Shown here piece by piece: positions 1 to 64,000 of a stretch of DNA of 64,000 bases (positions are counted from its first letter, which is position 1; every line of letters starts with the position of its first letter). Source of the stretch: Prochlorococcus sp. AG-673-L20 (lineage in GTDB: Bacteria > Cyanobacteriota > Cyanobacteriia > PCC-6307 > Cyanobiaceae); contig QCTN01000003.1 of NCBI GenBank assembly GCA_003211135.1, positions 1 to 64,000 of the forward strand, given 5' to 3'. The notes under the pieces are model-generated. The model ran no database searches, was not told the DNA's origin, and saw only the letters and a list, made by a program, of their open reading frames with translations. A program made the translations under genes and the position numbers.

Positions 1-74
1 TTTTAGAATCCAAATTAAATATAAATATTGAAAAAATCTGCTATGAAAGAGATGATATTAAGGAATTATTGTGA
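1..74 (+). CDS. 3' end of an unidentified gene (partial)
   Basis: An open frame enters from the left edge (frame of base 3) and ends with a TGA at 72-74, giving 23 residues ending in DDIKELL. It lies convergent to the M50 protease, 7 nt from that gene's stop. The fragment is too short to name. It is reported only because genes here are packed tightly and a gene end at this point would be normal. Confidence 0.3.
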   Translation, partial: LESKLNINIEKICYERDDIKELL

Positions 75-81
75 CTTCAAT

Positions 82-1308
82 TTATTCAATTTCTCCTTTT
101 TTTCTCATTAATTTTATAATTTTAGGTAATTCAATTCCCAGAGGATATTGATCCTTATTATTGAATTTACTGATTAGATTGGAAGGTAAATTTAAACCTA
201 ATTTATTAAACACAAAAGTACCAATTTTATTTCTGTCAAGAATTCCTAGTGGTATATCAGCAGAATTTATTACTAGTACTATACCTTCATTAGATTTTTC
301 TATCTTTTCTATAGCTCTCCATAACTCAGTACTACAACTTACACTTTCAAGTTTCTTAATTGGCTTTTTAAAATCCCCAACAAAAGTGCGGTCCCATTTT
401 TTTACTGAAACAGATTTTAAAACTTTCTCCTCAATAAAGCCATCCCATCTTCCACTATTAGTCAAAAACAAATATTTTTCTTGTTTGTCTTTTTTACTTT
501 TAACCACATTATTTAAATCCAAAAAATTTGAATTGAATTCTATTTTTCTTAATGGCTTTAATTTAAGGTCAGAAACTTTACTTAATTTTAAAATATTTTC
601 AATTTTAAAAAACTGATTTTCAGACTTTGATGAATTGATACCAAATAATCCAAAAAATGTAAGTAATAAACCATAGTAAAAATTGAAACTAAATAAACAT
701 ATAATTCCTAAAACAAAGACTAAACTTGACAATATTAAAGTTAATTTATTTAAAAAATTTCTTCCTTTATTTTTACTTCCTGAAAAATACCAAATAGTGC
801 TCTTTAACAAATTACCTCCATCTAAAGATCCAATAGGAATTAAGTTTAAAAAGCCTAGAAAAAGATTTAATATCGCTACTCTGTTTAATATATTCGTGAA
901 TATTTGTTCATTGGATTCAGTAGGATTACTTATGAAAATAAGAATTAATGCCGTCGAGAAACATAATAAAGGTCTAACAACAGAAATTTTTATATTGCCC
1001 AAAGCTGTTTGACAATCCTTTTCTATTTGTAAAACTGCTCCAAGGAAGTAAAAGGTAATATTTTTTATTTTTACTCCTTGACTCAAAGAAACAAAAGTAT
1101 GGAACACCTCATGGAATATAATTGTGCTTAATAAAAAAAAAGAAGTTAAGAAACCAATTAACCAAGCTTCCTTGATATTATAAATTTCGCCAGAAGTTAA
1201 ATTAACTTGATTCGAAATACTCCATGAGAATAGAAAAAGGATTGCAAACCAGTAAGGATGTAATTTAAAGGGAATTCCCCTTATTTTAAAAATTTGCAAA
1301 CTCCTCAA
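82..1308 (-). CDS. Site-2-protease-like M50 membrane metalloprotease
   Basis: 408 residues, polytopic. The zinc motif HEVFH is at residues 66-70 inside a hydrophobic segment, and the second metal motif (NLIPIGSLDGG) has its Asp-Gly at 163-164, as in S2P/SpoIVFB-type intramembrane proteases. Membrane segments cover roughly 18-33, 50-65, 105-127, 142-160 and 185-225. The last third is soluble and ends in a region resembling a single CBS motif (about 320-370), a layout common in cyanobacterial M50 proteins. The start is a TTG with GGAG about 10 nt upstream. The gene diverges from trpF across a 55-nt gap. The substrate cannot be told from sequence; regulated proteolysis of a membrane-bound factor is the family role. 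Confidence 0.85.
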   Translation of the reverse strand: MRSLQIFKIRGIPFKLHPYWFAILFLFSWSISNQVNLTSGEIYNIKEAWLIGFLTSFFLLSTIIFHEVFHTFVSLSQGVKIKNITFYFLGAVLQIEKDCQTALGNIKISVVRPLLCFSTALILIFISNPTESNEQIFTNILNRVAILNLFLGFLNLIPIGSLDGGNLLKSTIWYFSGSKNKGRNFLNKLTLILSSLVFVLGIICLFSFNFYYGLLLTFFGLFGINSSKSENQFFKIENILKLSKVSDLKLKPLRKIEFNSNFLDLNNVVKSKKDKQEKYLFLTNSGRWDGFIEEKVLKSVSVKKWDRTFVGDFKKPIKKLESVSCSTELWRAIEKIEKSNEGIVLVINSADIPLGILDRNKIGTFVFNKLGLNLPSNLISKFNNKDQYPLGIELPKIIKLMRKKGEIE

Positions 1309-1326
1309 AAATAATCTCCGTTATAT

Positions 1327-1355
1327 TTACCAATAATATTAAGTCTACCTATAAG
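1327..1355 (+). promoter_or_regulatory. Candidate sigma-70 promoter of trpF
   Basis: TTACCA (1327-1332) and TATAAG (1350-1355) are separated by exactly 17 nt and point at trpF. A start site about 7 nt past the -10 would fall almost on the ATG at 1364, so the message would be nearly leaderless. Called by eye. Confidence 0.35.
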
Positions 1356-1363
1356 ATAAAGAT

Positions 1364-2020
1364 ATGCTTGAGACCAAAACTTTAGTTAAAATTTGCGGAA
1401 TAACGTCAATTGAACAAGCTGTTCAAATTGCCGAACTAGGAACTAATGCAATAGGTATTATTTCGGTGAATGAATCTCCAAGATATGTTTCCTCAAAAAA
1501 GAAGAAAGAAATCTTCAAAACTTTAAAAGATCTATATCCAAATATTGATAGGGTTTCAGTTATCAAAGATAGTACTATTGATTCGATTATTAAAGGTTTT
1601 TTAGGCGAACCAAACGAAAACATAATTCAACTTCATGGAGATGAGGATATTGATTATTGTCAAAAATTAAAACAACGTATTCCAAATATTGGCTTATGGA
1701 AAGCTTTCAGAATAAAAAATAAAAAAGATCTTGATAAGATTAAACCTTATGAAGACTTTATAGATGGAATACTTTTGGATTCATGGAATAAAGAAACATA
1801 TGGTGGTTCGGGGAAAAGAATTAAACAAAAATATTTAGAAGATTTAAGTTTCAGCAAACCTTGGTGGATTGCTGGAGGCGTTTCTAGAGAGTGGGTAGAT
1901 GAGATTTTAAAAAATATAAAACCAAATGGTATTGATATTTCCAGTAGCGTGGAAAAATCCCCCGGAATAAAAGATATTTATAAAGTTGGTTTAATTATTG
2001 AAGAAGTAAAAAAATACTGA
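1364..2020 (+). CDS. trpF: Phosphoribosylanthranilate isomerase
   Basis: 218 residues, the usual length for a stand-alone TrpF. It converts N-(5'-phosphoribosyl)anthranilate to CdRP in tryptophan biosynthesis, in the cytosol. The diagnostic first strand KICGIT (residues 9-14) carries the catalytic Cys11. The late motif GILLDSW, with the general-acid Asp, precedes the phosphate-binding glycines of GGSGK, and WWIAGGV and GIDISSSVE near the C-terminus are the usual TIM-barrel phosphate loops. The ATG at 1364 is followed directly by the conserved barrel start. No other trp gene is near, so the gene stands alone as is usual in cyanobacteria. It converges on folE with a 3-nt gap. Confidence 0.96.
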   Translation: MLETKTLVKICGITSIEQAVQIAELGTNAIGIISVNESPRYVSSKKKKEIFKTLKDLYPNIDRVSVIKDSTIDSIIKGFLGEPNENIIQLHGDEDIDYCQKLKQRIPNIGLWKAFRIKNKKDLDKIKPYEDFIDGILLDSWNKETYGGSGKRIKQKYLEDLSFSKPWWIAGGVSREWVDEILKNIKPNGIDISSSVEKSPGIKDIYKVGLIIEEVKKY

Positions 2021-2023
2021 TTT

Positions 2024-2764
2024 TTAGTAATTATTAGCAGAAGATTGTTGTCTTACTAGTTCAAAAAATTCTTGTTTTAAACTTATATCATGTCTAAAGT
2101 CTCCCCTTACTACTGAATTTATCATGCTAGTATTTGGCTCTTTAACTCCTCTCCATTTCATACAGTAGTGTTGAGCTTTGACTATTATACCTAGTCCCTT
2201 GGGTTCACATAGTTTTTCTATTTCGTCTGCAAGAATCATTACTGCTTCTTCTTGTATATGAGGTCTAGAGAATACCCAATCAGCTACTCTAGCAAATTTA
2301 GAAAGCCCTATAACTTTACTTCCTGGTTTAATTCCTATCCAACATTCTCCTAAAATTGGAACTAAATGATGAGAGCAAGCAGATCTCACTGTTATTGGTC
2401 CGACAGTATAAATTTCATCAAGGTTTTTGTCATTTGGAAAACTTGTAACCTTTGGCTGTTCATGATATCTACCTTTAAAAACCTCGTTTAGGTACATTTT
2501 TGAGACTCTTTCTGCCGTCTCCTGAGTATTGTGGTCATTATCCACATCAATAACTAAAGACTTAAGTAAATCTTTAATTCTAGAAGCAACCTCCTTTTCT
2601 AGAACTTTTAGCTCACCAGGATTAATAAAGTCAGCGATATTATCATTTGCGCTGAATCTTGTACCTTTGCTTTTAATACGATCTCTTATTATTTCGGAGA
2701 TTAATTTATTAGAAATCTTTTCATCAATATTTTTAATATTATCGTTGGGTAATGTAGAAGTCAT
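2024..2764 (-). CDS. folE: GTP cyclohydrolase I
   Basis: 246 residues; makes 7,8-dihydroneopterin triphosphate from GTP, the first step to folate and pterins. The zinc ligands are visible: Cys130 and His132/133 in the ACSHH motif, and Cys201 in HYCMKWRG. The first 50 residues are a variable extension and the core (about 55-240) has normal family length. A pterin-4a-carbinolamine dehydratase lies elsewhere in the window (44896-45186), so a pterin route is represented. The 156-nt gap upstream must hold its promoter; on the minus strand GATATAGTGTATAGG around 2838-2852 could serve as -10, but I cannot choose one. Confidence 0.96.
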   Translation of the reverse strand: MTSTLPNDNIKNIDEKISNKLISEIIRDRIKSKGTRFSANDNIADFINPGELKVLEKEVASRIKDLLKSLVIDVDNDHNTQETAERVSKMYLNEVFKGRYHEQPKVTSFPNDKNLDEIYTVGPITVRSACSHHLVPILGECWIGIKPGSKVIGLSKFARVADWVFSRPHIQEEAVMILADEIEKLCEPKGLGIIVKAQHYCMKWRGVKEPNTSMINSVVRGDFRHDISLKQEFFELVRQQSSANNY

Positions 2765-2920
2765 AAAATTCTAAACAGGAAATAGTATGCAAACTTGATT
2801 TACTGTAACTTTCTTGAGCCTATGTTGCCTATACACTATATCACATTCTTATGTTTAATCGGGTTCGTCAATACCTAAAAAAAAATCACTTTATCGTTAT
2901 TGCAACTTGATTAATTAGGG

Positions 2921-3628
2921 TCAAAAAGCACCTCCTGCAGGCATAAGAGTTATATCTTCAATTAATTGTGATTCAGGTTGTTCAGCAATATATAAAATTG
3001 TATTTGAGACGTTAGTTGAAGAAAGCATAGATGATCTATCAAAATCTGAGTTAATTGATTCCGAGTCCCAAAGAGGTGTATTAACTGAACCTAAAGTAAT
3101 TGTACAGGCTCTAATCGAGTTAGATCTCTCTTCTTCTCTAAGACACTTTGTAAACATAGCCAGAGCAGATTTTGATACACAATAAGCACCCCACTGAGGG
3201 AAAGCATTATAAGAGGCATGACTACTAACATTAATAATCAAGCCACCATTTTTTCTCATTTTTGGGACAATTAAACTACATATCTGAAAAACACTTGTGA
3301 GGTTAATTTGAATTATTTCTTGCCATTTTCTTAGAGGCATTTCAACTAAATTCCCATTAAAAGCACATCCAGCATTATTTATTAAAATGGAAGGGCATCC
3401 ATATTTTTTTATTGATTCATTAATTGAATTATCTATTTCATTTTCATCAAATAAATTGCACTTTACAAGATTAATTTTTGCCTCCGTATCTGATAGCTCA
3501 TCTCTAAGCATTTCCAACATCTCTAAATCTCTTGCGAGTAAAATTAAGTCCCAACCAGCATTGGCGAAAGTAACAGCTGTAGCTCTCCCAATCCCTTTAG
3601 TGGCTCCTGTAATGTATGCTAATTTCAA
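2921..3628 (-). CDS. Short-chain dehydrogenase/reductase
   Basis: 235 residues, a classical SDR. The cofactor motif TGATKGIG is at residues 7-14, NNAG at 84-87, the catalytic Ser about 135, and the YxxxK pair at Tyr149/Lys153. It looks FabG-like, but no fab genes are adjacent and the substrate is unknown. The start is a TTG only 4 nt after the accA stop, so the two genes are very probably cotranscribed. Downstream of the aar-accA block it might act on acyl or aldehyde/alcohol metabolites; that is inference from position only. Confidence 0.85.
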   Translation of the reverse strand: MKLAYITGATKGIGRATAVTFANAGWDLILLARDLEMLEMLRDELSDTEAKINLVKCNLFDENEIDNSINESIKKYGCPSILINNAGCAFNGNLVEMPLRKWQEIIQINLTSVFQICSLIVPKMRKNGGLIINVSSHASYNAFPQWGAYCVSKSALAMFTKCLREEERSNSIRACTITLGSVNTPLWDSESINSDFDRSSMLSSTNVSNTILYIAEQPESQLIEDITLMPAGGAF

Positions 3629-3632
3629 CTTT

Positions 3633-4637
3633 TTATGTTATTTGAGGTAATTGTTCTTGAATTTCTTCAATGTTATTTGATTCAATAAATTTCCCTAAAA
3701 CTCTGAATTTTGAATATCTTTGTTCTAAAAGTTCCTCCTTACTCAGGACCAATAATTCATTAAGATGCTTTTCAATAGCACCTTTTAAAGTATTTCCAGC
3801 ATCTATAGGGGCCCAGTTATTGCCACCTGCGGGTTCTGATAATACTTCATCTATCACACCTAATTCAAGAAGATCTTTCCCAGTTATTTTTAAAGCTGTT
3901 GCGGCTTCAGAAGCTTTTGCAGCATCTCTCCAAAGAATTGAAGCACAAGCTTCGGGACTGGCCACAGTATAAACACTATGTTCAAACATCAATAGCCTGT
4001 CAGCCACTCCAATCCCAAGAGCTCCTCCAGACCCTCCTTCACCTATAATAGTAGCAATTATTGGGACTTGAAAACCAAACATTTCTCTTAGATTTCTAGC
4101 AATAGCTTCTCCTTGTCCTTGTTCTTCTGCAGAGAGGCCAGCATATGCACCAGGAGTATCAATAAAAGTAAGAATAGGTAATGAAAATCTATCAGCATGC
4201 TGCATTAACCTTAAAGCTTTTCTATACCCTCCAGGTTTTGCCATACCAAAGTTTCTAATTACATTTTCCTTCGTATCTCTTCCTTTCTGATGACCCAATA
4301 AAAGCACAGGTTGATTATTTACCGAACCTAAACCTCCAATTAAAGCCATATCATCTCCTCCATTCCTATCTCCGTGTAATTCAATCCAATCATCACAAAA
4401 CATTTGAATAAAATCCAAAGTACTTGGTCTTTGTGGATGTCTAGCTACTTGTATTTTCTGAGCAGGAGTTAGAGATCTAAAAATTTCCTCTCTTCTTCTT
4501 GTAGCAAGAGTTTCTAGTTGTAGTAACTGTTGACTAACATCTACTTCTGAATCTCTTGCTAATTCTCTAATTTGCTCTATTTGCTTCTCAAGCTCTACAA
4601 GAGGTTTTTCAAAATCAAGAAGATAACGTCTTGGCAT
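3633..4637 (-). CDS. accA: Acetyl-CoA carboxylase carboxyltransferase subunit alpha
   Basis: 334 residues, full length for AccA. With AccD it transfers the carboxyl group from carboxybiotin to acetyl-CoA, the committed step of fatty acid synthesis. The alpha-subunit signature region is present: the [10 protein letters not shown] segment near residue 100, and the glycine-rich [14 protein letters not shown] loop near 200-213 that forms the oxyanion site. N-terminal coiled-coil residues (about 8-50) are typical. It follows aar by 3 nt, so aar-accA-SDR looks like one transcription unit tying malonyl-CoA supply to acyl-ACP reduction. That order is conserved in many cyanobacteria as far as I know. 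Confidence 0.97.
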
Positions 4638-4640
4638 AAT

Positions 4641-5681
4641 TCAAACGGCTAGTACTTTTGGATGCTTATCTAGGCCAATTGCAGAGAAGCCATGCTTTAC
4701 AGAAGCAGCTCCAATAAACTCCATTTTCTCGAGAGATATATTATTTCGTCCCCAGCTAAAGTTTGTATGACATTTTTCAAATTCTAAAATCATAGCTTCT
4801 GCAAAACATGCAAACATTTCTCTCTGGGGGTTTTGCATTTCTGCTAGTTCCATCATATTCCAACCTATATCATTGAAAAATCTTACTATACCTCCTTTCA
4901 CAACATGTATATTATTGCCTCGAAATTTTTCATCTAGATTCTTTGGATACCCTCCATCAATCATTAAACAAGGCTGTTTAAGATTTTTGGCATCGATTTC
5001 CATAGTCTTTGGCATACTTGCTACCCATACAACAATATCAGCTTCAGGTAATGCTTCCCCTAGATTTTTGATAGTTCCACCATCTAATTCCTTTTGCAAA
5101 GAATCCAAAGGTTCCTTTTGCCTTGCTACCAAAAGAAGTTCACCAATACCTGTTTTATTTATTAACCATCGACAAACAGCACTACCTATATCACCCGTAG
5201 CACCAACTACAGCAACTGTTGCACTCTTAAGATCAATTCCTATTTTAGGAGCATTCATCTCTAATTGTCTGCAAATAACCCACGCAGTATGAGTATTTCC
5301 AGTTGTAAATCTTTCCCACTCTAGTGATGTATTCCTAATCTGCTTATGTTGTAGGAGATTAAAATTTTCAAAGATAATAGAAGTGAATCCTCCCAAAGCA
5401 GTAATATTAATACCTTTTTTTTGAGCTAATTCCATCGCATTTAATACTTTTCTTCTTGCTGTTTTAAATCTTGAAAGCATTTCAGGAACGAAACATGAAT
5501 CAATATAAGAACCCTCAATTGATATACCTGTAGCACTTTTAACCTCTACATTTTCAACTAATTGAGGTGGGGCTGTGCACCAGACATCTAAATCACCATC
5601 GGCAATATGATCAAAGCCCAATAATGAAGCTTTTCTTTTTGCATCTTCAAAACTAGTTGAATGACCTATTAGCCCAAACAT
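4641..5681 (-). CDS. aar: Long-chain acyl-ACP reductase (aldehyde-forming)
   Basis: 346 residues, the usual cyanobacterial AAR length. It reduces fatty acyl-ACP with NADPH to a fatty aldehyde, the first step of alkane biosynthesis. The opening [14 protein letters not shown] is characteristic. A Rossmann motif [11 protein letters not shown] lies at 158-168, and Cys292 (in MFACFAEA) matches the position of the thioester-forming Cys known in the family. The partner ado is immediately upstream on the same strand, 109 nt away, and accA directly downstream. Alkanes made by this pair are thought to sit in thylakoid and cytoplasmic membranes. Confidence 0.97.
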
Positions 5682-5720
5682 TGATTACCTTATTAATGGA
5701 ATCTATATATAAATATGAAC

Positions 5721-5737
5721 AATAGCACAGAGCTATT
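5721..5737 (-). terminator. Weak inverted repeat between ado and aar
   Basis: AATAGC and GCTATT flank a 5-nt loop in the 109-nt gap between the ado stop and the aar start. No T-run follows on the minus strand, so this could be a weak attenuator, a processing site or chance in an AT-rich gap. Confidence 0.2.
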
Positions 5738-5790
5738 AACTAAATAGATAAAAAATATTTTTAAATAGACTTATTAAATTGATAAATAAA

Positions 5791-6522
5791 TTAAACTATT
5801 GCTGCCATTGCCATTCTTGCAATTTCTCTATTATCTAAACCTATTTCAAGGAGTGTATCTTGATAGGCAATCATGAATTCTTCCATTAATTCTTCCCTAT
5901 CCATAGCAAGTACTGAAGCGTCTTCAGCGACTTGATCTAGCATTTTCTTTATTAATGGAAGATTAACCTTATTCGCCTCCATTAGTTCTTCTTTACAAGT
6001 TGCTAAATTTTCTTTTAACCATTCTTGTCCATAATTTAAATGAAGATATTCATCTTTAACAACACCTTGAGTAATTTTTTTTGCAAAAGGATCAGCAACT
6101 CTTATATAGACATGATAGGCAGAGATAGCAAAAGCTTCAATTAAAATTGCCTGTATCAAGAGACATGTAGTTGTCTTGCCATTTGATAAAGCAACTTGAA
6201 AATTACCGTGTAATTTGGAAAAGAATTCTTTAGCAAAAATCATGTCAGCTTGAACACCAAGATTTCTTCCGCATGCAGTAAAGCCTCTTTTGTGCTTAAG
6301 CTCCATTTTCGCTAGTTTAGTTAGTTCTTCTAATTCGTTAGGAATTAATGTTGCTAAGGAAATGTAATTATCATGAGCCTCTTGTTCACCTTCAATAACT
6401 ATTGCATTTATTCTACTGTAGGCGTCCTTGTAAGAATCAGTAGTAAAGTCAGGCAAGTCAATAGAATTTTCATCGATTGAATTTTCTAAACTAGTTTTTT
6501 TATTTGATTCGATTGTTTGCAT
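5791..6522 (-). CDS. ado: Aldehyde-deformylating oxygenase
   Basis: 243 residues; a ferritin-like di-iron enzyme that cleaves fatty aldehydes to alkane plus formate using O2 and reductant. All six expected metal ligands can be placed: Glu46, Glu74/His77 in ExxH, Glu129, Glu158/His161 in the second ExxH. That is one residue out of step with the numbering I recall for the crystallised Prochlorococcus MIT9313 enzyme, which fits a near-identical protein. The first 30 residues are variable and acidic. It is paired with aar downstream. The 114-nt AT-rich gap upstream, shared with the divergently facing creatininase end, must hold its promoter. Confidence 0.97.
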   Translation of the reverse strand: MQTIESNKKTSLENSIDENSIDLPDFTTDSYKDAYSRINAIVIEGEQEAHDNYISLATLIPNELEELTKLAKMELKHKRGFTACGRNLGVQADMIFAKEFFSKLHGNFQVALSNGKTTTCLLIQAILIEAFAISAYHVYIRVADPFAKKITQGVVKDEYLHLNYGQEWLKENLATCKEELMEANKVNLPLIKKMLDQVAEDASVLAMDREELMEEFMIAYQDTLLEIGLDNREIARMAMAAIV

Positions 6523-6636
6523 GTCAGTAATCTTTAGCTCATTATGCTTAAGTTTTACACAATTATAGTGAGATTATTTAAATATGATGAAAATAGTTTC
6601 AATTGTTAAACGATCTTATCAATTAATATTGATTAT

Positions 6637-7431
6637 TTAATTTAAATTAGGCCAGTCTGATTCCATAAGATTCATAATTAATTTAAACCAATGATTGATT
6701 AATAAGCTCTTTATACTATTTCCTAGCTCTTTATTTGAACCTTTACTATCCCCTATAACTCCAGATTTACTTAAATCTTCTGTAAACCAAGCAGTTGGGG
6801 CATTTCCCTCCAAACTCCAACCCTCTGGGATTACCGTTTCACCACCTTCACAAGGTCTTTCATCTCCCACAAGTTCAGATTTTAAAGCCATCATCAAACT
6901 AGTTTCCGCTAAGGATGCATGTAATCCATTCTCAATTTCATTTTTTGTTAACAGTTCACTTAACCCATGAACTCCACTCCATAAAAAGCAAGGGAATATT
7001 GAAAGCTTGGGAGCAACACTCCGTAATTCTCTTGCTGCTGTATTAAGTAAAGAAATTTGTCCTCCATGTGCATTTATTAATATCAATCTTTTAAACCCCA
7101 TATCCGCTAATTGAACTCCAACTTCTTTTATCAATGAGGTTATTAAATTCGAAGAAAGAGATATAGTTCCATCAAATCCCTTATGCTCAGGAGAAAAACC
7201 TATATATTGAGTTGGAAGTTTTTTTATAGGTATGTCAGACGGAATTAATCTTAAAACTTCGCAAATTATCTCATCAACAAAAATACTATCTGTAGCCAGC
7301 GGTAAATGAGGGCCATGTTGTTCTACTGCTCCAAATGGCCAGATAATTGTTGATCTTATATCTTTTGAAATATTTTTTACTTCAGGCCATGATAAATACT
7401 CAAATTCGCTTGGTATTGATTTAAAGTTCAT
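6637..7431 (-). CDS. Creatininase-family amidohydrolase
   Basis: 264 residues. The family's metal site is visible: FGAVEQHGPHLPLATD (residues 33-48, with Glu37, His39, His42 and Asp48) and INAHGGQ near residue 120. The family covers creatininase, MftE-type peptidases and FAPy deformylase-like enzymes, and sequence alone does not separate these. There is no creatine pathway context, so creatininase itself is unlikely. It diverges from the S1-protein gene across 63 nt. Confidence 0.8.
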   Translation of the reverse strand: MNFKSIPSEFEYLSWPEVKNISKDIRSTIIWPFGAVEQHGPHLPLATDSIFVDEIICEVLRLIPSDIPIKKLPTQYIGFSPEHKGFDGTISLSSNLITSLIKEVGVQLADMGFKRLILINAHGGQISLLNTAARELRSVAPKLSIFPCFLWSGVHGLSELLTKNEIENGLHASLAETSLMMALKSELVGDERPCEGGETVIPEGWSLEGNAPTAWFTEDLSKSGVIGDSKGSNKELGNSIKSLLINHWFKLIMNLMESDWPNLN

Positions 7432-7494
7432 TATTTTTAATTGTGAGTACTAACATTTAGAATAAGTTAATATTAAATTACTCTTATTTTACCT

Positions 7495-8712
7495 ATGAAG
7501 GGAGTTAGTGATAAAGATGCCCAAAATAATAAGAAAATTAAGGGCGACAAAAACAATGTCAAGAAGCCACTTCAGGTTCTTCACATAAGCAAAAAAGATA
7601 CTATTGGTAATAAGGAAGAAGTAGTTGATGATCATCAAAGTTCTTCAAAAGAAGTCAAAACTGACATCAATGCTGTAAAGCCTAAAATTATTGAAGCCCC
7701 AAAAAGTGAGGTTAAAGAAAGTTATTCCAATAATAATAACTTTGAAAATATAAGTTACCAAGAGTTAGCAAAACCTTTAAATTTACAAGATGAAAACGAA
7801 AATTTCATCCCTGAAAGAAAAGTTGATGAATTTGATTTTGACGAAAGTGCTTTTTTAGAAGCCTTAAATGAAAATGAGCCGATAGGCGCAACAGGAGAGA
7901 CAATAAAGGGGAAAGTAATAGCACTAGAAAGTGATGGTTTGTATATAGATATTGGGGGTAAAGCACCTGGTTTCATGCAAAAAAAAGAATCTGGATTAGG
8001 TGTGATTACCAATTTCAAAGAAAAATTCCCCATTGGTTTAGAAATGGAAGTTTTAGTAATAAAAGAACAAAATGCTGATGGTATGGTCACAGTAAGTGCT
8101 CGAGCATTAATTCTTAGACAAAGTTGGGAAAAAGTTGCAAGTTCTGCGAAAAATGGAGAATTAATTCAAGTCACAATAAACGGTTTTAATAGAGGAGGAC
8201 TTACTTGTGATGTTGATGGATTAAGAGGCTTTATTCCACGATCACAGCTCGAAGATGGTCAAGATTATCAATCTTTAGTAAGTAAAACATTAAAAGTTGC
8301 ATTTTTAGAAGTAAATTCAGAAACACGGAAACTTGTTTTATCAGAAAAAAAAGCACTATTAGTTTCTAAATTTGCAGATCTAAAATTAGGACAATTAATT
8401 GAGGGTGAAATTTTAGCTATAAAACCTTATGGCTTCTTTGTTGATTTAGGAGGAGCAAGCGGGCTTCTTCATCAATCCTCGATAACAAATGGATCTATCC
8501 GTAATTTAAGAGAAATCTTTGTGGAGGGTGAGCTTATAAAAGCACTCATAACAGAAATTGATCTAGAGAGAGGAAGAATTGGTTTAAATACTGCATTGTT
8601 AGAAAACTCTCCCGGAGAATTAATCATTGATAAAGAAAAAGTTATGATTGAAGCCTCTGAAAGATCTCTAAAAACTAAGACACTTTTCGATGAAAAAGTT
8701 TTAGAAAAATGA
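7495..8712 (+). CDS. S1-domain RNA-binding protein (ribosomal protein S1 homologue)
   Basis: 405 residues. About 130 N-terminal residues are charged and low in complexity (many Lys, Asn, Asp). Three S1 folds follow: about 133-203 (GETIKGKVIALES..YIDIGG), 220-290 (the GELIQVTINGF block with GLRGFIPRSQL) and 300-370 (the LGQLIEGEILAI block with GFFVDLGG). Cyanobacteria encode a second, shorter S1-like protein besides RpsA; this matches that class (often called Rps1b or nbp1), presumably acting in mRNA binding or translation. Its stop overlaps the next ATG (ATGA at 8709-8712), coupling it to the Tab2-like gene, another RNA-binding protein. Confidence 0.85.
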   Translation: MKGVSDKDAQNNKKIKGDKNNVKKPLQVLHISKKDTIGNKEEVVDDHQSSSKEVKTDINAVKPKIIEAPKSEVKESYSNNNNFENISYQELAKPLNLQDENENFIPERKVDEFDFDESAFLEALNENEPIGATGETIKGKVIALESDGLYIDIGGKAPGFMQKKESGLGVITNFKEKFPIGLEMEVLVIKEQNADGMVTVSARALILRQSWEKVASSAKNGELIQVTINGFNRGGLTCDVDGLRGFIPRSQLEDGQDYQSLVSKTLKVAFLEVNSETRKLVLSEKKALLVSKFADLKLGQLIEGEILAIKPYGFFVDLGGASGLLHQSSITNGSIRNLREIFVEGELIKALITEIDLERGRIGLNTALLENSPGELIIDKEKVMIEASERSLKTKTLFDEKVLEK

Positions 8713-9614
8713 CCATCAATGAAAAAAAAGTTTCGAATAAAGACCTTAAAATATCAAATTGGGAGTTGGACTTTTATTCGAGGCCAATCATCGAAAAAAA
8801 TGGTAAAAAAAGATGGGAATTAATTATTTCATCTTCAAAAAACTTTGAAACAGAAGAAATTTTTTTATGGAATAAAATTTGTCCCGCAAACGAAGTCAAT
8901 TCAATATGGCTTACAAGAGCTTTAAATGAAGCTCTTATTGATGCTGAAAGCGAAGGCTGGGCAAATCCTTTAAAAATAAGATTTTGGAGAGCATCAATGA
9001 AATCAATAATCAAGAAATCTATTGAGAATACAGGGATTGAAGCTCTTGTTAGCAGAAGAACTTATGAATTATTTGAAAGAATTGAATTTCTCGAAAAAGA
9101 GGTTTACCCTCTAGAGAATGGATATGTAAGAGGAGTATTAGCTCCAACCTTCACATCTAGTACTCTTAATGATCCTAAACCTTTGCCTGAGGCTGTAAGA
9201 GGTGATGCATTAACAATCTCGGAAATAGCTGTAGGGGAATTAAAATTGGCTCAAAATTGGCCTATTGAATTTGGAGATATTTTCCCGATCCAGAATTCAA
9301 TAAAAAATGAGAACTTAGTACCTGGCCTTAGACTTTTTAGTAAAAACAGGTCACTTGCTCTTGCCGCTTGGTTTAGTAGTTTAGAGCCGGTTAAGCTGCT
9401 TATAAAACAGAACCAACTCATACTTGAAGCCTCAGAAGATGACAAATGGTTAGTAACAGATTTACAAGAAAAAGATGCCAAGGAATTAAATGATAAATTC
9501 ACTCAGGCTAAAAAAGATTCTTATGGTTATCAGTTTATATCCATACAATCAACTCCTTTTGTTGAAAAGTTCGCAGGTTTTTGGATTTTGAAAGATGTTG
9601 AATTGATTTCATAA
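8709..9614 (+). CDS. Tab2/Atab2-family RNA-binding protein
   Basis: 301 residues. The N-terminal half begins with a WELDFYSRPI motif and the SIWLTRALNEAL region; the C-terminal half contains GYQFISIQSTP and ends in FAGFWILKDVE. These are hallmarks of the Tab2 family (DUF1092), whose algal and plant members bind psaB mRNA and promote photosystem I translation. A similar role in thylakoid protein synthesis is likely here but not shown. The 4-nt overlap with the upstream S1-domain gene supports a joint RNA-related operon. Confidence 0.85.
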   Translation: MTINEKKVSNKDLKISNWELDFYSRPIIEKNGKKRWELIISSSKNFETEEIFLWNKICPANEVNSIWLTRALNEALIDAESEGWANPLKIRFWRASMKSIIKKSIENTGIEALVSRRTYELFERIEFLEKEVYPLENGYVRGVLAPTFTSSTLNDPKPLPEAVRGDALTISEIAVGELKLAQNWPIEFGDIFPIQNSIKNENLVPGLRLFSKNRSLALAAWFSSLEPVKLLIKQNQLILEASEDDKWLVTDLQEKDAKELNDKFTQAKKDSYGYQFISIQSTPFVEKFAGFWILKDVELIS

Positions 9615-9624
9615 AGCCAATATC

Positions 9625-10407
9625 ATGTCTTTTAGCCAAAAATATTTTCAAGAAAATGATATATCGATAAAAGACAAAAAACTAAAATATTATTTATCTC
9701 CTACTCTTCTAAAAAATAACTTTAAACATGGTTTTTTTAACAAAACAAGTTCTGAAATCAATCTATCACTTTTATCAAATCGTCTTAATTTAAATAATAA
9801 GAATTGCATTTTAAATCAAATTCACAGTAATCAAATAATTTTCGGATCAAAGACTCAAGAGAAGGAGAGAGTTGAGGCTGATGGAATAGTTTGCGATAAA
9901 CATAATCAAAATTTATGGATATACACCGCAGATTGTATGCCGATTTTATTTGCTGACAAAACAAAAAGAATTGTTGCTGCATTGCATTGTGGAAGAAAGG
10001 GGTTAGAAAATAATATAATAAAAAATCTTATCAAAATCTTTTATTATAAAGGTTGTTTAAAAGAAGATATCCTTGTAGCTATAGGGCCATCTATATCAAA
10101 AGAACATTATCTAATAGATAAAGAAACTTTACAAGATTTTCATAAGAAAGTTGCTTCAAATGAACAAATTTCATTCTCAGATTCTAAGGGGAATATATTA
10201 AATTATAAAGATTTAGAAAAATTAAAAAGGAACGATTCAATTCCTTTAAACCTAAAAAAATATGCTCATATTCAGCTTTTAAAAGAAAATATATCAAATA
10301 CAAATATTGATATCTCTAACTTATGCACATATGAATCAAATCATAACTTTTATTCCTGGAGAAGATCTAAAACATATTCACGTCAATGGAATTTTATAAG
10401 TTCTTAG
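9625..10407 (+). CDS. Laccase-domain (PgeF/YfiH) family protein
   Basis: 260 residues. The family's Cys/His zinc or purine site is present: the NQIHSNQI segment near residue 70, the ADGIVCDKH and YTADCMPIL motifs near 88-115, and the ALHCGRKGLENNI motif near 120. Family members act as purine nucleoside phosphorylase/adenosine deaminase or as a peptidoglycan-editing hydrolase, despite the older name polyphenol oxidase. The ATG lies 10 nt after the Tab2 stop, so it is probably cotranscribed with the two RNA-binding genes. Base composition and protein (Asn/Lys/Ile-rich) are typical of this genome. Confidence 0.85.
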   Translation: MSFSQKYFQENDISIKDKKLKYYLSPTLLKNNFKHGFFNKTSSEINLSLLSNRLNLNNKNCILNQIHSNQIIFGSKTQEKERVEADGIVCDKHNQNLWIYTADCMPILFADKTKRIVAALHCGRKGLENNIIKNLIKIFYYKGCLKEDILVAIGPSISKEHYLIDKETLQDFHKKVASNEQISFSDSKGNILNYKDLEKLKRNDSIPLNLKKYAHIQLLKENISNTNIDISNLCTYESNHNFYSWRRSKTYSRQWNFISS

Positions 10408-10413
10408 CCAACT

Positions 10414-10767
10414 TTAATTTTGACAGGTCTCTTTTGATAAATTTTTTGCAATTAATATCTCTGACATTTCTTTTGTTTCATTAATATCGTAAACCTTAGC
10501 TATTAATATATTTTCTTTGAAACCAATAGGTTTTATTTTTACTTTACTTCCTCTCGGAAATTCTTTTTTAAGTAGATTTAAAGCAATTTTTTCATCATCT
10601 TCGTTGTTAATTTCGACACAAAATAATTTGATTGCAAGATCTCTATTTTGATCTCCTACTAAAATACTATTCGAATTATTTATCTGAAGAATTTCGGCAG
10701 AATAAGTTCTAATTGGATATAAAACAACAAGAAAAAAAATAATTAAAAACGAAGTTATTTTATTCAA
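10414..10767 (-). CDS. Small exported SNase-like protein, probably inactive
   Basis: 117 residues from a TTG start. Residues 1-23 form a signal peptide (basic start, hydrophobic run, cleavage likely after TYSA). The mature part, ILQINNSNSILVGDQ then LAIKLFCVEINNEDDEKIA and FPRGSKVKIKP, resembles the first half of a staphylococcal-nuclease fold. The Arg expected before the 'xCVD' strand is Lys here, and the C-terminal half of the fold is missing or very short, so nuclease activity is doubtful. The resemblance is my reading by eye. It converges on the laccase-domain gene with a 6-nt gap. Confidence 0.55.
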   Translation of the reverse strand: MNKITSFLIIFFLVVLYPIRTYSAEILQINNSNSILVGDQNRDLAIKLFCVEINNEDDEKIALNLLKKEFPRGSKVKIKPIGFKENILIAKVYDINETKEMSEILIAKNLSKETCQN

Positions 10768-10824
10768 TTTAAGTATCTAATTTAATTTGGTTAATCATCT
10801 AAAGTTTGAATATTTGTACAAAAA

Positions 10825-12585
10825 TCAGCTTTTACTGTTAACGTAACCAACCATTTGAGCATTACTTTTACCTGGAGGAACCATTGGATAACAATTTTCA
10901 CCTCTTCTTACTCGAACATTAATTAAGGCTGGTCCATCAAAATCTAAAGCAGATTTAAACTCATTTAATAGTTGTTTCCTCTCTGAAATTAAGAACCCTT
11001 TTACTCCAAAGGATTCTGCGAGTTTAACGAAATCGGGTTCTCCACAACTCATATCAGAAGAAGAGTACCTTTCATCATAAAAGCTTTCTTGCCACTGTCT
11101 TACCATACCCTGCCAGCGATTATTTATGATCACTAATTTAATATTTAAACCATATTGAGATAGAGTACCTAATTCTTGTATATTCATCAAAACACTTGCA
11201 TCTCCAGCTATGCAGATAACTTCCTTATTGGGCAGAGCAGCCTTTACTCCCATGGCTGCAGGCAATCCAAAGCCCATTGTTCCTAAACCAGCACTACTAA
11301 TCCATCTTCTCGGAGCATTCCTTAGATACTGAGCAGCCCACATTTGATGTTGACCTACATCAGTTGTGATGTAGGCTTCAGGAGAAAATTCCCTTACTTT
11401 CAAAAGGACTTCTTGAGGATAAATTTCCCCTTCCTGCGGAGGAACAAATAAAGGATGCTTATTTTTCCAAAAATTAATTTTTTCTAGCCAATTTTTTGTA
11501 TTACAGGTTTTATTTATAAAAGATTTTTCATTGATTTTTGAAAGAGCTTTAGCCACATCCGAAACAATAGCAACATCAACACGTCTATTTTTATTAACTT
11601 CTGCAGGATCTATATCAATATGAATAACCTTTGCAGATGGAGCGAATGTATCTAATTTCCCTGTAACCCTATCATCAAATCTCGCTCCTACAGCAATCAA
11701 AAGATCACATTCCGTGACTGCAAAGTTTGCATATGCTGTTCCATGCATTCCCAACATTCCTACTGATAAGTCATCCCTTTCGTCAAAGACCCCTTTTCCC
11801 ATTAATGTAGTTGTTACTGGAATTTGATAATTATTAGCTAAGGTTTCTACTTCTTCATGAGCACCTGAAGATATTGCTCCACCACCTACATATAACAAAG
11901 GTCTTGAAGATTCTTGAATCAATTTAATAGCCTGGTTGATATCAGAGCCGTTTATTTCTCCATTCCTTTTAAAACCCTTAGGAATAATCTCACCAGGTAA
12001 AATTCTTTCATAATTAAAAAATTCTTGCCCTACATCTTTTGGTATATCAATTAAAACTGGGCCAGGCCTTCCAGAAGAAGCAATAAAAAACGCCTCTGAG
12101 ACTACTTTTGCAATATCAGAAGGATCTCTTACTACCCATGAGTGTTTAACGATAGGGAGTGTAATTCCAAAAATGTCAGTCTCTTGAAAAGCATCCGTTC
12201 CTATTGCAGGCCTTGGAACTTGGCCAGTAACTACTACCAATGGAACTGAATCCATTTGAGCTGTTGCAATACCAGTTACTAAATTGGTAGCCCCTGGACC
12301 TGAAGTTCCGAAACAGACCCCTACCTCACCTGTTGACCTGGCATATCCATCTGCAGCATGGGAGCCTCCCTGCTCATGTCTAACCATGTAGTGTTTTAAC
12401 CATCCATCATTTTCTGCTTTATGTACTGCATCATAAATAGGGAGTATAGCGCCTCCTGGATAACCAAAAATGACTTTTACACCATGGACTTTTAGTGAAT
12501 CCATTAATGCTTCTGCACCTGTGATCCATATGGGGTAATTTTTTTCTGAATCACCTTTTGATAAAGGTGTCGAAGTAAGGGTCAC
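10825..12585 (-). CDS. ilvB: Acetolactate synthase large subunit
   Basis: 586 residues, the full ThDP-dependent enzyme. It condenses two pyruvates, or pyruvate and 2-oxobutyrate, in branched-chain amino acid synthesis. Visible are the GYPGGAILP motif with the following catalytic-Glu domain (HMVRHEQGG) at the N-terminus, the central FAD-binding domain ([14 protein letters not shown]), and the C-terminal ThDP motif starting [12 protein letters not shown] and ending in NN. The start is a GTG; the first 20 residues are variable. The regulatory subunit gene ilvN is not in this window, as is usual in cyanobacteria where the two are unlinked. Confidence 0.97.
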
Positions 12586-12716
12586 TAATGAAAATAAATC
12601 TATTTAAATACTAAACTTAATTAAATAATTTTGCCCATTTTATAAACGTAATGTCAGAAATTACTTAGAAAATAAATAACCCTTATGTTGTTTTATTTTT
12701 TTAAGTAATATGTAAT

Positions 12717-13892
12717 TCATAAAATACCTAATTTATGAAGAGGTCCAGAGCCTGAGATAAGTTCAATAAAAAGTATAAGGAAGACGATCATAGCAACCCT
12801 TCCGTTCCAGACTTCTGAACTATTATTCCAACCCCATTGCCATTTTTCCTGAGGGTAAAGTTTAACTTTCTCAGGCAACTCAGAAGCTTTCTCTATATTA
12901 ACAATCGGTCCATCTAGGCAAGAAACAACTAGATCACTAAGACCCTCAATAAAAGTAGGGTGTGTATTTAAGGCTTTCACCCTCCTGAAATTAACAATAC
13001 CTGCTTTCTCAGCAATTTCTTTATATTCAATGTCAATTTCCTGTAAAGTTTCAATATGTTCTCCTACGAAACTTATGGGGACTACAATCAAATCATTTAC
13101 TTTAGCTTTCCCAAGATCTGTCAATACTTCTTCTGTGTAAGGTTTTAACCATTCAACTGGGCCTACCCTACTTTGATAAGACAAGGTGTAAGAATTGGTA
13201 TGACCTAAATATTTTTCAAGTTCATCGATAATTAATAGTGAACAATCCTCAATTTGTTCTTTATATGGATCTCCTGCTTCCTCTACATAACTTTTTGGAA
13301 CACCATGAGCGGTAAAAAAGATATGTGCACTATCAGGCGATTCACAAAGTGAAATCTGTTCCGAAATTAGCTCAACCATAGATTTTAAGTAGCCTGATTG
13401 ACTAAACCAATTTCTTATACATCTCATTGGGATTTTTTTAAACTCAGAATCTGAGTCTCTTAATTTTTTTAATTCTCGAAAGCTCGAACCACTTGTACTT
13501 ATAGAAAAGTGTGGGTACAGAGGTAATACGACAATTTGATCTACTCCATCTGCTTTCATATCAGCGATGGCTGATTCTGTGAAAGGATGCCAGTATCTCA
13601 TAGCTATATAAGTTGTGACATTTAAACCTTTATCTCTTAATTTGCTTTGTAATTCTCTAGCTTGTTGTTCTGTAATCCTTCTAATAGGAGATCCGCCACC
13701 TATTGAAAGGTAAGCTTGTTGTGAAGTAGTACTTCTAAGTGTACTTATTAACCATGCTAAAGGTTTCTGAAATGCTGGGACAGGAAGCCTAATTATTTCA
13801 GGATCAGAAAATAAATTATATAAAAATGGACCAACATCAGTAATCCTTTCAGGGCCCCCAAGATTCATTAATAAGACGCCTATTTTTTCCAT
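12717..13892 (-). CDS. hemH: Ferrochelatase with C-terminal chlorophyll-binding helix
   Basis: 391 residues. Residues 1-320 are a normal ferrochelatase that inserts Fe2+ into protoporphyrin IX, with GGGSPIRR and the catalytic-His motif [15 protein letters not shown] visible. The last 40 residues add a linker and a transmembrane helix with the LHC/CAB motif ([18 protein letters not shown]), as known for cyanobacterial and plastid HemH. The tail is thought to bind pigment and help membrane attachment or regulation of the heme/chlorophyll branch. The same WNGR-A motif recurs in the hli gene at 62797-62979. It is divergent from the tyrosine recombinase across 65 nt. Confidence 0.97.
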
Positions 13893-13957
13893 TTAAATTT
13901 TATGGAGATTGAAAATAAACATTGGAAACGTCATTATAAATGTAATTATATAAGTTA

Positions 13958-15136
13958 ATGAACGTAATTCAGGAAATTAATAATGTCAATGATAAATTTG
14001 CTACTGAAGGAAGCAAACTTAGAATTGAAAAAAGAGGGGAGAAATTAAACATTAGAGGTTCGTTACCTTCAAAAAATAATAAAAATAATTTTACGGTTCA
14101 ACGAATATCTCTTGGACTCAAAGCGGATTTTAATGGCTTAGAAGAAGCTAAGAAAAAATTACAATTGATAACTTTGCAATTAGAATTAAATCAATTTGAT
14201 TGGATCAATTGGGTAAAAGTTTCTGATAAGAGGGAAATAAAAGAAGAATTTAAATTTTTAACCAGACTTAATGATTTTGAGAAATATTTTTTTAGGGAGA
14301 ATAAAAACGAATATTTAACAAGCACTAGGAAAACAACTTGGAGAAGCTCTTATAAGCCTTACCTTAAGAGAATGATATCCATTCAAAATGGTACGAATAC
14401 TGAAAATTTAGATAATATTTTTATAACTACATTAAAAACCTATAAAGAAGGGAGCAGAAGCAGAAAACAATGCGCGACATCCCTTAGTGTTTTAGCAAAA
14501 TTTTTAGAATATAAACTTCCTGAAGATTGGAAATTAATGGCTAAAGGATATGGTCTAAAGAAAGCAAGCTTTAGGGACCTTCCTACTGACGAGATCATTG
14601 AAAATCTATGGGAAAACATTCCAAACAAATCATGGAAATATGTTTTCGGGCTTATGGCTACATATGGTTTAAGAAATCATGAAGTATTTTTTTGTGACTT
14701 AAGCTCCTTAACTAATCATGGAGACAAAATTATTAGAGTTTTGCCTACTACTAAAACAGGAGAACATCAGGTTTGGCCCTTTCATCCTAAATGGATAGAT
14801 AAATTTGAACTTTATAAATTAGGCAAACAACCAGAATTACTTCCAAAAATTAATAGAGATCTTAGAGTTACAACTTTGCAAAATATTGGAAAAAAAATAA
14901 CTGATCAATTTAAACGTTATTCCCTTAAAATCAAACCTTATGACTTAAGACATGCGTGGGCAGTTAGGACGATTTTCTATGATCTACCTGATACAGTTGC
15001 AGCAAGAATGATGGGACATTCCGTTAGCCTACATACCCAAACTTACCATCACTGGATAACAAAAAGAGATCAACAACAAGCGGTAAATAATGCACTTTCA
15101 AAATATAAAAAACGTGAAGTTTTTAAAACACTATAA
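13958..15136 (+). CDS. Solitary tyrosine recombinase (phage-integrase family)
   Basis: 392 residues. The catalytic residues can be placed in the C-terminal half: Arg239 (YGLRNHEVFF), a Lys in TTKTGEH about 261, Arg331 in YDLRHAW, His354 in MMGHS and Tyr363 in TYHHW. The position usually His before LR is Tyr, a common variant. The N-terminal half (about 1-200) is Lys/Asn-rich and probably the arm and core-binding part. No excisionase, phage gene, tRNA or repeat pair is nearby, and base composition matches the neighbours. It therefore looks like a resident, possibly domesticated enzyme rather than part of a prophage. Its target site is unknown. cobO follows after 20 nt. Confidence 0.85.
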   Translation: MNVIQEINNVNDKFATEGSKLRIEKRGEKLNIRGSLPSKNNKNNFTVQRISLGLKADFNGLEEAKKKLQLITLQLELNQFDWINWVKVSDKREIKEEFKFLTRLNDFEKYFFRENKNEYLTSTRKTTWRSSYKPYLKRMISIQNGTNTENLDNIFITTLKTYKEGSRSRKQCATSLSVLAKFLEYKLPEDWKLMAKGYGLKKASFRDLPTDEIIENLWENIPNKSWKYVFGLMATYGLRNHEVFFCDLSSLTNHGDKIIRVLPTTKTGEHQVWPFHPKWIDKFELYKLGKQPELLPKINRDLRVTTLQNIGKKITDQFKRYSLKIKPYDLRHAWAVRTIFYDLPDTVAARMMGHSVSLHTQTYHHWITKRDQQQAVNNALSKYKKREVFKTL

Positions 15137-15156
15137 TCTGAGTTAAAAGTTATTTT

Positions 15157-15852
15157 ATGGCTGATGAGAAACAACCCTTTTCAAGAAATATAACTAGTCT
15201 TGATATTCAGGCTAAAGAACTTGGGATAGGAGGAAAGTTATCTCCTGAAACTGATGAGAGTCTTTATAAGAAAAGAATGCAAAAAAGAAAAGAAGTTCAA
15301 TCAAAAAGATTACAAGTAAGAAAAACAAAAAAAGGTTTATTAATTGTTTTCACTGGAAATGGTAAAGGGAAAACAACTGCCTCTTTAGGAATGGCTTTAA
15401 GAACTATTGGACATGGTCATAAAGTGGCTATTATTCAATTTATTAAAGGCGGTTGGACTACTGGTGAAGAAAAAGCCCTTAAAAATTTATCATCGAATAT
15501 TTATTGGCGTGCATTAGGAGAGGGATTTACTTGGGAAACACAAGATAGAGAAAGGGATGAAAAATTAGTTAAAGAAGCTTGGCAAATAGCTAAAAGATTT
15601 ATTACAGATGAATCATATAAACTTATAATCCTTGATGAAATTAATATCGCAACTAAACTTGGTTATCTTTCTCCAGAAGAAATAATTAAGTTTATAAAAA
15701 GTCTAAATAAAAGAAAAAATCACATAGTTTTAACTGGAAGAGGAGCTTCCGAATTAATCATTAATCAAGCTGATCTGGTAACCGAGATGAAATTAATTAG
15801 GCATCCTTTTAAAGAACAAGGCATAAAAGCTCAAGCGTGTGTGGAGTTTTAG
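15157..15852 (+). CDS. cobO: Cob(I)alamin/cobinamide adenosyltransferase (CobO/BtuR type)
   Basis: 231 residues. It adenosylates cob(I)alamin or cob(I)yrinic acid a,c-diamide with ATP, a late step of B12 synthesis. The CobA-type P-loop GNGKGKTT is at 67-74 after a basic N-terminal extension of some 55 residues; IIQFIKGGWTTGE and LIILDEINIA (Walker-B-like) follow, and VLTGRGA precedes the C-terminal helix. A second cobalamin gene, cobK, lies at 33281-34090. The gene is 20 nt downstream of the recombinase and probably read through from it. A hairpin with a T-run follows. Confidence 0.94.
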   Translation: MADEKQPFSRNITSLDIQAKELGIGGKLSPETDESLYKKRMQKRKEVQSKRLQVRKTKKGLLIVFTGNGKGKTTASLGMALRTIGHGHKVAIIQFIKGGWTTGEEKALKNLSSNIYWRALGEGFTWETQDRERDEKLVKEAWQIAKRFITDESYKLIILDEINIATKLGYLSPEEIIKFIKSLNKRKNHIVLTGRGASELIINQADLVTEMKLIRHPFKEQGIKAQACVEF

Positions 15853-15872
15853 AATTTCAAAGAAATTTTTTT
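15853..15872 (+). terminator. Rho-independent-like terminator after cobO
   Basis: AATTTC (15853-15858), loop AAA, GAAATT (15862-15867) and five further T's directly after the cobO stop. The stem is AT-only apart from one GC pair, so it is weak, but position and T-run are right. Confidence 0.4.
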
Positions 15873-15978
15873 GTTTTCTGTTTTTCGATTGAGAATTGTT
15901 TAAAGACGCAAGCATTATCATCCTAAAAAAGAAATTCTGTATATTTACTTGCTAAGGTCATAAAAGTATGATTATTGA

Positions 15979-16683
15979 ATGACTTACAAAAGAGTACTTT
16001 TAAAGCTTAGTGGTGAAGCACTAATGGGAGATAAACCTTATGGCATAGACCCTGCGATAGTTCAATCAATAGCTGAAGATGTTGAAAGGGTAATTGCAAA
16101 TAAAGTTCAGCTTGCAATTGTTGTTGGTGGTGGCAACATATTTAGAGGACTAAAAGGTTCTGCTGATGGTATGGACAGAGCAACAGCTGATTATGTCGGA
16201 ATGTTAGCAACGGTGATGAATGCAATTTCCCTTCAAGATGGATTAGAGAGAGTTGGGGTTGAAACTAGAGTACAAACCGCGATAGAGATGCAAGAAATTG
16301 CCGAACCTTATATTAGAAGAAGAGCTATGAGACATCTAGAGAAAGGAAGAGTTGTAGTTTTCGGAGGTGGTTGTGGAAATCCATTTTTCACTACTGATAC
16401 TACTGCTGCTTTGAGAGCCGCCGAAATAAATGCTGAAGTTGTCATGAAGGCGACAAAAGTTGACGGAGTTTATGATCGTGATCCCCATAAATTTGAAGAA
16501 GCAAAAAAATACTCATCTCTAACTTACCAACAAGTTCTAAGTGATGAAATCGCTGTAATGGACAGTACTGCCATTGCTCTATGCAAAGATAATAATATTC
16601 CAATTATGGTTTTTGATATTTTTAAAAAAGGGAATATTTCAAGAGCTGTTGCCGGAGAGTCTATAGGCTCTTTAATAAGTTAA
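15979..16683 (+). CDS. pyrH: UMP kinase
   Basis: 234 residues, the normal bacterial hexameric UMP kinase of the amino-acid-kinase fold; phosphorylates UMP to UDP. Typical blocks are [14 protein letters not shown] at the start, [10 protein letters not shown] near 50-59, the [12 protein letters not shown] region and [14 protein letters not shown]. The ATG at 15979 is preceded by another ATG 10 nt upstream out of frame; the conserved start favours 15979. It is followed 28 nt later by frr, the classic pyrH-frr pair that joins nucleotide supply and ribosome recycling. Confidence 0.97.
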
Positions 16684-16711
16684 AACTCATTTAAGTTAAT
16701 TATTTCTAATC

Positions 16712-17260
16712 ATGAAAGAACAAGAAATTCAATCGAGTATGAACAAAAGTGTTGAAGCCACTCAAAGAAACTTTAATACTATTAGGACGGGGAGAGCTAA
16801 CACATCATTATTAGACAGAATTAGTGTTGAGTATTATGGAGCAGAAACTCCCATTAAATCACTTGCCTCAATAGCAACTATCGATTCACAAACAATTTCA
16901 ATACAACCATTTGATATTTCTTCCTTACAAACTATTGAAAAAGCAATCTCAGTTAGTGATTTAGGTATCACCCCCAATAATGATGGGAAGGTGATAAGAA
17001 TAAATGTCCCACCATTAACTGAGGAAAGAAGAAAAGAGTTTTGCAAGTTAGCTTCAAAATATGCAGAGGAGGGTAAAGTAGCTCTAAGAAATATTAGAAG
17101 GGATGCTGTTGACAAAGAGAAGAAAGATGAAAAGGAAGGTTTAATATCAAAAGATTTATCAAGAGATAATCAATTAGAAATACAAAAATTTACTGACAAA
17201 TATATTTCTTTAATAGAAACTAAATTATCTGAAAAGGAGAAAGAAATTCTAAAAGTTTGA
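16712..17260 (+). CDS. frr: Ribosome recycling factor
   Basis: 182 residues, standard length. With EF-G it splits the post-termination ribosome. Visible family blocks are the [14 protein letters not shown] region with the conserved RTGRA motif (about 21-30), [11 protein letters not shown] and a C-terminal helix with NIRRDA. Together they form the two-domain L-shaped fold. Its TGA stop overlaps the TTG start of the next gene (TTGA at 17257-17260), so the downstream reductase is likely translationally coupled. Confidence 0.97.
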
Positions 17261-18390
17261 AGGAATTCGACACTATAATTGTGGGAGGAGGTCTCTCAGG
17301 ATCTTCTACAGCGCTTAATTTATCAAAAAAAGGTTACTCCGTGTTAATTATAGAGAAGGAGGAATCAGAAAATATTAAGCCGTGCGCAGGTGGAATGGCA
17401 TCCTCAATGAAAAAATATCTTCCGTTAGATATAGATCAATCAATAGAATCTAAAATTAGGAATGTTGAATTCAGATGGAAGTCATCTGACAATGTTGTTG
17501 CCGACCTTAGTGGTGAATCACCTTTTTGGATAATTAGAAGAGAAATATTAGATAAATTAATACTTAATGATGCTCTAAAATATGGCAGTGAGATAGTAAG
17601 ACCAGCACAGGCCGAAAAAATAACGCAACAAAATAAGACTTGGTTAATAAAATGCAGTAATAAAGTTACATATAAATCTAAATTTCTTGTTATTGCCGAC
17701 GGTTCACAATCTAAATGGGCTGGATATTTCAACTTAGGTCCAAGAAAGCCAAAATTTGCTAATACTATCGCCTTGAGGTTAAAAGGATTAGGTAATATTC
17801 CTAAAGATTCAGTTAGATTTGAGTTTGGATTTGTTAAGTATGGATTTGCTTGGGCATTTCCATTAAAAGATAGTGTAAATATTGGCTTAGGAACTTTTAT
17901 AAACAATAAACTTCTAGAAAATAAAGACCTCAATAAGAAAGTAATAAAAAGTTTCGGATTTGAAGATTCATCTTTTAAGGTGGTTCATAAAAAGCTAAGA
18001 ATTTGGAATGGTCTAAACAAGATCAATGGGGAAAGGGTGATTGCGGTGGGAGATGCAGCCTCACTTTGCGATCCGTTTTTGGCCGAAGGTATTAGACCTT
18101 CTCTAATTAGTAGTCATTTTGCTGCAGAAAGTATTGACCAATGTTTGTCTAGAAATAATAATAATTTAAATAATTACTCAATAAGTATCAATAATGAATG
18201 GGGGAAATCCATGGCATGGGGGAAGAGAATTGCTCAAATCTTTTATAGATTCCCAAAAACCGGCTATCAACTAGGTGTCAAACGAAAAACAGCCCCTAAA
18301 AGAATTGCTCAAATATTATCTGGTCAAATGAATTATGAAGATATCGCTATGAGAGTTATAAAGAGACTTTTAACCAAAAGTAAAGATTAA
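17257..18390 (+). CDS. Geranylgeranyl-reductase-family FAD oxidoreductase
   Basis: 377 residues. The FAD motif [16 protein letters not shown] is at about 7-22, and the second FAD motif [16 protein letters not shown] is near 265-280. These mark the ChlP-related flavoprotein family, which saturates isoprenoid chains (chlorophyll phytol, archaeal-type lipids). The protein is shorter and more divergent than a typical ChlP, and cyanobacteria usually carry a paralogue like this besides true chlP, so the substrate is open. The start is a TTG inside the frr stop; the next Met is well inside the FAD motif, so the TTG is the only sensible start. Confidence 0.8.
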
Positions 18391-18412
18391 TTTTATATTA
18401 ATAAAATGAAAT

Positions 18413-19414
18413 CTAAGTTGCCGAAATTAATTTTTGATTATTAATTTCTGAGAGTCTTTTTAATAACAACTCTTCTAATTCTTCTATTGCTTTGCTGAAG
18501 CCTGTTATTCCTTCGCTAAGCTTTTCACTTGCCATTTGATCCTCTAACATACTTAATCTAAAGTCTTTCTCATCAAATTTGTAGTCAATAGAATTCTTGA
18601 TTTGAGTATCTTCATCTAATTTTTTAATTAATTCTCCCTCCTCTCTATTAAGTTCATCTAAAAATTTTGGCGCAATAGTTAAAAGGTCACATCCTGCTAA
18701 TTCTTTTATTTCATCTACATTTCTAAAGCTTGCACCCATTACTTCAGTTTTAAATCCTTTTTCTTTAAAATAATTATAAATTTTGGTTACTGATATAACC
18801 CCTGGATCTTCACACCCTGAAAAATTATCTTTGCCAGTTTTTGCTTTATGCCAATCCAATATTCGCCCCACGAAAGGGGAGATTAAGGTAATTTTTGCAT
18901 TAGCACAGGTTACAGCTTGGCAGAAGTTAAAAAGTAAAGTTAAATTGCATTTAATACCTTCTTTTTCTAAAATTTCAGCTGCCTGAATTCCTTCCCAAGT
19001 TGAAGCGATCTTAATCAAAATTCTTTCTTTATCTATTCCAAAACTTTTATAATGATTTATTAACTTTCTTGCTTTTCTAACTGTTGCTTCAGTATCAAAA
19101 CTTAGTCTTGCATCAACTTCTGTAGATACTCTTCCTGAAATAAGTTTAAGAATCTCCTTGCCAAAATATACTGATACCTGATCAATAGTCTCTTTAATTA
19201 ATTCACTTTCAGAAAAGCCATCCGCTAGGGATTTTCTTGAACTTTCCAAAGCTTGATCTATTAATTTTATGTAATCAGGATTCTTAGCCGCAGCCAATAT
19301 TAGTGATGGATTAGTAGTGGCATCTCTAGGTTGAAATTTTTTAATTGCATCTAAATCTCCAGTATCAGCAACAACAACAGTAATAGAAGATAATTGCTCT
19401 AAAATTGATTTCAT
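18413..19414 (-). CDS. tal: Transaldolase
   Basis: 333 residues, class TalB-like. It moves a dihydroxyacetone unit between sedoheptulose-7-P and glyceraldehyde-3-P in the pentose phosphate pathway. The Schiff-base Lys135 sits in [12 protein letters not shown], Asp17 in VVADTGD, and the TTNPSL motif at 33-38 is intact. About 20 C-terminal residues extend beyond the barrel. In Prochlorococcus this pathway runs mainly at night, and cyanophages bring their own small transaldolase; this chromosomal one is the long form. It converges on the geranylgeranyl-reductase-like gene with a 22-nt gap. Confidence 0.96.
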
Positions 19415-19505
19415 GTCTAGATAACCATATTTCCTTTTAGGTTAGCTTCAATTCCAAACGAAATCATTAAATAATGAACTAATTAACTAAAAAACCATAA
19501 TTATT

Positions 19506-21257
19506 TCAGGGTTTTTTAACAATCTTTCTCTTTTCTTCAATTTGTGGCGGTATTTTTTCAATAACAATTAGGCTTTCGATAATTTCTTTTGCAATTGGCA
19601 CAGCAACTGTTGAACCATAAGCGTATGCTTTAGAAGGTTCGTCAATAACCACAAGGACAACATACTTTGGACTATTAACAGGAAAAGTAGCGACAAAACT
19701 ACAAACTTTTTTATGAGAATATTTTCCTTTATATGCTTTTAGAGAAGTTCCGGTTTTACCTCCAATTCTGTATCCTTCAATTTTTGCTCCATTTCCACTG
19801 CCATTATCAACAACACTTTCCATCCATTCAAGAACGGTTCTTGATACCTCCTCAGAAAAGATTTCTTTTGGAGAATTATTTTTAAGATTATCTTTAAAAT
19901 TTAAGGTAACATGAGGAATTACTTCACTCCCCCCATTAGCTAAAATAGCGTGAAGTTGAGCCAATTTTAAAGGAGAAATAGAAAATCCCTTTCCAAAAGA
20001 TGCTACTGCTGGCTCAATTGACTGACTTACAAATATATCCTTTGACTTTAATTGACCAGCTGTAGATTCAAATAAATCCGTCTCCAGACTTTTACTAATC
20101 CCTAATTTATTAAGCCAATTCCAATAAGTTTTAGGCGGTAAGTTTTGCATTATTTTTACCATCCCTACATTACTTGAAACTTGTAAGACTTTTGGATAAT
20201 CTATATAGCCATTTCCTTTTTTATCCCAATTCGAAAGGCTCCATCCTCCAACATTAACCTTCCCATTATCTTCAACCAAACCATCTTTTTTGATTACTTT
20301 TTCTTCCAATGCTAAAGCTAGATTTATTGGTTTAAAAGTTGAACCAGGTTCGAATAAATCTTGCGAATACCAACCTCTGAAGACTTCGGAATCATAATCC
20401 CAATATTTATTTGGATCATAAGATGGAATTGATGCTAACGATAAGATCTCTCCACTATTTACATTCATTACTATCGCAAAGCCTTTCTTTGCATTCCAGT
20501 TAATTACATGTTTTCTTAAAGCGTTAAAAGTAGCTTTCTGTAATCTTGAATCTATTGTTAAACCTAAACTCTTGTAGTCATTAATAAAGTCTGTTGGGCC
20601 CGAATTGTCTGGGAGAGGGGTTCCATCTCCTCCTTTCTTTATCAAATTACTTTTATTAAGTACTTTGATTTGATTATCCAAATGCAGTTCTAAACCCGCT
20701 GAACCTTTATTCTCATGATTAACAAATCCAATAAGATTTGAATACAAATTACGTTGAGGATAATATCTTTGAGAATATTTAACGAGATCCAGACCACTAA
20801 TATGTAGATTTTTAATCTTTTTTGCTTGATTCTCTGTTATTTCATCCAGCAATTCAATCCCTGTCATTTTATTTTCAAATTTTGATAGAAGAAATTCATC
20901 TTTTACATTTAAAATTGGCGTTAATTTATTAACCACTTCAACAATAGTTCTTAATCTATTAGTTGAATCACCAGGAAAGTTAAAATATTTAGGATGAGCC
21001 CATAATTTGTAGAGAGGTTTATCGTAAGCAATCAGTCTGTTATTTCTATCTACAATTGATCTTCTCTTACTTAGAGAACTAATCTTAGTGAATTGTATTA
21101 ATCTCGCTTTTTTTTGTAAGTCAGAGGCACTAAAAACTTGCAAATTTACTAACCTTCCAAATAGCCCAAAAATTAATAATATACAAAATATATAAGTTAC
21201 CTTAAACCTTCGAGCTTCCAGCGGGATTAGGTGAACAATTTTCTTACGTTTTTTCAT
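19506..21257 (-). CDS. ftsI: Septal peptidoglycan transpeptidase, PBP2x/FtsI class
   Basis: 583 residues. One N-terminal membrane helix (about 21-40) is followed by the class-B PBP dimerisation domain (50-230) and the transpeptidase domain. Catalytic motifs are Ser306-Thr-Phe-Lys309 (PGSTFKP), Ser361-Ser-Asn and a KTGT box near residue 502. It crosslinks peptidoglycan in the periplasm; a single divisome class-B PBP is expected in so small a genome. The FtsI assignment rests on architecture and the upstream FtsL-like gene. The ATG overlaps the upstream stop by one base (TAATG), so the two are translationally coupled. Confidence 0.88.
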   Translation of the reverse strand: MKKRKKIVHLIPLEARRFKVTYIFCILLIFGLFGRLVNLQVFSASDLQKKARLIQFTKISSLSKRRSIVDRNNRLIAYDKPLYKLWAHPKYFNFPGDSTNRLRTIVEVVNKLTPILNVKDEFLLSKFENKMTGIELLDEITENQAKKIKNLHISGLDLVKYSQRYYPQRNLYSNLIGFVNHENKGSAGLELHLDNQIKVLNKSNLIKKGGDGTPLPDNSGPTDFINDYKSLGLTIDSRLQKATFNALRKHVINWNAKKGFAIVMNVNSGEILSLASIPSYDPNKYWDYDSEVFRGWYSQDLFEPGSTFKPINLALALEEKVIKKDGLVEDNGKVNVGGWSLSNWDKKGNGYIDYPKVLQVSSNVGMVKIMQNLPPKTYWNWLNKLGISKSLETDLFESTAGQLKSKDIFVSQSIEPAVASFGKGFSISPLKLAQLHAILANGGSEVIPHVTLNFKDNLKNNSPKEIFSEEVSRTVLEWMESVVDNGSGNGAKIEGYRIGGKTGTSLKAYKGKYSHKKVCSFVATFPVNSPKYVVLVVIDEPSKAYAYGSTVAVPIAKEIIESLIVIEKIPPQIEEKRKIVKKP

Positions 21258-21688
21258 TAATATCCTATTTGATATTTACTATCTTTTAATCCATCTTTAA
21301 TATATTTTATTTTTTTATTTAAGTAATTCCTTTTCTTATTAGTAATTTGCTTATCAAGGTAAATTAAATCTTTTGGAGTTGTTTTTTTAAAAGTATTAAG
21401 GGACTCAATTTTATTAATATAAAATTCTTCAGTCTTAGAAATATAATCTATGAGATTATTATTTTTTACTCTTGTTTTGGTTAAATTTTTATATATACCT
21501 GTCCATTTTCTCTGACTATTAAAAGAAATAAAAGAGAAGATAAAAATCAAAATTAATAAAGATATATTTACGCTATTGAATATTCTGTGGATAAATTTTA
21601 AATTAAATAATTTTATTTTCTTTGAATTTATTTTATTAGCACCATAAAAATAATTTTTTAAAGAATTTTCATTCTTATTTATATTCAT
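21257..21688 (-). CDS. Small bitopic membrane protein, FtsL-like candidate
   Basis: 143 residues, not recognised by sequence. Layout: a basic cytoplasmic tail (1-39, many Lys/Asn), one membrane helix (about 40-56), then an external Lys/Asn-rich region with heptad-like spacing (NNNLIDYISKTEEFYINKIESL) followed by TTPKDLIYLDKQ. A short basic tail, single helix, coiled coil and a 'xxPxDLIxL'-like end, placed directly before the class-B PBP gene, is how ftsL is arranged in other bacteria. The stop overlaps the ftsI start by one base. FtsL evolves too fast for sequence matching, so the assignment is inference from architecture and synteny. Confidence 0.65.
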   Translation of the reverse strand: MNINKNENSLKNYFYGANKINSKKIKLFNLKFIHRIFNSVNISLLILIFIFSFISFNSQRKWTGIYKNLTKTRVKNNNLIDYISKTEEFYINKIESLNTFKKTTPKDLIYLDKQITNKKRNYLNKKIKYIKDGLKDSKYQIGY

Positions 21689-21773
21689 CTCTTAGTATTT
21701 TTATAAATATAAAAAGTATTATGAATCAAATAAACATTTATTAAATTAATGCGCAAGTAATATATCTAAATCT

Positions 21774-23132
21774 TTATGTTCTCAAAAGAAACAAATTCAA
21801 AAAGGTCATTCCATTCCATAGAGAATGCATAATAACAGAAGATGATAGTCTTCCTGAAATAAGTCTTGTAGTTCCCAATCCGATACCTAAGGTAAACAAT
21901 GGGATCATTTCACTGATACTCAAATGAGCCAAGGCAAAAATAAAAGCAGAGATTGTAATACCTAGAATTATTCCGAATTCTCTTGATAAGATTGGTAGTA
22001 AAACGCCTCTGAAAATAACCTCCTCAAATATTGGGGCTAAAAATGTAGTTGTTAAAAATAAAAGTACACATGAAATATAATTATTGCTATTTAAAACTAT
22101 CTCAAGTAAAGGATTACTCCCATTATCGTTATCAACTAAAAGATTCATAATAAATGACACCAGCAAAACAAAAGGAATTATCATTAAAAACCCCTTAAAT
22201 CCCTGTAGAAATGAATCTTTTATCGGTAAAAAATTGAATTGAAAATAATCTTTTTTGAAAATAAATTTATTTTCAAAAGATTTTATTTGATAATAAATAA
22301 TCAAGAGAGGGGGAATTGCCATAAAAAGATAGCCAAAAAATATTTTTAATGATTGTGTTAATTCGATTGATAGATTAGAAGCCACTAATTCAACTAAAGT
22401 GATTGAAAATAAGGGCGAAATAACTTCTCCTAAAACGACGAATCCTCCTGATATCAACAAAACCATATCTAACAAATCTAAATCTAAGGATTTAAATTCT
22501 TTCCACTCAATTTTTCTTGAAGCCAAAACACTCCATGATGTTCTTAAAACTAGTAAAGAGCCAAAGATTATTGTAAATAGAGGTATTAATCTAATAGCTA
22601 TTATTTTTAAAAACATTTTTTTTGAAAGTGTATTTGTTATTAATTGACTCTCATCAAAAGAAAATCTTTTGCTCAACAAGTGGTATAGAAATCTGTCGTC
22701 TTTAAATGAATCAAGTAAATCATAATCAGGCTTATATGAATTATCTAGATTACTTTTAGTTAAATTTGCTACTACTAATTTATAGTTTTTATTATCAAAG
22801 CTATTAGAATACTTTTCTTTAAAATTTATATCATTTTTCTTGGAAGAAAGTATCCAAATTAATTTATTCCTTTCTGTTAATTCATCATAAGAAATCTCAG
22901 AAAGGGAATTCTTAATATCTTCAATTGGATCGTTAATAATAAGAAGGTTTCTTAAATTAATTGGTATTGAAGGCAAAGCTAATTCCGCAATTTCTTTTTC
23001 TTTTTGACTAATATCAAAGCTAACCGATGGTCGGCTAAGACTATCTCGAAGCCCTTGTTGCCACACAAAAAAAGTTATGATGAGAGAAATAAAAGCTATA
23101 AGTAGTTTTGTCTTAGAAATATTTTTATTCAT
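21774..23132 (-). CDS. CPBP-family intramembrane metalloprotease
   Basis: 452 residues, polytopic. The Abi/CAAX-protease motif EEVIFRG has its glutamates at 370-371; FALAHLS and HSLWNGMTFLN supply the later motif histidines and Asn. About 200 N-terminal residues precede the core, with one helix at 8-26 and a polar external domain, as in the longer cyanobacterial CPBP proteins. The family includes CAAX prenyl proteases and bacteriocin-immunity proteins; the role here is unknown. The same-strand genes ftsI and the FtsL-like gene lie downstream after 86 nt. Confidence 0.85.
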   Translation of the reverse strand: MNKNISKTKLLIAFISLIITFFVWQQGLRDSLSRPSVSFDISQKEKEIAELALPSIPINLRNLLIINDPIEDIKNSLSEISYDELTERNKLIWILSSKKNDINFKEKYSNSFDNKNYKLVVANLTKSNLDNSYKPDYDLLDSFKDDRFLYHLLSKRFSFDESQLITNTLSKKMFLKIIAIRLIPLFTIIFGSLLVLRTSWSVLASRKIEWKEFKSLDLDLLDMVLLISGGFVVLGEVISPLFSITLVELVASNLSIELTQSLKIFFGYLFMAIPPLLIIYYQIKSFENKFIFKKDYFQFNFLPIKDSFLQGFKGFLMIIPFVLLVSFIMNLLVDNDNGSNPLLEIVLNSNNYISCVLLFLTTTFLAPIFEEVIFRGVLLPILSREFGIILGITISAFIFALAHLSISEMIPLFTLGIGLGTTRLISGRLSSSVIMHSLWNGMTFLNLFLLRT

Positions 23133-23228
23133 GTATTTAATAATAAAATATAAAACTTAATTTAGTTTCATTGAAATTTCTAATAATCATATACCTATTT
23201 TTATCACGTCATGAGATGATAAAAATAC

Positions 23229-23234
23229 TATAAT
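23229..23234 (+). promoter_or_regulatory. -10 box of the tandem phosphatase gene
   Basis: A perfect TATAAT 14 nt before the ATG at 23249, with no convincing -35. Transcription would start about 8 nt before the ATG, giving a very short leader without room for a normal ribosome binding site. Confidence 0.45.
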
Positions 23235-23248
23235 CTCAAATTTATATA

Positions 23249-24577
23249 ATGAGCGTTAGATTAGTTTTAGTAAGGCATGGGCTTAGCAGTTTTAATGAAA
23301 AAGGTTTAGTTCAGGGCAGGACAGATAATTCATATTTAACCGATAAGGGTTACGAACAGGCACATAAATCGGGGGAGGCTTTATCTGGCATTAATTTCGA
23401 CAATATATATTCATCTCCACTTGTAAGAGCAGCAGAGACGGCAAAGACAATTCAGAAAAACTTAAAAGGAGAAAATAATATTATTTACGACAAAAATTTA
23501 TTAGAGGTTGATCTTAGTTCATGGTCTGGTTTAACTATTAATGAAATAAAAAACAAGTATCCAGAACAATATCTTCTTTGGAAAAATGATCCTGAAAATT
23601 TAAATTTAGTGAGTATTCACAATTCAACATATCAACCAATAAGGGAATTATATGAGCAGGCAAATGAATTTATTAAAAGTATTCTAAAAATCTATTTAGA
23701 AAAAGAAGAGGCAAACATTTTGATAATTGGTCATAATGCAATTCTAAGATGTTTAATTTTATTATTAATTGGGAGACCTAAAAAAGGTTTTAGAAAAATA
23801 AAGTTAGATAATGCCTCTTTTTCAATCCTTAATATAGTGAAGCAAAGAAATTCATATAAAACACAAATTGAATGTTTAAATCAAACTTCTCATATAGAAA
23901 AAAGAATTCCTGATCAGATTGGAGACTCAAGAATATTTTTAGTTAGACATGGTGAAACCAACTGGAATAAAGAAGGTCGATTCCAAGGGCAAATAAATAT
24001 TCCTTTAAATAATAATGGGAAAGATCAGGCGGGAAAAGCCTCTAAATATTTAGAAGAAATTAACTTCAACAAAGCTTTTTCGAGTTCAATGGACAGACCA
24101 TATGAAACAGCACAAATAATTCTTCAAAAGAAATCAGGTTTAGAAATAAAAAAGATTAAAGAATTAGTAGAAATAAGCCATGGATTATGGGAAGGTAAAT
24201 TAGAAAATGAAATTAAGAAACAATGGCCAGAATTACTTAAAAATTGGCATGAAAAACCTGAAGAGGTATTAATGCCAGAGGGTGAGAGTATTAAAGATGT
24301 ATCTGAAAGATCGGTTAAGGCTTGGGAAGAAATATGTTTAACTCAAAAGAATAAAGATTTGACCTTGTTAGTAGCACATGATGCAGTCAATAAAACCCTT
24401 ATTTGTAACTTATTAGGAATTGATTTTTCCAATATCTGGATGATAAAACAAGGTAATGGAGGTATAACTATTATTGATATCTTTAATGATCCTCAAAAAG
24501 ACAATGTAATTAGCGCTCTGAATATTACGACACATCTTGGAGGGATATTGGACTCAACGGCATCAGGGGCTCTTTAA
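23249..24577 (+). CDS. Tandem histidine-phosphatase (phosphoglycerate mutase-like) protein
   Basis: 442 residues made of two histidine-phosphatase domains. Domain 1 (1-200) has Arg9-His10 in RHGLSS, an Arg in SPLVRAAETA, a Glu in LLEVDLSSW and His in IIGHNAI. Domain 2 (about 228-430) has Arg233-His234 in RHGETNWN, SSMDRPYETA, LVEISHGLWEG and VAHDAV. All four catalytic positions are therefore present in both halves. It is usually annotated phosphoglycerate mutase; the RHGE-type family also includes broad phosphatases and the plant 2-carboxyarabinitol-1-phosphatase, so the substrate is open. The next gene starts 2 nt after its stop. Confidence 0.85.
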   Translation: MSVRLVLVRHGLSSFNEKGLVQGRTDNSYLTDKGYEQAHKSGEALSGINFDNIYSSPLVRAAETAKTIQKNLKGENNIIYDKNLLEVDLSSWSGLTINEIKNKYPEQYLLWKNDPENLNLVSIHNSTYQPIRELYEQANEFIKSILKIYLEKEEANILIIGHNAILRCLILLLIGRPKKGFRKIKLDNASFSILNIVKQRNSYKTQIECLNQTSHIEKRIPDQIGDSRIFLVRHGETNWNKEGRFQGQINIPLNNNGKDQAGKASKYLEEINFNKAFSSSMDRPYETAQIILQKKSGLEIKKIKELVEISHGLWEGKLENEIKKQWPELLKNWHEKPEEVLMPEGESIKDVSERSVKAWEEICLTQKNKDLTLLVAHDAVNKTLICNLLGIDFSNIWMIKQGNGGITIIDIFNDPQKDNVISALNITTHLGGILDSTASGAL

Positions 24578-24579
24578 AA

Positions 24580-25833
24580 ATGAGAAAAAACTTTTTTTTT
24601 GAAAACATAAATATTTTGATGGGCTCCAATGCGACAGTGATCAAAGATAATCTACTAATTATCGATGGAAAAATAGAAGCATTTGGTAATAAGGCAAAGG
24701 AGGAGGCGTTAAAGAAGAATATTAAAATTTCTCAATCTGGTAATAAAATATTGGCTCCAATGCTGGTAGATAGTCACTCATTTTTAAAAGATCCCTTAAC
24801 AGGGTTTGATGATAATCTAGAAAATTTAAAGTTCAGAGCAAAGAAATCAGGTTTCGGAACAATTGCCTTTCTTCCAAATAGTAACAACTGGAGAGATAGT
24901 CCCGAAAAAATACCCTTTCAGAAAAATAATGAATTTGATTTAAATATTTATTTTTGGGGAAGTTTTAGTTTGGAAGATAAGGGTAAAAATCTATCTCCTC
25001 ATGATGAACTTTTAAAATCAGGTTCAATAGGTCTTTCTACTAGCAACTTTTTTAATACGTCAATCATTTTTAAAGGTCTTTCTTTAGATACAGTTAAGTT
25101 ATCACCGATATTATTTTCGTTAACAAAAGAAAACTCACAACACAAAGGAATGATAAATAAGGACATAAAATCACTACAATCAGGATTCTTCATTATTGAC
25201 AATAATAATGAAGTTTCAGAAGTTAAAAATATCTTAGAAATCAAGAATATTTTCCCAGATAAAAATATAGTAATTAAAAATATTTCAGATTCAAATTCTC
25301 TTAAACAAATAGAAAAGCAGGTAATTCCGATTTCATCAACAATAAGTTGGTGGAGCTTAATAGCAGATACAAATAATCTTGAGTTAGATGATCTTGGGTG
25401 GAAAGTAGATCCACCTTTAGGTTCTCAAGAAAATAGAGAATTATTAATAAAAGGTTTAGAAAATGATTTAATTCAAGCAATTGCAGTGAACTCGACTGCA
25501 TTAAACGATGAAAATACATTTATTCCAATAAATGATAGACCTGTAGGGATAAGCTCTTTTGAATTAGTTTTACCGTTATTATGGGAAGAATTTATTTCCA
25601 AAAGAGATTGGCCAATACCAAAGCTTTGGAAATATTTAAGTTTTAATCCCTCTGATCTATTAGGAATAATGCAAGAGAAATTATCTATAGGTAGTAAAAG
25701 ATGGCTTATATTTGACCCTGAGACAAAATGGCTAAATAATCAAATCAATTTGGGTTATGATTCTCCTTCAAATTTCCCAAAGAAAAATGAATTAATTAAA
25801 GGGAAAGTGATTCATGTAGGGCTTGATTTTTAA
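24580..25833 (+). CDS. Dihydroorotase-like amidohydrolase without metal ligands
   Basis: 417 residues with the outline of a type I dihydroorotase: an N-terminal beta-sandwich strand region (NLLIIDGKIEAFG), ILAPMLVDSHSF, the LIKGLENDLIQAIAVNS block and a late GISSFELVLPLLWE block. The HxH of the family (as in DVHVHL) is reduced to Asp64-Ser-His66-Ser-Phe68, and the TDHAPH motif reads VNSTALN near residue 304. Both metal centres should be lost, so catalysis is unlikely. It starts 2 nt after the tandem phosphatase gene. Its 3' end overlaps the convergent lepB gene by 38 nt. Confidence 0.75.
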   Translation: MRKNFFFENINILMGSNATVIKDNLLIIDGKIEAFGNKAKEEALKKNIKISQSGNKILAPMLVDSHSFLKDPLTGFDDNLENLKFRAKKSGFGTIAFLPNSNNWRDSPEKIPFQKNNEFDLNIYFWGSFSLEDKGKNLSPHDELLKSGSIGLSTSNFFNTSIIFKGLSLDTVKLSPILFSLTKENSQHKGMINKDIKSLQSGFFIIDNNNEVSEVKNILEIKNIFPDKNIVIKNISDSNSLKQIEKQVIPISSTISWWSLIADTNNLELDDLGWKVDPPLGSQENRELLIKGLENDLIQAIAVNSTALNDENTFIPINDRPVGISSFELVLPLLWEEFISKRDWPIPKLWKYLSFNPSDLLGIMQEKLSIGSKRWLIFDPETKWLNNQINLGYDSPSNFPKKNELIKGKVIHVGLDF

Positions 25834-26482
25834 AAAGCCCAAAACTCTTTAAAGGCCAAAACCTAAAGTAGGCTTTTCCAATTATTTCCTTTTTATGAAG
25901 AAATTTACCTCCAGGCCAATATCTTCCATCCCAGCTATTTGATCTGTTGTCACCTAAAACCAAAAAATGATCTTTCGGTACTTTCGCACTTTTAAACTCT
26001 CCGCAATTATTAAATAAGGATTCGGAACAGAAATTAATAACGTATGGCTCAAAAATCTTTTTATTATTAATTATCACTTCGCCTTTAATATTGACACTGA
26101 CTAATTCTCCAGGCAAGGCCACTACTCTTTTTATATACGCATCACAAGCCTGATCTCTTAATCCAGGGATGAATGACATTGGAGGGAAACCCATAAAAAA
26201 ACAATAACTTTTATTCGGTAATGGATTAGATCTTGATGCAATAAGTTTTTCATCAAAAGAGAAAGGCGATTTAAAGACAACAATATCTCCTCTTTGAGGT
26301 AATGAGTTTTTTAAGGAAATTTTTTCAATAATTAATCTATCGTTTATTTGTAATTCAGGAAGCATTGAACCAGAGGGGATATAACGAGGTTCTGCCAAAA
26401 AAGATCTGCAAGAAGAAACAAAAAAAGCTAAGACAAGTAATGGACCCCATTCATGAAGTATATTTTTAAAAGAGAAATTCAT
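25796..26482 (-). CDS. lepB: Signal peptidase I
   Basis: 228 residues from the ATG at 26482. It cleaves signal peptides of exported proteins; a membrane anchor at about 13-30 is followed by the periplasmic catalytic domain. The Ser/Lys dyad is Ser39 (PSGSM) and Lys71 (RGDIVVFKSP), and the later box VLGDNRSNSWDGRYWP is intact. An upstream TTG at 26551 would add 23 residues but would overlap the ArsC-like gene by 41 nt and adds only a polar Asn/Ser stretch, so I prefer 26482. It overlaps the convergent dihydroorotase-like gene at the 3' end. Confidence 0.93.
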   Translation of the reverse strand: MNFSFKNILHEWGPLLVLAFFVSSCRSFLAEPRYIPSGSMLPELQINDRLIIEKISLKNSLPQRGDIVVFKSPFSFDEKLIASRSNPLPNKSYCFFMGFPPMSFIPGLRDQACDAYIKRVVALPGELVSVNIKGEVIINNKKIFEPYVINFCSESLFNNCGEFKSAKVPKDHFLVLGDNRSNSWDGRYWPGGKFLHKKEIIGKAYFRFWPLKSFGLFKNQALHESLSL

Positions 26483-26510
26483 AAAGTTTAAAAAATTATA
26501 AGAAAAAGAT

Positions 26511-26867
26511 TTATTTGAGTTTCGAGATATATTCAGATTCATTGAATCCAAGTACTAATTTACTTTCGTTAATTACTAAAAATGGTCTTTTAATTAATTT
26601 TCCATCATTTGACAATAATTCCAAAATTTCCTTTTTTGTTAATTCAAGAATATCAATATCGATTAACTTATAACTCTTACCTCTTGTATTAAATATCTTT
26701 TTGATATCTAATGAAAATTGTATTAAAGCCAATTCCAAAAATTTTTTCGAAGGTGGTTCTTTAACAATATCTATTAATTGATAATTAATATTATTTAGTT
26801 CAAGCCAATTCGATGCTTTTCTACATGTAGAGCATTTTGGGTAGCTATAAAAAATTACTCTTTTCAA
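26511..26867 (-). CDS. ArsC/Spx-family thioredoxin-fold protein
   Basis: 118 residues. A redox motif Cys12-Ser-Thr-Cys15 lies near the start after the first strand (RVIFYSYP), then the ArsC-type NINYQLIDIVKEPP, and RPFLVINESKLVLGFNESEY near the C-terminus. This matches the YffB/Spx branch of the ArsC family, which is often not a true arsenate reductase. No other ars gene is nearby. The start is a TTG 1 nt past the ppa stop, so it is cotranscribed with ppa. Confidence 0.8.
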   Translation of the reverse strand: MKRVIFYSYPKCSTCRKASNWLELNNINYQLIDIVKEPPSKKFLELALIQFSLDIKKIFNTRGKSYKLIDIDILELTKKEILELLSNDGKLIKRPFLVINESKLVLGFNESEYISKLK

Positions 26868-26868
26868 T

Positions 26869-27417
26869 TTATTTAACTTTCGATGATTTTTTTAAAACTT
26901 TAAAAGATTTCTTTTTTTTTGGTGTACATTTTCTTAAAAGTTGTTCAACTACTTCAAAATCTCTCCAACCATTTATTTGAACCGTCCTTCCATCTAAGCC
27001 TTTACTTGTTCTAAAAAATTCTGCAACCTCTTCTAATTGATTAGGAGCTATTTGATTAATACTAATTATATTTTCTTGCCTAGGATTAGATATAGGAACA
27101 CATAAAAGTTTCCCATCATATTGCCCACAGTCATGCATATCTAAGACCCCTATGGGTCTTGCTTTTATTAGACAACCTGCGAATGTTGGCTCATCCATGA
27201 TTACCATCGCATCTAGCGGAGCTCCATCATCAGCAAGGGTGTTTGGGATAAAGCCATAGTCAAATGGGTAGCGTACAGAAGAATGTAAAATTCTATCAAG
27301 TGCCATAATTCCAGCTTGAGAACAATATTCATATTTATTCCTACTTCCAGCTGGTATTTCAACCACTAAATTAACTACACCCTTCATTGGAGATGGAGGT
27401 ATCAAACTAAGATCCAT
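26869..27417 (-). CDS. ppa: Family I inorganic pyrophosphatase with Asp-to-Ala change (Ppa1)
   Basis: 182 residues. It is clearly the cyanobacterial family I pyrophosphatase by its start MDLSLIPPSP and IPAGSRNKYE. Metal and active-site positions, mapped onto the E. coli enzyme: Asp65 is Asp64 here, Asp70 is Asp69, Asp97 is Asp96 and Asp102 is Asp101. The signature DGDPLD reads DGAPLD, so E. coli Asp67, the general-base position, is Ala66. Activity should be much reduced. The C-terminus ends in a Lys/Ser-rich tail. A second copy with the full signature lies at 42138-42725. It overlaps the small upstream gene by 11 nt. Confidence 0.92.
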   Translation of the reverse strand: MDLSLIPPSPMKGVVNLVVEIPAGSRNKYEYCSQAGIMALDRILHSSVRYPFDYGFIPNTLADDGAPLDAMVIMDEPTFAGCLIKARPIGVLDMHDCGQYDGKLLCVPISNPRQENIISINQIAPNQLEEVAEFFRTSKGLDGRTVQINGWRDFEVVEQLLRKCTPKKKKSFKVLKKSSKVK

Positions 27418-27661
27418 CTTTTTTAATTAAGTGAAAGGAAGTAATCTGATTTCCTTGAGATAAAGGCCTACCAAGCAAAATACTAATTGAAGGTAATAAA
27501 ATTGTCAGGGAAGCTATTATGATCCCAAGAAATGAAATTGATAAACTCTTCATATTTAAGGGGTCATCATCATCTCTTTCCAATTCACTTGAAATAGTAA
27601 TAAGAGAAGATTTTTCACTTAATTTACTTTTGACAAACTGCTTTGAATTTGTGGATCTCAA
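27407..27661 (-). CDS. Small single-pass membrane protein, unknown
   Basis: 84 residues from a TTG. Polar and acidic N-terminus (ELERDDDDP at about 27-35), one hydrophobic segment at about 41-63 (SISFLGIIIASLTILLPSI), then a short tail. I recognise no family. The reading frame runs 11 nt into ppa on the same strand, which supports it being real and cotranscribed with ppa. An internal ATG at residue 37 would leave only the membrane helix, so the TTG is favoured but uncertain. Confidence 0.5.
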   Translation of the reverse strand: MRSTNSKQFVKSKLSEKSSLITISSELERDDDDPLNMKSLSISFLGIIIASLTILLPSISILLGRPLSQGNQITSFHLIKKDGS

Positions 27662-27758
27662 GAGATTTACTTGTTAAAAGTTGAGTAATAAACCTAACAA
27701 AAATATTTTACAATCAAAAAGTACATAAATCAAAAATTAGTTAAAATTAAATCTTAAT

Positions 27759-28109
27759 TTAATTTTTTTCTAAAAAAGATTTAATACTTTTTAATTCTTC
27801 AAGAATTTGAGAAAGCGTATTTTGTGTAGCTGAAGATGGAGAATTAAAAACTTCGACAGTAACTTCTTTAATTCTTAAAATATCCTTAGCAAATCTGGCA
27901 ATTTCATTAGGGTGAAAACGTAATGGTTCTTTCTGATCAGTTCTATATTCAGGATTTAATTTTCTCGGATTGAAGCTAGGATTTAAATTTCTTAGATCAG
28001 TATTTGTGTATCTGTAAACAGAGGCTCTTGATCGGTTAAGGAATTTCTGAACTTCATCAATACCAACTAATTCTTCTGAACTAGAAATATTAGAATCTAT
28101 ATTTTCCAT
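27759..28109 (-). CDS. Small DNA-binding-like protein with MerR/excisionase-type helix-turn-helix
   Basis: 116 residues. VGIDEVQKFLNRSRASVYRYTNTD (residues 16-39) reads as a winged helix-turn-helix of the MerR/excisionase kind. It is followed by a Pro/Arg-rich middle containing RFHPNEIARFAKDIL, where a wing or dimer contact would be, and a C-terminal amphipathic helix (about 96-115, with LSQILEELKSIKSFLEK) likely to dimerise. I do not know its targets. It stands alone, divergent from proS over about 175 nt, and could bind there. Confidence 0.6.
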   Translation of the reverse strand: MENIDSNISSSEELVGIDEVQKFLNRSRASVYRYTNTDLRNLNPSFNPRKLNPEYRTDQKEPLRFHPNEIARFAKDILRIKEVTVEVFNSPSSATQNTLSQILEELKSIKSFLEKN

Positions 28110-28284
28110 AACTTTATTAAAAATGTCATTCAGGTTTATGAATTTACTTAAAAGTTTTAAGTTTTATTATTGCAGAAACTAGCAGAAAGGATAAATCTAA
28201 ACTACCTGCCTTCAGGGACTCAAGACACTTTAAATTTTTTTTACATCTTAATTGATAAAATCAATTAGATTTAAAAATTTTTTT

Positions 28285-30087
28285 ATGCGCGTCACCACCT
28301 CATTTCCTCTGGGGACGCTTCGTGACACTCCTTCTGAAGCAGAAATTATTTCTCATCAATTACTTTTAAAAGGCGGTTATATTCGCAGAGTCAATAGTGG
28401 CATTTATGCATACATGCCATTAATGCTCAGAGTTATTGAAAAAATATCTACCATAATTGAAAAAGAACTTAATAATAATCATTGTTCGAAATTACTTTTA
28501 CCCCAACTCCACCCAGCAGAGTTATGGAAAAGAAGTGAGAGATGGGAAGGTTATACCGCTGGGGAAGGCATAATGTTTAATTTAAAGGATAGGCAAGGAA
28601 AAGAATTTGGCTTGGCACCTACACATGAAGAAGTCATTACAAGCATTGCATCAGAAATGATAAATTCATATAAACAGTTACCTTTATGTTTTTACCAAAT
28701 ACAAACAAAATTTAGAGATGAGATAAGACCTAGATTTGGATTAATGAGAAGTAGAGAATTTATAATGAAGGATGCTTATTCTTTTCACTCATCAAAAGAA
28801 GATTTATCTTCTTTTTATGAAAAAATGGAAAAAGCTTATGAAAATATTTTTAAAAATTGCGGATTAGATACAGTCGGTGTGGATGCCGATAGTGGAGCAA
28901 TTGGAGGAGCAGCATCTAAAGAATTTATGGTAACAGCAGAAGCTGGGGAAGATTCTATTTTATTTACTGAGAGTGGCTCATATGCAGCAAATATTGAAAA
29001 AGCCGTTTCTTTACCATCAAAAGAGATTCCTTTAATAAAGTCCCATGATGAATGGATAGAAACCCCTAATCAAAAATCGATAGTTGAGATTTGTCAAAAT
29101 AATAATTTAGACGCAAGTCAAATAATTAAAGTCGTTATATTCCTTGCAAAATTTGAAGATAAATCTGAAGTCCCAATTCTCTCATGTATAAGAGGAGATC
29201 AGAATATTAATGAAGTCAAGCTTTTTAATTTGATCAACAAAAAATATAATTCAAACTTGATTCACATAAAAATAGTCGAAGACAATGCAATTATTAATAA
29301 AAATCTAAATAATTTTCCATTAGGTTTTATTGGTCCAGACATAAATGATGAAACAATAAAAATTAATTCCAGTTGGGATAAAAGTTGGATAAGAATCGCC
29401 GACTACTCTGCTAGTAATCTTTCAAGTTTTGTGAGTGGTGGTAATAAAGTTAATTTCCACAAAGTTTTTCGAAAGTTTTCATTTATTGAGAAAAAGTTCT
29501 TAATCTCAGATATAAGGAATGCAAAAAAAGGAGATCGCATCAAACTGGAAAGTAATGAAGAGTTAAAAGAAAAAAGAGGTATAGAAATTGGACATATTTT
29601 TCAATTAGGCCAAAAATATAGTGAAAAATTAAATGCAAAGTTTTCTGATAAGGATGGACAATTGAAAAATTTATGGATGGGTTGTTATGGAATAGGAGTA
29701 ACAAGAATAGCTCAAGCAGCAATTGAACAGAATTATGATGAAAATGGTATTTCTTGGCCAATTCAAATTTCACCTTTTGAGATTTTAATTATTCCTACTA
29801 ATTTGAAAGATCCCATTCAAAAAGCACTTACTGAAGAGATTTATGAAGATTTTAGAAGCAACCAAATCGATGTTCTCCTTGACGACCGAGATTATAGAGC
29901 AGGAGTGAAATTTAAAGATGCAGATTTAATTGGAATTCCTTTCCAAATAATTATTGGCAGAGATTCAATTAATAAAGAAGTAGAATTCATCTCCCGATCA
30001 AGAAAAAGTAAAATTAAAATTGCATCTAAAAATTTATTAGAGAAATTTATTTCCGAATCAAAAGTAATGTACAATAAAAATTCTTAA
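28285..30087 (+). CDS. proS: Prolyl-tRNA synthetase (bacterial type, with editing insert)
   Basis: 600 residues from the ATG at 28285. A class II synthetase charging tRNA-Pro. Visible are motif 1 region RVNSGIYAYMP, LAPTHEEVI, motif 2 RFRDEIRPRFGLMRSREF and motif 3 with GIGVTRIAQAAIEQ. Between motifs 2 and 3 about 180 residues form the editing (YbaK-like) domain that removes Ala from tRNA-Pro. The C-terminal anticodon domain begins near SPFEILIIP. An in-frame TTG at 28252 would add 11 residues before the normal family start and is less likely. Confidence 0.97.
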   Translation: MRVTTSFPLGTLRDTPSEAEIISHQLLLKGGYIRRVNSGIYAYMPLMLRVIEKISTIIEKELNNNHCSKLLLPQLHPAELWKRSERWEGYTAGEGIMFNLKDRQGKEFGLAPTHEEVITSIASEMINSYKQLPLCFYQIQTKFRDEIRPRFGLMRSREFIMKDAYSFHSSKEDLSSFYEKMEKAYENIFKNCGLDTVGVDADSGAIGGAASKEFMVTAEAGEDSILFTESGSYAANIEKAVSLPSKEIPLIKSHDEWIETPNQKSIVEICQNNNLDASQIIKVVIFLAKFEDKSEVPILSCIRGDQNINEVKLFNLINKKYNSNLIHIKIVEDNAIINKNLNNFPLGFIGPDINDETIKINSSWDKSWIRIADYSASNLSSFVSGGNKVNFHKVFRKFSFIEKKFLISDIRNAKKGDRIKLESNEELKEKRGIEIGHIFQLGQKYSEKLNAKFSDKDGQLKNLWMGCYGIGVTRIAQAAIEQNYDENGISWPIQISPFEILIIPTNLKDPIQKALTEEIYEDFRSNQIDVLLDDRDYRAGVKFKDADLIGIPFQIIIGRDSINKEVEFISRSRKSKIKIASKNLLEKFISESKVMYNKNS

Positions 30088-30113
30088 AGCTAAAATTTAT
30101 TCGGAGTTAAGTT

Positions 30114-30551
30114 ATGTTAGTTAAAGAGATGACAGAATTATTTTCTAGATTTTTTGTAAAAGCAATATCATTTGCCATTTGTTTATCTGTTTTTTTTACA
30201 CTATTTAATTCTCCATCATATGCAGCAAAGACCTCTATGACAGGTGACTATGCTAAAGATACAATCTCAGTTGTTAAAACTCTACAAATTGCAGTTGAAA
30301 CTCCAAAAGATTCTCCTGATAAGGATGAGGTTAGAGATGAATCACTTGCTCTAATAACTGACTATATTTCTAGATACAGAAACAGAGGCATGGTTAATAA
30401 AACTCAATCATTTACAACAATGCAGACAGCATTAAATGCTATGGCAGGTCATTACAAAAACTTTGCAACTAGGCCTCTCCCAGATAAACTTAAAGAGCGT
30501 TTAACAAAAGAATTTACTCTTGCCGAAAAAATGGTTCTCAGAGAAAGTTAA
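30114..30551 (+). CDS. psb27: Photosystem II assembly protein Psb27
   Basis: 145 residues. Residues 1-37 form a signal peptide, with cleavage likely at SYA-A. The mature four-helix domain contains DYAKDTISVVKTL and the ISRYRNR and ALNAMAGHYKNFA segments typical of Psb27. It binds CP43 on the lumen side of assembly and repair intermediates. In freshwater cyanobacteria the protein is a lipoprotein, but here no Cys follows the hydrophobic core, so lipid anchoring is not predicted. GGAG 7 nt before the ATG supports the first Met. A hairpin follows the stop. Confidence 0.92.
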   Translation: MLVKEMTELFSRFFVKAISFAICLSVFFTLFNSPSYAAKTSMTGDYAKDTISVVKTLQIAVETPKDSPDKDEVRDESLALITDYISRYRNRGMVNKTQSFTTMQTALNAMAGHYKNFATRPLPDKLKERLTKEFTLAEKMVLRES

Positions 30552-30561
30552 TACAAATGAT

Positions 30562-30578
30562 TTACTTTTTTAAAGTAA
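30562..30578 (+). terminator. AT-rich hairpin after psb27
   Basis: TTACTTT, loop TTT, AAAGTAA ten bases past the psb27 stop, followed by TTCAATAATTTT. The 7-bp stem is perfect but has only one GC pair and a broken T-run. A further palindrome (GAATATA-TTA-TATATTC, 30591-30607) lies just before purA and may overlap its promoter. Confidence 0.3.
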
Positions 30579-31943
<1,365 letters not shown>

Positions 31944-31961
31944 TTAAGAAATCTGATCTCA

Positions 31962-32978
31962 ATGATAGAAAAAAACAACCTTTTTGTTTTAAAAAAAGAT
32001 ATAGACCTTATTGGATTAGGAAATGCAATAGTTGATATTATTGTTAATGTGGATGATGAATTTTTAGAGATAAATACCCTCAAAAAGGGATCTATGAATC
32101 TCATCAATTCTAATGAATCTGAAGCTTTATTAAAAAATTGCACAGTAATTAAAAAAATATCAGGGGGGTCGTCTGCTAATACTGTCGTATGCTTAGCTGA
32201 ATTAGATAATAATGTTCAATTTATTGGAAGAGTAAAGAATGACAATTTTGGAAATTTCTTCTCTACTGATATTAAAAGAAGTAATACTATTTTTAACACC
32301 CCGCCAATAGATAAAGGGCCCTCAAGTGCACATTCAATAATTTTTATAACTCCAGATGCACAAAGAACAATGTGCACATATTTGGGGGCTTCAATTGAAT
32401 TTGAACCTAAAGATGTAAATTATAAGTTAATAGCAAATAGCAAATATTTATACTTGGAAGGATACTTATGGGATAGTGATTTAGCCAAAAATGCCTTTCT
32501 TCAAGCTGCAAAGCTTGCCAAAGAATCCGATACAAAAATAATACTTTCATTATCGGACTCTTTTTGTGTAGATAGGCATCGAGAAAGTTTCTTAGAATTA
32601 ATTGAAAACTACATTGATATAGTTTTTTGTAATGAATCAGAAGTTTTGAGTCTATTTCAAGAAAATGATTTACAAAGATGCCAAGAATCTATTTCTTCAA
32701 TTTGTGAATTAGTAATAATCACTTTAGGAAGTAAAGGTTCTTTAGTTGTCAATAAAGGCAAGTCTGTAGAAATAAAACCAAAACTATTAGGTAAAATAAT
32801 TGATACAACCGGCGCAGGAGATCTTTATGCTGGTGGATTTATTCATGGACTAATTAATAATTATTCTTTAAAAAAGTGCGGAGAAATAGGCTCAATATGC
32901 GCTGGTCATATAATTACTCAGTTAGGTTCTAGATCTAATATTAATCTACAAAAGTTATTACGTACACACCTGATTTGA
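31962..32978 (+). CDS. PfkB-family (ribokinase/adenosine-kinase-like) sugar kinase
   Basis: 338 residues. N-terminal DLIGLGNAIVDIIV and SGGSSANTV, and the ATP/catalytic motif DTTGAGDLYAGGF near residue 286, with the general-base Asp, define the PfkB fold. The substrate is not evident; the sequence has an adenosine-kinase-like feel (LGNAIVDI, GGSSANT) and the gene follows purA, so a nucleoside or a sugar such as fructose is possible. The 3' end overlaps convergent cutA by 21 nt. Confidence 0.85.
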   Translation: MIEKNNLFVLKKDIDLIGLGNAIVDIIVNVDDEFLEINTLKKGSMNLINSNESEALLKNCTVIKKISGGSSANTVVCLAELDNNVQFIGRVKNDNFGNFFSTDIKRSNTIFNTPPIDKGPSSAHSIIFITPDAQRTMCTYLGASIEFEPKDVNYKLIANSKYLYLEGYLWDSDLAKNAFLQAAKLAKESDTKIILSLSDSFCVDRHRESFLELIENYIDIVFCNESEVLSLFQENDLQRCQESISSICELVIITLGSKGSLVVNKGKSVEIKPKLLGKIIDTTGAGDLYAGGFIHGLINNYSLKKCGEIGSICAGHIITQLGSRSNINLQKLLRTHLI

Positions 32979-33284
32979 ACAAGATTTATTTACCCAATTA
33001 GAATATTTTTTTTCAGAATTAAACTTTTTATAAATAATTTGAGGTACATCATAAGATATTTGCTTTTGTAAGAAAACTACCAAAGCATTTTTCAATTCTG
33101 GTTTACTTTTTATTATAATTTCCAACTCATTAACCTCCTCAATTTTTCCTTTCCACTCATAAATGGAATGAATTTCTTTTAATGAGACACATGCTGCAAG
33201 CTTTTTTTTGAGTAATAATTTAGCTATTTTTTTAGCTGCTTTTTTATTACATTCAGTTGCTACCAAAAGTAAAACTTTCTTCAT
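32958..33284 (-). CDS. cutA: Divalent-cation tolerance protein CutA
   Basis: 108 residues, the small ferredoxin-like trimeric CutA1 family. Seen are an opening strand plus helix (VATECNKKAAKKIAKLLLKK), AACVS, the SIYEWKGKIEEVNE strand pair with the conserved YxWxGxxE motif, and EIIIKSKPE. Its role in metal tolerance is inherited from E. coli and the true function is debated. The ATG overlaps the cobK stop (ATGA), so it is coupled to cobK. Confidence 0.92.
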   Translation of the reverse strand: MKKVLLLVATECNKKAAKKIAKLLLKKKLAACVSLKEIHSIYEWKGKIEEVNELEIIIKSKPELKNALVVFLQKQISYDVPQIIYKKFNSEKKYSNWVNKSCSNQVCT

Positions 33285-34090
33285 CCTAAAGTGATGTTTT
33301 TACAATTTAATTGACTTATCAACTTATCATAATCAAAAAATATAAGCGAGTTTTTAAATTTTAGTTTTGGCCTTTTTACTAAAAATAACTTCATATCACT
33401 TTTATAAACAATTTCCTCCCAATTCATTTGTGCATAACTTCCAGAATCTCTGCAAAGTATATAATCTATCTTCCAATGATCACATAGTTTTTTTTCTAAA
33501 ATGTTTCCTTTGTTTTTACTAGGTTCGAGTATTGCTATGTTTGAATTTTTTATACATGAGGAAAAAGCTTTGGATATGCTGTCATATGTTGGAATTACTC
33601 TTGTAAATACATTTGCACCACATTTTGAATAATAACTTGCCGTCTCATTTAGTAATCTAGATCCTATTGCTAAAAGAATATTTTTATTTACTAAAACTTC
33701 CGTGTTTATATTTTTTAAATCCTTTATATAGTAAAAGTTTTTAAATGGTTTTATTTCCGATTTTCTCTCAAAAGCCAAAAGAGGCTTTTTGATTTTTTTA
33801 CATGCTTCATCTAGGTTTTGAGAAATAACTAAAGCAAATGGATGAGTTGCATCTATTACATAATTAATTTTATTTTTTTCAATAAAGTTGATGATTTCAC
33901 TTGAACCATTTAATTTTCCTGTAATGATGTGTAACTTTGAATTTTCAACATAAGATTTACTTGCTTTATGCGTGACAACACTTACAAATACTACATAATT
34001 TAGTTTTAATAGTTTGTTAACTATTACTGGTCCGTCTGAAGTTCCTGAAAGGATCCAAACATTTTCGTGGCAATTTTCTGAATAGTGCAT
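33281..34090 (-). CDS. cobK: Precorrin-6A reductase (CobK/CbiJ)
   Basis: 269 residues from the ATG at 34090. NADPH-dependent reduction of the corrin ring precursor in B12 synthesis. Recognisable blocks are VWILSGTSDGPVIVNKL at the start, VIDATHPFA near 85-95 and the C-terminal CRDSGSYAQMNWEEI box. A longer frame begins at 34192 but would run through the divergent ssb start and adds unrelated residues, so I reject it. The gene lies 29 nt from the divergent ssb, leaving almost no room for two separate promoters. cobO lies at 15157. Confidence 0.88.
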   Translation of the reverse strand: MHYSENCHENVWILSGTSDGPVIVNKLLKLNYVVFVSVVTHKASKSYVENSKLHIITGKLNGSSEIINFIEKNKINYVIDATHPFALVISQNLDEACKKIKKPLLAFERKSEIKPFKNFYYIKDLKNINTEVLVNKNILLAIGSRLLNETASYYSKCGANVFTRVIPTYDSISKAFSSCIKNSNIAILEPSKNKGNILEKKLCDHWKIDYILCRDSGSYAQMNWEEIVYKSDMKLFLVKRPKLKFKNSLIFFDYDKLISQLNCKNITLG

Positions 34091-34119
34091 CAAGATAACT
34101 GTAATTAAATAGAAAGTTA

Positions 34120-34569
34120 ATGAATCATTGTTTAATTCAAGCCGTAATAAATAGTGCTCCTCAGATGAGATACACCAAAGAGAATAAAACACCCATTGCT
34201 GAAATGACCGTTAATTTCAAAGGATTACGCGATGAAGATCCATTTAGAGAATTAAAAGTTTTAGGTTGGGGTACTATTGCGCAAGAAATGGTGGGAGAAT
34301 TAAAAGAAGGTCAAAACATAGTTATTGAGGGACGTCTAAAAATGAACTCGGTAACCAGAAAAGATGGCACTAAGGAAAAGCAACCTGAACTGACAGCTTC
34401 TAGAATTCATAATATAAGTCCGGGAGTACAAATAAACTTAGAGAAAAAAGAAACTAACACTTCACATAGCAACAATAGCAATTCTCCTGAAGAAAAATCG
34501 GGAAATACCGAAAATTTACAATGGAATACATCTCCTTTAGTCCCTGAAGTTGACGAAATACCCTTTTAA
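34120..34569 (+). CDS. ssb: Single-stranded DNA-binding protein
   Basis: 149 residues. An OB fold occupies about 1-105: the LIQAVINSAPQMRYT start, FRELKVLGWGTIAQEM, EGQNIVIEGRLKMNS. A low-complexity linker rich in Asn/Ser/Glu follows, ending with the acidic tip DEIPF that recruits replication and repair partners such as PriA, which is also in this window (37291-39564). It is somewhat shorter than E. coli SSB. It is divergent from cobK. Confidence 0.94.
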   Translation: MNHCLIQAVINSAPQMRYTKENKTPIAEMTVNFKGLRDEDPFRELKVLGWGTIAQEMVGELKEGQNIVIEGRLKMNSVTRKDGTKEKQPELTASRIHNISPGVQINLEKKETNTSHSNNSNSPEEKSGNTENLQWNTSPLVPEVDEIPF

Positions 34570-34571
34570 AA

Positions 34572-34754
34572 TTAAGTCTCAATATTTGATTCTTGAACAC
34601 GTATAATAAGTTTGCTTATTTTTCTTTCAAGATCAGCCAGTTCATTCCTAATCTCTGACCATTTGCCTTTATCAAGATTCTCTAACAACCATGCTCTATC
34701 TTGATCAAGTTTTAAAATTAAATCTTCTTGATTTGTAGAATTATGATCTTGCAT
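34572..34754 (-). CDS. Conserved-looking 60-aa helical protein, unknown
   Basis: 60 residues from the ATG at 34754 (a TTG at 34763 would add three). It is highly charged, and predicted helical: LILKLDQDRAWLLENLDKGKW then SEIRNELADLERKISKLI, which would form a two-helix hairpin. I recognise no family. It sits between ssb (2-nt gap, convergent) and the DUF2854 gene (divergent), with little free DNA around it. No signal peptide or membrane part. Confidence 0.5.
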   Translation of the reverse strand: MQDHNSTNQEDLILKLDQDRAWLLENLDKGKWSEIRNELADLERKISKLIIRVQESNIET

Positions 34755-34784
34755 AATATTCAATAACTTTTCTAATAAAACAAA

Positions 34785-35315
34785 ATGAAGAAATACCTAT
34801 CTCCTGCAAACATAATAACAGTCGCAGGAGGTGTTTTGGCTTTTACTGGGATGACAGCTTATTTTACTGAGTCAGTAAATCTAAGCGTGCCTACGTTTTT
34901 TTATGGAGTCCCTATTTTACTAATTGGACTTGGTTTGAAAACTTCTGAAATACCTCCAGTTACATTAGTAAATAGAAATGATTTTAAGACCAATAAATTT
35001 AATAGGCCCAAAGAATTAACCGAATTAGTTAGAGATGTAACCAGATGGAGGTATGGAATAAAAGCGCATCTTGAATCTTCATTAGAGGCCTTAAATTTAT
35101 GGAATGAAGATAATCCTCCCCAACTTAAAGAGATTGAAGAAATAACAAAAGAAGAAAAGAATGGTTTTAAGATGCATTTTGAAATCAATGATGTCCCCTT
35201 TGAACAATGGATAGAGAAACAAGAGAGATTAAACAGGTTTTTCGTCAAAGGTCTTGAATCAGAATTTATTATCAACGATAATAAAAAGGAATTCGATTTG
35301 ATTTTCTTTTATTAA
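34785..35315 (+). CDS. DUF2854-family membrane protein
   Basis: 176 residues. Two membrane segments near the start (about 7-27, containing [14 protein letters not shown]; 34-52, containing [16 protein letters not shown]) precede a cytoplasmic or lumenal domain with [17 protein letters not shown]. This is the cyanobacterial and plastid DUF2854 family, of unknown function. argB starts 11 nt downstream on the same strand, so the two may share a transcript. Confidence 0.75.
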
Positions 35316-35326
35316 ATATTCTTTTC

Positions 35327-36181
35327 ATGATGGATGATTCCCTAAGAGTATCAATATTAAGCGAGGCACTTCCATACATACAAAGTTTTTCAGGTAGAAA
35401 AATTGTTGTTAAGTATGGCGGTTCAATTATGGAAGATGAAAAATTAAAAAAAGCTTTCTTCAGAGATATTGCTCTTCTATCAAGTGTTGGTGTTTGCCCA
35501 GTCGTTATACATGGGGGGGGTCCCGAAATTAATCGGTGGCTAAACAAATTAGAAATCTCGCCAAAATTTGATAATGGGTTAAGAGTTACCGATGAGAAAA
35601 CAATGGAAATAGTTGAGATGGTGCTTATGGGAAGAGTAAATAAACAGATTGTCAGGGGGATCAATAAAACAGGCTCATTAGCTGTAGGGATTTCAGGACT
35701 CGATGGCAACTTAATTCAGTCAAGAGAATTAGGAGATGGAAGACATGGATTAGTAGGAGAGGTCACACAAATAAACCCTGAGTTATTAGACCCTCTTATT
35801 GCGAAAGGATATATTCCTGTTATATCGAGTATTGGTTCTACAGCAGATGGTATTTCTCATAACATCAATGCTGATTTCGTAGCGGGCGAAGTTGCCGCTG
35901 CAATAAATGCAGAAAAACTTATTCTTTTAACTGATACTCCAGGGATACTAAGAGAAAGAGACAACCCAAATAGTCTCGTAAAACAAATCAATCTAAAAGA
36001 GGCCAGAAAATTTATTGAAAAAAATATTGTTTCAAATGGCATGTTACCAAAAACGGAATGTTGTATTAGAGCTTTGGCTCAAGGAGTAAAAGCTGCCCAT
36101 ATAATTGATGGAAGGATTGAACATTCATTACTTCTAGAAATTTTCACAAATTTAGGTATTGGAACAATGATTAATGCTTGA
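35327..36181 (+). CDS. argB: Acetylglutamate kinase
   Basis: 284 residues. Phosphorylates N-acetylglutamate, the controlled step of arginine synthesis. [11 protein letters not shown] opens the amino-acid-kinase fold (about 24-34), [14 protein letters not shown] carries the substrate loop, and [13 protein letters not shown] lies in the C-terminal part. The N-terminal helix needed for arginine-sensitive hexamers is present (residues 4-20). In cyanobacteria the enzyme is the main target of PII, which relieves arginine inhibition. The TGA stop overlaps the next start (TTGA, 36178-36181). Confidence 0.97.
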
Positions 36182-37290
36182 GAATGGATTCATACAAGCA
36201 AATTGTTGAAAAAGCAGAGTTAGCTCTTATTAAAGGTGAATATAATTTCTGTATTAAATATTTATACCCAATAATCGAATCTTACCCTCCCTCTAGTAAA
36301 GAAGGAGTTAATTTACGAACCATAATAATTACAGCCCTATCGGGCATCAATAAAAAGGAAGAAGCAAAAATATTTTGCAAAGAACTTTTAAAATCTCGTG
36401 ATTATAAAGTGCGAGAAAATGCAAAATATTTAATGGAAATTATCGATTCTCCTGAAATTAAAAAACCTGAGAATTGGAATATTACTATTGAAAGTAATCC
36501 CGCCTTAAACAAAACATCTCTTTCCTCTCTAAAACCTAATAATCAGAAGAAAGAAAAAAAGTTTATAGATACATCAAATATTCCAACTGGTCAAACAAAG
36601 CCATTTAAGAAAGGATTTATATTTATCATTTCTCTATTATTATTATTACTAATTCCACTGTTAAGCGGGTGCGTTAAAGTTGAAGACACTATAGATATTA
36701 GTGAGATTGACTCAATTAATAATAATTTCGAAATTGAAAGCAAATATATTAAAAAATTTCCTTGGCAAATAAATGTCGAACAAAAAATCAAAGAAATTTT
36801 TCCTGATGGAGAAATTTCAACAGGAGAATTGGATTTTTCATTTAAAAATAAAAATCTAAGTATGGGAAGTGCTCAAGAAACTCTTTATAAAATACAAAAA
36901 ATAGCCGGTGAAGTTTTAGGAGAGTCAACTGATCTAAAAATTGACAGTATTGAAAATAATTTTTTCTTTTTAAAAAAATATAACTTCAGAGTAGATTTTG
37001 ATCTTCAAAATCTTTTATATGTACAAGATTTAGAACTAACTCTCAATATTGTTAACCCAAATAAAGTTAGAGTAAGAAACCTAGGAAATTCCAATGTAGA
37101 AGTATCTAATAATTTTATAAAGTGGGAATTAATCCCAGGAGAATTAAATAGTCTGGAGTTCTCATTTTGGAATTGGAACAAATTATTATTAGGATTTTTA
37201 CTTATTTTATTGTTGATATCAATTGCTTATTTTTTAAGGTTTTATAGATACCAAATAGGATCTAACTTTCCAGAACTTCCATCTAGTTAG
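36178..37290 (+). CDS. DUF3153 protein fused to an N-terminal helical domain
   Basis: 370 residues. Residues 1-95 are helical and TPR-like ([18 protein letters not shown] and [19 protein letters not shown]). After a polar linker a hydrophobic run with [12 protein letters not shown] ends at about residue 162 and looks exactly like a lipoprotein signal, but internal. The rest (about 163-335) is a beta-rich DUF3153 region, with a final membrane helix near 340-357. Start: TTG at 36178 overlapping the argB stop, or the ATG at 36184. Elsewhere DUF3153 proteins are, to my knowledge, stand-alone lipoproteins, so this is a fusion or read-through architecture. Function unknown. Confidence 0.65.
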
Positions 37291-39564
37291 CTATAACTCT
37301 ACCGGATTCAAATCAATTGATAAAAACACATTTTTAGGAATTTTTTGCCAAAGATTAGACCTATCAGGCAAAGGGAATTCCGAATTTTCAGGGCCATGTA
37401 TTAATATTTGCCACCTAAATTTATTACCAACCTTTGCAATTAAACTTGGAGCAGGACCAATTACAGTCCATTTATTATCTTTACAAAAACTTATCATATA
37501 TTTCGCTAGCTTAGCCGCAGTTATTTCCGTAAGTTCGAAGTTTTTCCCAGAAACCTTTAAAAGGCATACTTTACAAAAAGGAAATAGTTTTGCGTCTTTT
37601 CTTAATTTAGAGCTTTCGGATAAAAATCCCTCGTAATTTCTATTTTTGAGATATGAAAGCACAGGATGACTTGGTTTATAGGTTTGAAAGATAACCTTTC
37701 CTGATTTTTTAGCTCTGCCTGCTCTGCCTGCTAATTGTAGAAATAATTGTAATGATTTTTCTTCTGCTGAAATATCTGGTCGGTGAAGTAATCCATCTGC
37801 GGCAATAACCACTGAAAGAGTAACATTGGGGATATCAATACCTTTTGCTAACATTTGAGTCCCTACAAGAATATCTGCATTCCCATTAGAAAACTTTGAA
37901 AGAATATTTCTATGACCATCTTTACCTGAGGTGGTGTCTCTATCAAAACGAAGTACCCTCAGTTCAGGAAATTCATTATTCAAGAACTCAATAACCCTTT
38001 GAGTCCCAATACCAAAAGGCTTAAAGGCATTTGATTCGCAATCTGGACAAGTGTTGATAAGTTTTGCTTTATGATCACACCAGTGACAGCTAAGCCACTT
38101 TTTACCTTTTGAGCCTACATGAATAGATAAAGGTACATCACAATTTCGGCAATTTACTATAAATCCACAATTTCTACAACTTAGAAAACCGTTATAACCT
38201 CTTCTAGGAATCAAAACTATTGCTTGTTCCTGATTCTCTTTAAGCTGAGAAATTAATTCTAATAATTCGCCACAAAAGATTTTTGTATTTCCCTTTTTAA
38301 ATTCACAACGCATATCAACAACTTTAATTTCCGGTATTTCAGTAAGAGATATTCTTTCTTTCATTCTCAGCATCTTTAACTTTTTTTCAAAAACAACTCT
38401 TTTCCAAGTTCTCATTGATGGAGTTGCACTTCCGAAAATTAGCTTTGCTGGATTTCTTTTTACTCTTTCAAGAGCGACATCCCTCGCATCGTAACAAGGC
38501 ATTGGGCTGTCTTGCTTATATGAAACGTCATGTTCTTCATCCATAATTATTAAGCCTAAATTCTGAATAGGAAGGAATACTGCGGACCTTGTCCCGATAA
38601 CTATAAGAGGTTCATCTTCATCTATTATCTTTTTCCAAACTAAAGTTCTATGCCTCGAAGAACAATTACTGTGATATTCAAAAACCTCATTTTGAAATCT
38701 TGTACTGAATCTATCAATAAGTTGAGGAATTAAGCCAATTTCTGGAGCCAGTATTAAACAGCTGTTTTTATTAAGTAGTTGATCTTCCGCCATTCTCATA
38801 TAAATTTCTGTTTTTCCTGAACCTGTTTCTCCCCATAGCAAACAGGCATCTCCCGGTTGCATCTCTTGCATTTCCTTATATATTTTTTTTTGTTCCTGAG
38901 TAAGATTTGGTCTTTTTAATTTAATACAATCATTTTTAAAGGAACTTAATTTAGTACTAACTATTTTTTTTCTTTTAGTCTTTATTAGTAGTTTTTTACT
39001 AACCATTGAATTTATAATTGTGGAATTAAAACCAATCCTTAATAATTCGCTTTGCCATTTCCCTTTAAGACGCAAAATATCTATTAATGAAAGTTCTCTC
39101 TTTGTTAAGTCATCATTATTGAATCCCAAATCTATTTGAGATTCAATCCATATTTGATATTTAAAGTTTTGAGATAATTTTTTATGTTTACCAATCCATC
39201 CAGGGGGGAAAGCTGTTTTAAACATTTTTAAACTACTGACCCTATAAAACAAAGCTAGATCCTCCAACCATTCTCTCCACCAATCTTGAATCACTTTTTT
39301 TTGGACAATGCTTTGTATAGATAAATATTCAAAATTAGATTCTTCATCAAAATCTTTTTTATTTTTATCTGTCTTTAAAAAAGGACTTTTAGAAATAGTT
39401 AGTCCATTCAAGAGTCTTCCCTTAAGTCTTACTGAAACAATATCTCCAATTTCTACTCCGAGATTATCACCATCTAAATAAGAAAAAGTATTGGTATGAC
39501 TACCTATATCAAGCAGGACGTCAAACGTATAAAAGGTATTTGATAAATTATTACTTGCCGGCAT
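37291..39564 (-). CDS. priA: Primosomal replication restart helicase PriA
   Basis: 757 residues. A 3'-5' helicase that reloads the replisome at stalled forks. N-terminal DNA-binding and winged-helix parts (1-215) precede the helicase core: Walker A GETGSGKTE at about 245-253, the DEEH box near 343, and motif VI with QLAGRAGRAKKSG. In between are the paired zinc-binding cysteines (CRNCGFIVNCRNCDVPL; CHWCDHKAKLINTCPDCES). I start it at the ATG at 39564; an in-frame TTG precedes it directly. Convergent on the DUF3153 gene with no gap. Confidence 0.96.
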   Translation of the reverse strand: MPASNNLSNTFYTFDVLLDIGSHTNTFSYLDGDNLGVEIGDIVSVRLKGRLLNGLTISKSPFLKTDKNKKDFDEESNFEYLSIQSIVQKKVIQDWWREWLEDLALFYRVSSLKMFKTAFPPGWIGKHKKLSQNFKYQIWIESQIDLGFNNDDLTKRELSLIDILRLKGKWQSELLRIGFNSTIINSMVSKKLLIKTKRKKIVSTKLSSFKNDCIKLKRPNLTQEQKKIYKEMQEMQPGDACLLWGETGSGKTEIYMRMAEDQLLNKNSCLILAPEIGLIPQLIDRFSTRFQNEVFEYHSNCSSRHRTLVWKKIIDEDEPLIVIGTRSAVFLPIQNLGLIIMDEEHDVSYKQDSPMPCYDARDVALERVKRNPAKLIFGSATPSMRTWKRVVFEKKLKMLRMKERISLTEIPEIKVVDMRCEFKKGNTKIFCGELLELISQLKENQEQAIVLIPRRGYNGFLSCRNCGFIVNCRNCDVPLSIHVGSKGKKWLSCHWCDHKAKLINTCPDCESNAFKPFGIGTQRVIEFLNNEFPELRVLRFDRDTTSGKDGHRNILSKFSNGNADILVGTQMLAKGIDIPNVTLSVVIAADGLLHRPDISAEEKSLQLFLQLAGRAGRAKKSGKVIFQTYKPSHPVLSYLKNRNYEGFLSESSKLRKDAKLFPFCKVCLLKVSGKNFELTEITAAKLAKYMISFCKDNKWTVIGPAPSLIAKVGNKFRWQILIHGPENSEFPLPDRSNLWQKIPKNVFLSIDLNPVEL

Positions 39565-39895
39565 CAAAACTTTTTCTTAGTATTGGATTGTTGAACATTA
39601 CACAAAGTGCTTTTGCATATTTTAAGTATTCTGTTTTTAAGGGAGACATGAAGCTTTGATCATTGAATTAAAATTCAAAAATTGATCTGCCAGTCTGAGA
39701 AATCCTAAGACTTTTTACTTTAGGTAATCTATAACACTATTTAAATTTTTCAACAATTTAAAAAAAACTTTATCTAAACACAATTTTTGTGAGTTAGTTC
39801 TTCTAATCTTTAAGGCAAGCTTTTACTACTAAGTGTATAAATTCGTCTTAATTAAATTTTTGCCTAGTTAAATTCACCGTAGAAAGGAGTCCACT
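39565..39895. other. Intergenic region between priA and rpoD
   Basis: 331 nt separating divergent priA and rpoD, the longest non-coding stretch in the window. I see no tRNA, no convincing small ORF and no textbook promoter. There are AT-rich short inverted repeats (for example TTGAATT-AA-AATTCAA around 39663-39678). A long leader for the sigma factor mRNA or an unannotated small RNA would fit here, but nothing in the sequence proves either. Confidence 0.5.
39883..39889 (+). promoter_or_regulatory. Strong Shine-Dalgarno of rpoD
   Basis: AAAGGAG six bases before the rpoD ATG at 39896. It is the best ribosome binding site I noticed in the window and fixes this start; most genes here show weak or no such site. 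Confidence 0.8.
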
Positions 39896-41086
39896 ATGTG
39901 TCCAGCCGCAACAGAATCAAAAAGTTCTAATCCTAGTTCCAAGAAAAAAATTAATAAAAAAATTGATTCAAATTTTAAAAACGATCGAGAAGAAAAAAGT
40001 ATCAAGAATCAAGATCCTATTCAAAAATCGAAACAAAAGCCACTTAATGATGAAGGCAGTATTGAAAATAATGATGAATTTAATGGTTCTGATGAAGAGG
40101 CCAAAGCTATTGGTAACGTAAAGCTTGGACCAAAGGGAATATACACAGAAGATTCTATAAGAGTTTATCTTCAGGAAATTGGAAGAATTAGATTATTAAG
40201 ACCTGATGAAGAAATTGAACTTGCTAGAAAAATAGCTGATCTACTCCAACTTGAAGAGTTAGCTACACAATACGAGTCTGAGAAAGGACATTTTCCTTCA
40301 GTTAGAGAATGGGCTGAATTAACCGATATGCCTCTCTCTAAATTCAGAAGAAGACTTCTTTTAGGGAGAAGAGCTAAAGAGAAGATGGTTCAATCTAATT
40401 TAAGATTAGTAGTCTCTATTGCTAAGAAATATATGAATAGAGGGCTATCTTTTCAAGATTTAATACAAGAAGGAAGCTTAGGTTTAATCAGAGCTGCAGA
40501 AAAATTTGATCATGAAAAAGGTTATAAATTTTCTACTTATGCTACTTGGTGGATTCGTCAAGCGATAACACGAGCGATAGCAGATCAAAGTAGAACGATT
40601 AGATTGCCTGTTCACTTATATGAAACAATTTCTAGAATAAAAAAAACAACAAAAGTTCTTAGTCAAGAGTTTGGAAGAAAACCTAGCGAAGAAGAAATAG
40701 CTGAGAGTATGGAAATGACAATTGAAAAATTAAGATTTATAGCTAAAAGTGCTCAGCTTCCCATTTCGTTAGAAACGCCAATAGGTAAAGAAGAGGATTC
40801 AAGGCTTGGAGACTTTATAGAGGCTGATATTGAGAATCCAGAGCAAGATGTATCTAAAACTTTATTGAGAGAAGATTTAGAAGGGGTTTTGGCGACTCTG
40901 AGCCCAAGAGAAAGAGATGTTCTAAGACTGCGATATGGAATAGATGATGGAAGGATGAAGACTCTTGAAGAGATAGGACAAATTTTTGATGTTACAAGAG
41001 AGAGAATTAGACAAATAGAAGCAAAAGCTCTGAGAAAGCTTAGACATCCAAACAGAAATGGCGTTTTAAAGGAATATATTAAATAA
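39896..41086 (+). CDS. rpoD: Principal RNA polymerase sigma factor (group 1, SigA/RpoD)
   Basis: 396 residues. About 85 N-terminal residues are Lys/Ser/Asn-rich and unstructured. Region 1.2 follows ([16 protein letters not shown]), then a cyanobacterial insert, region 2 with [26 protein letters not shown] and the -10-recognising [18 protein letters not shown], region 3 and region 4 with its helix-turn-helix ([24 protein letters not shown]). The full set of regions and the [16 protein letters not shown] start mark it as the group 1 factor, not one of the smaller group 2 paralogues. Confidence 0.94.
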
Positions 41087-41180
41087 AAAAGTTAAATATA
41101 ATTTTTCGGCTTTGAAAAGTTAGCAAATATTATCTTAAAATAAATGCGAATTTATCTTAAACTAATCAAACCAATATTTA

Positions 41181-42131
41181 ATGACTAAATTTAAATTAAA
41201 GATAGCTAGTAGAAGAAGTAAATTAGCTATGGTTCAAACATTATGGGTTAAAGAGCAACTAGAAAAAAATATTCCTGACTTGGAAGTATCGATAGAAGCC
41301 ATGGCAACTCAAGGTGACAAAATTCTGGATGTCGCCCTAGCCAAAATAGGAGATAAAGGACTTTTCACAAAAGAACTAGAAGCTCAAATGCTTGTAGGAC
41401 ATGCAGATATTGCAGTGCATTCCTTGAAAGATTTGCCTACAAATTTACCTATTGGACTTACATTGGGATGTATTACAAAAAGAGAAGACCCTTCAGATGC
41501 TTTAGTAGTTAACAAAAAAAATAAAATTTATCAATTAGAAAGTTTACCTCCAGGTTCAATCGTTGGAACAAGTTCCCTAAGGAGACTTGCTCAATTAAGA
41601 TATAAATTTCCGCATCTTGATTTCAAAGATATTAGGGGGAACGTTATTACAAGAATAGAAAAACTAGATTCAGGAGAATTTGACTGTATTATCCTAGCTG
41701 CAGCGGGTTTAAAAAGATTAGGATTTGAATCAAGAATTCACCAAATTATTCCTAATGAGATTTCCCTCCATGCCGTTGGCCAAGGTGCTTTAGGAATTGA
41801 ATGTAAATCTGATGATAAAGAAGTTCTTAAAATTATAAGTGTCCTAGAAGATAAGGTCTCGAGCCAAAGATGTTTAGCAGAAAGATCTTTTTTAAGAGAA
41901 CTAGAAGGGGGATGTCAAGTTCCTATAGGTGTTAATAGTAGTATTCAAAATGATGAAATAGCCCTTACAGGAATGGTCGCATCTATTGATGGGAAAAGAC
42001 TTATTAAAGATGAATCGATAGGAAATATTAAATATCCAGAGGAAGTTGGTAAGAAATTAGCTGAAAAGCTAAAACTACAGGGGGCTGATAAAATTCTTTC
42101 GGAAATATTTGAACAATTTAGAGAGAAGTAA
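41181..42131 (+). CDS. hemC: Porphobilinogen deaminase (hydroxymethylbilane synthase)
   Basis: 316 residues. Polymerises four porphobilinogen units to hydroxymethylbilane for heme, chlorophyll and corrin synthesis. Typical are [13 protein letters not shown] at the start, [20 protein letters not shown], the SSLRRLAQL arginines and [11 protein letters not shown] with the Cys that holds the dipyrromethane cofactor. Full length. It stands alone, 94 nt after rpoD, and converges on the second pyrophosphatase gene with a 6-nt gap. hemL (52143) and hemH (12717) are in the same window. Confidence 0.97.
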
Positions 42132-42137
42132 TTTTTG

Positions 42138-42725
42138 TTAATCAACTAATTTAGGTTCAATTTCTTTTTGGTATCTAGATTCACAATCTTGAATTACTTT
42201 AATTGCTTCTTCAATTCCAAAAAAGCCATTAACAGTACATGTCCCTGGTTTTTTTAGATCTTTATAATGTTCCCAATAATACTTGGTTTCATTAAGCCAA
42301 TGTGCCCCAAGATCCTCAAAAGTATGAATATGATCCATTCTCTTATCATCTGATAGGACAGCAATTACTTTGTCATCAACTTCTCCTCCATCATCAAATT
42401 TCATCACTCCAATTATCCTTGACTCTACGATTGAACCTGGCACTAGTGGTTCTGTAACACCAACTATTTCAATATCAAGAGGATCACCATCCTCATCCCA
42501 AGTTCTTGGAATACATCCATAAGCAAAAGGGTATGCGAGTGATGAATAACCAACTCTATCAAGTTTCAAATGTCCCGTTTCAGTAATTAACTCATACTTA
42601 TTTATAGTATTAGAATTTAACTCAACAATTGTATTAACGATTGATTTTGTATTGTCTGTAAAAGCATCTAAGATATGCAATAAATTTGGGGTAACTTTAC
42701 TTGGGGGTTGATTAAGGTTTGCCAT
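42138..42725 (-). CDS. ppa: Family I inorganic pyrophosphatase, intact (Ppa2)
   Basis: 195 residues. Hydrolyses PPi. It has the complete signature Asp79-Gly-Asp81-Pro-Leu-Asp84 and the later metal aspartates Asp112/Asp117 before Lys119 (FDDGGEVDDK). It differs in length and flanks from the other copy at 26869-27417 (longer N-terminus; WDEDGDPLDIEIVG; HYKDLKKP), so the two are not a recent duplication. As the copy with the full active site, it is probably the working cytosolic enzyme. It is divergent from nothing close; its upstream neighbour is the M32 carboxypeptidase, 62 nt away on the same strand. Confidence 0.93.
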   Translation of the reverse strand: MANLNQPPSKVTPNLLHILDAFTDNTKSIVNTIVELNSNTINKYELITETGHLKLDRVGYSSLAYPFAYGCIPRTWDEDGDPLDIEIVGVTEPLVPGSIVESRIIGVMKFDDGGEVDDKVIAVLSDDKRMDHIHTFEDLGAHWLNETKYYWEHYKDLKKPGTCTVNGFFGIEEAIKVIQDCESRYQKEIEPKLVD

Positions 42726-42787
42726 CGAAAAATTATTTTTATTTATCCTACATCCTCACACTCAATCAAATTCTAAAACGTAAATTT

Positions 42788-44293
42788 TTAGCAGATATCT
42801 TTTATTTTCGATCTCAAATGATTAACAAAGTACTTTGATGTTAGTTCTTCTCCAGTTACATTTTTCACTAGTTTCATAGAGTTAACAGATCTTCCATAGT
42901 TGTGAATATTATTTTTTAACCATAAAATTATTTTTTCATATTCTCCATCTTCAACTAAATTATCAATTAATCCTATTTCCTTTTCCATTTGCGAAGAAAT
43001 TTGTGCACTTATAAGATGACCTAATAAGTACGAAGGGAAATATCCAAATGCTCCTTCACTCCAATGAACATCTTGCAAACAACCCTCAGCATCATTTGAT
43101 GGTCTAATACCTAAAAGTTCCTCATATCTTTTGTTCCATTCTAATGGTACATCTTTCGCTTCTAGACCTCCTTCAATTAAATCTATTTCAAGTTCAGTTC
43201 TAATTAAAATATGCAACCCATAGCTTAATTCATCTGCCTCAACTCTATTTAAACCAGGTTTCAAATGGTTAATAGATTTCCATAGTTCTAAATGATTATT
43301 TAAAGAACAACCCTCAGAAACAAAATGTTTGAAAAACCTTTTAGAAAAAGATTTTGATTTAACTATCCTATTTTCCCAAAATAAAGATTGGCTTTCATGA
43401 ACACCCATTGATGTTGCTTGACCCAAAGGCCACGCAAACCATTGATGACTCTGAGATGGCAAACCCTGCTCATAAATCGAATGTCCCCACTCATGCGCAG
43501 TAGCTAGAAAACTTGATAAGGGTTCCCCTTCTACAACTCTAGTAGTAATCCTATAGTCATCTGGGCCTAAAGTAATAGAAAAAGGATGGGGAGATTTTGC
43601 AACAACTACTAGATCTTCATCTCTCCCAAACTCATCAAGTAATTTAGAACATAAATTTTGCTGAGATTTAGGACTTAAATCCCAGTGGTACTTTTCTGAT
43701 TTATTGAGATCACTTATTAGAGATGGGATAGCTTCTTTAAGTGGCTGGAAAATTTTATTTAACCACTCCAGAGTTAAATCCGGCTCAAAAGGCTGAGCTA
43801 AAGTTTCCCAAGGTGTGTATTTATCTGATATTTGTTTTGTCTCTTCAATACGTAATTCGATCAAATTTTTAAAAATTGGTAAGAAAATCTCAAAATCTGA
43901 TTTTCTTTTGGCTTCTTGCCAACTTTCATAACCTTTTGATTTAGCTTTAGCAAGTGCTTCAACTAGTTTAGGATCTAAATTTTTTTGCCTATTAAATTCC
44001 TTGATTAATAATTCAAGGTTTCTTTTTTTACTTCGAATAATTTCTTGATTTAATGATTTCTCTAAGCCATCTCTAAACTCATCCTGAGCAGCTTTAATTA
44101 AATCTGAAAACTCTTCAGAGGAATTTCTCTTATGCAGTATTTTTGCGATATACGTAAGTTGTTCAGATCTCCATGACGCTCCTTTATTGGGCATACCTGT
44201 ATTTTGATCCCAATACAGAGTACTCTGTATAGACCCTAATATTTGAGTTTCTTTTAAATAAGCTCCAAGCTTATTCCATTCTTTTTCAGACAA
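42788..44293 (-). CDS. M32 metallocarboxypeptidase (thermostable carboxypeptidase 1 type)
   Basis: 501 residues, the normal M32 length. The zinc motif HEWGH is at 267-271 within a helix; DYRITTR just before it and GVHESQSLFWENRI after it are the family's DxRxT and HExQ boxes. The protein is all-helical and removes C-terminal residues from peptides, probably in cytosolic peptide recycling. The start is a TTG followed by MSEKEWNKLG-type family sequence. No signal peptide. Confidence 0.93.
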   Translation of the reverse strand: MSEKEWNKLGAYLKETQILGSIQSTLYWDQNTGMPNKGASWRSEQLTYIAKILHKRNSSEEFSDLIKAAQDEFRDGLEKSLNQEIIRSKKRNLELLIKEFNRQKNLDPKLVEALAKAKSKGYESWQEAKRKSDFEIFLPIFKNLIELRIEETKQISDKYTPWETLAQPFEPDLTLEWLNKIFQPLKEAIPSLISDLNKSEKYHWDLSPKSQQNLCSKLLDEFGRDEDLVVVAKSPHPFSITLGPDDYRITTRVVEGEPLSSFLATAHEWGHSIYEQGLPSQSHQWFAWPLGQATSMGVHESQSLFWENRIVKSKSFSKRFFKHFVSEGCSLNNHLELWKSINHLKPGLNRVEADELSYGLHILIRTELEIDLIEGGLEAKDVPLEWNKRYEELLGIRPSNDAEGCLQDVHWSEGAFGYFPSYLLGHLISAQISSQMEKEIGLIDNLVEDGEYEKIILWLKNNIHNYGRSVNSMKLVKNVTGEELTSKYFVNHLRSKIKDIC

Positions 44294-44403
44294 AAATATT
44301 TAACTTAATTATCTATTATTTTAAGACAAAAATATTTTTCTAAGTATAAAATTTTCAAACTATATTCATAATAGGATATTGCTTATTAGGACTTTAAATA
44401 TTT

Positions 44404-44886
44404 ATGGAACAAATTTTCTCAAAATTAAACTTTATAACCAACGGGGAGGGTTTTACTGATATTACTGATGATTTAAATTTGTTCATACAAAACAGTAATT
44501 TTGATTCAGGAATTTTTTGCTTAACCTCACTACACACAAGTTGTAGTTTGACTATTAATGAAAATGCAGATCCAAATGTTCTTAAAGATCTAGAAAAGTT
44601 CATTAAATCTATAGTTCCGTACAACTCTTATACCTCGTTATCAAAAGAAAGAGAGGAGATATATTATGAACATTTTCAAGAGGGAGAGGACGATATGCCA
44701 GCTCATATTAAAACTGCTTTAACAAATACTAATTTGTCTTTAAGCTTTCAAAAAGGGAGACTCATACTTGGCACTTGGCAAGCAATTTATTTATGGGAAC
44801 ATCGATTTAGTACAAAAAAAAGAAGTATAAGTGTTCATATTATTGGGGAAAAAAAATCAAGTCTCTATAATAGTAAACAGTCATAA
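44404..44886 (+). CDS. YjbQ/UPF0047 family protein
   Basis: 160 residues. The compact fold's conserved blocks are visible: FTDITDDL, LHTSCSLTINENADPNVLKDLE, the HFQEGEDDMPAHIK region with its Asp/His metal-like site, and GTWQAIYLWEHR. E. coli YjbQ has been linked to thiamine phosphate synthase activity in vitro, but the physiological role is unclear. Here it is followed 9 nt later by the pterin dehydratase gene; the two small genes may share a transcript. Confidence 0.85.
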   Translation: MEQIFSKLNFITNGEGFTDITDDLNLFIQNSNFDSGIFCLTSLHTSCSLTINENADPNVLKDLEKFIKSIVPYNSYTSLSKEREEIYYEHFQEGEDDMPAHIKTALTNTNLSLSFQKGRLILGTWQAIYLWEHRFSTKKRSISVHIIGEKKSSLYNSKQS

Positions 44887-44895
44887 TAAATAGTT

Positions 44896-45186
44896 ATGAA
44901 GCCATACCTTTTAGAAAATGAGGAATTAAAAGAACTATCTGCAAAAATAGGAGGATGGAGAATTATGACAAATCATATTGAAAGAGAATTTAATTTTAGT
45001 AATTTTATAGAAGCCTTCTCCTTTATGACAAAGATTGCTTTAATTTGCGAGAAACATAACCATCATCCAAATTGGGAAAATGTCTATTCAAAAGTAATAA
45101 TTAAACTAAGTACTCATGATTTAGGCGGAATTACTAATTTAGATCAAACAATCGCTTCAGAAATTAATGATATTTTCGAAAAATAA
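44896..45186 (+). CDS. Pterin-4a-carbinolamine dehydratase (PhhB/DCoH family)
   Basis: 96 residues, the typical size. The conserved EKHNHHPNWENVYSKVIIKLSTHD block carries the three active-site histidines (HNHHP) and the Trp. In other bacteria it recycles the 4a-hydroxy pterin made by phenylalanine hydroxylase; cyanobacteria often keep it without the hydroxylase, and a moonlighting role in carboxysome/RuBisCO assembly has been proposed for related proteins. No hydroxylase is seen in this window. It ends 44 nt before the CobW gene. Confidence 0.92.
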   Translation: MKPYLLENEELKELSAKIGGWRIMTNHIEREFNFSNFIEAFSFMTKIALICEKHNHHPNWENVYSKVIIKLSTHDLGGITNLDQTIASEINDIFEK

Positions 45187-45230
45187 TTTACAATTCATAA
45201 AACTATATTAGTTTCAAAATAACCATCAAA

Positions 45231-46262
45231 ATGGCAGAAAATTTACTCCCTATTACTATTATTAGCGGATTCTTGGGTTCAGGTAAAACTACACTTTTAA
45301 ATCACATTTTAAAAAATCAAGTTGGAATTAAAACGGCTGTTTTAGTTAATGAATTTGGAGAGATAGGTATTGATAATGAATTAATTATAAAAACTGCTGA
45401 AGATATGATCGAATTAAATAACGGATGCATTTGTTGCACAATAAACGGAGAATTATTAAGCACTGTTTCTAAGATATTAGATAGACCTGAAAAAATAGAT
45501 TATTTAATTGTTGAGACTACTGGACTTGCAGATCCACTACCTGTAGCAATGACTTTTGCAGGGGGTGATCTTAGAGAAAAAGTAAGATTAGATTCGATTA
45601 TTACTATTATTGATGCAGATAACTTTGATTTTGATTTAAAAAACTCTAGTGTTGCCTACTCACAAATTTTATATGGTGATATTTTACTACTAAATAAATG
45701 TGATTTAGTAACTGATACACATTTGAAAAAGATAGAACAACACATTAATGGGATAAAAAAAGAACCAAGAATTTTGAGATCGATTAATAGTGAAGTTGGT
45801 TTGCAAACAATAATGAGTGTTGGACTTTTCGAAACAGATACTTTTCAATTTAAAGAGAAAATGATTAGTAATCAAGATTCGCATGATCACTCTTCCCATT
45901 CGCATGATCACTCTTCCCATTCGCATGATCACTCTTCCCATTCGCATGATTTAATAAATAATATAGAAGGATTTACATCTGTTTCTTTTGAGACGAATGA
46001 ACCATTTTCTTTAAGGAAGTTTCAAAACTTCTTAGATAATCAAATCTCACAAAATGTATTTAGAGCTAAAGGTATTTTATGGTTTATGGAAAGCGAAAGA
46101 AAACATATTTTTCATTTATCTGGTAAACGTTTTTCTCTTGATGACTGTGAATGGGAAAATGAAAAATCAAATAAAATTGTTCTAATAGGAAAAGATTTAG
46201 ATCATCAAACTATTAAGAATCAGCTTGATTGTTGTAGATTTAGTTATGTAGAAGAAGCATAA
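45231..46262 (+). CDS. CobW/COG0523-family metal-chaperone GTPase
   Basis: 343 residues. A P-loop GFLGSGKTT lies near residue 13, the CxCC metal motif in NGCICCTINGEL (about 67-72), Walker B region IVETTGLADPLP, and the nucleotide-specificity motif LNKCD. A His-rich stretch, (SHDHSSH) repeated, at about residues 216-240 comes from three perfect 21-nt repeats and probably binds Zn or a similar metal. COG0523 members insert metal into target enzymes or act under Zn limitation; the name cobW is historical. An ABC permease gene follows at once. Confidence 0.9.
   Translation: MAENLLPITIISGFLGSGKTTLLNHILKNQVGIKTAVLVNEFGEIGIDNELIIKTAEDMIELNNGCICCTINGELLSTVSKILDRPEKIDYLIVETTGLADPLPVAMTFAGGDLREKVRLDSIITIIDADNFDFDLKNSSVAYSQILYGDILLLNKCDLVTDTHLKKIEQHINGIKKEPRILRSINSEVGLQTIMSVGLFETDTFQFKEKMISNQDSHDHSSHSHDHSSHSHDHSSHSHDLINNIEGFTSVSFETNEPFSLRKFQNFLDNQISQNVFRAKGILWFMESERKHIFHLSGKRFSLDDCEWENEKSNKIVLIGKDLDHQTIKNQLDCCRFSYVEEA
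45880..45950 (+). repeat. Three perfect 21-nt in-frame repeats plus a partial copy
   Basis: The unit CGCATGATCACTCTTCCCATT runs at 45880-45900, 45901-45921 and 45922-45942, then eight more bases of a fourth copy. It encodes the His-rich metal-binding loop of the CobW protein. Identical DNA in all copies argues for recent or ongoing slippage, so copy number may vary between strains. Confidence 0.92.
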
Positions 46263-46278
46263 TAAAGTACTATCTAAT

Positions 46279-47820
46279 ATTAGAAAAATTTTTATTAAAC
46301 AAACAAAGAATTTAATATCAGATTTAAAGCCTTTAAATATTGCTTCTTTAATAGTTGCATTTACACTTATAATACCGATTTTTAATTTCTTAATTGAAGG
46401 AATAGATTTTATTTTAGGTGGTAATTTTTCTTTAGGTATTTCTGGAAGAAAAGAAATACTTGGAACATTAAAACTTTTAGCACTTACTAGTTTTTTAGGA
46501 GGTGGTTTAGGGATCTTAAATGGCTGGTTACTATCAAATTGCGAATTTAGATTAAGGAAAACTCTTCGAATTTTTCAACTAATTCCACTAGCAACTCCTG
46601 CATATTTGTTAACTGCAGTATTACAGGATTTAGGAAGTATTTTAGGTTACCAAATAAGTGGTTTCTGGTGGGGAGTTCTTATACTCTCAATTACTACTTA
46701 CCCTTATGTTTTCTTACTCGCTAACGAAAGTTTTAATAAATTTGGAGTTAATCAAATTAATGCTAGTAGAGGATTAGGGGTTGGACCATGGGGCAGCTTT
46801 TTTAAAATTGCTCTTCCAATGGCATTCCCATCATTAATAACTGGAATCAGCCTTATGTGTATGGAAGTTATGAATGATTTAGGGACAGTTGAGTTATTAA
46901 ATATTCCAAGTATTTCTAAAGGTATTACTGAAAATTGGATCATTGAAGGTAATCCTAAGAGCGCCATTGGATTATCATTAGTTGCTTTAATAATAGTTTT
47001 TACTTTAATTTTGTTTGAAAAACTTTCAAGAAGGAAGACAAAGCGTTGGAGTGAAAATCCTGCCTCATTAAGTTCTCTGGGATTTGAGTTAAAAGGAAAT
47101 AGGTCTTACATAGCATATTTATTTACTTCATTACCACCATTATTTGCTATTGGAATTCCATTTTCTTGGTTTCTATTAAATATTGATCAGTTAAATAAAG
47201 GATTCACAACAGAATTAATATCTCTTACTTTTAGAACTATTAGCCTTGGAATAATTGCTGCATTAGTAGCGTTAATTTTCTCTTTAATATTAACGCTATC
47301 TAATCGTCAGAATAAGAATTTACTTATGAGATTAATAACATTCCCAGCAAGTATTGGATATGCAATCCCAGGAACTGTATTAGCTATATCATTAATAAGT
47401 ATTTCCAATTCAAAGTTCTATTTTATTGCTATATTCCTTCTGATCTGGGGTTACGTAGTTCGATTTTTAACTATTTCAAAAGGTTCTCTTGATTCTGGAT
47501 TTGAAAGAATATCTCCAACCCTTGATGAGGCTGCAAAGGGACTAGGCTCTAATTGGTTTGGTGTTATCAAGAAGATACATATTCCACTATTAAAAGGTCC
47601 AATCTTAGTTGGATCACTTTTAGTATTTGTAGACACCATTAAGGAGTTACCAATTACATTTATTCTTAGACCTTTCGACTTTGATACCTTATCTGTAAGG
47701 ATATATCAATATGCTGGAGATGAGCGAATGGCAGAAGCCTTATTACCTGCATTCTTTATAACAGTCTTGGGGCTAATTGCATCAAGTACATTAATTCCAA
47801 GCTTAGAAAAAAAGAACTAA
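46279..47820 (+). CDS. Fe(III)-type ABC transporter permease, two-domain (FutB-like); no canonical start codon
   Basis: About 513 residues if begun at the ATT at 46279. Two binding-protein-dependent permease halves each have an EAA loop: NASRGLGVGPWGSFFKIALPMAFPS and LDEAAKGLGSNWFGVIKKIHIP. About 12 membrane helices are expected. This architecture is that of FutB/HitB iron permeases, which move Fe(III) across the inner membrane with FutA and FutC (not in this window). The coding frame clearly extends upstream of the first usable TTG (46606): two membrane helices and the conserved PLATPAYLL region precede or span it. The frame stays open to the TAG at 46249, with no ATG, GTG or TTG. Confidence 0.8.
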   Translation: MRKIFIKQTKNLISDLKPLNIASLIVAFTLIIPIFNFLIEGIDFILGGNFSLGISGRKEILGTLKLLALTSFLGGGLGILNGWLLSNCEFRLRKTLRIFQLIPLATPAYLLTAVLQDLGSILGYQISGFWWGVLILSITTYPYVFLLANESFNKFGVNQINASRGLGVGPWGSFFKIALPMAFPSLITGISLMCMEVMNDLGTVELLNIPSISKGITENWIIEGNPKSAIGLSLVALIIVFTLILFEKLSRRKTKRWSENPASLSSLGFELKGNRSYIAYLFTSLPPLFAIGIPFSWFLLNIDQLNKGFTTELISLTFRTISLGIIAALVALIFSLILTLSNRQNKNLLMRLITFPASIGYAIPGTVLAISLISISNSKFYFIAIFLLIWGYVVRFLTISKGSLDSGFERISPTLDEAAKGLGSNWFGVIKKIHIPLLKGPILVGSLLVFVDTIKELPITFILRPFDFDTLSVRIYQYAGDERMAEALLPAFFITVLGLIASSTLIPSLEKKN

Positions 47821-48761
47821 ATTTTATTTAAAAATTTTCTTAATAAGAATGGAAGACCTAAAAATAAATCTGCCGAGGTAGATATCAATCTAAAATAAAT
47901 TAAACTTGGAAGAATTATATTGTGTGGAATATTTTTTCCACAAAAAAAAAGAAAACAAGCCTCAAATACCCCCACCCCTCCTGGGGCTGTAGGTACTATT
48001 AATCCAATAGCCCAGGACAAACAAAAAATTACCAATAAATAAAAAATACTATGTTGATTGTCTAAATTAACTATATAAAAGCAAATAATAAATCCAATAA
48101 ATTTTGACAATACAAAAAGAATCTCAATCAAAAAAGCTCCCGTAGGGAAGAAAGAAATTATTTTTATTCTTTCCTCAAATCGATACTTTTCATTCTTAAT
48201 TTTTAAAGATTTAATGGTTTTACCTTTTAAGGTTTCTAACCTTTCCAAAATATAAAAAATCAATTTTCTATTCAGAAATATCAATGGTAGGAGTAATAAA
48301 AAATAAAATGGGGAAAAAATTATACCAACTGAAGCCAATAAGAAAGATGCACACAACATAAAATAAGGCTCTATTAGTGTCGAATAAAAAGCTAATTGAG
48401 GATTACTAATATCTTTTATAAAGTTATATCTTTCAAAGAAATGCCAAATACCTCCTGGAACATATTTAAGAATATTCGTCAGAACATAAAAGGAGATTAA
48501 ACTTTTTTTAATCTTGGTTTTACCAAACCAAGCAACTATATTTTTCCAAGCTAGTGCATTAAAATAAATACTAAATACACAAAATAAAAATGATAAAAAT
48601 ATATAATTTCCATTTCTAGCAAAATCAATATTTAATGAAATTTGATCAAAATTTTTAAAAAAATAAAAAGAGAAATAAGATATACTCAAAAGAAAAAAAA
48701 GTTTCTTCAGGATTACAAAGTTAATATTCTTTAAAAGATTTATAAAATAAATTTTTTGCAT
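47817..48761 (-). CDS. Lysylphosphatidylglycerol-synthase-like membrane protein (flippase-type)
   Basis: 314 residues from the ATG at 48761, with about eight membrane segments. The motif SWAIGLIVPTAPGGVGVFEA near residue 265 is diagnostic of the LPG synthase transmembrane / AglD family (UPF0104 type), which flips or translocates lipids; no catalytic synthase domain is present. A TTG at 48785 would overlap larC by 17 nt and add eight residues. It converges on the iron permease gene with a 4-nt overlap. The cargo lipid is unknown. Confidence 0.75.
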   Translation of the reverse strand: MQKIYFINLLKNINFVILKKLFFLLSISYFSFYFFKNFDQISLNIDFARNGNYIFLSFLFCVFSIYFNALAWKNIVAWFGKTKIKKSLISFYVLTNILKYVPGGIWHFFERYNFIKDISNPQLAFYSTLIEPYFMLCASFLLASVGIIFSPFYFLLLLPLIFLNRKLIFYILERLETLKGKTIKSLKIKNEKYRFEERIKIISFFPTGAFLIEILFVLSKFIGFIICFYIVNLDNQHSIFYLLVIFCLSWAIGLIVPTAPGGVGVFEACFLFFCGKNIPHNIILPSLIYFRLISTSADLFLGLPFLLRKFLNKI

Positions 48762-48768
48762 ATTAATC

Positions 48769-49992
48769 TTATTTCCAATCTTCAAAAGGTTTAAATTCCT
48801 TGCGAGATTCTCTTATGATATTTCTTACTTCTTCAGCTGTTTTATTATTCTCAATTTGCAATCTGTAAATTTCATCATTCTCTGGTTTCATATAAATAGT
48901 TCCGTTAGGTTTCATTGATTGTTTAAATTTAATTTTTCCAAAAGTTGTTAGACACTCTCCCTTTCTTCTCAGTAAAACCCACCTCGCTTGTTTTCTTTCT
49001 CTCAAACCTATAGTAGTAGAAAATTCAAACCATAATTTCCTAAAATACTCCTGCTTTTTAATAGGCAAGATAACTTGGATAGAAAAACCTATTCGGTTTT
49101 TTTTCATATTAATTGTCTGAGAAGAAACATCATAAGCTCCTTCTTTTCTAAATTTCTCAATTAAATTAGCTAGTTCTTCAGACGTTTGATCATCAATCCA
49201 TGCCTCTTGAACACAAATCTCCTCATATCTTGGACTAATTTTTTGATCTATCAAATTCTCATCACTAGTATTAATTTTTAAAACCCTGACCAAATTTGGG
49301 CATGGAAGATTTAAATTCCCAAGACCTACTCCATAGGAATCAATAGAATATTTATAAGGAATTTGGAAAGATTTAACTAAATTAGAAAGTAAAGCTATTC
49401 CTGTTGGAGTGGATAATTCGCCCTCTATAGAATCAATACTTGAGATCACCTTAAAATTTTTTTTTCTTAATAACTCTATTACCGCAGGAGATGGTATTGA
49501 TAATTTGCCATGATCAGCCTGAATAAAACCTCTACCTAAAGTAGGTTCATTACAAAAAACCTTCTTTGGCTTTAAATATTCAATTGAAGTGCAGACTCCA
49601 ATAATATCTACTAAGGAATCGATTGCCCCGATCTCATGAAAATGGACTTTTTCTGGGTTAATACCATGAACTCTTCCTTCTGCTATAGCTAAAGACTCGA
49701 AAACTTCATAAATTCTTTTTTTTAATTGTTCTTCTAATTGAGCCTTCAGAATTAAATCTTTAATACCTTTCCAATCTCTTTTAGTAGTTTGATCAACTTT
49801 CTCGACATCAACCTGTATTCCTCGAATTGAACAATTTTGAGATTCTCTGAAGTTTAAATAATATAAATTTTCTAATCCAAAACATGCAAGTGTTTTTTCA
49901 ATTTCATATTTTGGTACCCCCAAATCATAAAAAGCACCCAATAACATATCCCCAGAGACTCCAGGAGAACACTCAATTAATATTTCTTCCAT
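48769..49992 (-). CDS. larC: LarC-type nickel-pincer cofactor nickel-insertion protein
   Basis: 407 residues in one uninterrupted frame. The start ECSPGVSGDMLLGAFYDLG and the block VHFHEIGAIDSLVDIIG are diagnostic (DUF111 family). LarC inserts nickel into the pyridinium-thiocarboxylate cofactor of lactate racemase in Lactobacillus, where it is made by a programmed frameshift; no such slip is needed here. larA, larB and larE are absent from this window, so the target may be another enzyme, or the rest of the set may lie elsewhere. Nickel matters in Prochlorococcus (Ni superoxide dismutase, urease). Confidence 0.9.
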   Translation of the reverse strand: MEEILIECSPGVSGDMLLGAFYDLGVPKYEIEKTLACFGLENLYYLNFRESQNCSIRGIQVDVEKVDQTTKRDWKGIKDLILKAQLEEQLKKRIYEVFESLAIAEGRVHGINPEKVHFHEIGAIDSLVDIIGVCTSIEYLKPKKVFCNEPTLGRGFIQADHGKLSIPSPAVIELLRKKNFKVISSIDSIEGELSTPTGIALLSNLVKSFQIPYKYSIDSYGVGLGNLNLPCPNLVRVLKINTSDENLIDQKISPRYEEICVQEAWIDDQTSEELANLIEKFRKEGAYDVSSQTINMKKNRIGFSIQVILPIKKQEYFRKLWFEFSTTIGLRERKQARWVLLRRKGECLTTFGKIKFKQSMKPNGTIYMKPENDEIYRLQIENNKTAEEVRNIIRESRKEFKPFEDWK

Positions 49993-50054
49993 ATCCTTTT
50001 AGTTTTTGAATAATAAGAATTCAAGAGATAAAAACTTGTCAATAATAATCAATA

Positions 50055-50654
50055 CTACACTTTCTTAGATTTTATTTTTTCAATAATTTCGTACTTAACC
50101 ATTCTCAGTGTACTTCCATCCCTAATTACATCGAGGCTTATAAAGTTATTCAGAAATTGAAGAGAGATCTCTCCTTCAATAATAATTTTAAAAGTTGAAT
50201 ATTTTGATATCTTTGAAGGAGGAGAAGAACAAATTTTTATAACAATCTCTTTCTTTTGTGTATTTACATAAACCAATTCTCCTCTTATAGAAAAATAATT
50301 ATTATTTAAATTTAATTCTTCTAATAATTCATTAGGATCCTTTTCGGAAATTTTTCTATCAACTTGATTTAACTGATAAGGGTCCCAAATACCTGCTACT
50401 TGCAAATGTAGATTATTAATATTTTTATTTCGTGGATAAACAATCCAAAAATAATCCTTCTCTAAATTGATATATTTTTTTATCAGAGCTATAGCCTTAC
50501 CAAGAATAACTGTTTCAATTATTTTTCCTTCCTTATCAGTTAATGTTCCTCGATTTATTTGATCAATATTATTTGGTTTATAAATACCTTTAACGATACC
50601 TATCGCCCTGTACTGTAATTTATTTGTAACTTCTTGGATAGGATTTTTAATCAT
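50055..50654 (-). CDS. Cyanobacterial conserved hypothetical, unknown function
   Basis: 199 residues, soluble, rich in Lys/Ile/Asn. Strand-rich stretches include LQYRAIGIVKGIYKP near the N-terminus, then YFWIVYPR, LHLQVAGIWDP and a later YFSIRGELVYV and IVIKICSSPP. This gives the impression of a beta-barrel or OB-like fold with two similar halves. I do not recognise a named family. Same strand as larC and the small exported protein; gaps of about 62 and 45 nt. Confidence 0.6.
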   Translation of the reverse strand: MIKNPIQEVTNKLQYRAIGIVKGIYKPNNIDQINRGTLTDKEGKIIETVILGKAIALIKKYINLEKDYFWIVYPRNKNINNLHLQVAGIWDPYQLNQVDRKISEKDPNELLEELNLNNNYFSIRGELVYVNTQKKEIVIKICSSPPSKISKYSTFKIIIEGEISLQFLNNFISLDVIRDGSTLRMVKYEIIEKIKSKKV

Positions 50655-50699
50655 ATTTGTTTATTTTTGAGAAATGTTTTTAGTAAGAATTTTATTTAA

Positions 50700-50996
50700 T
50701 TAAAGACTTTCTTTTTCTTCAATCTTATTAAATAATTTTAATGCATCATCTATAGCATCAGATGGATTAGTAGCATCATTCATACTATTAGCCCTTCTAA
50801 GCATTTCAACTATTTCAAAAGGGTTAGTAGGTAAAGCTGAGCTATTGGTATCAAATTTTGTAGAGCTATCTATTTCAATTTCATTCAAGTATGATTCCTC
50901 TGCACTTAATATGGATGATTTAATATTGATTAATAAGATAAATAAAATGAAAAATTTGCCTAAACTTGATATTTTTTTATTTAATATGAATTTCAT
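50700..50996 (-). CDS. Small exported protein, unknown
   Basis: 98 residues from the ATG at 50996 (a TTG at 51011 would add five). A basic start and hydrophobic run (KFFILFILLINIKSSILSA) form a signal peptide with probable cleavage after SILSA. The mature part is acidic, about 70 residues, with a helical C-terminus (FEIVEMLRRANSMNDATNP, DDALKLFNKIEEKES). Probably periplasmic or lumenal. No family recognised. Divergent from xth. Confidence 0.6.
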   Translation of the reverse strand: MKFILNKKISSLGKFFILFILLINIKSSILSAEESYLNEIEIDSSTKFDTNSSALPTNPFEIVEMLRRANSMNDATNPSDAIDDALKLFNKIEEKESL

Positions 50997-51068
50997 TTTG
51001 TTTAATTTCAAAACAATTTAAACTTTATTATTATTTGCTATTTTAATTTTACATAATTTGGGAATAAA

Positions 51069-51914
51069 TTGTTAATAGCAACTTGGAATGTAAACTCTGT
51101 AAGAACAAGGCTTTCTCAAATTACTAATTGGATTAATGAGGTAAACCCAGATATACTTTGTCTGCAAGAAACTAAAGTTCGAGATGATGCTTTTCCTTTA
51201 TCGCATTTTGAAGAATTAGGTTATGCAGTTATTATCCATGGCCAAAAATCTTATAATGGTGTTGCAATATTAAGTAAGTTTAAGTTTGAAAATGTAAATA
51301 AAGGATTTATTAACGAGAATGAAGGGGGGGATATTTCTAAGAAATTTAATGAGCAAAAAAGGTTGATTTCTGCAGATATCAATGGGTTAAAAATAATTAA
51401 TGTTTATGTGCCAAACGGTTCTTCAATAGATTCTGACAAATTTGATTATAAAATTAAATGGTTAAATCATCTATCAGCATTCTTAGATGAGCAAGTAAAC
51501 GATGATGATTTAGTTTGTTTTTTAGGTGACTTTAATATAGCTCCAAACGCAATTGATATTCATGCCCCTCAAAAATATGAAGGGGGTATAATGGCTTCAA
51601 AGATGGAAAGAGAAGCACTCAATAATGTTCTTAAAGGAAGATTTATTGATTCTTTTCGGATTTTCGAGAAGAATACTGGGCATTGGAGTTGGTGGGATTA
51701 CCGTAATAATGCGTATGAACTAAATAAAGGTTGGAGAATAGACCATATTTATATAAGTAAAAACCTTTCATCAAAACTCAAAAGCTGTGTAATAGAGAGG
51801 AGTCAAAGAGAAAATATACAACCTAGTGATCATGCTCCAGTATTAATTAATATTGAGATCGATAATCAAAATGAAGATTACTTTGATGGTGATGATGATC
51901 TTTTCGAAATATAA
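51069..51914 (+). CDS. xth: Exodeoxyribonuclease III (AP endonuclease)
   Basis: 281 residues; base-excision repair enzyme that cuts at abasic sites. Catalytic blocks: IATWNVNSVRTRL (residues 3-15, with the metal Asn), LCLQETKVRDD (Glu about 35), VYVPNGS, GDFNIAPN and the C-terminal SDHAPVLINIE with the Asp/His pair. The start is a TTG just before the conserved first strand. The acidic C-terminal tail (DEDYFDGDDDLFEI-like) is usual in this group. Divergent from the small exported protein. Confidence 0.96.
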   Translation: MLIATWNVNSVRTRLSQITNWINEVNPDILCLQETKVRDDAFPLSHFEELGYAVIIHGQKSYNGVAILSKFKFENVNKGFINENEGGDISKKFNEQKRLISADINGLKIINVYVPNGSSIDSDKFDYKIKWLNHLSAFLDEQVNDDDLVCFLGDFNIAPNAIDIHAPQKYEGGIMASKMEREALNNVLKGRFIDSFRIFEKNTGHWSWWDYRNNAYELNKGWRIDHIYISKNLSSKLKSCVIERSQRENIQPSDHAPVLINIEIDNQNEDYFDGDDDLFEI

Positions 51915-52071
51915 TTTCAAAAAGATCTTAATTACTTATAAACCTCAAAACGCTTTATATTAAACAAAAATTTAGAAATATTCTAACTTTATCTTAAATT
52001 CACATTAAATTTAATTATTTACATTCCAAAGTATCGCAATAAAAATATCATAATGTAGAATTTCAATCTAA

Positions 52072-52110
52072 TTGACAAAATTTTTACTTATTTCTAAGTT
52101 AGAACATAAT
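52072..52110 (+). promoter_or_regulatory. Possible hemL promoter region with a palindrome
   Basis: A perfect TTGACA at 52072-52077 is followed at 52092-52104 by TTCTAA-G-TTAGAA and CATAAT (52105-52110). The spacing between TTGACA and CATAAT (27 nt) is too long for one promoter, so at most one of these is a real element. The palindrome could be an operator. Tentative. Confidence 0.25.
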
Positions 52111-52142
52111 GAAATTTTCTCAAAACTACTTTAATTTAAATT

Positions 52143-53444
52143 TTGACTGACATATTAAATACTACTCATTCTGAAGAAGTTTTCTCTTCAGCTTTAGAAT
52201 TAATGCCTGGAGGTGTTAGTTCCCCAGTAAGAGCATTTAAGTCTGTTGGTGGTCAGCCAATTGTTTTTGATAGAGTAAAGGGTCCTTATGCTTGGGATGT
52301 TGATGGGAATAGATATATAGATTACATAGGTAGTTGGGGTCCAGCGATTTGTGGTCACGCCCATCCTGAAGTAATTACAGCATTGCAAGAAGCAATTGAA
52401 AAAGGTACTAGTTTTGGAGCACCTTGTGTATTAGAGAATAAACTTGCCAAAATGGTAATAGACGCTGTTCCATCGGTAGAGATGGTTAGATTTGTAAACA
52501 GTGGAACGGAAGCCTGTATGGCAGTTTTAAGGCTAATGAGAGCATTTACAGGGAGAGATAAAGTAATAAAATTTGATGGGTGCTATCACGGCCATGCTGA
52601 TATGTTTTTGGTAAAAGCCGGTTCTGGAGTAGCTACTTTAGGATTACCAGATTCCCCAGGGGTTCCAAGAACTACAACAGCAAACACCCTAACTGCTCCT
52701 TATAACGATCTTGAAGCTGTAAAAAAATTATTTTCTGAGAATCCAGATGCAATATCAGGAGTAATTCTTGAGCCTATAGTTGGTAATGCAGGATTTATTA
52801 CTCCTGAACCTGGTTTCCTTGAAGGATTGAGAGAACTCACAACTGAGAATGGATCATTACTAGTTTTTGATGAAGTTATGACTGGTTTCAGAATTAGCTA
52901 CGGAGGGGCTCAAGAAAAATTTGGAGTTACGCCTGATTTAACAACCCTTGGCAAAGTGATTGGAGGAGGTTTACCCGTAGGAGCATATGGAGGAAAAAAA
53001 GAAATTATGTCAATGATTGCGCCATCCGGGCCTGTATATCAAGCAGGAACTTTAAGTGGAAATCCTCTAGCAATGACAGCGGGTATTAAAACTCTTGAGT
53101 TACTTAAACAAGAAGGGTCTTATGAGAAGCTTGAGTCAACAACCTCTAGATTAATTGAAGGAATTATGCAATCTGCTGAAAATAATGGTATCGCAATAAA
53201 TGGTGGGAGCATTAGTGCAATGTTCGGATTTTTCTTATGTGATGGACCGGTAAGAAATTTCGAAGAAGCTAAAACAAATAATTCAGAACTCTTTGGAAGA
53301 CTACATAGGGAGATGCTCAATCGAGGAATATATTTAGCTCCAAGTCCATTTGAAGCTGGATTTACTTCATTAGCTCATAGTGAAGAAGAAATTGATAGAA
53401 CGATAGAAGCTTTCGATCAATCCTTCAGCGTTATAAAAAATTAA
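52143..53444 (+). CDS. hemL: Glutamate-1-semialdehyde 2,1-aminomutase
   Basis: 433 residues. A PLP enzyme making 5-aminolevulinate, the entry to heme and chlorophyll. [11 protein letters not shown] opens the fold; [16 protein letters not shown] and [13 protein letters not shown] follow; the PLP lysine lies in [18 protein letters not shown] at about residue 272, and EVMTGFR just before it. Full length. The start is a TTG; the next Met (residue 21) falls after conserved sequence. hemC and hemH are elsewhere in the window. Confidence 0.97.
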
Positions 53445-53446
53445 TT

Positions 53447-54253
53447 TTATCTATTATTTCCTCCAACAATTACAGGTGGCATTGATCCACTAGATCCAGG
53501 AAGTCCTGGAACCACTTGTGTACTACCATCCCATTTATCTAGGAATAGTTTAAAAAGTACCTGATCATTTAAACCTTTATTAAGGGTCTCATATCTTAAG
53601 GCTTCCTGTGCTGCAATTTCTACTTCTGTTTTAGCTCTTAAAAGTAGCTGACCAGCTATTTGTTTCTGTTCAATAGCCGCTCTGTATTCCTCAGCTATTT
53701 CTAAACCGGTAAGATCTAAGCTTTTTACATCTACATAATCAAAAGAATTCAATTCCTCAGCCACAGTGTCAGCGACTTTTTCAGAAATAACATTAAATTC
53801 AGTTGCTATTGTTTCTAGTTCATACTGCGAAAATACAGATTTTAAAGCTTTAAGTAAAGAAGGCTGAACTATCTTTTGATAAACATCACTATTTCTGCTA
53901 GCGATTGTCGCAAAAATTCTGCCTGCTTCATCTGGCTTAACCGAATATTTAACAGTGGCTGTTGCTCTAATAACTTGAAGATCTTTTGTTAAGGTTTCAA
54001 ATTTCTCAGGTTGGACTTGAGTTTTTATATCAAATGGAAAGACCGACTGAACGAAAGGGACTTTAAAATTCAAACCTGCTCTTCTTGAACCACCACTTAC
54101 TTTCCCTAAGGTGGTTACTACAGCTACTTGTCCAGAAGGCACAACAAATAGAGATTGTGTTAACAAAAGAAATCCAGTAAAAGATAATACAATTAATAGT
54201 GTTGCAGTTCCTCCTGGTCCCGTTGGAGTGACGTTTTTGAAAGATGTAGACAT
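53447..54253 (-). CDS. Prohibitin/SPFH (band 7) membrane protein
   Basis: 268 residues. An N-terminal membrane helix (about 15-38) is followed by the SPFH domain: VPSGQVAVVTTLGKVSGG, GLNFKVPFVQSVFPFDIKTQVQPE, and helices with GLEIAEEYRAAIEQKQIAGQLLLRAKTEVEIAAQEALR. Prohibitins form large rings at membranes; in cyanobacteria they sit in thylakoid and plasma membrane with FtsH proteases, a role inferred from homologues. It converges on hemL with a 2-nt gap. Confidence 0.92.
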   Translation of the reverse strand: MSTSFKNVTPTGPGGTATLLIVLSFTGFLLLTQSLFVVPSGQVAVVTTLGKVSGGSRRAGLNFKVPFVQSVFPFDIKTQVQPEKFETLTKDLQVIRATATVKYSVKPDEAGRIFATIASRNSDVYQKIVQPSLLKALKSVFSQYELETIATEFNVISEKVADTVAEELNSFDYVDVKSLDLTGLEIAEEYRAAIEQKQIAGQLLLRAKTEVEIAAQEALRYETLNKGLNDQVLFKLFLDKWDGSTQVVPGLPGSSGSMPPVIVGGNNR

Positions 54254-54366
54254 TTAAGTTTGATTTTCATTAATCATATTTAAAGAAATTAATTAATGCA
54301 TTGATTGGGTATTTAATTAAAATATTTTTTTAATAATTGTTTTACTAAATTAACAAATGATAAAAA

Positions 54367-54567
54367 TTATTTTGATTTAAATTTCTGCAATAATTGCAAA
54401 TAAAGATCTTCATCTATTTCTCTTATATCGTATTCAGAAGGCAAGACTCCATGCTTATGCTCATGTGCAGCCATCCAGCAAAATTTCTCAATTTCTGTTA
54501 ATGAAAAACGTGGGTATTCTTTTATTTTTAGGCATAATGAATCAACAAGAGATTCTGAATAATCCAT
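54367..54567 (-). CDS. Small soluble protein, unknown
   Basis: 66 residues, clear ATG. Acidic and helical (FSLTEIEKFCWMAAHEHKHG, then EYDIREIDEDLYLQLLQKFK). The His/Glu/Cys cluster CWMAAHEHKHG could bind a metal but no known family motif is met. It is 27 nt downstream of the YajQ gene on the same strand and may be cotranscribed. Confidence 0.5.
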   Translation of the reverse strand: MDYSESLVDSLCLKIKEYPRFSLTEIEKFCWMAAHEHKHGVLPSEYDIREIDEDLYLQLLQKFKSK

Positions 54568-54594
54568 TATTATAATGTCCCAACTGATAACATA

Positions 54595-55092
54595 TTATCG
54601 ATAATTATTAGCCTGTAGTGGAATTTTATAGGTCTCCTCCAAATTTTCAAGTAACTTAATTGCTAATTGAAGATCATTCTTGCTTTTGCTCATTACTCTT
54701 AATGTTTCTCCGTTAATACTTACATTGATCTTTTTAATTTCGTCTCTAATATCTTTACTTATTTTTTTCGCAATTTCCTGACTAAGCCCTTTCTTTAAAT
54801 TAATAGTTTGCTTAACTTTATTTCCGCTTACTACTTCAACAATGTTGAAATCGAAAATTTTTAAAGAGAGTTTTCTTTTTATTGCTTTTTGTCTAATAAT
54901 ATCAATCACGGAATTTAGAGTTAATTCACTATTTGTAGTTATAAAAATATTGTCTTTTTCTAAATCTAAGGAGGTATCTGTTCCTTTAAGATCATATCTT
55001 TGAGAAATCTCTCTCTTAACTTGATCCAGAGCATTAACTAATTCTTGTCTATCAAAATCAGAGACCACATCAAATGAAAAATTTTCCGCCAT
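54595..55092 (-). CDS. yajQ: YajQ-family nucleotide-binding protein
   Basis: 165 residues, the UPF0234 family. SFDVVSDFDRQELVNALDQ at the start and RYDLKGT near residue 38, then the second similar half with VSNGETLRVMSKSKNDLQ, show the repeated ferredoxin-like halves. Some family members bind cyclic di-GMP and affect transcription; others bind tRNA or nucleotides. No local context decides. Clear ATG. Confidence 0.92.
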   Translation of the reverse strand: MAENFSFDVVSDFDRQELVNALDQVKREISQRYDLKGTDTSLDLEKDNIFITTNSELTLNSVIDIIRQKAIKRKLSLKIFDFNIVEVVSGNKVKQTINLKKGLSQEIAKKISKDIRDEIKKINVSINGETLRVMSKSKNDLQLAIKLLENLEETYKIPLQANNYR

Positions 55093-55157
55093 TATTTATA
55101 TTTAAATTAATTTAATTATTACTCAAATAAACTTAAAAAAAAATAAAAAGAGTTAAT

Positions 55158-55670
55158 TTAATCAAAAAATAACAAACTAACAACCTTACCCATTTCTTCA
55201 GCACATCTACAACTATTTAATAAAGTTTCACTATCGTGAAACGCGAAACAAATTAATTGATCACATCTATTAATGATTTCTTGATTACAAAGACTACTTG
55301 CCATTGGCAAAGGTAACTCATCATTCTCACTTTTCTCAACCAAATGCATAACGCTCTCTAATTGATTTTTAATTTCAGGTAATTGCTTATCTAAACTCTG
55401 TGGTAAAAGAACAGTCAATAAAGAGGGATCAATATCTAAGACAGCTCTTATTACTGCAGCATTAACTCCCTGAGATCCTGAGGTAAGGATATTATGCCCC
55501 TCTTCCGCTAATGATCTCGCGATTAGTTCGATCAAGTGAATATCAACTACAGGTACATGTCGACTTCCCAGAAAAGCAATCTTTCTTTTCCCATTATCCT
55601 GAAGTTTTGCAAGTTCCTGAGCTAAGGTATCAACACCTTCTGTTGAGGGGAGGTCTAAAGAACGGCTCAA
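55158..55670 (-). CDS. SLOG/DprA-like Rossmann protein
   Basis: 170 residues from a TTG. KIAFLGSRHVPVVDIHLIELIARSL (about 29-53), then ILTSGSQGVNAAVIRAVL, reads as the nucleotide-binding loop of the SLOG/DprA/LOG superfamily (GSR..., SGGxxG-like). Such cyanobacterial proteins are often labelled 'DNA recombination-mediator protein A', but this protein lacks the extra domains of true DprA. It is followed on the same strand by nothing close; upstream lies the BioD-DRTGG gene 25 nt away. Confidence 0.75.
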   Translation of the reverse strand: MSRSLDLPSTEGVDTLAQELAKLQDNGKRKIAFLGSRHVPVVDIHLIELIARSLAEEGHNILTSGSQGVNAAVIRAVLDIDPSLLTVLLPQSLDKQLPEIKNQLESVMHLVEKSENDELPLPMASSLCNQEIINRCDQLICFAFHDSETLLNSCRCAEEMGKVVSLLFFD

Positions 55671-55695
55671 AATAAAACGGTTACTACATTTGAAA

Positions 55696-56805
55696 TTAGC
55701 ATTTATCTGAAAAATTGCAGGAAAAATCTATAGTTTCAAGAATATTTTTTAGATTTACATGTTCCTCAACTAATTGAAAAGCATATGATGCCTTAATTGA
55801 TTCATGTATCCTGACATGACCAAAAGCTTGTTCAATAATTTCTACTGAAGCAAGAGTATCTAAGTCTACTTTTAAAATTGGCACTTCTAACTCTTCTGCC
55901 CTATGGATCAGTTGTAAAAGAGGTTCACCCAAACCAGTAAGAATTAAACATTGGGTAGAAGCTTCTAAAGCTGCAAGTTGAATATCAGTTCTTTCGGCTC
56001 CTGTTACGACAGCCATATTTCTCCTTCTTCTAAAAAATTCCATTGCAGAATTGACTCCCATAGCCCCAATACTTAATGTTTCAACGAGTAATTGTTCTTT
56101 TTCAGGACAGCAAATTACTTTTGCATCTAATCTTCTTATAAGTTCCCCTACAGTAACACTTCTGAGTAAAGGGGATTTGGGCATTACCCCAAATACTTTT
56201 ATGTTCATCTCTTGGAGAGAGGGTATTATTTTATTTTTTATTTTTTCTATTTGCTCAGGAACAACAGCATTCAGCACGACTCCTGCAAAATGATCTCCTA
56301 ATTGTTTTTTTGCGTCTAGTAAAGCATCTACACTTTTACTATCTTCCCATAGATTAACTATAAGGACTTTTGCGTTTAAATGTTTTGCAAGTTGCGGAAG
56401 ACTCAAACCATAAATCATTCCTTCATTGAGGCTACCTGCAGCTTCAAGAATATTTAACCCATCAAAATTATCATTTACTAATTCCTCTATTTGTTTAAAC
56501 CCTTTACCTGGATTTAAGTCTTTATTAGTAATTCTTTTCTCAGCAGATATATTATCTAACAATCCTACTGAAGGAATTAAGTTTTCTTCTGAAAGATTTA
56601 ATGTGGAACCAATAAATTTAACATCATCATCTATTAACCCTTCATAAGCCATTGAAGGAAGATTAGTAAGTTCAATACAAGTTGCCAATGGTTTTCCTAT
56701 ACGTATTTTTTTTCCTTGTTCTAGAAGTTTTTTTGATATTCCCAGTACTAACGCTGACTTACCACTAAATGGCTCGCAGGAACCAATTAACAATACCTGA
56801 CTCAT
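55696..56805 (-). CDS. BioD-like P-loop domain fused to DRTGG domain
   Basis: 369 residues. The N-terminal half has a P-loop (GSCEPFSGKSALVL) and looks like dethiobiotin synthetase/CobB-type ATPases. The C-terminal half (about 225-340) holds the DRTGG domain: MAVVTGAERTDIQLAALEASTQ then GEPLLQLIHRAEELEVPIL. This two-domain module is the N-terminal part of long phosphotransacetylases, but no Pta catalytic domain follows here. The ligand and role are unknown; a nucleotide-regulated sensor is the usual suggestion. It is 25 nt upstream of the SLOG gene, likely an operon. Confidence 0.85.
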   Translation of the reverse strand: MSQVLLIGSCEPFSGKSALVLGISKKLLEQGKKIRIGKPLATCIELTNLPSMAYEGLIDDDVKFIGSTLNLSEENLIPSVGLLDNISAEKRITNKDLNPGKGFKQIEELVNDNFDGLNILEAAGSLNEGMIYGLSLPQLAKHLNAKVLIVNLWEDSKSVDALLDAKKQLGDHFAGVVLNAVVPEQIEKIKNKIIPSLQEMNIKVFGVMPKSPLLRSVTVGELIRRLDAKVICCPEKEQLLVETLSIGAMGVNSAMEFFRRRRNMAVVTGAERTDIQLAALEASTQCLILTGLGEPLLQLIHRAEELEVPILKVDLDTLASVEIIEQAFGHVRIHESIKASYAFQLVEEHVNLKNILETIDFSCNFSDKC

Positions 56806-56971
56806 AATGAACGATTTAATTTATCCATAGATTTAAGATAATATTTTTTTAAGAACTATACAATTCTTTATTTAATACTTTTAATCAAATAGATTAAAAA
56901 ACTTAGTGCAAAGTAAAATAATTTATAGTATTTAGAACTATTAACAGAGTCATACAAAATTCAATAGAATA

Positions 56972-57685
56972 ATGAGTGAATTAAAAACTATTGGTATTAC
57001 TGGTGCTTCAGGTGCTTTAGGTGTAGAATTAACAAAATTATTTCGTAAAAAAGGATATAAAGTTATAGGATTTACTCATAGTAAGAATAATCACGAAATA
57101 AACAACGACTCTCCCAATGAGTGGATTAAATGGCAATGCGGAAAAGAATTTTTATTAAAAGAGCACCTAAAAAAAATTGATATCCTAATTCTGAACCATG
57201 GAATCTATGACAAAAGCAAAGAAAATTCGAATTATGAAAGTTCAATAGAAATAAATGCTTTAAGTAAATTAAAATTTCTAAATTTATTTGAAGAAATTGC
57301 CTTCAGAAACAACTCACCAATTGCAAAGGAAGTTTGGATAAATACCTCTGAAGCAGAAATATTGCCAGCTTTAAATCCTTCCTACGAAATAAGTAAATCG
57401 CTTATAGGTCAACTAGTTTCTTTTAAAAAAAATCTTCTCGACAATCATGAAAAGAAAAAATTAAAAATTAAAAAAATTATCTTAGGGCCTTTCAAGTCAG
57501 AATTAAACCCTATCGGGATTATGAGTGCAGAATTTGTATCTAATAACATTTACAATTTTGCGAATTTAAATATCTCTTTAATAATCGTTAGCCCTAACCC
57601 TCTTTCCTATATTCTATTTCCTATTAAAGAAATTTATTTTTTTTTATATTGTAAATTTTTAAAATTATCAAAGATTAATAACTAA
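56972..57685 (+). CDS. Short-chain dehydrogenase-like protein with hydrophobic C-terminus
   Basis: 237 residues. The cofactor loop GITGASGALGVEL (about 8-20) and the catalytic-type YEISKSL Tyr/Lys spaced YxxxK near residue 138 define an SDR. The last 40 residues (NISLIIVSPNPL, SYILFPIKEIYFFLYCKF) are hydrophobic and could dock it to a membrane. It resembles the SDR half of fused sterol-desaturase/SDR proteins of cyanobacteria, but I cannot assign a substrate. It converges on map with a 4-nt overlap. Confidence 0.7.
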   Translation: MSELKTIGITGASGALGVELTKLFRKKGYKVIGFTHSKNNHEINNDSPNEWIKWQCGKEFLLKEHLKKIDILILNHGIYDKSKENSNYESSIEINALSKLKFLNLFEEIAFRNNSPIAKEVWINTSEAEILPALNPSYEISKSLIGQLVSFKKNLLDNHEKKKLKIKKIILGPFKSELNPIGIMSAEFVSNNIYNFANLNISLIIVSPNPLSYILFPIKEIYFFLYCKFLKLSKINN

Positions 57686-58521
57686 AAATCTCTATCTGTC
57701 AAAATTTCTATACCATCTTTCATTACAACGATTGTATGTTCCCATTGTGCTGATAAATTCCCATCTTTTGTTATTACTGTCCATTTGTCATTTAAAGTTT
57801 TGCAAAACTTAGTGCCTTGATTAACAATAGGTTCTACAGCTAATGTCATACCTTCCCGAAGAACAACATTAGGTAATTCGTTAGTTCGAAAATTAAAAAC
57901 GGATGGTTCTTCATGAAGGTTTCGTCCTACTCCATGACCTGTATAATCCTCAACAACACTGAATCCATTTGATATAACAATATCTTCAATTGCACCAGCG
58001 ATATCAAGCAGAGTATTACCTGATTTAATTTTCGAAAGACCAGCAAACAAAGCTTGAAGGGCTACATCACATAGTTTTTGGGCTTGTTCACTTACTTCAC
58101 CCACACAAATAGAAATACAACTATCTCCATGAAAGCCATCTAGATAAGCCCCAGTATCAATTTTAACAAGATCTCCATCCTTAATTATTTTATTTTTGTT
58201 CGGAATACCATGAACAACTTCATTATTAATGCTTGAACAAATACTTGATGGGAATCCATGATAACCCTTAAAACTTGGCACAGCACCCATCTCTCTTATC
58301 CTTTTTTCTGCAAAATCATCCAAATCTTTTGTACTCATTCCGGGTTTTATGAGATCATTTATTTCTCTCAAGACTGTCCCAACAATCCTGCTCGATTTCT
58401 TCATCAAATTTATTTCTCTTAAAGACTTTATCTCGATCCCTCTTCTTTTTTGGATAAAAGGAACTTGATCATTTGATTTAGAATTATTTTTATTTAATAA
58501 AAGATCTGCAAAATGTTTCAT
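57682..58521 (-). CDS. map: Methionine aminopeptidase, type I
   Basis: 279 residues. Removes N-terminal Met. About 30 residues precede the catalytic pita-bread domain (IKSLREINLMKKSSRIVG). Metal ligands are visible: the two Asp in VKIDTGAYLDGFHGDS, His in DYTGHGVGRNLHEEP, and Glu in MTLAVEPIV and SAQWEHTIVV. It converges with the SDR gene. Confidence 0.96.
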   Translation of the reverse strand: MKHFADLLLNKNNSKSNDQVPFIQKRRGIEIKSLREINLMKKSSRIVGTVLREINDLIKPGMSTKDLDDFAEKRIREMGAVPSFKGYHGFPSSICSSINNEVVHGIPNKNKIIKDGDLVKIDTGAYLDGFHGDSCISICVGEVSEQAQKLCDVALQALFAGLSKIKSGNTLLDIAGAIEDIVISNGFSVVEDYTGHGVGRNLHEEPSVFNFRTNELPNVVLREGMTLAVEPIVNQGTKFCKTLNDKWTVITKDGNLSAQWEHTIVVMKDGIEILTDRDF

Positions 58522-58609
58522 TGGAATAAATAATAGTATTAGGTAAATATCATCAAAATAGCCATAGTCTGCATGGCCACCTTAAATCTATCAGTAAGAA
58601 AAACAGAAA

Positions 58610-58918
58610 ATGAAATTTATTACCAATTCTAGGCAATTTCATAAATCATTGGCACCTTGGGTTTTCCTCCCATTATTCATTTCGGCTTTAACAGGTACAT
58701 TTTATAGGATCTCGAAAGATTTATTAGGCTACTCAAGAGATGAAGTTCACTGGTTAATGTCTCTACACGAAGGAGAGTGGCTTGGAGATAATGGAGAATT
58801 AATATACGTAATCTTAAATTCTTTAGGACTTATTTGGATGCTAATAACAGGGTTTCAAATGTTTTCAAAAAAAATTTCATTTCCTAAAAAGGTTACTAAA
58901 GGCGAGTCGAAAGGTTAA
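58610..58918 (+). CDS. Small PepSY-associated-type membrane protein
   Basis: 102 residues with two membrane helices (about 16-34 and 67-85). The pattern SRQFHKSLAPWVFLPLFISALTGTFYRI..LL and SLHEGEWLGDNGELIYVILNSLGLIWMLITG resembles PepSY-associated/Fe-reductase-like membrane pieces (small cyanobacterial PepSY-TM proteins with conserved His). His12 and His53 could ligate heme, which is inference. It is 32 nt upstream of rplS on the same strand. Confidence 0.7.
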   Translation: MKFITNSRQFHKSLAPWVFLPLFISALTGTFYRISKDLLGYSRDEVHWLMSLHEGEWLGDNGELIYVILNSLGLIWMLITGFQMFSKKISFPKKVTKGESKG

Positions 58919-58950
58919 AATAATATCCTTGTAGAGTTATTGAGCGTAAA

Positions 58951-59421
58951 ATGGCAAAAGAGAAACAAGAAACTGAGTCAGAAATCATTAATAAATCTGA
59001 CAGGGCCAATGAATTAACTGCTGAGAATCAAGGTAAAGAAATGATTTCCGAAGCAAAAACTAATTCAAGTTCATCAAATTTGATAACTGAATTTGAAAGA
59101 GAACAATTAAAAAAACAATTACCCGAAATATATGTTGGAGATACGGTAAAAGTTGGAGTAAAAATTACAGAAGGTAACAAAGAAAGGGTTCAACCTTACG
59201 AAGGAGTTGTGATTGCGAAGAGACATGGCGGGCTAAATCAGACCATTACAGTTAGAAGGATTTTTCAAGGCATTGGAGTTGAAAGAGTATTTATGCTACA
59301 TAGTCCTCAAGTGGCGTCTCTAAAAGTAGAACGTAGAGGTAAAGTAAGAAGAGCTAAGCTATTCTATCTAAGGGATAGGGTAGGAAAAGCTACTCGCGTA
59401 AAACAACGCTTTGATCGATAA
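58951..59421 (+). CDS. rplS: Ribosomal protein L19
   Basis: 156 residues. The C-terminal 115 residues are normal L19 ([64 protein letters not shown]), a large-subunit protein at the subunit interface. About 40 N-terminal residues are an acidic, low-complexity extension (many Glu, Asn, Ser), longer than in E. coli but seen in other cyanobacteria. A hairpin follows the stop, then tRNA-Trp. Confidence 0.96.
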
Positions 59422-59443
59422 GGTTGTAAAGTAATTTCAACCT
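59421..59443 (+). terminator. Hairpin after rplS
   Basis: AGGTTG (59421-59426) and CAACCT (59438-59443) form a 6-bp stem, extendable by AAA/TTT with a one-base bulge. It overlaps the last base of the stop. No T-run follows, so it may terminate weakly or protect the 3' end. Confidence 0.35.
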
Positions 59444-59461
59444 AATGGTCATAAAGGCGCT

Positions 59462-59467
59462 TATAAT
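59462..59467 (+). promoter_or_regulatory. -10 box before tRNA-Trp
   Basis: Perfect TATAAT nine bases upstream of the tRNA-Trp 5' end; transcription would start about 2-3 nt before the tRNA. No good -35. It suggests a promoter of its own for tRNA-Trp and probably for the 62-codon gene that follows. Confidence 0.55.
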
Positions 59468-59476
59468 CCTTTTATT

Positions 59477-59549
59477 GCGTCGTTAGTTCAGTTGGTAGAA
59501 CGCAGGTCTCCAAAACCTGATGTCGGGGGTTCAAGTCCTCCACGGCGCG
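59477..59549 (+). tRNA. tRNA-Trp (CCA)
   Basis: 73 nt that fold as a full cloverleaf. Acceptor GCGTCGT pairs with ACGGCGC (one T-G pair), with discriminator G at 59549. The anticodon stem is CAGGT/ACCTG around the loop CTCCAAA, anticodon CCA at 59510-59512. The T-loop GTTCAAGTC is present. The 3' CCA is not encoded and must be added. Confidence 0.96.
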
Positions 59550-59587
59550 TTTGGATCAACATTCTGTAAATTTTTTTTTTCATTTAG

Positions 59588-59776
59588 ATGGAGTTAGATC
59601 TTCAACCTGGGGACGTGGTTAAAGTCCTCGAATCAGCTGCTCTGGGATGGGTTCGTGCAAGAGTCATCAGAGTAAAATCTGGAGGCAGAGTTGTTGTTCA
59701 AAGCGATCAAGGCAGAGAATTTACAGCTCGAGGCAATCAAGTTCGATTAATTGAACCAGCAGGCTATAGGCCTTAA
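59588..59776 (+). CDS. 62-aa KOW-like protein between two tRNA genes, unusually GC-rich
   Basis: 62 residues, clear ATG 38 nt after tRNA-Trp. The sequence (ELDLQPGDVVKVLES, GWVRARVIRVKSGGRVVVQSD, GREFTARGNQVRLIEP) reads as a small basic beta-barrel of SH3/KOW or Hfq-like shape, the sort that binds RNA or ribosomes. GC is about 46 % by hand count (87 of 189 nt), far above the neighbours. I recall a reported 'hyperconserved' 62-aa protein in Prochlorococcus and marine Synechococcus encoded beside tRNA and ribosomal genes; this looks like it, but I have not checked. Function unknown; location suggests translation. Confidence 0.85.
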   Translation: MELDLQPGDVVKVLESAALGWVRARVIRVKSGGRVVVQSDQGREFTARGNQVRLIEPAGYRP

Positions 59777-59792
59777 AGAAAATTAAAAAGTT

Positions 59793-59809
59793 TCCTTCTT
59801 AAAAAGAAG
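59793..59809 (+). terminator. Small hairpin after the 62-codon gene
   Basis: CTTCTT and AAGAAG around a short A-rich loop about 20 nt past the stop, followed by an AT-rich stretch with T's. Weak, but placed where a terminator would be before tRNA-Asp. Confidence 0.25.
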
Positions 59810-59929
59810 CTAAATTATTTCTTTAAATCCTCAAATTTATGAATTTTTTTTATTACAACAACATTAATCAAGTATTATGATCTGATAATTTTAAACTCAG
59901 TTATCTAATTAAATTAGAACAAAAATTCT

Positions 59930-60003
59930 GGGACCGTAGTTCAACTGGTTAGAGCACCGCCCTGTCACGGCGGAAGTTGCGGGTTCGAATCCCGTCGGTC
60001 CCG
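59930..60003 (+). tRNA. tRNA-Asp (GTC)
   Basis: 74 nt. Acceptor GGGACCG pairs perfectly with CGGTCCC, discriminator G at 60003. The anticodon stem CCGCC/GGCGG encloses CTGTCAC, anticodon GTC at 59964-59966. The T-arm GCGGGTTCGAATCCCGT is canonical. No encoded CCA. gltX begins 17 nt after its 3' end. Confidence 0.97.
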
Positions 60004-60020
60004 TTCTTTTCTAAAAGAAA

Positions 60021-61457
60021 TTGGAAAAACGTTTAAGGTTAGCACCAAGTCCAACTGGCTCATTACACATTGGTACAGCAAGAACAGCTTTATTTAATTG
60101 GTTATATGCTAGAAAAACAAATGGAAAATTTCTGATTCGAATTGAAGATACAGATACTGCACGATCTAAATCTGAATATACAACAAATATATTAAATGGA
60201 TTAAATTGGCTAGGACTTAATTGGGATGAAGAGCCTATTAAGCAAAGTAAACGAGTTTCTGTTCACAAAAACTATATCAAAAGACTTTTAGAAAGTGGAG
60301 CTGCATATAGATGTTTCACTTCAGAAAGTGAGATTCTTGACCTTAGAGAAAAACAAAAAGTAAGTGGTTTACCACCCAAACACGATAATAGACATAGAAA
60401 TCTAACGAGTAATGAAATTAAAGAATTTATATCTCAAGGAAAATCATCTGTAATAAGGTTTAAAATTGATGAGGAAACAGAAATTAAATGGGAAGATCAG
60501 ATTAGAGGCGAAATTAAGTGGCAAGGCAAGGATCTCGGTGGAGATTTAGTTTTATCAAGAAGAGCTTTAGGTTATGAGATAGGAGATCCTCTCTATAATA
60601 TTGCTGTTGTAGTAGATGATAATTTCATGAATATTACTCATGTTGTAAGAGGTGAAGATCATATCTCAAATACTGCAAAACAAATCTTGATTTATAGAGC
60701 TTTAGATTTTAAATTACCAATTTTTTCACATACCCCTCTTATTTTGAATAGCGAAGGTAAAAAGCTTTCTAAACGTGATTCTGTAACTTCCATCGATGAA
60801 TTTAAAGAGATGGGATACTTACCTGAGGCTTTAGCCAATTATATGGCATTTTTAGGATGGTCTATAAAATCCCCTGAGAGTGAAATTCTCTCCTTATCAG
60901 AGATATCTAAAGTTTTTAATTTATCAGATGTAAATAAAGCTGGTGCCAAATTTAATTGGGAAAAACTTAATTGGATTAATTCTCAATACATAAAGAAAAT
61001 GGAATTAACACAATTAAGTAGATTTATTAAGCAGTACTGGAATGAAATGGGTTGGAAATCTCCTTCTACCGAATGGGATTTGAAATTGACATCTTTAATT
61101 CAAGACTCAATGATTCTATTAAAGGATGCAATTGATCAATCAAAACCCTTTTTTATCTTGTCAAAAATGAAAAAAGAGGGGGAGGAATTCTTGAAAAATA
61201 AGAAAGAGGCAAAAGAATCGTTAAAGTACATCCTTTTTTATTTAAAAGAAGGAAATATAACTAAGGTTAGTAAGGATAATGCTCAAGAAATAATCAATAA
61301 AATTACTGTTAACCACTCCATCAAAAAGGGGATTTTAATGAAATCATTGAGAGTAGCTTTTTTTGGGTGTCTAATTGGACCAGATTTAATTAAAAGTTGG
61401 GAATTATTCTCTGAGAACAAAATTGATATCACTCTGATTGAAAGATGTTTTATTTAA
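60021..61457 (+). CDS. gltX: Glutamyl-tRNA synthetase
   Basis: 478 residues. A class I synthetase: HIGT motif in [19 protein letters not shown] (about 9-27) and KLSKRD near 245. It charges tRNA-Glu and, in this lineage, probably tRNA-Gln for later amidation; Glu-tRNA is also the substrate for ALA synthesis, which links it to hemL/hemC here. The start is a TTG seventeen nt after tRNA-Asp, preceded by a 7-bp inverted repeat. Convergent on the antiporter gene with no gap. Confidence 0.95.
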
Positions 61458-62657
61458 CTATATTTCCTTGTTTATTAAATTCAGAAAATTCGCTAAAGGT
61501 CTTGCCGTAAGTCCTTGAATACCTACTGTCATTAATATCGTTAGAAATACCAAGCCTTGGAGCCGACCCGCACCAAGTACTCCTGCCTGCTCAAGTCTTA
61601 TTGAAAAAAGAGAGGCGACAGCAGCAGTAACTATCCCTCTCGGCGCTAGCCAAGATAAAAACACCCTTTGTTTTACATCTAATTCTCCTCCCATAGTTGC
61701 CAAAGATATGGAAATTGGACGTACAATAATCATCAACATTAATACGCAAATAATACCCCCCCATCCTAGTGGACTCAATTCTCCCCATGAGACATCAGAG
61801 GCTAGAAGAGGGAAGAGAACTGTTATGGATAGTTGAGCTAATTCTCCAATTAAATTATCTAATTTTTCTTTATCAATAATTTCTCTTTTCCCTACAATAA
61901 ATCCTGCAGCAACAGATGCGGGTAAACCTGATTCAGGTAAAATATATTCACAAATTCCATACACAAGAAAAATAAATCCCAATGTGACCTGAAGCTCAAT
62001 TCCAAATGATGCTTCATTTTTTATTTTCTTTAAAATTTCAGATAGCAACCATCCAGAGCTTATACCTATCAAAACCCCTCCTCCTAATCTCTGCATTAGG
62101 GCAATAAACACCTCCTTAATCCCATGAAGATCTCCCAATATCAGTTCTAATAGTAATAAAGCGAGAACTGCTCCGATAGGTTCAAGAACCAATCCTTCAG
62201 CTTTTAGGACCTCAGATAGTGGAGAAACTAATTTTATTTGTTCTACCAAGGGTGAAACTACTGTCGGTCCTGTAGCAAGAACTATCGCACTATATACTCC
62301 CGCCACCGGCCATGATAGTCCAGCTAACCAATGAGCTACAAATATTCCTGCTGATAATGAAATAAATAATCTTATTAACGAAATTTTTAAAACAGTATTT
62401 CTAATATTTCCTTCAGGTAATTTTAAATTTAACCCGCCTTCAAATAAAACCAAACAAACTAAAAGTCCAACTATAGTCTCAAGTCCCTGCCCAAGATCAA
62501 GTGGCTCAACAAGCCCCAAACCTGAGCGGCCAATGAATAATCCGGAAAGTAATAAAATTACGACACTTGGAAATCCAGATATCGAAGAGATTAGACGTGC
62601 ACATGCCCCTGCAAAAACAGTTATACCCCATAGTAAGCCAAGCCTTTCAGGAGTCAT
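61458..62657 (-). CDS. CPA1-type Na+(K+)/H+ antiporter (NhaP-like)
   Basis: 399 residues with about 12 membrane helices. Family features: LVCLVLFEGGLNL, the conserved ALVLATGPTVVSPLV-like segment (YSAIVLATGPTVVSPLVEQI, where the family's ion-site acid is replaced by polar residues), and LSWLAPRGIVTAAVASLFS late in the protein. There is no long C-terminal tail. Probable role: salt and pH balance across the cytoplasmic membrane. Ion specificity cannot be read. Clear ATG. Confidence 0.85.
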   Translation of the reverse strand: MTPERLGLLWGITVFAGACARLISSISGFPSVVILLLSGLFIGRSGLGLVEPLDLGQGLETIVGLLVCLVLFEGGLNLKLPEGNIRNTVLKISLIRLFISLSAGIFVAHWLAGLSWPVAGVYSAIVLATGPTVVSPLVEQIKLVSPLSEVLKAEGLVLEPIGAVLALLLLELILGDLHGIKEVFIALMQRLGGGVLIGISSGWLLSEILKKIKNEASFGIELQVTLGFIFLVYGICEYILPESGLPASVAAGFIVGKREIIDKEKLDNLIGELAQLSITVLFPLLASDVSWGELSPLGWGGIICVLMLMIIVRPISISLATMGGELDVKQRVFLSWLAPRGIVTAAVASLFSIRLEQAGVLGAGRLQGLVFLTILMTVGIQGLTARPLANFLNLINKEI

Positions 62658-62796
62658 AAAAGTTTCTTTTTATAAAATATTAATTAATTTGATTAAATCA
62701 ATAATCCTATTTTAAGTCCACTATATACGATATTTATTAATTAAATCTAATTAAAGCCCTTCATGAAGAATAAGAACAAAATTTTTTAATTAAGTA

Positions 62797-62979
62797 TCAT
62801 AAAGATGAAAATTTACTAATCAAAGCGATAACAATTAATATTATTCCGATTCCTATCGTCGCCATTCTTCCGTTCCAAATTTCTGCTTGAGGAGTGAAGC
62901 CTCTTTTCCATAAATTAAGCTCTTTTTTATCAACAAACTTTTTTGTTTCTTTAAGCTCTATTTTAGATTCTTTTTTCAT
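62797..62979 (-). CDS. hli: High-light-inducible protein (Hli/SCP)
   Basis: 60 residues. One membrane helix with the LHC motif AEIWNGRMATIGIGIILIVIAL (about 32-53), whose Glu/Asn/Arg bind chlorophyll. N-terminal 30 residues are Lys-rich. Hlips bind chlorophyll and carotenoid and protect photosystem assembly and repair under high light; Prochlorococcus has many. It starts 5 nt after the tsaD stop, so is likely read from the tsaD transcript as well as any promoter of its own. It shares WNGR-A with the HemH tail. Confidence 0.94.
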   Translation of the reverse strand: MKKESKIELKETKKFVDKKELNLWKRGFTPQAEIWNGRMATIGIGIILIVIALISKFSSL

Positions 62980-62984
62980 TAATA

Positions 62985-64000
62985 CTAAAAAGGAGGTTTT
63001 TTTTCATAAAGAGTGTTTGCTTGGTCAATAGGAAGTCTTCCTGAAATACCCAATTTAAGAGAACTTTCATGTGCCTTAAATTTGAGTCTAAATAAGGCAG
63101 CGGCTCCAATCATCGCCGCATTATCTGTACAAAGATTTATTGGAGCTAAATGAACTTTAATAGATTTTTTACATGCTTCACTAATCATCATTTTTCTTAA
63201 CGTATCGTTAGCCGCAACTCCACCTACAACGACGATATTATCTAGTCCATAATCATTTGCACATTTTATTGTCCTCTCTACCAGGACCTCTGCAACAACC
63301 CTCTCAAAACTTGCAGCAATATCTGGAATTGGTATTTCATCCCCATTTAAATTTATCTTTTCAACTAATCTTAATACAGCCGTTTTTAAACCACTAAAAG
63401 AGAAATCATATTTCAAAAAACCCCCTTCCTTATTAGAAATCTTGCATTTAGGTAAATTAAATTTTGAGGGATTACCCTTCTTGGCAATTTTCGCAATTGC
63501 AGGACCTCCAGGGTAACTAAGTCCCAATAATCTTCCTACTTTATCGAACGCTTCACCAGCAGCGTCATCATAACTTCTTCCAAGTCTTTGCATTTCTCTT
63601 CTCTCACCAACTTTAATTAATTCAGTATGCCCACCACTAACAAGTAAGGTTAAAAAAGGAGGCTTGGGATAATTCTTTGAAAATAATATTGACGACAGAT
63701 GCCCCTCTAAGTGATGTATCCCCAAAAAAGGTTTCGAGTATAAAGTACAGAGTGATCTTGCAGTTATAGAACCGACTCTTAAACAGCCTACTAATCCTGG
63801 CGTGACAGTTGAGGCAATAACATCAATTTCTTTAATACTGATTTTTGATTCTTCTAAAGCTTGTTCAAGGACAACAGGAAGCAACTCTAAATGTTTTCTC
63901 GCCGCAAGTTCTGGTACCACACCTCCCCATTTAGAATGATCTTCGATTTGTGATGCGACAATATTTGAATGTATTTTATAAGTATCGCCACTATTAGAAA
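62985..64000 (-). CDS. tsaD: tRNA N6-adenosine threonylcarbamoyltransferase (partial, 5' end missing)
   Basis: The frame stays open to the right edge, so the start lies outside the window; about 338 residues are present of a family length near 350. TsaD, with TsaB/TsaE, makes t6A37 on ANN-decoding tRNAs. Visible are KWGGVVPELAARKHLE, the metal histidines in FLGIHHLEGHLSS, LLVSGGHTELIKV, and GGVAANDTLRKMM. A GTG at 63920 could be mistaken for a start but cuts into conserved sequence. Confidence 0.95.
   Translation of the reverse strand, partial: SNSGDTYKIHSNIVASQIEDHSKWGGVVPELAARKHLELLPVVLEQALEESKISIKEIDVIASTVTPGLVGCLRVGSITARSLCTLYSKPFLGIHHLEGHLSSILFSKNYPKPPFLTLLVSGGHTELIKVGERREMQRLGRSYDDAAGEAFDKVGRLLGLSYPGGPAIAKIAKKGNPSKFNLPKCKISNKEGGFLKYDFSFSGLKTAVLRLVEKINLNGDEIPIPDIAASFERVVAEVLVERTIKCANDYGLDNIVVVGGVAANDTLRKMMISEACKKSIKVHLAPINLCTDNAAMIGAAALFRLKFKAHESSLKLGISGRLPIDQANTLYEKKPPF

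Follow-up and report, generated by a model that had tools for sequence, protein, structure and literature searches.

Tudor domains of the PHF1, TDRD3, and SMN type bind methylated lysine or arginine residues (as PDB titles also state) and share their barrel fold with the Prochlorococcus/Synechococcus hyperconserved protein (PSHCP). Similar small barrels are the KOW domains of NusG and Spt5 and a MutS2 stretch (chain 8r55_z) that we take to be a KOW domain, which act on RNA polymerase or the ribosome. PSHCP itself is said, in a structure paper by Bauer from 2019, to be a Tudor domain that binds tRNA and RNA in vitro.

The published findings on PSHCP given here come from one study, which is drawn on in part (Whidden 2014, PMC4215834). 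In these sections, PSHCP is described as a protein of 62 aa with a pI of 11.3; the gene was transcribed and the protein present in three strains, with an abundance of 8–26 fmol per μg total protein. Pull-downs in three strains recovered the ribosomal protein L2, PsaD, and a Ycf48-like protein, and under N and P limitation the expression of pshcp shifted in parallel with that of translation genes. Transcripts joining pshcp to the whole of rpl19 amounted to at most 1.6 %, while 7–11 % reached the rpl19 3′ end (Table 1 in PMC4215834). The authors hypothesized that PSHCP is ribosome-associated and possibly takes part in photosystem assembly, and their introduction already mentions numerous synonymous substitutions in pshcp and a GC content that follows that of the host (PMC4215834). 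A 2016 review, as far as consulted, repeats the reported interactions. The sequence-only reading of the locus had called the function unsettled, which holds for the molecular role but not beyond it, given that expression, abundance, and candidate partners are in print in the sections cited (PMC4215834).

Identity and genomic neighbourhood

The gene considered here (59588..59776, plus strand) lies in a window of 64,000 nucleotides, i. e., the whole stretch of DNA that was analysed, and encodes 62 aa from an ATG start. In a phmmer search, its product aligned to 6nnb_A ("Prochlorococcus/Synechococcus Hyper Conserved Protein") with 100 % identity over residues 1–56 (E 2.5e-31); the five remaining matches had E values of 0.22 or worse, leaving 6nnb_A as the sole strong solved relative. 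On sequence grounds, the window gene is PSHCP and hence an already known gene, and the hyperconserved 62-aa picocyanobacterial protein brought up in the first reading was the correct one, as the 56 identical residues and the description in Whidden 2014 (PMC4215834, in the part cited) agree. Length and neighbours are likewise those published, whereas residue 60 is Tyr in the window protein and Phe in published PSHCP, a tail position outside the 56-residue alignment with the solved chain.

All features around the gene lie on the plus strand, in the order rplS-trnW-pshcp-trnD-gltX: rplS (ribosomal protein L19, 58951..59421) and tRNA-Trp (CCA, 59476..59550) upstream, tRNA-Asp (GTC, 59929..60004) and gltX (glutamyl-tRNA synthetase, 60021..61457) downstream. 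Both the placement of a 62-codon gene between the two tRNAs and its membership in a translation cluster, as read from the sequence at the outset, were borne out at these positions. The open reading frame is real and not a product of chance, since this 62-codon frame is preserved across loci with flanks of 30–71 % GC. A scan of positions 58900–60100 gave 3 promoter-like sites, compared to 2.5 expected, and 0 terminators. The start of gltX is a TTG as listed, located 16 nt past the end of tRNA-Asp in the window.

A frozen protein encoded by drifting DNA

In a first set of 139 loci, residues 1–59 together with F60 were identical in 138, with the window locus alone carrying Y60, so that the window protein agrees with the other 138 in 61 of 62 residues; this count leans towards identity because the set consisted of best matches, with some contigs fetched twice. 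The C-terminal ends of the 138 loci with F60 read FRP in 70 and FRPQK in 68 cases. Weaker matches were then fetched on purpose, which brought the loci with the gene to 254 and the distinct usable ones to 223; of the latter, 202 share residues 1–59 exactly. The main variant group comprises 10 loci of a single genus (label g39), which start at codon 3 and carry the exchanges V10L and L19M. In eight of these ten loci (L156–L158, L329–L335), a GAGG or AAGG is found about 25 nt upstream of the new ATG, which is too far for an ordinary Shine–Dalgarno (SD) site.

Changes were counted by the Fitch method on a FastTree phylogeny of rplS and gltX with 190 loci, namely those of 208 distinct ones that have both neighbours and the full gene (only three of the g39 loci among them). 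The tree requires 15 residue changes in residues 1–59, several of which, confined to one draft genome each, may be sequencing errors, compared to 1743 synonymous changes in 60 codons. Per residue, this amounts to 0.25 changes for PSHCP, as compared to 2.66 for the rplS domain (255 changes in 96 residues) and 12.46 for a piece of GltX (1296 in 104). The alignment across strains proposed in the sequence-only reading was thus right in expecting a near-identical protein and wrong in expecting few synonymous changes. Between the window and the other loci, 5 to 46 of 59 codons differ, and codon entropy over the whole gene is similar to the entropy at rplS positions that do not vary (+0.06 bits on average). 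The combination of abundant synonymous changes and fixed residues points to selection at the level of the protein. That synonymous change is abundant and that GC follows the host was already known and is repeated here on more genomes.

Fold and proposed function

An AlphaFold model of PSHCP (pLDDT 85, pTM 0.70) places strands at residues 10–15, 20–29, 34–39, 44–48, and 52–56, that is, a five-stranded Tudor-like barrel. The top Foldseek match, and the only one below E 0.001, was 6nnb (E 5.2e-7), titled "Solution structure of the Tudor domain of PSHCP" in the PDB; from E 0.0026 upwards came domains of the Tudor and myosin SH3-like types. A second structure comparison returned the Tudor domains of PHF1, TDRD3, and SMN (Z 8.1–9.5, rmsd 1.2–3.3 over 50–59 residues), 6nnb (Z 8.7), Spt5, and the MutS2 chain of a collided disome (8r55_z; both Z 8.4). 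Matches within 1 Z count as equal, and a common fold does not show what a protein does. At the sequence level, Tudor-SN, with a Foldseek E of 9.2e-3, reached a phmmer E of 1.3, and PSHCP passes the cut-off of no Pfam model, neither SH3_1 (22.0 bits, cut-off 22.9) nor Myosin_N (16.5 bits, cut-off 27) nor Agenet (15.3 bits, cut-off 27). With E values up to 10 allowed, Pfam listed 6 families and no KOW or NusG model among them, although the HMMER filters may drop weak ones. Of the "KOW-like small barrel" read from the sequence, the barrel stands, but the KOW assignment does not, as the solved structure is titled Tudor and Pfam offered no KOW model.

With a probability of roughly 60 %, we consider PSHCP to be a basic, single-domain RNA-binding protein with a Tudor fold that acts together with its family's translation machinery, where it most likely docks onto the large ribosomal subunit close to L2, holds tRNA, or does both. 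The barrel would bind RNA and help protein synthesis, with the exact role in either case being conjectural, and nearly all residues would be fixed because a barrel of 60 residues has most of its face in contact with RNA and protein surfaces that do not vary. Its mRNA may be released by processing at the two flanking tRNAs. A role at the ribosome or on tRNA is suggested by the published pull-down, the reported RNA binding, the neighbourhood, and the constraint; the present analysis contributes the identity, the model fold, the frozen protein with drifting DNA, the restriction to one family among the genomes searched, and the translation genes next door. Arguing against it, the known ligands of Tudor folds include proteins and DNA, the Foldseek matches comprise myosin SH3-like domains too, transcripts that join pshcp to the whole of rpl19 are few (see above), and other cyanobacteria manage without PSHCP, judging by a search of 388 genomes of the class. 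PSHCP is an abundant and nearly unchangeable protein of the ocean's commonest photosynthesizers, almost letter-for-letter constant across a family of ocean and lake cyanobacteria in which its DNA spelling has drifted, and its molecular role is so far conjectured. The history of its slot and a DNA drift that spares the region near the start (see below) sharpen the question of which ribosome or tRNA binding tolerates almost no change.

The pull-down also yielded photosystem proteins, which leaves room for a role in photosystem assembly (PMC4215834, in the part cited). PSHCP could mainly be an adaptor whose barrel binds PsaD and Ycf48, with the L2 contact merely placing it at sites of membrane-protein synthesis, in line with the link from ribosome to photosystem that the authors themselves propose. 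We regard this as unlikely, albeit worth keeping in mind: the immediate neighbours are translation genes, photosystem assembly is common to cyanobacteria in which PSHCP was not found, and the pull-down relied on one bait with one to eight unique peptides per prey (Whidden 2014, PMC4215834, same sections).

The leader and the first codons

Between tRNA-Trp and the ATG lies a T-rich, weakly folded leader of 37 nt (59551..59587, plus strand), in which no SD-like site was found in the window. By an approximate measure, leader length is 31–38 nt in 165 of the 170 loci (out of 208) with a placeable tRNA end, and leaders are on average less folded than their shuffles (mean z +0.91, 88 loci). No conserved RNA structure of leader and start was seen in 14 sequences (5 pairs, 0 compensatory changes).

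Synonymous change is reduced in the first nine codons (59588..59614, plus strand). On the 190-locus tree, E2 changed 2 times, as compared to 18, 21, and 34 for E15, E44, and E56, respectively; likewise, L3 and L5 changed 9 and 14 times (L14, L19, and L54: 35, 41, and 52), D4 and D9 8 and 11 times (D40: 34), and Q6 7 times (15–20 elsewhere). Since some codons deeper in the gene are low as well (V13 17, G20 13, F45 12), the slowdown is a gradient rather than a sharp box. A codon-divergence score computed on small pools did not single out codons 2–5 and was larger at 14, 16, 31, and 39; the tree count is the better test. Bacterial genes commonly show less synonymous change close to their starts, and the plain reading is that the slow 5′ codons reflect a general start effect, with a GAG in an AT-rich genome as the odd part.

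Among the 223 loci, the full-length starts with Glu at codon 2 fall into two sets: all 201 that lack an upstream SD-like site use GAG, and all 10 that have one use GAA; the remaining starts are truncated (11, three of them with an SD-like site in the tested span) or carry Asp-2 (1). An earlier count by another rule found the start motif without an SD-like site in 197 of 207 loci, and an SD-like site in 7 of the 10 others. Nine of the 10 GAA loci stem from two genera (labels g54 and g74); the last one, L138, lies on a metagenome contig that bears a name. As the Glu-2 codon changes twice on the tree, perhaps one or two events underlie the coupling of SD site and codon 2, which is treated as suggestive. 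For comparison, codon-2 Glu is GAA 12 times and GAG once in ATG-initiated ORFs of at least 120 aa in the window plus 200 kb of one genome (G015), as opposed to 1 and 3 times in 200 kb of a GC-richer one (G173), and SD-like sites precede 10–14 % of control ORFs (with the first ATG taken as start).

Pairing with the anti-SD is no clear determinant of the codon choice, given that between 6 % and 54 % of the synonymous starts pair equally well (six commonest start forms, with an assumed 16S tail). Low structure is a possible reason: in 40 loci, about two thirds of the 144 synonymous versions fold more strongly than the real start. Rather doubtful is a further idea, according to which the first nine codons also carry control at the nucleotide level, through a start-overlapping AUGGAGUUR behind an unstructured leader of about 35 nt that would be used in SD-less starts, perhaps as an autoregulatory operator read by PSHCP, with the clade or clades possessing an SD-like site having switched codon 2 to GAA. 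The portions of the PSHCP literature reached by a search aimed at the protein contained neither a genome count as large as the present one nor the secE-nusG slot described below nor the slow 5′ codons, the last two of which may be in print.

Distribution and history of the locus

A profile search of 388 genomes of the class gave 101 matches at E up to 0.1, 88 of them in a single family (label f1), which we take from record titles to be the Cyanobiaceae. In these 88 genomes all 62 positions or all but one are matched, and 84 of them share one top score, whereas the other 13 are short pieces (E 0.003–0.1), none of them credible. PSHCP was thus found only in f1 among the genomes searched; the 300 outside f1 are a number obtained by subtraction, 267 of the unmatched genomes being absent from the listing that gives the family. 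The best hit beyond the family (E 0.0032) is a 21-position piece with an internal stop and was rejected as a remote relative. Within the family, PSHCP was found in 363 of 400 genomes and 246 of 250 good ones (373 and 249, respectively, at E up to 10, from which ten, three of them among the 249, were excluded for matches at E of about 0.2–0.6 only). The best 80 of the 363 matches carry the names Prochlorococcus, Synechococcus, Cyanobium, Vulcanococcus, and Aphanothece or belong to unnamed cyanobacteria. Among the four nearly complete genomes of the family with no real match, two also gave no rplS match, and in the other two the contig ends 42 nt past tRNA-Trp or 19 nt past rplS; we read these misses as assembly gaps, short of proof. 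In one locus (L172, G278:C51), a C-terminal rplS piece on the minus strand adjoins tRNA-Asp on the plus strand at a contig end, representing an assembly fault or a rearrangement.

Of 60 genomes of the class, 58 yielded rplS, and 53 of these lie outside the family; 45 of the outgroup loci (25 from this search and 20 fetched subsequently) were examined over 1.5–2.7 kb after rplS. tRNA-Trp follows rplS in 41 of the 45, and in 29 it is followed in turn by secE-nusG, the slot that PSHCP fills in f1. Two outgroup loci, both of family f11 (L182, L184), instead read rplS-trnW-trnD, with a gap of 204 nt between the tRNAs in which no PSHCP-like frame was found, no secE-nusG detected, and no gltX within 1.5 kb past rplS. 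This arrangement is a possible intermediate of the locus. The likely order of events is an ancestral rplS-trnW-secE-nusG, loss of secE-nusG from the slot, and the appearance of PSHCP between the tRNAs.

That PSHCP is itself a remnant of NusG, descended from its C-terminal KOW domain after the break-up of the ancestral cluster and perhaps retaining a NusG-like contact to ribosome or RNA, would fit the shared slot and the Spt5 chains among the fold matches, and an hhalign comparison with 20 NusG KOW sequences weakly hints at such an ancestry (probability 12.9 %, E 0.0022; the best of 60 window proteins reached 1.4 %, an uneven comparison as these controls were single sequences). The alignment, however, covers 16 columns only, in the first strand, Pfam listed no KOW or NusG model, the window genome keeps its nusG at another place (contig C20), and the two f11 loci, with neither nusG nor PSHCP detected, indicate that the slot may have been empty first, all of which makes this origin quite improbable.

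By eye, a hairpin-plus-T stretch and a TTGACA box are visible between the tRNAs of L182 and L184. In two loci of family f26 (L300, L301), tRNA-Trp lies 23 nt past the end of the rplS domain, and secE-nusG was not detected within 2.5 kb; the cluster may thus have come apart repeatedly among cyanobacteria.

Base composition

With 46.0 % GC, pshcp stands out from the window (31.4 %; 0.331 for 57–63 kb) and exceeds the maximum of 55 window ORFs of at least 150 aa (mean 0.322, sd 0.035, max 0.386), in agreement with the contrast of about 46 % to 30 % estimated by hand in the initial reading. Its attribution to protein constraint rather than transfer is likewise upheld: codon positions 1, 2, and 3 have GC contents of 0.67, 0.44, and 0.27, and GC3 follows the local GC, from which we conclude that the high GC is mostly a matter of amino-acid content. 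A recent transfer from a GC-rich relative, for which the peak over the window and the slight surplus over codon usage might speak, has next to no chance of being the cause and is rejected on the basis of a GC3 that is low here and tracks local GC, the more so as searches of 50,697 phage and 72,556 plasmid records gave no match to PSHCP and 0 of 34 pattern matches in viral contigs were confirmed. A small excess remains, in that the protein and the codon usage of the window predict a GC of 0.433 (sd 0.018), as compared to 0.468 observed without the stop codon; 4 % of codon draws reach the observed GC and 16 % the observed GC3. Across 124 distinct loci (of 139 fetched by then; flank GC 0.30–0.71), GC3 rises with flank GC with a slope of 1.09 (r=0.94), and the GC of the whole gene with a slope of 0.49.
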